DNA of 34,415 nt, taken from NCBI RefSeq assembly GCF_000472285.1, contig NZ_KI421412.1, positions 100,626 to 135,040 of the forward strand. The letters are read 5' to 3'. The first letter of the stretch is position 1; each line of letters starts with the position of its first letter. The notes under the pieces were generated by a model that saw nothing but the letters and a program-made list of their open reading frames with translations, was not told the DNA's origin and made no database searches. Positions 1 through 34,415 of this stretch are shown one piece after another. The translations under genes and the position numbers were made by a program. Source of the stretch: Desulfuromonas sp. TF (GTDB taxonomy: Bacteria; Desulfobacterota; Desulfuromonadia; Desulfuromonadales; ATBO01).

Positions 1-237
1 CTCCTCCTACGCCACCGCAAGCGGTGGCTACGGCGGACAGGCCGCTCACTAGGATTGGCTTGTTCGCCGAAGCCTTGGCGAAGGCGAAGCGGTCTCCTCT
101 CTGTGGCACTTTCCCTGGGGTCGCCCCCGGTCCCCGTTAAGGACCATCCTGCCCTGCGGAGCCCGGACTTTCCTCCCGTCCGCTTCGGCCCGAAGGCTTC
201 GTCGAACCGGCGATCATCTGTCCTTCTCCGACCATCA
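1..237 (-). ncRNA. rnpB: RNase P RNA (bacterial type A), 5' portion
   Basis: Catalytic RNA of RNase P, which trims tRNA 5' leaders. The minus strand carries the hallmark gaggaaagtccgggctcc block (around 161-178) and, downstream, the ggaaagtgccacagag block (about 97-112), both universally conserved in bacterial rnpB. A short region like gacagatgatcgccgg near 207-222 matches the P2/P3 start of type A RNAs. The 3' part, including the P1 closing strand, lies outside the window. The 5' end is estimated: a TAAGAT box at 243-248 could be the -10, giving a start near 236. The downstream part (1-90) contains the variable hairpins. Confidence 0.9.
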
Positions 238-280
238 TCTTCATCTTACACTTCGTTTACCCCGGCGAAAAGGGGTCGAA

Positions 281-991
281 TCAACCGTTGGAGCTGACAA
301 AGAGCAGACGGTTGCAGTGGGGGCAGCTCTGGATCTCCTGGGTCTGGAAGAGGCTGTTGAACAGCTGGGGGGGGAGATGCATGTTGCACCCGAGGCAGGC
401 GCCGTTCCTGGCCTCGACCACGGCCATCCCGCCGCGGCGGTCGAAGAGGAGCTGATAGCGCTTGCGCAGCTGCACCGGCAGGTCCTTCAGCAGGGCGTCC
501 CGCTGATTCCCTTTTTCGGCCTCCGTCTGAGCGTATTCGGCAAGGACGGCGGCGATTTCGCCATCGCGGGAATCGACTTTCTCCCGGAGGGAGGCCAGCT
601 CCCCTTCCTTTTCCTCCTGTTCCTTTTTCAGAACCTCGATCTCTCCGTCCTTGGCCCGGATCTGGTCTTCGATGTCCTTGTTCATCTTCTTGGCAGTATC
701 GATTTCCTTGAGTACCGCCACATATTCCTTCTGCGTCTTGATCGTCGGGAGCCGGCCCTCGGCCTTTTTTACGTTCTCCTGCTCCAGGACCAGGGATTGA
801 GTCAGCTCGCGGCGCTGGTTCCTGAGAGCTTCGCAGTCCGCCGCCAGGCTGTCGACCATGCCCTGAACGCGCTCGACATCGGCATTCAGCGCCGATCGTT
901 CGGTCTCCAGTTCCTTCCCGCTCTGGCGGACCTTGCTCAGTTCCTGATCGATTTCCTGCAGCTCCTTGAGCAGCTCCATCTGTTCTTGCAC
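281..991 (-). CDS. Coiled-coil protein with C-terminal C4 zinc ribbon
   Basis: A 236-residue protein of the zinc-ribbon family once called DUF164, common in anaerobic deltaproteobacteria; its precise function is not established. Residues 5-165 are almost entirely heptad-like, charged coiled coil. The C-terminal ribbon has CLGC (C199, C202) and CPHC (C223, C226), the expected four zinc ligands. The start is a GTG at 991, chosen because GGGAGG lies seven bases upstream. It sits between nif3 and rnpB on the same strand, 67 bp after the nif3 stop. Family members are thought to act as nucleic-acid-associated or scaffold proteins, but nothing in the sequence proves it. Confidence 0.88.
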   Translation of the reverse strand: MQEQMELLKELQEIDQELSKVRQSGKELETERSALNADVERVQGMVDSLAADCEALRNQRRELTQSLVLEQENVKKAEGRLPTIKTQKEYVAVLKEIDTAKKMNKDIEDQIRAKDGEIEVLKKEQEEKEGELASLREKVDSRDGEIAAVLAEYAQTEAEKGNQRDALLKDLPVQLRKRYQLLFDRRGGMAVVEARNGACLGCNMHLPPQLFNSLFQTQEIQSCPHCNRLLFVSSNG

Positions 992-1058
992 TTTGTTTGC
1001 CTCCCCTTCGTGTCTGCGTTGCGTGACTACGGATGTTCCCGGAAAAACTGAGGGGGAT

Positions 1059-2189
1059 TCAGATCGTCTTGAACGGATCTTCCTCCCCCTCCATCTCGAT
1101 AAATTCGATATTCAGTCCCCGCCGTTCGGTTTCTTCGCGAAGAGCCGCCGCCATCCCCTGAATCATAAGCCGCTCGGTGGCGAAATGACCGGCGTCGATG
1201 AGAGCCATCCCCCGGCCCTCGGCGCTTCGCGCGTCGTGGTACTTGAGGTCGCCGGTAACCAGGACGTCGGCCCCCTGCCGGACTGCCTCTCCCAGAAGCG
1301 ATGCTCCGCTGCCGCCACAGACGGCCACTTTGGCCACCGTACGTGCGAGATCCCCCACCAGGCGCAGGGAGCCGGCGCCGAGAGCCGCCTTCACCTCCCC
1401 GGCGAAATCGCCCAGGGTGACAGGCTGCGCCAGGCGGCCGATCCGCCCCAATCCGACATGCGGCCGGCGATTGGCCAGAGGGATCAGGTCATAGGCCACT
1501 TCCTCATAAGGGTGCGCCCGCAGCATCTTCTCCACGACCTTCCCTTTCGCTTCGCGGGGGAGTATGGTCTCGAGGCGGATTTCGCCCACCCGCTCCGTCT
1601 CTCCCTGGCGGCCGAGAAAAGGTTCAGTCCCGGTGCCGGGGCGGAACGTTCCGATTCCCGTTGCGGCAAAAGAGCAGCGATCATAATTCCCCACCTTTCC
1701 CGCTCCCCCTTTAAAGAGAGCATCGGCGACCGCCTCCTCATATCCTCTCGGAACGAAAACTACCAGTTTGAGCAGGTCTCCGCCGCGGTCGGCAGCCAGG
1801 GGGGAAATTTCCGACAGCCCCAGCCGTTCGGCCAGCCAGTCGTTCAGACCCGGCGCCGCCCGGTCGAGGTTGGTGTGCGCGCAGAGGACCGCCACGCCCT
1901 CCCGGACGGCGCGGAAGAGTATCCGGCCGGTTTCGTCGCCGGGGGTGAGGTTCTTAAGAGGGTGGAAAATCAGCGGGTGATGGGTAAGAATGGCCTGGGC
2001 TCCGGCTTCGCGGGCCGCATCGAGAGCCTGTCCGGAGGGATCGAGGCAGAGGAGCACCCGGTTCAGTTCGGCACCGGTGTCCCCGGCCTGGAGTCCTGCA
2101 TTGTCCCACTCTTCGGCCAGGGCCGGGGGATAAAGGGTGTTGACCAGACCGAGCAGGTCATGGATGCGGGCGATGCGTTCTTTTTTCAT
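1059..2189 (-). CDS. Nif3-like dinuclear metal-center protein (GTP cyclohydrolase 1 type 2 homolog, long form)
   Basis: A 376-residue member of the DUF34/Nif3 family of hexameric dinuclear-metal proteins, whose physiological reaction is unsettled despite the GTP cyclohydrolase name. Metal ligands are visible: HH at 70-71, H105 and D109 in HTNLD, and the C-terminal HFATE motif near 344. The length matches the YqfO type, which carries a PII-like domain inserted between the halves (about residues 130-235), unlike the 247-residue E. coli YbgI. The ATG at 2189 gives the usual N-terminus leading to AEEWDN. The open frame continues upstream through a tRNA and terminator, so longer starts are ruled out. 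GGAG is only one base from the ATG, so initiation may be weak. Confidence 0.88.
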   Translation of the reverse strand: MKKERIARIHDLLGLVNTLYPPALAEEWDNAGLQAGDTGAELNRVLLCLDPSGQALDAAREAGAQAILTHHPLIFHPLKNLTPGDETGRILFRAVREGVAVLCAHTNLDRAAPGLNDWLAERLGLSEISPLAADRGGDLLKLVVFVPRGYEEAVADALFKGGAGKVGNYDRCSFAATGIGTFRPGTGTEPFLGRQGETERVGEIRLETILPREAKGKVVEKMLRAHPYEEVAYDLIPLANRRPHVGLGRIGRLAQPVTLGDFAGEVKAALGAGSLRLVGDLARTVAKVAVCGGSGASLLGEAVRQGADVLVTGDLKYHDARSAEGRGMALIDAGHFATERLMIQGMAAALREETERRGLNIEFIEMEGEEDPFKTI

Positions 2190-2201
2190 ACTCCGGCGGG
2201 G

Positions 2202-2239
2202 AAAAAAAGAGAGTGCAACCCTGTTCTCGTTGCACTCTC
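2202..2239 (-). terminator. Intrinsic terminator after the CAT tRNA
   Basis: An 11-bp perfect stem (GAGAGTGCAAC at 2209-2219 with GTTGCACTCTC at 2229-2239) is followed on the minus strand by seven T's. It ends 13 bp before the nif3 start codon, so it terminates the tRNA transcript and must be passed or bypassed for nif3 expression. Confidence 0.9.
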
Positions 2240-2296
2240 GGTGTGTTACGTCGTGTGATATGTGGATATGAGTACCCGACTCATCTCGTTTCCATG

Positions 2297-2372
2297 TGGT
2301 GGGCCCACCAGGATTCGAACCTGGGACCAACCGGTTATGAGCCGGTGGCTCTACCAACTGAGCTATAGGCCC
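2297..2372 (-). tRNA. tRNA with CAT anticodon, probably tRNA-Ile2 (lysidine type)
   Basis: A 76-nt cloverleaf with a 7-bp acceptor stem, anticodon loop CTCATAA (anticodon CAT), a T-loop region GGTTCGAATCC and an encoded CCA. CAT tRNAs may be initiator Met, elongator Met or Ile2. The C4-G69 and C5-G68 acceptor pairs match those reported as recognised by TilS in E. coli tRNA-Ile2; the E. coli elongator tRNA-Met differs there. Ile2 is therefore favoured, but the call is inference. It forms its own unit between rpoD and nif3, with a promoter 23 bp upstream and a strong terminator. Confidence 0.93.
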
Positions 2373-2394
2373 TGGATTTAACAGTCAAAGACGC

Positions 2395-2423
2395 AGTTTA
2401 GGACTTCGAGAGAGTCCTGTCAA
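2395..2423 (-). promoter_or_regulatory. Sigma-70 promoter for the CAT tRNA
   Basis: Minus strand TTGACA (2418-2423), 17-bp spacer, TAAACT (2395-2400). The predicted start near 2388 lies about 16 bases before the mature tRNA 5' end. A 6-bp inverted repeat, AGGACT (2413-2418) with AGTCCT (2400-2405) in minus orientation, spans the spacer. Confidence 0.75.
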
Positions 2424-2444
2424 GAGCTTTTGCCGCACCGCACA

Positions 2445-4208
2445 TTACGTCGTCTCGACAAAGCTCTTGAGGCGTTTGGCTCGGCTCGGATGCCGCAGCT
2501 TGCGCAGCGCCTTGGCTTCGATCTGGCGAATTCGCTCACGGGTGACGGCAAAATCCTGGCCGACCTCCTCGAGAGTGTGGTCGCTCTTCTCGCCGATGCC
2601 GAAACGCATGCGCAGCACCTTCTCCTCCCGGGGGGTCAAGGTGGACAGGACCCGGGCGGTCTGGTCGGAGAGGTTTCCCTTGATCACCGCCTCCAAGGGA
2701 GAGACCACCCCCTTGTCCTCGATAAAGTCTCCCAGGGAGGAGTCCTCCTCCTCCCCTATTGGGGTCTCGAGGGAAATCGGCTCCTTGGCGATCTTGAGCA
2801 CCCGGCGCACCTTCTCCAGAGGAAGCTCCATGCGTTCGGCGATCTCTTCCGGGACCGGCTCACGCCCGATCTCCTGAACCAGCTGCCGGCTGGTGCGAAT
2901 CAGCTTGTTGATGGTCTCGATCATGTGCACCGGAATGCGGATGGTGCGCGCCTGATCGGCGATCGCCCGGGTGATGGCCTGGCGGATCCACCAGGTGGCG
3001 TAGGTGGAGAACTTGTAGCCGCGCTGGTACTCAAACTTGTCCACGGCCTTCATCAGCCCGATATTTCCCTCCTGGATGAGGTCGAGGAACTGCAGGCCGC
3101 GATTGGTGTACTTCTTGGCGATGGAGACCACCAGACGCAGGTTGGCCTCCACCAGTTCGGTCTTGGCCGCCTTGGCCCGCCATTCCCCCTTATGCACTTC
3201 CTTGAGGGATTCGAGCAGTTCCTCCGGAGCGAAGCCGGACTCCTCCTCGACTCTCTTGAACTTGCGCTGGGCGCTCTTGAGGCGCTTCTCAACCACCAGG
3301 AGGGAATCGACCGGAACGCCCAGCTCTTGAGAGATGGCGCGGGCCTCTTCCTCGTTCTTGCGCATGCGGCGCAACTGACGCTTGATCTCCTTGTGCGGCA
3401 GCTTCAGCTCCACCTCGCAGGCGCTGATCTCGGCCATTCCCTTCTTGACCTGCTCTGCCAGCTCTTTGAGGCGGTCGACGATCTTGGCGATCTGAAAATC
3501 CTTGAGCCGAATTTTACGCATCAGCTCGAAGATCTCTCCCTTCAGCGCCTGACAATCCTTCTCCAGGGTATCTTTTCCCCCGGCTTCGGCGGTAGCGAGC
3601 TGTTCGCGCATTTCCATGAAACGGCCTTCGAGCTCGCGAATCTGCGCTACCAGATCGAGGACCCGCTGGCGCTGCTTTATTTCTTCCTCGGTCCCCTCTT
3701 CCTCTTCATACTCCTTGGTGATCTCGGCCACGCTGATCTGCCCTTTTTCCAGACGCTCGCCGAGGGAGATGATCTCCTTGAAGGCGATGGGGGAACGCAT
3801 GATGACGCGGGTCACCTGAGCATCCCCTTCTTCGATGCGCTTGGCGATCTCCACTTCCCCTTCCCGGGTAAGGAGGGACACCTGTCCCATTTCTCGCAGG
3901 TACATACGCACCGGATCGCTCGTGCGCCCCAGAGTGCCGGCCTCGAACTCCGACTCCTCTTCTTCCTCTTCGTCGCCGTCGTGCAGGTCGCCGCCGAGTA
4001 TCTGGTCCTTGCGCAACGACAGCTTCTGCTCGGTATCGACGATCTCGATGTCCATCTCCCCAAACATGCTCATCACGTCGTCCAACTGGTCGGAAGAGAC
4101 CATGTCCGCCGGAAGGGCGTCGTTGACCTCATCATAGGTGAGATACCCACGCTCCTTCCCCATGTCTATGAGCTGCTGTACTTCATCCATCCCGGTCTTC
4201 TTGGCCAT
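2445..4208 (-). CDS. rpoD: Primary RNA polymerase sigma factor (sigma-70)
   Basis: The housekeeping sigma factor, 587 residues. Region 1.1 occupies roughly residues 1-70, followed by an acidic stretch (79-87) and region 1.2 with [11 protein letters not shown] (98-108). A long non-conserved insert runs to about 340. Region 2 (350-420) includes [26 protein letters not shown] and the -10-melting segment [15 protein letters not shown]. Region 3 follows, then region 4 with the helix-turn-helix [20 protein letters not shown]. The start at 4208 has AGGAGAAGG upstream; the frame extends 16 codons further without an SD. It is last in the yqeY-cvpA-mutS2-dnaG-rpoD operon, 64 bp after dnaG. Confidence 0.98.
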
Positions 4209-4272
4209 GCCTTGCCTTCTCCTCTCGATCCCCGCCTGTGCAGGGGCCATCGACAATGCGATATCCTTAAAC

Positions 4273-6078
4273 CTATTTTTTCAACGTACGATTAATTTCT
4301 ATCTGCTCCCGGTAATAGGCGTCCAAGGCTTCCCGGTCGCCGCTCTGTTCGGCCTGCCGGATAAGTCCGGGAAGCTCCTTGCTGCGCTTTCTCAGACGTT
4401 CTCTGACCACCGCCTGGCGGCAGTCGGCAAAGATCGCCTCCGGGTCTTCGGCGTAGATCTGAGCGTCTCTTATAAGAATACCCGAGACCAGGGCTTTTTG
4501 TTCTTCGCTCAGGCGGTCGTCGTCCAGAAGCCGCTGCATGGGACTTTCCCCCTCCGCATCCTCGACCAGCCGCTCGGCGATCCCCCGCCGGTCCTCATCG
4601 GAGAAAAAGCTCTCCACTCCCTCACCGGCCACCTTCCGGCGGATCTCCGGATTCCCATCGAGCATGTGCAGCAGCAGTTCCTGGGCTCTTGTTCCTGCCC
4701 CCGTCTCTTTCGGCCGGGCCGGAGGGCGGGATGAAGGGGCGGAAACGGGCCGAACGGGGTCCTGCCGCGAGGGTGCATCAGCCGGGGGAGGGGACCGGCG
4801 CCGGAGCAGGTCCTCCTCAATTCCGGTACGCTGCGACAGGAGACGGCGGTAGAGACTGCGTTCAATGTCGCTGGGCAGCAGAATCAGCCGGTCCATGACC
4901 TCTTCCACGGCCCGTGCCCGTCCCTCGACGCTGTCGCCGCAGGCCGCCAGAGCCGCTTCCATGAACACCTCCAGGGCCGGACGCGCCCCCTGCATCCGCG
5001 TTCGAAATGCCTCCGTGCCCCGCTTGCGCAGAAAGGAGTCTGGATCCTCGCCGGCCTCCAAGGCCACAACCGCCACGGCGAATCCCTCGGGCAGGAGCGC
5101 CTCCATGGCCCGGAAGGTCGCCTTCTGTCCAGCGCTGTCCTGGTCGAAGAGGAGCAGCAGGCGCTTGGCATAGCGCTTGAGCACACGGGCATGCTCCGCC
5201 GTCAGGGCCGTTCCGCAGGTGGCCACGGCATTGCCGAATCCTGCCCGGTCCAGGGCCATCTGGTCGAAATATCCTTCGACTACGATCCCTTCCCCTGTCT
5301 GCCGCATCCCTTCCTTCGCCTGATAGAGACCGTAAAGGGTGCGTCCCTTGTGGTAGACGGGGGACTCGGGAGAGTTGATGTACTTGGGGAGCGAGTCGTC
5401 CATCACCCGTCCGCCAAAGGCCACCACCTGGCCCCGGGAATCCGAAATGGGGAAAAGCAGCCGGCGGCGGAACAGATCGTAGTCGCTTCGCCCGTCCCGC
5501 CCGGGGCGGACGAGCCCTAGTTTCTCCCGGACCAGGGCGGGATCGAATCCCTTCGTCTCCAGGTGCTTCGCCAGGGCGTCCCATCGCTCGGGGGCGTAGC
5601 CCAGGCGAAACCGGCGGGCCGCTTCGCCGTCGTACCCACGCTCGCGCAGGTAGCGGCGGGCCGCCGCCCCTTCCGGTTCATCGAGGAGGATCCGATGATA
5701 GAAATCGGCGGCCACTTCGTTGATCCGGACCAGGCGCTCCACCTCTTCGCGGCGCTTTTCCTCGACCGGCGACAGGGTCTCCTCTTCGACCTCGACACCC
5801 ACGCGCTCCCCGAGCCGCCTCACGGCCTCGGGGAAGGAGAGCCCTTCCATGCGCATCAGGAAGGAAAATACGTTTCCTCCCACCCCGCAGCCGAAGCAGT
5901 GAAAGATCTGCCGGGGGGCGTTAACGTTGAAGGAAGGGGTTTTCTCCCCGTGGAAGGGGCACAGTCCCTGGTGGTTGGCTCCAGAACGCTTGAGCGGCAG
6001 GTAGGAGGAAACCACTTCCACGATATCGAGCCTCTCACGGATTTCCTGGATCTTTTCTTCCGGTATCCGCCCCATCAT
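4273..6078 (-). CDS. dnaG: DNA primase
   Basis: Synthesises RNA primers for replication; 601 residues, normal for the family. The N-terminal CHC2 zinc finger shows C40, H43, C61 and C64. The RNA polymerase core includes a Toprim fold with the acidic motif VVEGYFD (about 268) and FDQDSAG (about 317). The C-terminal 150 residues form the helical helicase-binding region, preceded by a proline/arginine-rich linker. Its ATG overlaps the mutS2 stop (ATGA at 6075-6078), so translational coupling is likely; a second ATG follows directly and could also be used. dnaG immediately before rpoD is the classical macromolecular-synthesis arrangement. Confidence 0.97.
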
Positions 6079-8444
6079 CTCTTCATCTCAACGATGGTCA
6101 CGTTATCGCCTCCGCGTCCAGGATCGGCGGCATGAAAAGCGGCCACCCCCCGGTGAGCGACTAGAAACTCCCGAACCGCCTGGCGCAGAACCCCCTCCCC
6201 GGCTCCGTGAACCACCTCCACCTCGTGCAGTCCGTGCAGCAGGGCGTCGTCGAGAAAGCGGTCGAGCAGAAGAAGGGCCGCCTCCACTCGTTGACCCACC
6301 AGCAAAAGCTTCGACCCGGCACTCTCCCGATCGACCCGGCTCCGCACCGTGGCCCGACCGCTCCCTCTGCCGACAAATCGCCGGGGTGTAAACTGCTCCA
6401 GGGCTGACAGGGGGAGGCGCAGCTTCTTGCCGTGGACGACGAGCTCGACCTCACCACCCTGTTGCACCCGGGCGACTTCCCCTTCGGCGCCGAGGGCGGT
6501 GATGCGGAGGATTTCTCCCGCTTCGACTTCCCTCGGAACCGCACCCATGCGGCGCGGCTCGGGACGAAGGGCGGTCAGCTCCTCCCGCACCGCCCGCATC
6601 TCCCCGGCAAGCTCCGCCTGTTCTCGGATATCGGAGGCTCGTTCCCGGACTCGCTCGACAAGGGCTTTCACCCTCGTTTCGGCCTCGCGCACAACTCTTT
6701 CGCCACGACGCTTCGCCTTCTCCAGGATTGCACCCTTTTGCTCCTCCAGTTCGGCCAGGAGCCGTTTGCGCTTCTCCCGCTCCTGCTCGGCCCGCTCCCG
6801 CTGCCTCCGCGCCTCGGCCCGATCCTGCTCCAGCTCCTTGGCCAGACGATTGAGTTCCTCGGTCAGTTCCAGCCCTTCCCGCTCCCCCTCCCCCAGGTAC
6901 CCGGAGGCCCTGGCCAGGACTCCCTCGGGGAGCCCCAGGAGGCGGGCGATGGTGAAAGCGTTGCTCGCCCCGGGAATGCCGTAGTGCAACCGATAGGTGG
7001 GCGCCAGTGTCCGGGCGTCGAATTCCACGGCGGCGTTTTCCACCCCTTCCCTAAGGTGGGCATAGCCTTTGACCAGATTGAGATGCGTGGTGACAATGGC
7101 CCGTGCCCCTCGCTCCCGCAGAGAGTCGAGGATCGCCAGGGCCAGGGCGCCGCCCTCGGCAGGATCGGTGCCGGTACCCGCCTCGTCAAGAAGGACCAGG
7201 GAGTCGCCGTCGGCCTCTTCGAGAATGCGCCTGATCCGGGTCAGATGCCCGGAAAAGGTCGAGAGGCTCTCCTCGATGCTCTGCTCGTCGCCGATATCGG
7301 CGAATATCTTGCCAAAAAGATGGACACGGCTGTCGGGGGCGCAGGGAATGTGCAACCCGGAGCGAACCATCAGAAGAAGAAGCCCCGCCGTCTTAAGGGC
7401 GACGGTTTTGCCTCCGGTGTTAGGGCCGCTCACCACCAGTGTGTCGTTCCCCTCACCGAGCAGCAGATCGATGGGAACCGCCCCCTCCTGGCGGGGTTCT
7501 CCGTTCGGGTGAAAGAGAAGCAGCGGATGGCGGGCCGCTCTGAGTTCTATCAGAGGCTCCTCTGCCAACCGCGGCGCAGCGGCGTCGCTTCGCTGGGAAA
7601 ACCGGCCGGCGGCGGCGGTAAAATCGAGCCTGGCGAGAATCTCCTGGTTGGTCCGGAGAGCCTCGGCATCGTGTCGCACGGCGTCCGAGAGCCGCAGCAG
7701 GATGCGCTCCTCTTCCCGTTTCTCTTCACGCAACAGGGCATGCAACTCGTTGTTGCGCTCCAGGACGGCTGCAGGCTCCACATAGAGGGTCTGTCCACTG
7801 GCCGATTCATCGTGAACGAAACCCTTGATCTGGCCGCGGTGGTCGGCACGCACCGGCACGACGTAGCGGCCGCCCCTCTCGGTGATGATCCGGTCCTGAA
7901 AGACGGTCGCAAGATGATCGGCGGAGAGCATATCCTCCAGGATCTTCTTGATCCGGTTGCGCAACTGACGGATGCCGCGGCGCAGGTCCCCCAGTTCGAA
8001 AGAGGCACCGTCCAGAATCTCACCCCGCGCCCCGATGCTCTCACGCAGGCTCTGTGCCAGCCCCCTCAAGGGATCGAGACCCGCGGCCAGGCCGGCCAGC
8101 CCTGGCGCATACTCCGGATCGCCAAAATAGCGCCGGCAGTCCCGGGCCGCCTCCAGACTCAGCAGAATTTCCAGAAGATTCTCCGGATCCAGCCGACTCC
8201 CCTCGGCCCGCAGTTGCCGAAGCGACTCGCGCAGATCACGGCATCCCCCAACCGGCGGTCTTCCCTGCGCAGCCATCAGGACGGTCATCTCGACGATCTC
8301 GGCGAGCGAGGAGGCCACCGCCTCCCGCGAATCGAGGGGCCGAAGGTTTCGGGCCACCTCCCGTCCCGGCTCCGTTGCCGTAAAACCGGAAAGCAGCACC
8401 CGGATCTTATCGAATTCGAGAACCCGAAGCGTTTCTTCGTTCAT
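6075..8444 (-). CDS. mutS2: Endonuclease MutS2 (ATPase with Smr domain)
   Basis: A 789-residue MutS2-family ATPase, implicated in suppressing recombination or rescuing collided ribosomes; it lacks the mismatch-binding domain of MutS. Walker A GPNTGGKT lies at 340-347 and Walker B LVLLDEAGTGTDP at 416-428. A long coiled coil spans about 515-620. The C-terminal Smr domain (713-789) keeps HGAGEGVLR but has LLLVG where the family normally has LDLRG, so its nuclease activity is doubtful. The start is ATG 8444 with an AGG seven bases upstream; a TTG directly before it is less likely. It sits 43 bp after cvpA and overlaps dnaG by four bases. Confidence 0.95.
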   Translation of the reverse strand: MNEETLRVLEFDKIRVLLSGFTATEPGREVARNLRPLDSREAVASSLAEIVEMTVLMAAQGRPPVGGCRDLRESLRQLRAEGSRLDPENLLEILLSLEAARDCRRYFGDPEYAPGLAGLAAGLDPLRGLAQSLRESIGARGEILDGASFELGDLRRGIRQLRNRIKKILEDMLSADHLATVFQDRIITERGGRYVVPVRADHRGQIKGFVHDESASGQTLYVEPAAVLERNNELHALLREEKREEERILLRLSDAVRHDAEALRTNQEILARLDFTAAAGRFSQRSDAAAPRLAEEPLIELRAARHPLLLFHPNGEPRQEGAVPIDLLLGEGNDTLVVSGPNTGGKTVALKTAGLLLLMVRSGLHIPCAPDSRVHLFGKIFADIGDEQSIEESLSTFSGHLTRIRRILEEADGDSLVLLDEAGTGTDPAEGGALALAILDSLRERGARAIVTTHLNLVKGYAHLREGVENAAVEFDARTLAPTYRLHYGIPGASNAFTIARLLGLPEGVLARASGYLGEGEREGLELTEELNRLAKELEQDRAEARRQRERAEQEREKRKRLLAELEEQKGAILEKAKRRGERVVREAETRVKALVERVRERASDIREQAELAGEMRAVREELTALRPEPRRMGAVPREVEAGEILRITALGAEGEVARVQQGGEVELVVHGKKLRLPLSALEQFTPRRFVGRGSGRATVRSRVDRESAGSKLLLVGQRVEAALLLLDRFLDDALLHGLHEVEVVHGAGEGVLRQAVREFLVAHRGVAAFHAADPGRGGDNVTIVEMKR

Positions 8445-8487
8445 CAAACCTGCCGCCGTGTCCCGGCGAATCCAGTGCGGTGCCGCA

Positions 8488-8979
8488 TTAGAGCCATTCG
8501 GCGATTACCTGGCGGCTGCCATGCAATACCGTTTCGCCAAGGTTGACAAAAGGAGGCGAAAGTATCGATCCCTTGAAAGCGGGCTGCACCGTCTTGGGGA
8601 GGGGCGTCAGAGAAAGAGAAAAAAGCGTCATCGTCAGCAGCAATACCCCTTGGAGCAGCCCGAAGAATCCACCGGCCACGCGGTTCAGCCCTCCCAGGAA
8701 GAGAAGCTTGAGAAAACGGGAGAGGGCATAACCGAGCAAGGAAAAAAAGACCACCGTCGCCAGAAACAAGAGGAGAAAGGCGACAAAGATGGCGATTCGG
8801 GAAGGCATCTGGAAATACTGCACCAACATTTCCGCCAGGGGTGCGTGAAAACTGAAGGCAAGAACAGCCCCCGCAATAAGGCCCAGCAAGGAACAGAGTT
8901 CCTTGAGAAATCCCCGGAACAGCCCCTTGACCGTAAAGGCGACGAGTATGCTCAGGATCGTAATGTCGATGACATTCAT
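8488..8979 (-). CDS. CvpA-family inner-membrane protein
   Basis: A 163-residue integral membrane protein of the CvpA (colicin V production) family. It has four hydrophobic segments at about residues 3-22, 25-45, 62-85 and 100-125, with the family-typical N-terminus MNVIDITIL and GLFRGFLKEL. The molecular role of CvpA proteins is not settled; E. coli CvpA is linked to envelope homeostasis and purF. ATG 8979 is preferred (AGGA seven bases upstream); an ATG two codons earlier is possible. It is second in the yqeY-cvpA-mutS2-dnaG-rpoD operon. Confidence 0.88.
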   Translation of the reverse strand: MNVIDITILSILVAFTVKGLFRGFLKELCSLLGLIAGAVLAFSFHAPLAEMLVQYFQMPSRIAIFVAFLLLFLATVVFFSLLGYALSRFLKLLFLGGLNRVAGGFFGLLQGVLLLTMTLFSLSLTPLPKTVQPAFKGSILSPPFVNLGETVLHGSRQVIAEWL

Positions 8980-9024
8980 CCCCATTTCCTGCGCTCCACG
9001 GCAACCGGGCCGGTCCACCTCCGA

Positions 9025-9471
9025 TCAGGCGGAGAGACGGACCTTGACCAGTTCACTGACCAGCCGGCCGTCGGCGCGGCCAAGGGTCCTGCCGGTGACG
9101 ACCTTCATGACTTTTCCCATATCCTTCACGGAGGCGGCGCCGGTTTTGGTTACCGCTTCCTCGATGATGCTGCGGATCTCTTCCTCTCCGAGCTGTGCGG
9201 GGAGAAACTCCTGCAGGACGGCCAATTCCTGCTCTTCTTTTTCCGCCAGTTCCGGACGGGCGCCCTCCCGGTAAAGCTGGGCCGACTCCTTGCGCTGCTT
9301 CACTAGCATGGAGATAACGCCTATGATCTCCTGATCATCCAGTTCCCGCCGCTCGTCTATTTCCTTGTTCTTGACGCTGGTGCGGATCTGCCGGATGGTA
9401 TTCAGGCGCAGGGAATCCTTGGCCCTCATGGCCTCTTTCATTGCTTCGTTCAACTGCTGTGACAGGCTCAT
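9025..9471 (-). CDS. yqeY: GatB/YqeY domain protein
   Basis: A 148-residue protein of the YqeY family, related to the C-terminal tRNA-binding domain of GatB amidotransferase. Its exact function is unknown, although it commonly sits upstream of dnaG and rpoD. It is highly helical; LNTIRQIRTSVKNKEID and the C-terminal VTGRTLGRADGRLVSELV are family signatures. The start MSLSQQLNEAM at 9471 follows GAGGA with six bases of spacing. The frame is open further upstream, but that stretch covers a promoter and hairpin and looks non-coding. It is the first gene of the operon running to rpoD; rpsU, often first in such operons, is absent. Confidence 0.93.
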   Translation of the reverse strand: MSLSQQLNEAMKEAMRAKDSLRLNTIRQIRTSVKNKEIDERRELDDQEIIGVISMLVKQRKESAQLYREGARPELAEKEEQELAVLQEFLPAQLGEEEIRSIIEEAVTKTGAASVKDMGKVMKVVTGRTLGRADGRLVSELVKVRLSA

Positions 9472-9501
9472 CTGGGATCCTCGGTTGCGGAAAACGCAAA
9501 T

Positions 9502-9530
9502 AGGGCAACCGGCCAGCCGGCGCCCTTTTT
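9502..9530 (+). repeat. Hairpin in the yqeY leader
   Basis: GC-rich inverted repeat: AGGGC (9502-9506) and an inner CCGGC pair with GCCGG and GCCCT (9522-9526). On the plus strand it is followed by five or six T's and could stop antisense transcription. On the minus strand it falls at the very start of the predicted yqeY leader. Confidence 0.5.
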
Positions 9531-9543
9531 TCAAGAACTTTTT

Positions 9544-9572
9544 ATAATAGACCGGTTGCCTTCAAGAAGCAA
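9544..9572 (-). promoter_or_regulatory. Candidate sigma-70 promoter for yqeY-rpoD operon
   Basis: Minus-strand TTGCTT (9567-9572), 17-bp spacer, TATTAT (9544-9549). The predicted start is near 9537, about 66 bases before the yqeY ATG. No minus-strand terminator follows hisIE, so read-through from the his operon is also possible. Confidence 0.5.
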
Positions 9573-9598
9573 CTACCTTTTTTTCGGCCCTTTGCCGA

Positions 9599-10297
9599 CT
9601 ACGGTGGATTGCCGCGGCTTTCTTTTTCCTCGATCCCCGACAGTCCGAAACGGCGGCGAAGCTCGGCATAGACCCGTTCAGGAGGGAGATCGTAATAACC
9701 GAGAAGAATGAGGGTGTGGAAAAAGAGGTCGGCCACTTCGGCGACGACTTCCTCGCGATCACCCCCCTTGCCTGCTACCGCGGTTTCCGTGGCCTCCTCG
9801 CCGATCTTGCCAAGGATCTTGTCGAGCCCCTTGGCAAAAAGAGAGGCGACGTAGGATTTGACCGAAGGGTTCTGGCGGCGCTCCTGGATCACATGGTAGA
9901 GGGCGTCGAGGATATCCCTCTGAGCATAAATGGCTTCGGCGTCCACCGTCTTCTCCTCTTCGGTGCGGACTCCGCCCTTCTCCCAGGTGCGATAGAAGCA
10001 GGAGCGGTGGCCGGTATGACAGGCCGCTCCCTGCTGCTCTACGGTGAGGAGAAGACAGTCGGCGTCGCAGTCGAAACGGATCTCCCGCAACGTCTGCACG
10101 TGCCCCGAGCTCTCCCCCTTCATCCACAGATTTCTGCGCGAGCGGGAATAGTAGTGGACCGTGCCGGTCTGCACGGTCTTCTCCACCGCCTCGGCGTTCA
10201 TGAACGCCATCATCAGCACCTCGCCGTTCTCGGCGTCGCGGGTGATGGCGGGGATCAGGCCGTTTTCGTCGAATTTGAGCTGATCAATAAGGGACAT
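9599..10297 (-). CDS. hisIE: Bifunctional phosphoribosyl-AMP cyclohydrolase / phosphoribosyl-ATP pyrophosphatase
   Basis: Catalyses steps 2 and 3 of histidine biosynthesis. The N-terminal HisI domain (about 1-115) carries [14 protein letters not shown] and [12 protein letters not shown], which hold the zinc and magnesium ligands. The C-terminal HisE domain (about 130-220) carries [14 protein letters not shown] and [12 protein letters not shown], the MazG-like acidic helices. The total of 232 residues is normal for the fusion. The start at 10297 has GGAG five bases upstream. It is the last gene of the his operon; the 97 bp before it is a GTGAGGC-type inverted repeat. Confidence 0.96.
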
Positions 10298-10308
10298 GAT
10301 AACTCCAA

Positions 10309-10391
10309 GTGAGGCGTTAGGCGTAAGGGGTGAGGCGAAAAAATCTCTTTTCAATAATTTTGTTCATCACTTCTCACGCCTCACTCCTCAA
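10309..10391. repeat. Intergenic inverted repeat of GTGAGGC-like units
   Basis: The left arm (10309-10336) has iterated GTGAGGCGT-like units; the right arm (10367-10391) has the complementary CACGCCTCACTCC form. An A/T-rich loop lies between. It fills the hisF-hisIE gap without coding potential. Confidence 0.75.
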
Positions 10392-10394
10392 GAT

Positions 10395-11159
10395 TTACAG
10401 ACGTACGGGCACCCCTCTTTCACGCAGGTACTCCTTGCATTCGGCAATGGTGTACTCGCGGAAGTGGAAGATACTGGCGGCCAGGGCGGCGCTGGCGCCG
10501 CCTTCGGTGAGGCCCTCGCGGATATGTTCGAGATTGCCCACGCCCCCCGAGGCGATCACCGGTATACGGACTCGGTCGCTGATCGCCCGGGTCAGATCGA
10601 GATCATAGCCGTCCTTGGTGCCGTCCTTGTCCATGGAGGTCAGCAGGATCTCTCCAGAGCCGTACGATTCCATGCGGGCGGCCCACTCGACAGCATCGAT
10701 GCCTGTGGGATTGCGGCCTCCATGGGTAAAAACCTCCCAACGCCCGCCATCCTGCAAGACCCTCCGGGCGTCGATGGCCACCACGATGCACTGGGAGCCG
10801 AAGCGCTCGGCGGCCTCGCGGACGAACTCAGGGCGGTGCACCGCGGCGGTGTTGATCGACACCTTGTCGGCTCCGGCGTTGAGCAGGTTGCGGATATCGG
10901 CGATCTCCCGCACCCCTCCGCCCACGGTGAGAGGCATGAAGACCCTCTCGGCGGTCCGGGCCACCACGTCGAGAATGATGTTGCGCTTGTCGCTGGAGGC
11001 GGTGATGTCGAGGAAAGTCAGTTCGTCGGCGCCCTGAGCGTCGTAGGCCTCGGCGGCCTCCACCGGATCTCCGGCGTCGCGCAACCCGATGAACTGAACT
11101 CCCTTGACCACCCGGCCGTCTTTGACGTCGAGACAGGGTATGATGCGTTTGGTCAGCAT
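10395..11159 (-). CDS. hisF: Imidazole glycerol phosphate synthase, cyclase subunit
   Basis: A (beta-alpha)8-barrel cyclase, 254 residues. It uses ammonia from HisH to convert PRFAR to imidazole glycerol phosphate and AICAR. The N-terminus [20 protein letters not shown] contains the catalytic acid D11; the second catalytic aspartate lies in IVVAIDARR. The phosphate-binding loops VIASGGVG and the HisF-specific GGGVRE are present. The start at 11159 follows GGAGATAAC. It lies downstream of hisA on the same transcript, separated by a palindrome that overlaps the hisA stop. Confidence 0.97.
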
Positions 11160-11170
11160 GTTATCTCCAG

Positions 11171-11198
11171 GTAGGGGCAATTCATGAATTGCCCCTAC
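11171..11198. repeat. GTAGGGGC palindrome, copy 1
   Basis: Perfect 13-bp arms, GTAGGGGCAATTC and its complement, around a central AT. It overlaps the end of hisA: the last codons (RRGNS) and the TGA are read from the repeat. An almost identical copy lies at 11937-11964. Confidence 0.9.
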
Positions 11199-11922
11199 GC
11201 TTTTTTGTCAAAGCCACCGCTTCGCGCAGATCGAGCGCCCCTGTGTAGATCGCCTTGCCGGTGATCACCCCGACCACACCGGACTTTTCGATAGCCAGAA
11301 GATTTTCGATATCCTTCAGAGAAGACACCCCGCCGGAGGCGATCACCGGGATCGAAATCGATTCGGCCAGCCGGCGGGTCGCTTCGATATTCGGCCCCTG
11401 CATCATACCATCCCGGGCGATGTCGGTGTAGATGATAGCGGCGACGCCCATCCCTTCCATCTCCCGGGCCATTTCGGAGGCATTCTTCTCGGTGAGGTCG
11501 GCCCATCCCCGCACCGCCACTAGTCCGTCTTTGGCGTCTATGCCGACCACGATCCGTCCGGGGAAAAGTCGGCAGGCCTCGGCCACCAGGGCGGGGTTCT
11601 CCTTGGCCACCGTCCCCAGGATCACCCGCCCGACGCCCAGTTCCAGATAAGCCTCGACTGTTGCCAGGTCGCGAATTCCGCCGCCGAGTTCCGTAGGGAT
11701 ATCGATGGCGCCGACGATGGCCTCTATAGCGGATTTGTTGCGGGGGACTCCGGCGAAGGCGCCGTCGAGATCGACGATGTGCAGCAGTTCTCCCCCCTTC
11801 TTCTGCCAGATTCGGGCCTGGGCGGCGGGGTCGTCGCTATAGACGGTATCTTTCTCCATGAGGCCCTGCTCCAACCGGACGCAGCGCCCTTCCTTCAGGT
11901 CGATCGCGGGTATGACAATCAT
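11182..11922 (-). CDS. hisA: ProFAR isomerase (1-(5-phosphoribosyl)-5-[(phosphoribosylamino)methylideneamino]imidazole-4-carboxamide isomerase)
   Basis: Histidine pathway Amadori-type isomerase forming PRFAR; 246 residues, a HisF-like half-barrel pair. The N-terminus [17 protein letters not shown] contains the catalytic D8; the second acid lies in YTDIARDGM. The phosphate loop VIASGGVSS is present. The start at 11922 is the family-typical one, with AAGGA upstream. Oddity: the final residues and stop codon come from a palindromic GTAGGGGC repeat, and a second copy lies just upstream of the gene, so hisA is bracketed by two near-identical repeats. Confidence 0.97.
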
Positions 11923-11936
11923 TCCAATTTCCTTCC

Positions 11937-11964
11937 GTAGGGGCAATTCAAGAATTGCCCCTAC
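11937..11964. repeat. GTAGGGGC palindrome, copy 2
   Basis: Arms GTAGGGGCAATTC and complement around AA, differing from copy 1 at one central base. It lies between hisH and hisA in the operon. Confidence 0.9.
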
Positions 11965-11970
11965 ATGCAA

Positions 11971-12597
11971 TCATAATTTTGCAAAATTCTTCAGGATCTG
12001 CAGACCCACCTGCTGGCTCTTCTCTGGATGGAACTGGGTGGCCATGACGTTGTCGCGCCAGACGGCGGAGCAGAAAGGGATACCGTAGTCGGTGACGGTC
12101 GCCACCGCGGACTCGTCCTCGGGCACGACGTAGTAGGAATGGACGAAGTACACCGAGATGCCGTCCTCCACTCCCTTGAAAACAGGAGCCGGACGGCGGA
12201 TCTCGATCTGATTCCACCCCATGTGAGGCACCTTGAGTTCCTCGTCTCCCTGGCGCAGGTCGGCCGGAAAGCGCACCACCTTTCCGGGAATAATGTCCAG
12301 CCCCTGGTGCCGGCCGAACTCCTCGCTTTCCGTGAAGAGAAGCTGCAGTCCCAGGCAGATGCCGAGAAAGGGGCGGCCGGATTCGACATGGCGCAGGATC
12401 GGCTCTATGAATCCGCCCTGGCGGAGATTGTCCATGCAGTCCCGGAACGCCCCGACGCCCGGCAGAACCAGCCTCTCGGCCTGTTCCACCTCTCGGGGAT
12501 CGGCGGTCACCAGGGCGGCGGATCCAACCTTCTCGAAGCCTTTCTGGACGCTGCGCAGGTTACCCATGCCGTAATCAATGATGGTGACGGTTCTCAT
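11971..12597 (-). CDS. hisH: Imidazole glycerol phosphate synthase, glutaminase subunit
   Basis: Class I glutamine amidotransferase that supplies ammonia to HisF; 208 residues. The catalytic triad is visible: C81 in GICLGLQLL, H190 and E192 in FHPEKS. The N-terminal IIDYGMGNLRSV and LPGVGAF are HisH signatures. The start at 12597 has only a weak GGAA upstream. It sits between hisB and hisA, and a palindromic repeat separates it from hisA. Confidence 0.97.
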   Translation of the reverse strand: MRTVTIIDYGMGNLRSVQKGFEKVGSAALVTADPREVEQAERLVLPGVGAFRDCMDNLRQGGFIEPILRHVESGRPFLGICLGLQLLFTESEEFGRHQGLDIIPGKVVRFPADLRQGDEELKVPHMGWNQIEIRRPAPVFKGVEDGISVYFVHSYYVVPEDESAVATVTDYGIPFCSAVWRDNVMATQFHPEKSQQVGLQILKNFAKL

Positions 12598-12647
12598 AGA
12601 TGATTCCAGATATCAAATATTGGAACAGATTGCGACGCTTTCGACAG

Positions 12648-13238
12648 TTATTCCAGCTTTCCCTTGGTGGACAGCACTCCCTCGACCCGGGGATCGAAGG
12701 CGGTTGCCTCGTCGAGAGCCCGGCCGAAGGATTTGAAGATCGCCTCGATGATGTGGTGCAGGTTGTCGCCATAGGCGAGGTTCACATGGACGTTGGCACC
12801 GGCATGGTTGCAGAAGGCGACAAAGAATTCCTCCACCAGCTCTGTGTCGAACTCGCCGACCTTGGCCTTGGGCATGTCGACATTGAACACGAGAAAGGGG
12901 CGTCCGGAGAAATCGATGATCACCGACGCCAGTGCCTCGTGCATCGGCATGGTCCCCCGGCCGAAGCGGCGGATCCCCGCCTTGTCCCCCAGCGCCTTCT
13001 TGAAGGCCTCGCCCAGACAAATCCCCAGGTCCTCCACGGTATGATGGGCATCGATCTCCACGTCCCCGCCAGCTTTGACGGAAAGATCAAAAAAACCGTG
13101 CTTGGAGACGTGCGTGAGCATGTGGTCGAGAAAGGGAACCGGCGTGGCGATCCTGCTCTCTCCGGCCCCGTCCAGCACCAGGGTCAGATGGATATCGGTC
13201 TCTTTGGTCTTGCGGTCGATGGTGGCGCTTCGGGACAC
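12648..13238 (-). CDS. hisB: Imidazoleglycerol-phosphate dehydratase
   Basis: Removes water from imidazole glycerol phosphate to give imidazole acetol phosphate; 196 residues, the monofunctional type without the phosphatase domain found in E. coli HisB. The metal-binding repeats [14 protein letters not shown] and [12 protein letters not shown], and [13 protein letters not shown], are intact. The start is GTG 13238 with a strong AAGGAGG five bases upstream. It follows hisD by 11 bp. hisC, often located here in related operons, is missing, and a histidinol phosphatase must be encoded elsewhere. Confidence 0.97.
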
Positions 13239-13249
13239 GGCGGCCTCCT

Positions 13250-14542
13250 TCAGTCTTCCAGACGGATGGATACGGAGCGGGCATGGGCGGAAAGCCCCTC
13301 CAACTCGGCGATATGGACGATGGATTCTCCCAGCCTATGAAGCCCCTGCCGAGAGAAGGAGACGATGCTCGATTTCTTGATGAAGTCATCCACCCCCAGG
13401 GGGGAGAAAAACCGGGCGGTTCCTCCCGTGGGGAGGGTATGATTGGGCCCGGCCAGGTAGTCGCCCGCCGCCTCGGGGGTGTTGTGACCCATGAAGATGG
13501 CGCCGGCATGACGGATGCGCGGCAGAATCTCGAAAGGATTGTCCACCGCCAGCTCCAGATGCTCAGGAGCAATCCGGTTGGAAAAGGCGATACCGTCGTC
13601 AAGGGATTCCGCTACGATGACTGCGCCGTACCGGTCGATGGAGCTGCGGGAAATCGCCTGGCGAGGTAGCCGGACGAGCTGCTCCTCCACCTCCGCGCGC
13701 ACCTCCTCGGCGAATTTCGCATCGGTGGTGATCAGGATCGACGAGGCCAGTTCGTCGTGCTCGGCCTGGGAGAGGAGGTCGGCTGCGATGTGAGCGGGAT
13801 TGCCGCTGCCGTCGTTGATGATCAGGATTTCGCTGGGCCCGGCGATCATGTCGATGTCGACCTGGCCGAAGACCATCCTCTTGGCGGTGGCGACATAGAT
13901 GTTTCCCGGCCCGGTGATCTTGTCGACCCGGGGAATGCTCTCGGTGCCGTAGGCCAGGGCAGCCACGGCCTGGGCGCCGCCTACCTTGAAGATCCTGTCC
14001 ACCCCGGCCAGATGGGCCGCTGCCAGCACGTGGGGATTGATCTCGCCGCCGGGCATGGGCACGACCATAATCACTTCTTCGACCCCCGCCACCTTCGCGG
14101 GGATGGCATTCATCAGGACCGAGGAGGGATAGGCGGCCTTGCCGCCTGGGACATAGATGCCCACCCGGTCCAGGGGGCGCACCATCTGCCCGAGCAGAAC
14201 ATCCTCCTCCTCGATGGAGAGCCAGGTTTCGGTTTTCTGCTTCCGGTGATAGGAGGCGATCCGTCCGGCCGCCAGCTTCAGGGCGTCGAGAGATTCCTGG
14301 CTGACGGCGGCGAGAGCCCGGTCGATCTCCTCCTCGCTCACCGCCAGGTTTTCGGCCGTCAGCTCCAGCCTGTCAAAACGGGCCGTGTATTCGAACAGGG
14401 CCCGGTCGCCCCGGCTGCGCACCGCGGCGATGATCTCCTCCACCGTCTTCTCCACCCCCTGCGGCACGCTCTCCCGCCGCTCGATGATCTCCCTGAAGGC
14501 GGCTTCGAAGCCGGGGTCGGTAAAATGCAAAAGCTGAATCAT
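13250..14542 (-). CDS. hisD: Histidinol dehydrogenase
   Basis: Zinc- and NAD-dependent oxidation of histidinol to histidine, the final two steps; 430 residues, family-typical. Recognisable segments include [19 protein letters not shown], the zinc-site region [17 protein letters not shown], and [13 protein letters not shown] with the catalytic Glu-His pair. The start MIQLLHF at 14542 follows GGAG with five bases of spacing. It lies 47 bp after hisG, a gap partly filled by a GTGAGGC inverted repeat. Confidence 0.97.
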
Positions 14543-14552
14543 GGCAACTCCA

Positions 14553-14596
14553 AAGGCGTGAGGCGTGAGTGGACGGTTCTCCTCATCCCTCACAGA
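14553..14596. repeat. Short GTGAGGC inverted repeat
   Basis: GTGAGGCGTGAG near 14556-14568 faces CTCATCCCTCAC near 14582-14593 across a short spacer. It overlaps the hisG stop codon. Same unit type as the hisF-hisIE repeat. Confidence 0.6.
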
Positions 14597-15252
14597 GAAA
14601 CTGTCGGCATCTCTCCTACAACCTGCTCGAGTCCCTCAATGATTTCGGTGATGCGCTGGTGCTTGGTCTTGAGGCTGGCGCGGTTGACGATCAGCCGGCT
14701 GGTAATCTCGGCGATCGTTTCCACCTCCACCATGCCGTTTTCCCGCAGGGTAGCGCCGGTGGAAACCAGATCGACGATGCGCTCGGATAGTCCCACCAAA
14801 GGAGCCAGCTCGATGGAGCCGTACAGCTTGATCAGCTCCACCTGGATCCCCTTGGCGGCAAAGAAGCGCTCGGTCACGTTGGGGTACTTGGTGGCTACCC
14901 GGATATTGGACCAGTTGGCGGGATCGTCTTCCTGGCGTAGCGCCTTCGGCTCGGCCACCACCATGCGGCAGTATCCGAACTTGAGATCGATCGGCTCATA
15001 GAGGTCCTTCCCCTGCTCCAGAAGGGTGTCCTTCCCCACCACCCCCAGGTCGGCGCATCCGTATTCGACATAGGTGGGCACATCGGTCGCCCGCACCGCC
15101 ATGAACCGGAATTTGCTCTCGCGGTTCTCGAAAACCAGCTTGCGGCTTCCTTTCTCCATCTCGGGGCAGGTGATGCCGATCTTGGCAAACAGCTCCATGG
15201 AGTCCTGCATGATGCGCCCCTTGGGCAGGGCGAAGGTGATGTAATCGCTCAT
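14590..15252 (-). CDS. hisG: ATP phosphoribosyltransferase, short form
   Basis: First and committed step of histidine biosynthesis. At 220 residues it is the short HisG_S form lacking the C-terminal regulatory ACT-like domain; such enzymes normally need the HisRS-like regulatory subunit HisZ, not present here. The N-terminus ITFALPKGRIM, the central CADLGVVGKDTLLE and DLVSTGATLRENG (PRPP loop) are diagnostic. The C-terminus LKTKHQRITEIIEGLEQVV is typical for short forms. The start at 15252 has AGGGA nine bases upstream. It begins the his block but lies only 98 bp after murA. Confidence 0.96.
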   Translation of the reverse strand: MSDYITFALPKGRIMQDSMELFAKIGITCPEMEKGSRKLVFENRESKFRFMAVRATDVPTYVEYGCADLGVVGKDTLLEQGKDLYEPIDLKFGYCRMVVAEPKALRQEDDPANWSNIRVATKYPNVTERFFAAKGIQVELIKLYGSIELAPLVGLSERIVDLVSTGATLRENGMVEVETIAEITSRLIVNRASLKTKHQRITEIIEGLEQVVGEMPTVSL

Positions 15253-15264
15253 AAAGGCAGTCCC

Positions 15265-15340
15265 TTGTCATTTGTCATTGGTCATTTGCAACTGCGGAAA
15301 GCCCGGATTTTTAATGCAAATGACCAGTGACAAATGACCA
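15265..15340. repeat. 26-bp inverted repeat of TCATTTG-type units
   Basis: Arms at 15265-15290 and 15315-15340 are complementary at 24 of 26 positions by hand count. Each arm is itself a run of TCATTTG/TCATTGG heptamers. It fills the murA-hisG gap, with a 24-base loop. Confidence 0.85.
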
Positions 15341-15350
15341 ATGACGATTT

Positions 15351-16604
15351 TTATTCTTTAACTCTCTTGATATCGGCGCCAAGCCCCTGGAGTTTCTCCT
15401 CGATCCGCTCATAGCCTCGGTCGAGATGATAGATGCGGGAGACCTCGGTGGTGTTCTCCGCTGCCAGTCCGGCCAGGATCAAGCTGGCGCTGGCGCGAAG
15501 GTCGGTGGCCATCACCGGCGCCCCCACCAGCGACTTGGCCCCCCTGACCGTGGCGGTGTGTCCTTCGATGGTGATATCCGCCCCCATGCGCTGCAATTCG
15601 CAGACATGCATGAAGCGGTTTTCGAAGACGCTCTCGGTAATGACGCTGGTCCCCGAGCCGAACGCCATCAAGGCCATGAACTGCGCCTGCATGTCCGTCG
15701 GAAATCCCGGATGCGGATGGGTTTTGATATTCACCGAGGAAATTTTCCTGGGCCCGCGAACCCTGAGCTTTCCCTCCTCTTCGGTGATTTCCACCCCGGC
15801 CTCCCGAAGTTTGCTGATCAGCGGCTCAAGATGAGCGGGAACCGCCTCTGTCAGCAGCACATCGCCGCGGGTAATGGCGGCGGCGATCATGAAGGTTCCG
15901 GCCTCGATGCGATCGGGCATAACCCTGTAATTGAGAGGCTTGAGCTCATCGACCCCTTCGATGGTTATCGTATCGGTGCCGGCGCCGTCGATTCTGGCCC
16001 CCATTCCTGTCAGAGCAGCGGCCAGATCGACGATCTCCGGCTCGCGGGCGGCGTTTTCAAGCACCGTCGTCCCCTTGGCCAGGGTCGCCGCCATCATCAG
16101 ATTCTCCGTTCCGCCGACGGTCGGGATATCGAAGTAGATGCGCGCACCGCGCAGACGTTTTGCTTTCGCCTCAACATAGCCGTGGTCAAGGGCGATCCTG
16201 GCGCCCATGGCCTCGAGCCCCTTGAGGTGCAGATTGATGGGCCGGGCGCCGATGGCGCAACCGCCGGGGAGACTTACCCGCGCCTGACCCAGGCGGGCCA
16301 GCAGAGGCCCGAGAACAAGCACCGATGCCCGCATGGTGCGCACCAGTTCATAGGGGGCTTCGACGCTCCTGATTTTAGAGGCATCGATGGCAAAGGTGCC
16401 GTTTTCCCTGACCACTTCGGCGCCGAGAATGGTCAAGAGCTTCTCGACCGTATCGATATCCCTTAATTTAGGTACATTGCCGACCCGGTGCGTGCAGGGG
16501 GCGAGTAGGGTTGCAAAAAGCAAAGGAAGCGCAGCGTTCTTCGCCCCGCTGATCCGGACCTCCCCCTTCAGGCGGCGGCCTCCATGAATGATTATCTTTT
16601 CCAA
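15351..16604 (-). CDS. murA: UDP-N-acetylglucosamine 1-carboxyvinyltransferase
   Basis: Cytosolic first committed step of peptidoglycan synthesis: transfer of enolpyruvate from PEP to UDP-GlcNAc. At 417 residues it is full length. [13 protein letters not shown] near the N-terminus and the active-site loop [11 protein letters not shown] with C116, the fosfomycin target cysteine, are present; the C-terminal [15 protein letters not shown] is conserved. The start is inferred to be TTG 16604, since [16 protein letters not shown] aligns with the universal MurA N-terminus. No clear SD precedes it, and no in-frame ATG is suitably placed. It lies 47 bp after prmC. Confidence 0.95.
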
Positions 16605-16651
16605 AGTGAACTCTGCATGTAAAAAGTCATGGTTCTATGCGCACCGGCCCG

Positions 16652-17512
16652 TCACGCGTCACGCGTGGCGGCTTTTCCCCCGACCACTCGGGGGATGCCG
16701 GCATAATCGTCCCGGCTGAAGACGTCGAGCAGACCGGCTTCGGCCAGAAGCTCCCGCACCGCCGGTGCCTGACCGGCTCCCGTCTCCAGCAGCAGCCAGC
16801 CGCCGGAGTGCAGCCGGCTCGGGGCATGGCGCGCCAACAGCCGGTAACTTTCGAGTCCGTCCCCGCCCCCGTCAAGTGCCAGGCGCGGCTCGAAATCCCG
16901 TACCTCGGGCATGAGCGCGGCCAGTTCATCGCTGGGGATGTAGGGCGGATTTGAAACAATAAGATCGAAGGGCCCTTCCGGCAAGCGGGCGAGATCCGCC
17001 TCTCCAAGCCGAACACGGCCATCGACGCCGTTGCGTCGGGCGTTTTCCGCCGCCACTTCCAGCGCCGCAGGGGAAATATCCACCCCCTCGACAGCCGCTC
17101 CGGGGAGTTCATGAGCCAGAGCGACAGCAATGGCGCCGCTCCCCGTCCCCACGTCGAGAATGTTCGCCTCGACGCTCGCCCGCTTAAGGGCCTCCTCCAC
17201 CAGAATTTCCGTATCCGGGCGTGGAATGAGAACCGCCGGATTCACGACGAAGGGGAGCGACCAGAATTCGGCCCTCCCGAGGATGTACTGAAGCGGTTCG
17301 CGTCTGGCCCGGCGTCCCACCTGTTGGCGGAAGAAAGTCAGTTCAACTGTAGTGAGAGGCCGGTCATAATTGAGATAGAGCCCCACCCGATCCAGAATCA
17401 ATGCGTCGGAGAGCAGAAGTTCGGCATCGAGGCGCCCTCCCTCGATCCCCTTTTCCTTGAGATATCCCGCCGTCCATTGAAGGACCTTGAGCACCGTCCA
17501 GGTTTCAGCCAT
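16652..17512 (-). CDS. prmC: Peptide chain release factor N5-glutamine methyltransferase
   Basis: Methylates the GGQ glutamine of RF1 and RF2 using SAM; 286 residues. The N-terminal helical substrate-binding domain ends near 75. The Rossmann methyltransferase domain has LDVGTGSGAIAVAL (119-132) and the catalytic NPPY at 188-191, preceded by RPDTEILVEEAL. The start at 17512 has a poor SD and lies nine bases after the prfA stop, so coupling to its own substrate's gene is likely. The C-terminal ATRDA and stop are read from a GACGCGT-repeated stretch. Confidence 0.96.
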   Translation of the reverse strand: MAETWTVLKVLQWTAGYLKEKGIEGGRLDAELLLSDALILDRVGLYLNYDRPLTTVELTFFRQQVGRRARREPLQYILGRAEFWSLPFVVNPAVLIPRPDTEILVEEALKRASVEANILDVGTGSGAIAVALAHELPGAAVEGVDISPAALEVAAENARRNGVDGRVRLGEADLARLPEGPFDLIVSNPPYIPSDELAALMPEVRDFEPRLALDGGGDGLESYRLLARHAPSRLHSGGWLLLETGAGQAPAVRELLAEAGLLDVFSRDDYAGIPRVVGGKAATRDA

Positions 17513-17521
17513 GGGTGATTT

Positions 17522-18589
17522 TTATGCCTCTTGACCGGAAAGGGCGTCGGCCTGGCTATGGGTGGTGAGCGCGTCGACGATTTCGTCCAGATCCCCCTGC
17601 ATGATGCCGTCCAGACGATAGAGGGTGAGGCCGATGCGGTGATCGGTGCAGCGCCCCTGAGGAAAATTGTAGGTGCGGATCCGCTCGCTGCGATCGCCGC
17701 TGCCGACCTGGCTCTTGCGGTCGGCGGCCGTCCGGGCCTGCTGCTCGGCAATCATGCTGTCGAGAATCCTCGACTTGAGGATCTTCATGGCCTTGGCTTT
17801 GTTCTTGTGCTGGGACTTTTCGTCCTGGCAGGTCACCACCACCCCTGTCGGAACATGGGTGATCCGGATCGCCGATTCGGTCTTGTTGACGTGCTGGCCT
17901 CCCGCGCCGGAAGCGCGGTAAACATCGATGCGCAGATCCGAGGGATCGATGTCGACATCGACGTCTTCCGCCTCGGGGAGGACCGCGACGGTGCAGGCCG
18001 AGGTATGAATGCGCCCTTGGGCCTCGGTTTCTGGAACTCGCTGCACCCGGTGGGTGCCGCTCTCATATTTCAGACGGGAATAGACCCGTTGACCGCTGAT
18101 TATGGCGATGACTTCCTTGAATCCGCCGGCATCGGATTCGGAGGCGCTCATGACCTCAACCCGCCATCGCTTGGCATCGGCATAGCGGGAATACATGCGA
18201 AACAGCGCGCCCGCGAACAGGGCGGCTTCTTCCCCACCGGTTCCGGCCCGGATTTCAAGGATGACATTCTTTTCGTCGTTGGGATCCTTGGGCAGCAGGA
18301 GAGTTCGCAACCGCTGCGTCAGCTCTTCTTGGCGCCGCTCGAGCTCGGGCAACTCGGCCCGGGCCATTTCCCTGAGCTCAGGATCGGCATCCCGCAGAAG
18401 ACCCCGATTTCCTTCGATATCCTCCCCGACCTTCTTGTGGGTCTCGAAAACTTCGACGATCTCGGCGAGTTCGGAGTGCTCCTTGGTCAGGGCTCGGAAT
18501 TTTTTCTGATCGGCAACGACGGTAGGGTCGGAGAGCAGCCCCTCGACCTCCCGGAATCGATCCACGACTTCTTCGAGTTTATTGAACAT
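17522..18589 (-). CDS. prfA: Peptide chain release factor 1
   Basis: Recognises UAA and UAG and triggers peptide release; 355 residues. The codon-recognition PxT motif is PET at 186-188 ([14 protein letters not shown]), as in other RF1 proteins. The catalytic GGQ is at 230-232 within [18 protein letters not shown]. The downstream [16 protein letters not shown] is conserved. The start at 18589 has GGAA close upstream. It precedes prmC, a very common pairing. Confidence 0.98.
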
Positions 18590-18597
18590 ATTTTCCG

Positions 18598-18659
18598 GTA
18601 GAGGCGCATTGCATCGCGCCCGGCAAGATCGCTTCGGGCGTGATGAATCACCCCTTTAC
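18598..18659. repeat. Two degenerate GTAGGGGC-type palindromes
   Basis: The first (18598-18622) reads GTAGAGGCGC around TTGCAT to GCGCCC. The second (18636-18659), on the minus strand, reads GTAAAGGGGTGATTC to a GCCC end. Both resemble the his-operon palindromes in layout. The thyX TAA lies in the GTAA end of the second copy. Confidence 0.55.
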
Positions 18660-19345
18660 GACAGTTCCTTGTATTCCCTGCGTACTTCCGCCGCTGCGCC
18701 GCAGCTCATCGGCCCTTCGGGACAGGTTCCCTTCAGGCAGCCGGGCCCGGCGCCGGCAAAGATCAGGGGAGCGGACCGACGCGCCAGGCGCAGCATTTCC
18801 TTAGCCATGGCCCTGATCTCCCATTGGGCCCGCCTGCAGCAGCGCAGGTTGAAAAAAAGAAAGAGCTCCCTGGCATTCATAGTCAGGACCAGCTTGGTGG
18901 CAGCGGCATTGGGCAGTACGAACCTGGCGTCTTCGGCCGGAATGCCGGCGTCGATGAACTCGCGGTATACCTGATGGATCTCCGTCAGAAGAGCCTCGTA
19001 TCGCTTATTGAGTTCGGGCTGATCGGCGACCGAAGGAGGAGTAACGGCGGCGAAACGCTCCTTGTACGAGACATAACGCTGACTCTGCTGGGCATAGGAA
19101 GCCAGACGGTGACGAACCAATTGATGGGAGCAGGCCCGGCTTATTCCCTCAATGCCGAAGGTAAAAGAGGCGTGCTCCAGAACGGAAAAGTGGCCGAGAG
19201 CGAGGATCTTGTTGAGGAAGACCTCCCGGTCCGAACGGCTCTTTTCCAGCAACTGGTCTATGGAGGAGGCCGAATAGCAAAGCCGTGCCGCAGCGGCGAC
19301 GACTTGCTCAGGCTCGGGAGTATGGGTTAAGAGCTGAACGAGCAT
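18656..19345 (-). CDS. thyX: FAD-dependent thymidylate synthase
   Basis: Flavin-dependent methylation of dUMP to dTMP, an alternative to ThyA that spares dihydrofolate reductase; 229 residues. The ThyX signature RHRxxSxxxxSxRY is exact at 78-91. FSVLEHASFTFGIEGISR and the C-terminal FVLPNAAATKLVLTMNARELFLFFNLR are conserved. The C-terminal tail holds four extra cysteines (CLKGTC, SCG), unusual but of unclear meaning. The start at 19345 has AGGGA upstream. The rpmE terminator separates it from the genes before it; no clear promoter was found in 19346-19435. Confidence 0.97.
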   Translation of the reverse strand: MLVQLLTHTPEPEQVVAAAARLCYSASSIDQLLEKSRSDREVFLNKILALGHFSVLEHASFTFGIEGISRACSHQLVRHRLASYAQQSQRYVSYKERFAAVTPPSVADQPELNKRYEALLTEIHQVYREFIDAGIPAEDARFVLPNAAATKLVLTMNARELFLFFNLRCCRRAQWEIRAMAKEMLRLARRSAPLIFAGAGPGCLKGTCPEGPMSCGAAAEVRREYKELS

Positions 19346-19435
19346 AATCCCTACAGACCCTGCCGCATGACACCCCGAATCACGGAGTCCACATACGGCA
19401 ACATGCGACGTAAAACGAAGGGTTTGCCGGGGCCG

Positions 19436-19470
19436 TAAAAAAGAGACGGCCCCGGAGGGCCGTCTCCGGC
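19436..19470 (-). terminator. Intrinsic terminator after rpmE
   Basis: A 9-bp stem GAGACGGCC with GGCCGTCTC (19443-19466) around a short loop, followed on the minus strand by six T's (19437-19442). It starts a few bases after the rpmE stop. Confidence 0.92.
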
Positions 19471-19472
19471 GC

Positions 19473-19679
19473 TTACTTGCCCTGACCGTACTTCTTGCGG
19501 AAACGCTCGATGCGGCCCGCGGTATCGATCAGTTTCTGCTTGCCGGTAAAGAAAGGGTGGCAAGCCGAGCAGATCTCAGTAGTGATGTCGTCTTTCTTGG
19601 TCGAGCGGGTCTCAAAGGTGTTGCCGCAATGACACTTGACGCTGATGGACTCGTAGCGGGGATGGATACCTTCTTTCAT
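19473..19679 (-). CDS. rpmE: 50S ribosomal protein L31 (zinc-binding type)
   Basis: A 68-residue L31 of the C+ class. The zinc ligands are C16 and C18 (CHC) and C37 and C40 (CSAC), within the characteristic [14 protein letters not shown] and [20 protein letters not shown]. Zinc-containing L31 is the form that zinc-starved cells replace by a cysteine-free paralog; no such paralog is in view. The start at 19679 has GGAG nine bases upstream. It follows rho by 115 bp and ends at a strong terminator. Confidence 0.97.
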
Positions 19680-19794
19680 GATCTTTTCTCCTGCGGCCTG
19701 GCAAGTACAGACCAAAAAGTTTTTTCTGGTTCGGATAAGAATGGAAAATTAACATTTTTACCGGTGCGATGCAAGCCCTTTCTCCGGGACGTCA

Positions 19795-21042
19795 CTACTG
19801 GTTCATGGAGTCGAGAAATTCTCCGTTGCCCTTGGTTTCGGCGAGTTTTTCCAACAGGAATTCCATGCTGTCAACCACGTTCATGGAGGAGAGGACCTTG
19901 CGCAGCAGCCAGATGCGCTGAAGGGAGACCTTGTTGACCAGCAGCTCCTCGCGGCGGGTTCCCGACTTGTTGATGTCGATGGCGGGGAAGGTCCGCTTGT
20001 CGACCAGGCGCCGGTCAAGCTGCAGCTCCATGTTGCCGGTCCCCTTGAACTCCTCGAAGATCACCTCGTCCATCTTGCTCCCCGTGTCGATGAGCGCGGT
20101 GGCGATGATCGTCAGGCTTCCCCCCTCTTCGATGTTGCGGGCGGCGCCGAAGAATCGCTTGGGCTTGTGCAGGGCGTTGGAGTCGACACCGCCGGAGAGG
20201 ATTTTGCCCGAGGGGGGCACCACCGTGTTGTAGGCCCGGGCCAGGCGGGTGATCGAGTCGAGCAGGATGACCACGTCGCGCTTGTGCTCGACCAGGCGCT
20301 TGGCCTTCTCGATGACCATTTCGGCCACCTGGACGTGGCGGGTGGCCGGCTCGTCGAAGGTAGAGGAGATCACCTCGCCCTTGACGCTGCGCTGCATGTC
20401 CGTCACCTCCTCGGGCCGCTCATCGATCAGCAGGACGATGAGATAGACTTCGGGATGGTTGGTGGTTATCGAGTTGGCGATGTTCTGCAGCAGCATGGTC
20501 TTGCCGGTGCGGGGAGGGGCGACGATCAGTCCGCGCTGCCCCTTGCCGATCGGCGCGGCAAGATCCATGACCCGCATCGGCAGGTTGGTGGGAGTCGTTT
20601 CGAGGTAGATGCGCTCCTCGGGATAGAGAGGCGTCAGGTTGTCGAAGAGGGTTTTATCCCGTGCCACGGCGGGGTCTTCAAAGTTGACCTCGGAGACCTT
20701 GAGCAGGGCGAAGTAGCGCTCCCCCTCCTTGGGCGGCCGAATCTGGCCGGAGACCGTGTCGCCGGTCCGCAGACTGAAGCGCCGGATCTGGGAAGGAGAA
20801 ACGTAGATGTCGTCGGGCCCGGGGAGGTAATTGGCATCGGGCGCCCTCAGAAAACCGAACCCGTCGGGAAGAATTTCCAGAACTCCTTCGCCGAAGATGG
20901 CCCCCTTTTTCTCTGCGGTGGCGTTGAGAATGGCGAAAATGAGGTCCTGCTTGCGCATCCCCGCCGCCCCTTCTAGCTTCAGTTCCTTGGCGATCGCCGT
21001 CAGGTCGGTGATCTTTTTCTCTTTGAGTTCCTTCAGGTTCAT
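19795..21042 (-). CDS. rho: Transcription termination factor Rho
   Basis: Hexameric RNA-dependent ATPase/helicase, 415 residues. The N-terminal helical subdomain [19 protein letters not shown] is followed by the RNA-binding OSB fold, with the RNP1 element DGFGFLR at 60-66. The C-terminal RecA-like domain has the P-loop APPRTGKT (175-182), [10 protein letters not shown], the Walker [15 protein letters not shown] and the R-loop [21 protein letters not shown]. The arginine targeted by bicyclomycin lies in this conserved region. The start at 21042 is preceded by GAGGAGAATCC. The predicted leader is about 300 nt with a possible attenuator. Confidence 0.98.
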
Positions 21043-21206
21043 GGATTCTCCTCGGTTACACTCTGCAAGGCGGGAGGGCGGGATACAATATCGTCTCCGG
21101 GACACCTGATGCCTGTCAGATTCTTCTGGAATGTGGCTTTAGAGTGCTTTAATTAATATGGGATGGCTAGCAAAGGATGGGTTTATGGGATATTTCCTCT
21201 TTATAG

Positions 21207-21231
21207 GCAAAAACCGCGGCGATGCGCCGCC
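21207..21231 (-). terminator. Terminator-like hairpin in the rho leader (possible attenuator)
   Basis: A 6-bp all-GC stem GCGGCG/CGCCGC with a CAT loop (21216-21230), followed on the minus strand by GGTTTTT (T's at 21209-21213). It lies between the candidate rho promoter and the start codon. Confidence 0.5.
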
Positions 21232-21354
21232 TCCGCGAGTATCCGCCTTTGAGCACTTCGGGAATCGTATTTGTATGTTGAAAATCGTGTCGGGTGACGG
21301 TCCGAAAGGAGTTTTAAGGCTGCTGGTTCTGAGGAATTTGTCACTGCACCTTTC

Positions 21355-21383
21355 TTTCTACCTCCATTAAAGACCTCTGTCAA
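21355..21383 (-). promoter_or_regulatory. Candidate sigma-70 promoter for rho
   Basis: Minus-strand TTGACA (21378-21383), 17-bp spacer, TAGAAA (21355-21360). The perfect -35 and ideal spacing support it; the -10 is moderate. It implies a leader of about 300 nt. Confidence 0.5.
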
Positions 21384-21404
21384 CCAATTATTTTTTTGGT
21401 TTTC

Positions 21405-21430
21405 AAAAAATTGACGAGGACGCCCCCTCG
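21405..21430 (-). terminator. Candidate terminator after the lipoprotein gene
   Basis: Short stem CGAGG/CCTCG (21415-21430) followed on the minus strand by TCAA and then six T's. The stem is only 5 bp. Confidence 0.45.
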
Positions 21431-21459
21431 AAAACACTCGGACATACGAAGATTTGGCA

Positions 21460-22263
21460 TTACCGCTCCTTAGTCCCGGCCGGAGGCTCTTTGAACGGAT
21501 TCAGGAGGCCCGGCTTCAGGGCGGCGGCGAGTGATTCGAAAAGCTCCCGATACCGCCCCGGCAAGGTCCTTCGGCCTAAAAGAGACCGGTCCGCCTCTCC
21601 CAGAGTGCGCTCGAGGCCCGCCAGCGTAATATATCTGATCCTTACCTCATCGGATCGGTTGTAGAATGCCTCGTCAAAGTCCGGGTATTGCAGAAAAAGG
21701 AATCCCCCGTCGGTCACCCCGGGATACTCCCAGACCACCTCGCCCGAAGGCATGACCACGGCGGCCGTGGTCAGAATCTCATTATACGGGGCCTCCAGGT
21801 AGGCCAGATGCCGCCGGTCCCAGCGCTTTGCGGGCCGCACTTCTCCGTGCAGGATAATGACCAGCAGGGCATCGACGACGTTCTCTTTCGTCAGTTCTGA
21901 TGCAATTCGGGAATTGAAGCCGTAGTGGCGGTAGACATCCGCCCCTGCGCCGCGAAGGGCATCCGATTTCACCAGGGAACGGAACAGTTCCCGGGGATTG
22001 CCTTCCACGGGTCGGACATCGAAATAGCCCTTCTGCTCCTTGAGAATGTCGATCAGCCGCAGATGCGTGTTCGAGCTGTGCCGGTGAAGGAGTTCCAGCA
22101 CCGCCTCCCTGTCGGGATGAGTAATGACTGAATTGCCGTCCACCAACAGAGGCAAAACCCCCAAGGTCTGCACCTTTTGCCTGTACTCGGTCTGGGGAAC
22201 CTTGAAAAAACCGGCGCATCCGGCGATCAGCAGGATCGGGAACAGAAGAAACCAGCGATGCAT
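21460..22263 (-). CDS. Uncharacterised lipoprotein
   Basis: A 267-residue protein I cannot assign to a named family. Residues 1-15 form a signal peptide with lipobox LIAG-C16; the +2 alanine suggests sorting to the outer membrane, so the mature protein should face the periplasm. The body (about 30-240) is a mixed globular domain with segments such as VDALLVIILHGEVRP and TTAAVVMPSGEVVWEYPG, reminiscent in outline of lipoproteins with a GNA1162/CsgG-like nucleotide-pocket fold, but this is only an impression. The start at 22263 has a strong GAGGAGG-type SD. It lies 80 bp after gluQRS on the same strand. Confidence 0.85.
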   Translation of the reverse strand: MHRWFLLFPILLIAGCAGFFKVPQTEYRQKVQTLGVLPLLVDGNSVITHPDREAVLELLHRHSSNTHLRLIDILKEQKGYFDVRPVEGNPRELFRSLVKSDALRGAGADVYRHYGFNSRIASELTKENVVDALLVIILHGEVRPAKRWDRRHLAYLEAPYNEILTTAAVVMPSGEVVWEYPGVTDGGFLFLQYPDFDEAFYNRSDEVRIRYITLAGLERTLGEADRSLLGRRTLPGRYRELFESLAAALKPGLLNPFKEPPAGTKER

Positions 22264-22343
22264 GTTACCTCCTCAAATCTCGTTGGGAACCATTCGTGGC
22301 AGGACCAAAAAATTTGCCGCCGAAACGCAAGACACCTTCACCT

Positions 22344-23282
22344 TCATCCGTCGCGATCACCACCAGTTGTCCCCCACTGCCGAGGCTGCCGGGATACCCG
22401 TGAGGGATCAAAATGGGCCGTCCCCCAGGCAAGCACCTCCCGTGCCGGAGCCGCATGGAGAGAGGCCGGAGGCTCCTGTCCCAGGAAGGCCAGAACCCGC
22501 CAGAGCAGCATGCCGGCCTGCCCGGCTGTCCCGACCGAAACCGCGCCGTGGCGTTTGCTGAGTTTTTCTCCATCGGCCGTCAATACCAGAGGCAGGTGGA
22601 TATATCCAGGAACCTCGGTTCCCAAGGCACAGTGGAGAAAAATCTGCCTCGGAGTTGAGGCGAGCAGGTCGGCCCCCCGAACCACCTGGTTCACTCCGGC
22701 ATCGGCATCGTCCACGACAACCGCAAGCTGATAAGCGAAAAGGCCATCGGCCCGGCGCAGAACAAAATCCCCCACGGCACTGGCGAGGTGCTGCTCAACC
22801 CGTCCGAAAACCCCATCGGAGAAGCAGAACATCTCTTCCGGAACCCGCAGACGCAGAGCCCGGGGTCGCCGACCCCGGGGAATCCCCTGGCGGCAGGTCC
22901 CCGGATAAACAGGACCCTCCTCACCGGAATGGGGAGCACTGGCCAGGACCTCCCGCCGGGAGCAGGCGCAATCGAAGACCAGACCTTTTTCCCGCAGCCG
23001 CTGCATGGCGGCCTCATATCTTTCCTTACGGCGGCTCTGCCAGACCACCGCCCCGTCCCACTCCAATCCCAACACCTCCAGGGTGCGCAGAATCTGTTCG
23101 GCGGCGCCTGGAACAATTCTGGGAGCGTCGAGATCTTCCATCCGCACCAGCCAACGCCCCCCCGAACGACGGGCAAGACAATAGCTCCCCACCGCCGCCA
23201 CCAGCGAACCGACGTGCAAGGGACCCGTAGGGCTCGGAGCGAAGCGCCCTGTCACATGCCGCATCTGATCGTCAGGGTACAT
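22344..23282 (-). CDS. gluQ: Glutamyl-Q tRNA(Asp) synthetase
   Basis: A truncated GluRS paralog (312 residues) that attaches glutamate to queuosine at position 34 of tRNA-Asp; it lacks the anticodon-binding domain. The HIGH-like site is GRFAPSPTGPLHVGSL (12-27) and the KMSKS-like loop is KLSKRHGA. The zinc-knuckle cysteines CAC and YPGTC are present. The start at 23282 is a best guess: an SD-like GGAG is 13 bases upstream. ATG 23264 (MRHVTGRFAPSP) would also fit the family. It shares its strand with the downstream lipoprotein gene; the usual partner dksA is not here. Confidence 0.93.
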   Translation of the reverse strand: MYPDDQMRHVTGRFAPSPTGPLHVGSLVAAVGSYCLARRSGGRWLVRMEDLDAPRIVPGAAEQILRTLEVLGLEWDGAVVWQSRRKERYEAAMQRLREKGLVFDCACSRREVLASAPHSGEEGPVYPGTCRQGIPRGRRPRALRLRVPEEMFCFSDGVFGRVEQHLASAVGDFVLRRADGLFAYQLAVVVDDADAGVNQVVRGADLLASTPRQIFLHCALGTEVPGYIHLPLVLTADGEKLSKRHGAVSVGTAGQAGMLLWRVLAFLGQEPPASLHAAPAREVLAWGTAHFDPSRVSRQPRQWGTTGGDRDG

Positions 23283-23453
23283 GAATTCTAAATTTCTCCG
23301 GGGGAAACTTCTTCCGATGATGCCCGCAGGCGGCGTCACTGTCAAGAGGAAGGCGATCTGCGACAAAGGAAGTCCCTCCCACCAATTCAACCAATCTTCA
23401 GGATCTCTGAAGGAATCCGTTCCCAGGTTTTTAAAAAATCCTTGAGATTTCCG

Positions 23454-23477
23454 TATTCAATTTAAATTTTTTGAATA
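23454..23477. repeat. A/T-rich palindrome upstream of receiver gene
   Basis: Perfect 7-bp arms TATTCAA/TTGAATA around a 10-base TTTAAATTTT centre. It lies directly upstream of the -35 region and may be an operator. Confidence 0.55.
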
Positions 23478-23481
23478 TTTG

Positions 23482-23521
23482 GGATAATACTTGCGATTGA
23501 CGTATACGATTTGTATTATCC
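23482..23521. promoter_or_regulatory. Promoter of receiver gene within a 9-bp inverted repeat
   Basis: TTGCGA (23491-23496), 17-bp spacer, TATTAT (23514-23519) on the plus strand. The promoter is bracketed by perfect arms GGATAATAC (23482-23490) and GTATTATCC (23513-23521), with GTATAC in the middle. Operator function is inference. Confidence 0.55.
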
Positions 23522-23590
23522 ATCACGCTAAAGTAAGATTCAGACTCGACATGTAACGGCGTTATATTTTCTGCTAGACGGGATGGAATC

Positions 23591-23965
23591 ATGACACAAA
23601 AACGCATCGTCGTCATCGATGACAGCAAGCTGGTTCTGGCCATTGCAACCGAGGCCCTTGAAGGAGCCGGTTTTGAGGTTCTCACCACCGATTCGGGTAT
23701 TGAAGCCAATCAGTTCATCTACTCTTCCCGACGCCCGGACCTCATCCTGATTGACGTCATGATGCCCCTGCTCAACGGCGACCGGAAGGTGCGTCTGCTC
23801 AAAGAACGGGAAAGCAGCCGCCATATACCGATCATCCTCATGTCGACCAAGGCCCGGGACGAACTGGAGCAGCTCACACGGGAATCCGGCGCCGACGGAT
23901 ATATTCAGAAACCCTTCGACGAAGCATCCCTGGTGCAACAGGTTGATCGCATTCTGGCCGCCTGA
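23591..23965 (+). CDS. Stand-alone response-regulator receiver protein
   Basis: A 124-residue CheY-like receiver with no output domain. The acidic pocket is D10 and D11, the phosphorylation site D55 (LILIDVMMP), the switch residue S85 and the conserved K107 (QKPF). All residues needed for phosphotransfer are present. The start at 23591 follows GGATGGAATC. No histidine kinase is nearby, so its partner is unknown; such orphan receivers are abundant in Geobacter-type genomes, acting in chemotaxis-like or phosphorelay pathways. Its promoter region contains two palindromes. Confidence 0.95.
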   Translation: MTQKRIVVIDDSKLVLAIATEALEGAGFEVLTTDSGIEANQFIYSSRRPDLILIDVMMPLLNGDRKVRLLKERESSRHIPIILMSTKARDELEQLTRESGADGYIQKPFDEASLVQQVDRILAA

Positions 23966-24025
23966 CCCGTAAGGAGGAAGATCCTTTCACCTCCGTCCTT
24001 GTGGCAGACCTTTTAATCTTTGCCG

Positions 24026-24055
24026 TTGACAAACCAAGCGCAGGCGGGGTATCTA
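24026..24055 (+). promoter_or_regulatory. Candidate promoter of the Rrf2 gene
   Basis: TTGACA (24026-24031), 18-bp spacer, TATCTA (24050-24055). The -10 is weak, as is common for activated or repressed promoters. Confidence 0.5.
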
Positions 24056-24087
24056 TTACTCCAAAGGTAAGCAAAGGGAGGTCAGGA

Positions 24088-24549
24088 GTGTTCATAACCC
24101 GCGCTACGGAGTATGCCATACGCGCCCTGCTCTATCTAGCGAAGCAGCCGCGGGGCGAGATCGTCTTCAAGAAAGATATCTGCAAGTCCCAGGACATCAC
24201 ACCGGCCTTTCTCACCAAAATCCTTCAACCGTTAATCAAAGAGGGTATCGTCGCTTCCCAGCGAGGGGTCGGAGGCGGCTTCTATCTGGCCAAAGACCCG
24301 GGCGAGGTTTCCCTGCTCGACGTGGTCAGGGCCGAAGAGGGCCCCCTGTCCCTGAATCAGTGCCTCGTCGAGGCGGGAAGCTGCGAACGGAGCGTTTTCT
24401 GCCCCGTACACGGGGCCTGGCAGGAAGTGCGGGACGAAATGGCCACCATTCTGGAGCGCCACACCTTTGCACGCCTGGTTCAGCAGGAAGAAGAAAAACG
24501 GCAGTCCCATGCATCTCGGGGGCCTGAACATCGAAAAAAACCTGCCTGA
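24088..24549 (+). CDS. Rrf2-family transcriptional regulator, IscR-like
   Basis: A 153-residue winged-helix regulator. The N-terminus ITRATEYAIRALLYLA, the recognition region QDITPAFLTKILQPLIKEGIVASQRGVGGGFYLA and the IscR-type ligand pattern C92-x6-C99-x5-C105-x2-H108 are seen; in IscR the matching C-x5-C-x5-C-x2-H binds a [2Fe-2S] cluster. It is therefore probably an iron-sulfur sensor, though it could be a cysteine-metabolism regulator. The start is GTG 24088 with GGGAGG six bases upstream; the frame extends 29 codons further through the promoter. It may act on the cys operon 2 kb downstream, whose promoter holds an IscR-like site. No isc genes are adjacent. Confidence 0.93.
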   Translation: MFITRATEYAIRALLYLAKQPRGEIVFKKDICKSQDITPAFLTKILQPLIKEGIVASQRGVGGGFYLAKDPGEVSLLDVVRAEEGPLSLNQCLVEAGSCERSVFCPVHGAWQEVRDEMATILERHTFARLVQQEEEKRQSHASRGPEHRKKPA

Positions 24550-24564
24550 CCTGAAATTCCCGTG

Positions 24565-24618
24565 AAAAAAGAAAGGGCCGTCAGCACTCCAGGTGCTGCG
24601 CGGCCCTTTCTTTTTTTC
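24565..24618. terminator. Bidirectional terminator between rrf2 and amtB
   Basis: Outer stem GAAAGGGCCG/CGGCCCTTTC (24571-24580 with 24601-24610) and inner CAGCAC/GTGCTG. Seven T's follow on the plus strand and six on the minus strand, suiting the convergent genes. Confidence 0.92.
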
Positions 24619-24668
24619 GGGCAAAAAACACCCTGGAGACCAGGAGGGTAAGTCATCCAGGGCGAATA

Positions 24669-24690
24669 AGGAAGCTGCGTCCAGCTTCCT
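24669..24690. repeat. Hairpin 3' of amtB
   Basis: Perfect 9-bp arms AGGAAGCTG/CAGCTTCCT around CGTC. On the minus strand TTATT follows, so it may be a weak amtB terminator or an RNA 3'-end stabiliser. Confidence 0.5.
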
Positions 24691-24749
24691 GCAAATCGAA
24701 TTCCTTTTGCTTTATTATACTTCCGCCCCTTACGTGAGTCAAACCGGCT

Positions 24750-25964
24750 CTACTTGACATGATCTTCCGGATACGCGTGAATCTGGTGAATGGCCAGATC
24801 GGGTCCCGTAAACTCCGCCTCGTCGGACATCCTGAAGCCGACAAGACGGCTGACCAGCCCATAGACGATCGCACCCGTAACCAGGGCATAGAAGACGGCC
24901 ATGAGACTGCCGGCCAACTGACTCAGGAAAGTCACCCCCCCCAGGCCACCGAAAAACGGGCCGCCGAAAATGCCCGCGGCGATTCCGCCCCATGTCCCGA
25001 TGATGCCGTGTAGAGGCCACACCCCCAGGACATCGTCGATTCGCAGACGCTCCTGCTCCCACTGGAACCCGTAAACGAAGATCAGCGCGCCGATCCCCCC
25101 CATGATAAATGCCGCCAGGGGATGGACGAGGTCCGAGCCTGCACAGATGGCAATCAGACCCGCCAGTGCTCCGTTGTGAACAAAACCGGGATCGTTGCGA
25201 CTCGCCACCAGGGCGAAGAGAACGCCGCCGACCATGGCCATCAGGGAGTTGACCGCCACCAGCCCGGAAATCCCCTCCAAACTCTGCGCACTCATGACAT
25301 TGAAGCCGAACCATCCTACGGCCAGAATCCAGCTCCCGAGGGCCAGAAAGGGGATATTGCTGATCGGGATGGCCTGGCTTTTTTGCCTCACGAAACGCCC
25401 CATGCGGGGACCCAGGAAGAGAATGGCCGGCAGGGCGAGCCACCCTCCCATGGAGTGGACCACCACACTGCCGGCAAAATCATGGAAAGGGGCGCCGAAT
25501 GCCGATTCGAAAAAGCCCTGCAGGGTTTCGCTGTTCCGTCCCCAGATGAATGACTCGAAGAGAGGGTAAGTAATGCCGACGAAAATCGCCCCGGCCAGAA
25601 CTTGGGGCCAGAAGCGGGCTCGCTCGGCAATTCCGCCTGAAATAATGGCGGGAATGCAGGCGGCAAAACAGAGAAGAAAGAAGAAACGGACCAGCTCAAA
25701 TCCGTTGTTGTCGCCCAGCAGCCCGGCGGCGGGCTGGAAGAAGTTGATGCCGTAGGCGATGGGATATCCGATCAGGAAATAAACGACTGTGGATACCGAC
25801 CAGTCGGAGAGAATCTTGACGAAAGCGTTGACCTGACTCTTTTTACGGACGGTACCCACTTCAAGGAAAGCGAATCCGGCGTGCATGGCAAAGACCATGA
25901 CCGCCCCGAGCATGAGAAACAGCACATCGCCGCCATGGCGAAGGGATGAGATGGCAGACTCCAT
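24750..25964 (-). CDS. amtB: Ammonium transporter
   Basis: Trimeric inner-membrane ammonia/ammonium channel, 404 residues with about eleven hydrophobic spans. The conducting twin histidines are H170 (VVVHSMGG) and H319 (WPLHGIIGTWGG). D162 of HDFAGS corresponds to the conserved ammonium-site aspartate. Gate phenylalanines F100 and F219/F221 fit. The C-terminal tail DEAEFTGPDLAIHQIHAYPED matches the PII-interacting tail, yet no glnK is adjacent. The start at 25964 has AGGAGG ten bases upstream. A perfect NtrC-type palindrome lies 139 bp upstream, so nitrogen control is likely. Confidence 0.97.
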   Translation of the reverse strand: MESAISSLRHGGDVLFLMLGAVMVFAMHAGFAFLEVGTVRKKSQVNAFVKILSDWSVSTVVYFLIGYPIAYGINFFQPAAGLLGDNNGFELVRFFFLLCFAACIPAIISGGIAERARFWPQVLAGAIFVGITYPLFESFIWGRNSETLQGFFESAFGAPFHDFAGSVVVHSMGGWLALPAILFLGPRMGRFVRQKSQAIPISNIPFLALGSWILAVGWFGFNVMSAQSLEGISGLVAVNSLMAMVGGVLFALVASRNDPGFVHNGALAGLIAICAGSDLVHPLAAFIMGGIGALIFVYGFQWEQERLRIDDVLGVWPLHGIIGTWGGIAAGIFGGPFFGGLGGVTFLSQLAGSLMAVFYALVTGAIVYGLVSRLVGFRMSDEAEFTGPDLAIHQIHAYPEDHVK

Positions 25965-26027
25965 AGTCTTCAGACCTCCTTGTCACATTGCCGGGGCGTC
26001 ATTGCCGACGGACGATCGGATCTTCCT

Positions 26028-26043
26028 TTCAACAGTCATGCCT
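26028..26043 (-). promoter_or_regulatory. Weak sigma-54-like promoter for amtB
   Basis: Minus strand reads AGGCATGACTGTTGAA, close to the TGGCAC-N5-TTGC form, with GG and correct spacing but GA where GC is expected at -12. Placement relative to the NtrC site is right; the mismatch keeps confidence low. Confidence 0.35.
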
Positions 26044-26102
26044 TTAAGCATTCCCCTTTGAAACCGGCGGCTTGGATCTCTGCCCGCAAATCCCCTCCTT
26101 TT

Positions 26103-26125
26103 CCATGCACAATATTTGTGCATGG
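26103..26125. promoter_or_regulatory. NtrC-binding palindrome upstream of amtB
   Basis: Perfect 10-bp arms CCATGCACAA/TTGTGCATGG around TAT. It contains TGCAC-N7-GTGCA, the NtrC core. Its centre is about 150 bp from the amtB start codon. Confidence 0.75.
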
Positions 26126-26244
26126 ACTGGTCAATTCTTAACCACCCGTAAATCCCTTTCGACCCTTCAGGGAACTACACTGTATTAATAAAGAATATAG
26201 CCTCGCTTATTCCCTATCAAACAATTCAACAAATTTTTGATTTT

Positions 26245-26277
26245 ATACTTGACTTATCTTGTTGTGTATTTTAGGCT
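26245..26277 (+). promoter_or_regulatory. cys operon promoter with IscR type-1-like operator
   Basis: -35 TTGACT (26249-26254), 17-bp spacer, weak -10 TAGGCT (26272-26277). Positions 26245-26269 match the E. coli type-1 IscR consensus (ATA..GAC..GTC..TAT layout, 25 nt) at 20 of 25 positions by hand count, and embed the -35 just as in E. coli iscR. Confidence 0.5.
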
Positions 26278-26362
26278 TGCCCTACACTTACTTGATGACA
26301 CTACGGTTGTTTACCACTTCGACTGCCGTCAGATCGGCCCAGACAGAGAGAAGCCCATACCT

Positions 26363-26587
26363 ATGGAAACGACGCGGCGCAGCATTGCCAAAGCACTCTC
26401 CTGGCGGATCCTTGCCACCGTGATCACATCGGTTCTTGTTTTAGTCATTACCGGCAAGGGCGAATTAGCCGCCACCGTCGGACTGGCGGATACCAGCATC
26501 AAATTCTTTGTCTACTTCGGCCATGAGCGGCTGTGGAATCGTATCAATTACGGCCGGGAGCAGAAGCAGCCTGAGTACTCCATCTGA
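26363..26587 (+). CDS. DUF2061 small membrane protein
   Basis: A 74-residue protein of family DUF2061, seen repeatedly beside sulfate-assimilation genes; its function is unknown. Two hydrophobic stretches (about 14-32 and 40-56) flank the motif GLADTSIKFFVYFGHERLWNRI, and the N-terminal RRSIAKALSWRILATV is typical. The start METTRRS at 26363 is chosen for family fit; GAGAG lies eleven bases upstream. It is first in the cys operon, 16 bp before cysH, so it is likely co-translated with it. A role in sulfate or sulfite handling at the membrane is only an inference from context. Confidence 0.88.
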   Translation: METTRRSIAKALSWRILATVITSVLVLVITGKGELAATVGLADTSIKFFVYFGHERLWNRINYGREQKQPEYSI

Positions 26588-26603
26588 AGAACGGGAGATG
26601 ATC

Positions 26604-27314
26604 ATGGAAAACATCGCTATGCAGATCCGCCCTTCCGAGCTGACGACTGAAAACTCTCCGATGGAGATCCTCCGTGCCGGGGTTGAAATGGCCGGAGGGC
26701 CGGTCGCCCTGGCCTGCTCTTTCAGCGTCGAAGACGTGGTAATCATTGACATGCTGCACCAGACGGCGTCGCCGGCTACGGTTTTCGCGCTGGATACCGG
26801 TCGCCTGAACGAAGAAACTTATGAGGTCGCCGAGGCGGTGAGCGAACGCTACGGGATCGGCATCGACTGGTATTTCCCCCGGCGGGAGGACGTCGAGAAC
26901 ATGGTACGCGGAAAAGGGCCCTACTCTTTCCGCGAAACCCTTGAGAGCCGTCACGAATGCTGCCGCATTCGCAAGATGGAGCCTCTGCAGCGGGCGCTGC
27001 AGGGCCTCTCGGGATGGATCACCGGCCTGCGCCGCGAGCAGAGCGTCACCCGCAGCGACCTCTCCCCCATCGAAACCGACCACGGCAACGGCGGCATTCT
27101 CAAGATCAATCCGCTGATCGGGTGGAGCGAGAAAGAGGTCTGGGAGTACGCCGAACAGCATCGAATTCCGACCAACCGCCTGCACAGACAGGGCTATCCC
27201 TCCATCGGCTGCGCTCCCTGCACCCGGGCTGTGGCACCCGGCGAACATCCCCGGGCCGGGCGCTGGTGGTGGGAGAATCCGGAGCACAAAGAGTGCGGCC
27301 TGCACCGACGTTAG
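26604..27314 (+). CDS. cysH: Adenylyl-sulfate (APS) reductase
   Basis: Thioredoxin-dependent reduction of APS to sulfite; 236 residues. The four cluster cysteines of the [4Fe-4S] APS-type enzyme are present: CC at 119-120 and C203/C206 in GCAPC; PAPS-type CysH lacks them. The catalytic nucleophile C231 is in the C-terminal ECGLH. The substrate PP-loop-like ACSFSVEDVVIIDM is intact. It should thus use APS directly and need no APS kinase. The start at 26604 has GGGAG six bases upstream; an ATG two codons earlier abuts the SD. The gap of 241 bp to cysD is filled by repeats. Confidence 0.96.
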   Translation: MENIAMQIRPSELTTENSPMEILRAGVEMAGGPVALACSFSVEDVVIIDMLHQTASPATVFALDTGRLNEETYEVAEAVSERYGIGIDWYFPRREDVENMVRGKGPYSFRETLESRHECCRIRKMEPLQRALQGLSGWITGLRREQSVTRSDLSPIETDHGNGGILKINPLIGWSEKEVWEYAEQHRIPTNRLHRQGYPSIGCAPCTRAVAPGEHPRAGRWWWENPEHKECGLHRR

Positions 27315-27315
27315 T

Positions 27316-27437
27316 GCCGGCGCTTCGCCTCCGCGCCGATACCGGCGTTGGCTGTGCTGCTCGCATCCTCGGCGTAGCGCTGCTACGCCTGCGGTGATCG
27401 CTCCTTGCCGCCTTGGCCTCGGCGCGAAATCGAACCG
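27316..27437. repeat. GC-rich structured intergenic element
   Basis: Non-coding stretch after cysH with a perfect hairpin GGCGTAGC/GCTACGCC (27371-27389) and further GGC-rich inverted segments. It looks like a dispersed intergenic repeat but no second copy is in this window. Confidence 0.45.
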
Positions 27438-27467
27438 CTTGCACCTGATTTGAAATACCGAAAAGAT

Positions 27468-27536
27468 TGTAGGCCGGGATAAGGCGAAAGCCGTTCCCGG
27501 CGCCTCGCCGGAAACACTGTGCTTATTCCGGCCTAC
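27468..27536. repeat. REP/BIME-like palindromic pair
   Basis: GTAGGCCGGGATAAG (27469-27483) faces CTTATTCCGGCCTAC (27522-27536), 14 of 15 positions complementary. Between them lie GGCGAAAGCC and CCGGCGCCTCGCCGG. The sequence strongly resembles enterobacterial REP units. Confidence 0.7.
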
Positions 27537-27555
27537 CCTTCGGAAAGCGTTTTAT

Positions 27556-28461
27556 ATGAACATGAAAATGACCCATCTGCGGCAGCTCGAGGCGGAGAGC
27601 ATCCATATCATCCGGGAGGTCGCGGCCGAATTCGAAAACCCGGTGATGCTCTACTCCATCGGCAAGGATTCCGCTGTGATGCTCCACCTGGCGCGCAAAG
27701 CCTTCTATCCTGCCAATCCCCCCTTTCCGCTGATGCATGTGGATACCACCTGGAAATTCCGGGAGATGATCGAGTTCCGCGACCGGATGGCGCACGAATG
27801 CGGTTTTGACCTGCTCATACACACCAACGAGGAAGGAGTCAGACAAGGGGTCTCCCCCTTCACTCATGGCTCGGCCCTCTATACAGACATCATGAAGACC
27901 GAGGGGCTCAAGCAGGCACTGAACAAATACAAGTTCGACGCTGCCTTCGGCGGCGCCCGGCGTGATGAGGAGAAATCCCGGGCCAAGGAGCGGATCTTCT
28001 CTTTCCGCACCGCCAGTCACCGATGGGACCCCAAATGCCAGCGCCCCGAGCTGTGGAACATTTACAACGCACGGGTCCGCCCCGGCGAGAGCATCCGCGC
28101 TTTTCCGCTGTCCAATTGGACCGAGCTCGACGTCTGGCAGTACATCTACCTGGAGAATATCCCCATCGTTCCTCTGTATTACGCGGCGGTGCGGCCGGTG
28201 GTGGAGCGCGACGGGATGCTGATCATGGCCGACGACGAACGCCTGCAGCTGCGCCCCGGAGAAAAGGTCGAAATGAAATCGGTACGCTTCCGCACCCTGG
28301 GGTGCTATCCCCTGACCGGAGCCGTCGAATCCACGGCTGCCACCCTCCCCGAGATCATCCAGGAGATGCTCCTCACCCGCACCTCCGAGCGCCAGGGCCG
28401 CCTTATCGACCACGACCAGGCGGGATCGATGGAGAAGAAGAAGCAGGAAGGATATTTCTAG
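27556..28461 (+). CDS. cysD: Sulfate adenylyltransferase subunit 2
   Basis: The ATP-pyrophosphatase subunit of ATP sulfurylase, 301 residues, forming APS from sulfate and ATP with CysN. The PP-loop [18 protein letters not shown] is at 33-50. [35 protein letters not shown] and the C-terminal [10 protein letters not shown] are diagnostic. ATG 27556 and ATG 27562 are both usable, with GGAAAG upstream. It is separated from cysN by a 157-bp inverted repeat, unusual for a pair normally tightly linked. Confidence 0.97.
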
Positions 28462-28463
28462 TC

Positions 28464-28598
28464 GTAAGCTGTAAGCTAGTAGCTATAAGCTGAAAAAAAT
28501 CTTCTTACATTCCCGAACGTTGAACTCAAGACAAAATAGCCATAAGTTTTTTGCTCCAGGCTTTTTCCTTTAAGCTTACAGCTTAAAGCTTATAGCTA
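28464..28598. repeat. Inverted repeat of AGCTNTA-type units
   Basis: The left arm (28464-28492) and right arm (28571-28598) are runs of AAGCTGTA/AGCTATA heptamers in opposite orientation, with an A/T-rich 78-base loop. It fills the cysD-cysN gap. Confidence 0.8.
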
Positions 28599-28618
28599 TC
28601 GAAATCGGAGATTTCGAT
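28598..28618 (+). promoter_or_regulatory. Hairpin with the cysN Shine-Dalgarno in its loop
   Basis: Perfect 9-bp arms ATCGAAATC (28598-28606) and GATTTCGAT (28610-28618) with loop GGA. The only SD candidate GGAG (28607-28610) is in the loop, and the ATG follows the stem directly at 28619. Folding would be expected to affect initiation; function is unproven. Confidence 0.55.
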
Positions 28619-30445
28619 ATGGCCCACCAGTCTGAATTGATCGCCAGCGACATCCACGCCTATCTCAAGACCCAGGAAGAGAAGGGGATGCTGCGCTTCA
28701 TCACCTGCGGCAGCGTCGACGATGGCAAGAGCACCCTCATCGGCCGTCTTCTCTGGGACTCGAAAATGGTCTTCGAGGATCAGCTCGCCGCCCTGGAGGC
28801 GGACAGCCGGCGTGTCGGGACGCAAGGGGAAAAAGTCGACTACGCCCTGCTCCTTGACGGCCTGCAGGCCGAGCGCGAGCAGGGGATCACCATCGACGTC
28901 GCCTACCGCTTCTTCTCCACCGACAAACGGAAGTTCATCGTCGCCGACACCCCCGGGCACGAGCAGTACACCCGCAACATGGTTACCGGCGCATCCACCG
29001 CCCAGGTTGCGGTCATTCTCATCGACGCCCGCAAGGGGGTGCTCACCCAGACCAGGCGGCACAGCTATCTTGTATCGCTGGTCGGCATCCGCCACGTGAT
29101 CCTCGCCATCAACAAGATGGACCTGGTCGACTACAGCGCCGAGCGCTTCTCGGCCATCCGCCAGGAGTACGAAAACTTCGCCGCCGGGCTAGGCTTCGAC
29201 CAGATTGCCGCCATCCCGATCTCCGCCCTTGAAGGGGACAATGTCCTGACCCGCAGCGACAAAACTCCCTGGCACCAGGGGCCGACCCTGATGGAGTATC
29301 TGGAAACGGTCCAGGTCGCAGACGCCGCAGTCCGCAAGCCCTTCCGCATGCGGGTGCAGTGGGTCAACCGTCCCAATCTCGATTTCCGGGGATTCTGCGG
29401 CACCATCGCTTCGGGCGCGGTCCGCCCCGGAGACGACGTGGTGGTCACCTCTTCCGGCCAGGTCAGCCGGGTCAAACGGATCGTCACCATGGACGGAGAT
29501 CTGGAGAAAGCCGTCGCTGGGCAGGCCGTCACCCTGACTCTGGCCGACGAGATCGACATCAGCCGCGGCGACACACTCGCCTCCTCCGATGAACGCCCTT
29601 ACCACGCAGACCGTCTCGAAGCCAAGGTGGTCTGGATGCATGAGGAACCTCTGGCTCCCGGGCGCAGCTACCTCCTCAAGGCCGGCTCCTCCACCGCCCC
29701 TGCCCAGGTCGTCGAGCTCAAGTTCAAGGTCAACGTCAACTCCCTGAGGCAGGAGTCTGGAGAAACCCTCGAACTCAATGAAGTCGGGGTATGCACCTTC
29801 AGCCTGGACAGGCCCGTCTCCTTCGATTCCTATCGAGAGAACCGCGGCACCGGCAACTTCATCCTTATCGACCGATTCACCAACGCAACCGTGGGCGCCG
29901 GAATGATCCATCAGCCGCTGCTCCAGTCCGCCGGCGACCAGTGGTCTAAGATCAATGTCGACAGACAGGCCCGCGCCGAGCGCAAGGGGCAGAAGCCCCG
30001 GATTCTCTGGTTCAGCGGTCCGGAAGGCGTTGACCTCCCGGCCATCGCAGCGCTGGTGGAAAAAAGGCTCCACTCCCTGGGTCGGCACACCTATCTCCTG
30101 GACGGTGCAAATCTGAATCGCGCACTTAACGCTGACGCCGATACCGCCGGCGGAAATGGAGGAGAGCAGATCCGGCGGGTTGCCGAGGTCGCAAGGCTTT
30201 TTGCCGAAGCCGGGCTGGTCGTTCTGACCTCCTGCGCCTCGTCCGGTGAGGACGTTCAGCTTGCCCGGGAGGTTCTGGCCGGAGAAGTTTTCACCGAGAT
30301 TTTTGTCGACATCCCTCCGGAAGCATCCGGCCGGCAGGGGGCCGCAGACGGCGTCGACGCCATCTTTATCAGTGACGTCCGGCGATCCGGGGAGGATCTG
30401 GCCGAAGAAATCGTGAGAAAAATTGGTTTTTCTGCTAAAGTTTAA
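28619..30445 (+). CDS. cysN: Sulfate adenylyltransferase subunit 1 (CysN) with degenerate APS-kinase-like C-terminus
   Basis: GTPase subunit of ATP sulfurylase, fused to a CysC-like domain; 608 residues. The GTPase part is complete: G1 GSVDDGKST (31-39), DTPGHEQY and NKMDLV, followed by two beta-barrel domains to about 445. From 460 the chain clearly follows APS kinase ([36 protein letters not shown]) but the P-loop is GPEGVDLPA (467-475, no Lys or Ser/Thr), DGDN is DGAN (495-498), the SPxRxxR segment is absent and the YKKARAG lid is missing. The kinase is therefore almost surely inactive. The adjacent APS-using CysH makes it dispensable. The 157-bp spacer to cysD and the SD hairpin suggest separate control. 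Confidence 0.95.
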
Positions 30446-30552
30446 AAATTGTGTTCGGCCGAAAGCGGACCAGACGCGGCTATTGGATTGATTCGAGAAT
30501 TCCTTCCATGAATTCCGAAGACCCATATCATCGTTTCGCAAAGGAGATCAAC

Positions 30553-31509
30553 ATGAGCCAGATCTACACGGACAATTCCCTCTCTATCGGCCGCACCCCA
30601 CTTGTACGCCTCAACCATCTCTCTCCCAAAGGAGGGGCGACCATCCTGGGAAAGATTGAAGGGCGCAACCCCGCCTATTCCGTCAAGTGCCGCATCGGCG
30701 CATCGATGATCTGGGATGCGGAGCAAAAAGGACTGCTCGGCCCCGGGAAGGAAATCGTCGAGCCGACCAGCGGCAATACCGGCATCGCCCTCGCTTTCGT
30801 CGCCGCCGCACGCGGCATTCCCATCACCCTGACCATGCCGGAGACGATGAGCCTGGAGCGGCGCAAGGTGCTCAAGGCCTTCGGCGCCAACCTGATTCTC
30901 ACCCCCGGCGCCAAGGGGATGGGTGGCGCGATCGCCGCCGCCGAGGAACTGGCCGCCTCTGATCCAGGCAGATACGTTCTGCTGCACCAGTTCAAGAATC
31001 CGGCGAACCCGGCCGTCCACGAGCAGACCACGGGTCCTGAGATCTGGGAAGATACCGAAGGCGGCATCGACATCCTGGTCTCCGGCGTCGGCACCGGCGG
31101 AACCATCACCGGCGTGTCACGCTATATAAAGAACACCAAGGGCAAGGCGATCACCTCGGTTGCCGTAGAGCCGACCGATTCACCGGTGATCAGCCAGAAA
31201 TTTGCGGGTGAGGAACTCAAACCGGGACCGCACAAGATCCAGGGGCTCGGCGCAGGCTTCATTCCCGATACCCTCGACCTCTCAGTCGTCGATCAGGTCG
31301 AACTGGTAACAAATGAAGAGGCGATCGAGTTCGCCCGCCGCCTGGCGAAAGAAGAAGGAATTCTCTCCGGCATCTCCTGCGGTGCCGCCGCCGCGGTGGC
31401 GGTCCGCCTCGCCTCCAGACCGGAGAACGCCGGCAAGACCATCGTGGCCGTTCTGCCCGACTCCGGCGAGCGCTACCTCTCCAGCGTCCTGTTCGAGGAC
31501 CTGGCTTGA
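30553..31509 (+). CDS. cysK: Cysteine synthase (O-acetylserine sulfhydrylase)
   Basis: PLP enzyme joining sulfide to O-acetylserine; 318 residues and very close in sequence to E. coli CysK. The PLP lysine is K45 in [18 protein letters not shown] (71-77) binds the substrate carboxylate, and GVGTGGT holds the PLP phosphate. [11 protein letters not shown] closes the chain. The start at 30553 has AAGGAG seven bases upstream; the frame is open a further 34 codons without support. It ends the cys operon, 107 bp after cysN. No serine acetyltransferase gene is visible. Confidence 0.97.
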
Positions 31510-31547
31510 GGAGGTTTTTTCCCCATGCTCAAAGACGATAAAAGCTA

Positions 31548-31576
31548 TTGACAAGGAGAAAGCTCTTTCCTATAGT
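31548..31576 (+). promoter_or_regulatory. Sigma-70 promoter of the first SAM-riboswitch unit
   Basis: TTGACA (31548-31553), 17-bp spacer, TATAGT (31571-31576). Near-consensus; the transcript should start about 31583, shortly before the aptamer. Confidence 0.9.
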
Positions 31577-31605
31577 CAGGCTCAACAATAAAATAAAAGC
31601 AGCAA

Positions 31606-31745
31606 CGTCATTATTGAGAGTGGTGGAGGGAAAGGCCCTGCGAAGCCACAGCAACCGGTCCACCGTCGCCAAGGCTATGGCGGATGTCAGGTGCTAATTC
31701 CTACCCGCCGAAGCCCTAGGGGCGAAGGCGGGAAAGATGAGGACG
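31606..31745 (+). promoter_or_regulatory. SAM-I (S-box) riboswitch
   Basis: The conserved core GAGAGTGGTGGAGGGAAAGG, then GAAGCCACAGCAACC and later GTCAGGTGCTAATTCCTACC match the S-box aptamer. The terminator at 31784-31820 is its expression platform: SAM binding should promote termination before the metI-like gene. Exact 3' border of the aptamer is approximate. Confidence 0.95.
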
Positions 31746-31783
31746 GCGCTTCGCAGGACACGATCCCTTTTTCGACTCCCTCG

Positions 31784-31820
31784 AAGCCCCTTCTCATCCC
31801 CATGAGAAGGGGCTTTTTTC
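31784..31820 (+). terminator. Riboswitch-controlled intrinsic terminator
   Basis: A 14-bp stem AAGCCCCTTCTCAT with its complement (31784-31797 and 31802-31815), loop CCCC, then TTTTTT. It lies 35 bp before the metI-like start. Confidence 0.95.
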
Positions 31821-31854
31821 GTGGTCCCGATGCCTGCATAAAGAGGAATGACCG

Positions 31855-33006
31855 ATGAAACAGAAGAGCATGCTCACACTCGAAAGCCGACTCGTGCAAC
31901 TCGGGGTCGGCAGGGACGAACGGACCGGGGCCATCAGCTTTCCCGTCTACCCCAGCGCCACATACCGGCATCCGGCGGTGGGCGAGAGCACCGGCTTCGA
32001 TTACACCCGTTCGGGCAATCCGACCCGCCAGATTCTCGAAGAGGGTCTCGCCGAACTCGAGGGGGGCCGCCGCGGCCTGGCCTTCTCCTCCGGGATGGCA
32101 GCGCTCACCACTCTCTTCCTGCACTTTTCAGCCGGTGACCACCTGGTTGTCTCCGAGGACCTCTACGGCGGGACCTACCGGGTTCTCGATCAGATCTTCG
32201 CCAAACTGGGGTTGAGCGTTACCTATGTCGACACCACCTCCAACGCCGCCGTGGCGCAGGCCGTCACCGGAAGCACCCGGGCGCTGCTGGTGGAGACCCC
32301 CGGCAATCCGCTGCTGGGAGTCGCTGATCTCAGCGCGCTGGCCGATCTCTGCCGGGAGCGAAAACTGCTGTATATCGTCGACAACACTTTCCTCACCCCC
32401 GTTCTCCAGCGTCCCCTGGCCCTGGGGGCCGATATCGTGATACACTCGGCGACCAAATACCTGAGCGGACACAACGACCTGTGCGCCGGGGCGCTGGTGG
32501 CCAGGGATGCAGAGATGGGAGAGAGGCTGTATTTTCTTCAGAACTCCACCGGCGCCATCCTCCCTCCCAGCGACTGCTGGCTGCTGATGCGCAGCCTCAA
32601 GACGCTGGCCCTGCGCATGGAGCGACACTGCGACAATGCCCTGCAAGTCGCCCGCTGGCTGAAGCAGCAGCCGCAGGTCACCGCCGTCTACTATCCCGGG
32701 CTGGAGGACCATCCGGGATACGCTTTGTCGCAGGAGCAGGCGAGCGGCTTCGGCGGCATGCTCTCCTTCCGGGTGAAAGATCCCCAGTTGGCCCGTAAGA
32801 TGCTGAAAAACCTGCGCCTGATCTCCTTCGCCGAAAGCCTCGGAGGGGTGGAATCGCTGATGACACTGCCGGCGGTCCAGACCCACGGTGACATCCCCGT
32901 CGAGGAGCGGGAAAGGCTCGGCATCTGCGAAAGCCTGCTGCGCCTGTCGGTGGGAATCGAGAGCGCCGGGGATATCATCGCCGACCTGGAACAAGCTTTA
33001 AAATAG
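31855..33006 (+). CDS. Cys/Met metabolism PLP enzyme, MetI-like (cystathionine gamma-synthase / O-acylhomoserine thiolyase)
   Basis: A 383-residue type I PLP enzyme. The PLP lysine is K201 in HSATKYLSGHND; YGGTYR and ETPGNP are family motifs. GESTGFDYTRSGNPTRQ and FAESLGGVESLMTLPAVQTH resemble B. subtilis MetI, which makes cystathionine or homocysteine from an acylhomoserine. Substrate use cannot be fixed from sequence. The start at 31855 has AGAGGA upstream. It follows a SAM-I riboswitch, so it is a methionine-pathway gene repressed when SAM is high. It precedes a second member of the family, as metI-metC do in Bacillus. Confidence 0.93.
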   Translation: MKQKSMLTLESRLVQLGVGRDERTGAISFPVYPSATYRHPAVGESTGFDYTRSGNPTRQILEEGLAELEGGRRGLAFSSGMAALTTLFLHFSAGDHLVVSEDLYGGTYRVLDQIFAKLGLSVTYVDTTSNAAVAQAVTGSTRALLVETPGNPLLGVADLSALADLCRERKLLYIVDNTFLTPVLQRPLALGADIVIHSATKYLSGHNDLCAGALVARDAEMGERLYFLQNSTGAILPPSDCWLLMRSLKTLALRMERHCDNALQVARWLKQQPQVTAVYYPGLEDHPGYALSQEQASGFGGMLSFRVKDPQLARKMLKNLRLISFAESLGGVESLMTLPAVQTHGDIPVEERERLGICESLLRLSVGIESAGDIIADLEQALK

Positions 33007-33040
33007 GTCCTATCGGACTTATAAGACCCATAAGACCTGT
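33004..33040. repeat. Short GACCTATAAG-type intergenic repeat
   Basis: Units such as GGTCCTATCGGACTTATAAG and GACCCATAAGACC form an imperfect inverted array between the two PLP-enzyme genes. Confidence 0.5.
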
Positions 33041-33052
33041 AAAGGACTTTTC

Positions 33053-34198
33053 ATGACCGAGAAAAACTACCGTCCCGCCACCCTCCTGGTCCACCAGGGG
33101 ACAGACCGCGACCCCGCCACCGGAGCCGCCGCCATCCCCATCTATCAAGCGTCCACCTACCACCACCAGGGAGGAGAGCCGGGCAAATACGATTACGCCC
33201 GCAGCGGCAACCCCAGCCGGGACCAGGTGGAAGAAGCGATCGCCCTTTTAGAAGGAGGGGTGCAGGGCTTCGCCTACGCTTCCGGCATGGCCGCCATCGG
33301 CAGCGCCCTCTCCCTGCTCAGAAGCGGCGACCACCTGATCGCTCCCGACGACCTTTACGGCGGCTCCTATCGCTATCTCAGCACGATTCTCCCCCAACAG
33401 GGAATCGAGGTCTCCTTAGTCGACCAGACAGACCTCGCGGTTCTCGAGGAGACGATTCGCCCCCAGACCAGGGCCATCTTCCTGGAGACCCCCTCCAACC
33501 CCCTGTTCAAGATCACCGACCTGCGGGGAGTGGTGGAAATCGCCCGGCGAAGGGGATTGCTCACCTTCCTGGACAACACCTTCATGACCCCTCTGCTGCA
33601 GCGGCCTCTCCACCTCGGCGTCGACGTGGCGATCCACAGCGCCACCAAGTTCCTCGGCGGCCACAGCGACCTGCTCGCCGGACTGGTCACTACCGCCGAC
33701 CCGGAACTGGCCCGGGAGCTCAAGCGGTTCCAGAACGCCTTCGGCGCGGTTCTCGCCCCTTTCGACTCCTTTCTCCTCGCCCGCGGGATAAAGACACTCA
33801 AGCTGCGCCTGGAGGCGGCCCAGGCCGGAGCGCAGATCCTCGCCGAACGCCTTCGGAGTCATCCGGCGGTGAACCATGTCTATTACCCGGGCCTCTCGGA
33901 ATTCCCCGGCAGGGACCTGCATCTCTCCCAGGCGGACGGGCCCGGAGCGGTTCTCTCCTTCGAGCTGAAGGAGAAGGTTCAGGTGGCGCCCCTGCTGGCA
34001 ACGGTGAAGCTGCCCATCATCGCCCCGAGCCTCGGTGGTGTGGAGACGATCCTGACCCACTGCTGGTCCATGTCCCACGCCGCCATCCCGGCCCCGGTCA
34101 AACGGGAGCTCGGCATCCGCGAGACGCTGGTGCGCATCTCCGTCGGCATCGAAGACCCGGAGGATCTCTGGGAGGATTTGAACGAAGGGTTGTCGTAG
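33053..34198 (+). CDS. Cys/Met metabolism PLP enzyme, MetC-like (cystathionine beta-lyase)
   Basis: A 381-residue paralog of the preceding enzyme. The PLP lysine is K199 in HSATKFLGGHSD. AIPIYQASTYHHQ, PGKYDYARSGNPSR, DDLYGGSYRY and LTFLDNTFMTPLLQRPLHLG resemble B. subtilis MetC, which cleaves cystathionine to homocysteine. Gamma-lyase or synthase activity cannot be excluded. The start at 33053 follows AAAGGA. The TAG stop lies in a GTAGGG palindrome. Together with the MetI-like enzyme it would complete transsulfuration from cysteine to homocysteine. Confidence 0.92.
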   Translation: MTEKNYRPATLLVHQGTDRDPATGAAAIPIYQASTYHHQGGEPGKYDYARSGNPSRDQVEEAIALLEGGVQGFAYASGMAAIGSALSLLRSGDHLIAPDDLYGGSYRYLSTILPQQGIEVSLVDQTDLAVLEETIRPQTRAIFLETPSNPLFKITDLRGVVEIARRRGLLTFLDNTFMTPLLQRPLHLGVDVAIHSATKFLGGHSDLLAGLVTTADPELARELKRFQNAFGAVLAPFDSFLLARGIKTLKLRLEAAQAGAQILAERLRSHPAVNHVYYPGLSEFPGRDLHLSQADGPGAVLSFELKEKVQVAPLLATVKLPIIAPSLGGVETILTHCWSMSHAAIPAPVKRELGIRETLVRISVGIEDPEDLWEDLNEGLS

Positions 34199-34221
34199 GG
34201 GCACGGCATGCCGTGTCCCGC
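34195..34221. repeat. GTAGGGGC-type palindrome, variant copy
   Basis: GTAGGGGCACGGC around AT to GCCGTGTCCCGC: same layout as the his-operon palindromes with different inner bases. It provides the stop of the MetC-like gene. Confidence 0.75.
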
Positions 34222-34246
34222 ACCGGCATGGAGCCCGTGAAACTGT

Positions 34247-34275
34247 TTGACAAACAAGTGACTTTACATTAAAGT
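34247..34275 (+). promoter_or_regulatory. Sigma-70 promoter of the second SAM-riboswitch unit
   Basis: TTGACA (34247-34252), 17-bp spacer, TAAAGT (34270-34275). The start should fall near 34282, ahead of the aptamer. Confidence 0.8.
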
Positions 34276-34300
34276 CCATCTCGACAATTACATAACGCAT

Positions 34301-34415
34301 CGTCTTTATCGAGAGTGGTGGAGGGAAAGGCCCTGTGAAACCACAGCAACCGATCCGCCTTTGCAAAGGCGGGTGTCAGGTGCTAAATCCTTCCTGTTGA
34401 AGCCTCAGGGCGAAC
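34301..34415 (+). promoter_or_regulatory. SAM-I (S-box) riboswitch, cut by window end
   Basis: The same core as the first copy (GAGAGTGGTGGAGGGAAAGG, then GAAACCACAGCAACC and GTCAGGTGCTAAATCC). The 3' strand, expression platform and controlled gene lie beyond the window. Confidence 0.93.

Follow-up and report, generated by a model that had tools for sequence, protein, structure and literature searches.

A C-terminal domain of CysN in Desulfuromonas sp. TF that has lost its APS kinase site and has probably become a structural part instead of an enzyme

A stretch of 34,415 nucleotides from Desulfuromonas sp. TF (contig NZ_KI421412.1, positions 100,626 to 135,040), called the window here, carries on its forward strand the gene order cysH (26508-27314), cysD (27556-28461), cysN (28619-30445) and an open reading frame at 30451-31509, which we take from its sequence to be cysteine-synthase-like. 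CysN is the EF-Tu-like GTPase subunit of ATP sulfurylase and ends in a C-terminal domain related to APS kinase, in which the catalytic residues are lost. The locus raises the question of what such a domain is kept for, next to a reductase that would use APS directly.

The cysN gene is a single open frame of 608 amino acid residues with no internal stop, in agreement with the original prediction of an intact frame. Residues 1-452 (28619-29974) are, as judged by their sequence, an ordinary CysN, with 669.5 bits against the TIGR02034 cut-off of 336.1. CysD, the catalytic subunit of the sulfurylase, scores 530.6 bits with TIGR02039. The adjoining CysH had been described as APS-using, and this is borne out by its 262.3 bits with TIGR02055 (cut-off 235.3) and by its CC...CxxC cysteines, which we take to be the iron-sulfur cysteine pattern of APS-type CysH. 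PRK02090, the PAPS/APS-reductase model, is likewise passed (269.4 versus 154). The cysteine pattern is present in 43 of the 45 CysH proteins of the set, including 26 of 26 in the group of the window CysH (window included), and the two proteins without it both fall in the P-loop group. The real start of cysH is probably near 26598.

The C-terminal domain was modelled as CysN residues 445-608 (29951-30442). Its Pfam match to APS_kinase (PF01583) covers residues 460-570 with an E-value of 1.6e-18 and 67.7 bits (cut-off 21.1), and the domain searched alone gives 70.5 bits. The original prediction had placed the domain at residues 461-608; its homology stands, but its start has to be moved, since a conserved linker helix begins near residue 449 (29963). 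The catalytic elements are altered as had been claimed. The P-loop GLSGAGKST of the paralogue L001 aligns with GPEGVDLPA in the window (residues 467-475, 30017-30043), which contains no Lys and no Ser/Thr, and thus departs from the pattern GxxGxGK[ST]. The sequence DGAN replaces DGDN at residues 495-498 (30101-30112), with the catalytic Asp changed to Ala, and both the SPFR motif and the lid (KGLYxKARAG) are absent from the domain. In the M. tuberculosis CysNC, the kinase part of which is active, Arg497 contacts the sulfate and adenine of APS, and Asp480 and Arg483 contact APS as well, according to PMC4373884. The alignment puts A, N and G of the window CysN at the positions of Asp480, Arg483 and Arg497, respectively. 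With these changes the domain would be a pseudo-APS-kinase without kinase activity.

The family models treat this protein differently. TIGR00455, the NCBIfam apsK equivalog model, is not reached by the window CysN (70.2 bits, cut-off 138.7). PRK05506, named 'bifunctional sulfate adenylyltransferase subunit 1/adenylylsulfate kinase', is passed with 879.7 versus 715, and for this reason the protein would be annotated as bifunctional. A standard family model of this kind would credit PAPS synthesis to organisms without a strong APS kinase match.

It is important to consider whether a frameshift, or an error in sequencing or assembly, masks a working kinase, as the genome is available as a draft in 17 contigs. 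The P-loop, DGDN, SPFR and KARAG are found in none of the three forward frames of the domain region, and the same state occurs with open frames in 30 other genomes. As far as the three forward frames and the relatives show, a simple frameshift or an error of the kind that the original prediction had named as a possible refutation is therefore rejected. This explanation has practically negligible probability.

The whole window CysN was searched against 136 genomes of the order, 78 of which gave a match at E ≤1e-80. There were 94 match rows, three from the own genome and 91 from others, and 80 of these 91 were read (the 11 rows left out are from G102, G105, G107, G055, G135 and G071, one of G058, two of G045, G110 and G002). 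The 80 relatives, the window and L001 make up the 82 CysN rows compared. The P-loop is lost in 31 of them. A cysH gene is seen adjoining, in an operon of the order cysH-cysD-cysN, in 26 of these 31 rows, and the five without cysH in view (L040, L075, L081, L093 and L110) are all at contig ends. The P-loop is kept beside an adjoining cysH in 16 of the 82 rows, and it is kept with no cysH in the stretch in 32. In the latter group DGDN, DRxEN and the KGLY lid are retained in 31 of 32 rows; the exception is L105, a gene cut by its contig, which has a P-loop with a DQEH state and no CysH seen. When whole genomes are considered, 29 of the 31 that have a P-loop-less CysN tail contain a CysH, and none was found in G016 and G133, the latter being 67% complete. 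Genes of the PAPS_reduct family, which includes CysD, are present in 30 of the 31.

A tail-less CysN of 468-473 residues adjoins cysH in three genomes (L111-L113). Every P-loop-less CysN with its C-terminus inside the contig retains an extension, and the shortest one with both ends inside has 573 residues. None of the 31 P-loop-less frames ends at the CysN core (a contig end truncates L103 and L110). Some of these extensions are strongly decayed: the tails tested from L063, L090, L104 and L075 have no APS_kinase match in Pfam, and that of L065 gives 15.8 bits, which is under the cut-off. Their kinship is therefore based on alignment and position, and for L065 also on its model. The sets used below for conservation and entropy exclude L103, L105, L106 and L110 (contig-cut or shorter than 500 residues), the tail-less L111-L113, and L114, a duplicate of L048. 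A separate search with the tail only gave a match in 39 of 58 relatives, and its loci L004-L033 were left out of the analyses.

The AlphaFold model of the window tail, made with an alignment of 45 sequences, has a pLDDT of 88.7 and a pTM of 0.85. Among the Foldseek matches listed for it, all 50 are APS kinases or PAPS synthetases, and the comparison with 3uie_A (VIA) gives a Z-value of 19.8 and an rmsd of 2.4 Å for 152 aligned residues. The tail of L065 has only 130 residues and is far more decayed. Its model, made with 28 decayed tails, has a pLDDT of 89.4 and a pTM of 0.84, its best 18 PDB matches are APS kinases or PAPS synthetases, and it is superimposed on 3uie_A (VIA) with a Z-value of 17.4 and an rmsd of 2.4 Å for 130 aligned residues. 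The match of this model supports the descent of the L065 tail from an APS kinase domain. The claim that the fold-defining segments are kept agrees with the confident model of the window tail, and the domain seems to retain the APS kinase fold. The only CysN among 46 PDB sequences that match the window CysN at E ≤1e-20 is 1zun_B, with 434 residues, which represents the core alone.

As read from the aligned tails, the loss of residues is concentrated at the active site, while the linker-side pole is retained. Scoring was restricted to columns that are conserved among 109 intact CysNC proteins. In 29 decayed tails the active-site columns are kept at a mean of 0.14 versus 0.41 for the others (35 and 42 columns, p 4.4e-5), and without the lid region the values are 0.23 and 0.44 (20 and 39 columns, p 0.016). 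The entropies of the active-site pole and the linker pole are 0.30 and 0.91 in 30 intact proteins of the same order, and 0.98 and 1.10 in the 16 cysH-linked proteins with a P-loop. In the 29 decayed tails they are 2.47 and 1.55 (2.38 and 1.58 in 19 representatives), so that the order of the poles is reversed. The rise from the same-order intact CysNC to the decayed tails amounts to 0.64 at the linker pole versus 2.17 at the active-site pole, with p 7.7e-13; the two-pole split was drawn by hand from the secondary structure of the model after the kept columns had been seen, and the p values are indicative.

The retained parts can be located in the chain. In the linker helix region (residues 449-460, 29963-29998) all 29 decayed tails have the same residue in the columns of R452 and Q458. 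The end of helix 1 together with strand 2 (residues 480-494, 30056-30100) is among the best-kept stretches of these tails, and strand 3, EAGLVVLT (residues 530-537, 30206-30229), is also conserved in them. At the linker pole, 90-100% of the 29 tails retain the polar residues R452, K456, Q458, E481, H485 and H490 (the numbers of the window CysN are those of the model plus 444). Such a conserved polar set could belong to a docking platform by which CysDN holds CysH, or another partner, and hands APS on directly. The fact that decay goes with cysH in the order, through the adjoining genes, the contig-cut remainder and the CysH found in nearly all of the genomes, would agree with this. However, contact with CysN itself would account for the conservation on the linker side equally well, and a tail-less CysN linked to cysH exists. 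We consider a docking platform of this kind highly improbable.

Neutral evolution of the domain in relatives, which would have spoken against the original prediction, was tested by dN/dS with pairwise codon models. In 15 pairs of decayed tails, which share members, dN/dS is 0.07-0.33, and each value is below 1 at p ≤1.1e-3. The CysN cores of the same pairs give 0.03-0.08. For comparison, the tail values are 0.01-0.05 in nine intact CysNC pairs and 0.04-0.11 in seven cysH-linked pairs that keep the P-loop. Seven decayed-tail pairs without shared members give a pooled dN/dS of 0.20 (p 6e-145), by which a neutral pseudogene tail is rejected. In 12 of the 15 pairs the ratio of the tail dN/dS to that of the core is 3.9-9.5, which means that the constraint on the tail has weakened; in the remaining three the ratio is 1.1-1.8 at a tail dS above 3. 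Little weight can be given to the pairs of the window with L034, L035 and L039, in which the tail dS is 3.9-6.4. In pooled bins of the tail, dN/dS goes from 0.07 adjoining the core to about 0.34 in the loosest bin, and the core has 0.01-0.06 on the same scale. The decayed tails are under purifying selection, which is looser than in the CysN core and looser than before. Part of this constraint could be the upkeep of any soluble fold.

These values allow another explanation to be weighed. The tail might be a relic in slow decay that has no specific role and is retained since an unfolded or cut tail harms the protein. The raised ratio of tail to core in most of the decayed pairs fits this, and so do the repeated loss of the P-loop and the existence of tail-less and tail-swapped CysN proteins. 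However, a dN/dS of 0.2 is a strong constraint for a relic, the polar residues of the linker pole are kept in nearly all of the 29 tails, and the P-loop-less frames run on beyond the core. A mere relic appears rather unlikely. The reading that we favour, with fair confidence, is that the pseudo-APS-kinase is retained as a structural or assembly module of the CysDN that supplies APS to CysH, the assembly role being suggested by the kept pole.

The order in which the residues were lost can be approached from the relatives. Arg497 and Asn500 (M. tuberculosis numbering, Asn500 being placed by counting from the alignment) are both kept in 109 of 109 intact CysNC proteins, and neither is kept in any of the 16 cysH-linked proteins with a P-loop, in which the lid is altered too. 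In the 29 decayed tails R is found in seven at the Arg497 column and N in two at the Asn500 column, where the alignment is unsure. The present-day states suggest that the APS-binding contacts were lost first and the P-loop later.

A single origin of the P-loop loss is not supported. On the best tree of CysH, CysD and the CysN core (48 rows) the P-loop state requires eight changes, and the well-supported branches force at least three changes; this tree has many weak branches, and its bootstrap had not settled. The sister of the window on the joint tree is L040, which is P-loop-less (93/69), followed by L034 and L035 (88/91). On the CysN-core tree the rows nearest to the window are L034 and L035, both of which still have the P-loop. 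When the unlinked CysNC proteins are included in the CysN-core tree, the cysH-linked proteins are not one clade. L079 with an intact tail and L104 with a decayed tail, both from the genome G004, are sisters on the CysN core (100/100), which may reflect gene conversion or a recent duplication.

A separate cysC had been proposed as something to look for, and two further APS kinase domains that look intact are present in the own genome, one in a CysNC of 664 residues (237.8 bits) and one in a Sat-CysC of 594 residues (197.9 bits). Both have matches to the sulfotransferase family Sulfotransfer_3 in their neighbourhood, at a distance of approximately 4 kb for the CysNC and 12 kb for the Sat-CysC. 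The three PAPS_reduct matches of the genome are the window CysH and two proteins that are CysD by position and score. PAPS can thus be made elsewhere in the genome, and the window operon is free to serve the reduction of sulfate via APS alone. No other APS_kinase match above 100 bits, a threshold of our choice, is found in 23 of the 31 genomes with a P-loop-less tail; the eight that have one are G000, G004, G007, G021, G024, G036, G131 and G132. Among the 23 of the 31 genomes with a completeness of at least 90% and a contamination of at most 5%, 16 are without such a match. Seven of the 31 genomes also have other proteins with weak APS_kinase matches (20-25 bits), which we did not treat as kinases.

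The original prediction had offered a structural role and APS sensing side by side. In principle the domain could sense APS, PAPS or ATP and act allosterically, by analogy with the ATP sulfurylase of filamentous fungi, which has the same layout according to PMC3734648. The ATP sulfurylase of Penicillium chrysogenum (1I2D, 1M8P) has a C-terminal APS-kinase-like domain described as having no kinase activity in PMC3734648 and PMC3779200. It resembles the window CysN in that a presumably inactive domain of this kind sits at the C-terminus of a sulfurylase, and the model of the window tail matches 1m8p_A with a Z-value of 16.0 and 3.5 Å for 153 aligned residues, although a gluconate kinase reaches 14.4 there. 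However, the fungal enzyme is a Sat-type homohexamer with a domain that binds PAPS, while the sulfurylase subunit here is a CysN in which the APS-binding residues are gone. The residues that anchor APS and the phosphates of ATP are replaced in the window and poorly kept in the decayed tails, and Arg497 is already absent in 16 of the 16 cysH-linked relatives that still have the P-loop. In addition, the fungal sensor binds PAPS, yet most of the genomes with a P-loop-less tail are without a strong APS kinase. The residues thus speak against a binding of PAPS that inhibits the sulfurylase. A sensor is improbable, and APS sensing in particular is disfavoured by the A, N and G at the contact positions in the window, whereas the structural module proposed beside it remains the favoured role.

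Other known systems may be compared. The bifunctional CysNC (PRK05506), the kinase part of which is solved for M. tuberculosis, has the same gene architecture and is directly homologous; the difference is that its kinase site is intact (in 78 of the best 80 proteins in other groups) and that of the window is erased. The APS-kinase-like domain of the yeast ATP sulfurylase (1G8F, 1J70) is given no defined function in PMC3734648 and PMC3779200, and fourth domains like that of yeast are called part of a stable hexamer in PMC3779200. The L065 tail matches the yeast-type 1j70_C with a Z-value of 10.8 and 3.0 Å for 117 aligned residues, but this is no better than the scores of unrelated P-loop kinases among the matches listed, and the yeast protein is a eukaryotic one of a different sulfurylase kind. 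The APS kinases of Entamoeba histolytica and Thiobacillus denitrificans carry a dead sulfurylase-like domain that is credited with regulation or oligomer stability in PMC13213808. They are the mirror image, with the sulfurylase half dead and the kinase half alive, and the window CysN is the reverse. A described pseudo-kinase on CysN was not recognised in searches of the open-access PMC literature, which is no proof that none has been published. The nearest precedents are the domains of the fungal and yeast ATP sulfurylases, on an unrelated sulfurylase. Here the same idea would appear in a sulfurylase of a different kind, in which the ligand site is erased and the intermediates are still visible among the sequences.

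With the structural or assembly module as the favoured reading, the history of the locus may be proposed as follows. An ancestral CysNC, a fusion of the sulfurylase GTPase with an APS kinase, would have become tied to an operon with the APS reductase CysH. As CysH would use APS directly, the synthesis of PAPS by the same complex would have been useless or wasteful. The APS contacts (Arg497, Asn500 and the lid) would have gone first, and then the P-loop in several lineages, including that of the window. The folded core would have been kept as the CysD-CysN complex still depends on its linker-side pole, in all likelihood to fold, to be stable or to assemble. The PAPS for sulfotransferases would come from the second, intact CysD-CysNC and from the Sat-CysC elsewhere in the genome. 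The kinase domain of M. tuberculosis dimerises, mostly via helices 2 and 3, as described in PMC4373884. By analogy, such dimerisation could offer a way to join two CysDN units, and helix 2 is partly kept here.

A more far-reaching possibility, put forward tentatively, is that several lineages converted the kinase half into a scaffold that is obligate for CysDN, with the conserved pole as its docking face on CysN (perhaps on CysH), and that the dead versions reveal a second, non-catalytic role in the working CysNC too. The relatives with an erased active site, about 30 in number, separate the catalytic from the structural constraint and name the residues to change.

Beyond the order, a scan of named genomes gave 589 matches, of which the best 80 by whole-protein similarity were considered; this ranking favours intact tails. 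The three motifs pass in 78 of these 80 CysNC proteins of other groups and show small changes in two, and no CysH was found in the stretch examined around any of the 80 loci. This set serves as a measure of how conserved the motifs are and does not show that other groups are free of decayed tails. In the phylum 17 further CysN loci were read (L194-L210). L198 and L204-L206 look intact, and L210 keeps the P-loop and DGD. Among the remote ones, DGD is changed in L202, L207, L208 and L209, and L203 has a strongly decayed tail with no P-loop; no cysH was seen in the stretch of these five. The adjoining CysH is therefore not the sole setting of decay.

The CysN proteins of four genomes of the class (L194-L197) have a conserved tail of another kind, approximately 105-125 residues long. 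There is no Pfam match for the two of these tails tested, and the profile comparison, based on four sequences only, gives no kinship to the pseudo-kinase (probability 0.13%). The existence of these other tails and of the tail-less L111-L113 means that the kinase-like domain is not required by every CysN. Many CysN matches in the class come from open frames of approximately 545-635 residues, of which only L194-L198 were read, and it may be common in the class that the CysN tail has decayed or been replaced. In L199-L201, which represent three genomes from a single family of the phylum, CysN carries a phage-lysozyme-like C-terminal stretch in frame. It matches PF00959 with an E-value of 1.8e-14 in L199, and L200 and L201 are alike by eye. 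A lysozyme-like stretch is unusual on a GTPase such as CysN, and it may be a further appendage with no catalytic role.

Several minor features of the window were also observed. The gap between cysD and cysN (28462-28618) contains near-inverted, AT-rich repeats around 'taagcttatagct', as seen by eye. An atoC RNA motif at 24624-24718 on the reverse strand barely reaches its gathering score (50.8 versus 50) and sits between the frame 24001-24549 and another frame, presumably ammonium-transporter-like. Two SAM riboswitches (Rfam RF00162) are found on the forward strand, at 31608-31743 (72.5 bits) and at 34303-34403 (58.0 bits). The first of these is located upstream of two neighbouring genes, 31855-33006 and 33053-34198, which we take to be trans-sulfuration-like.
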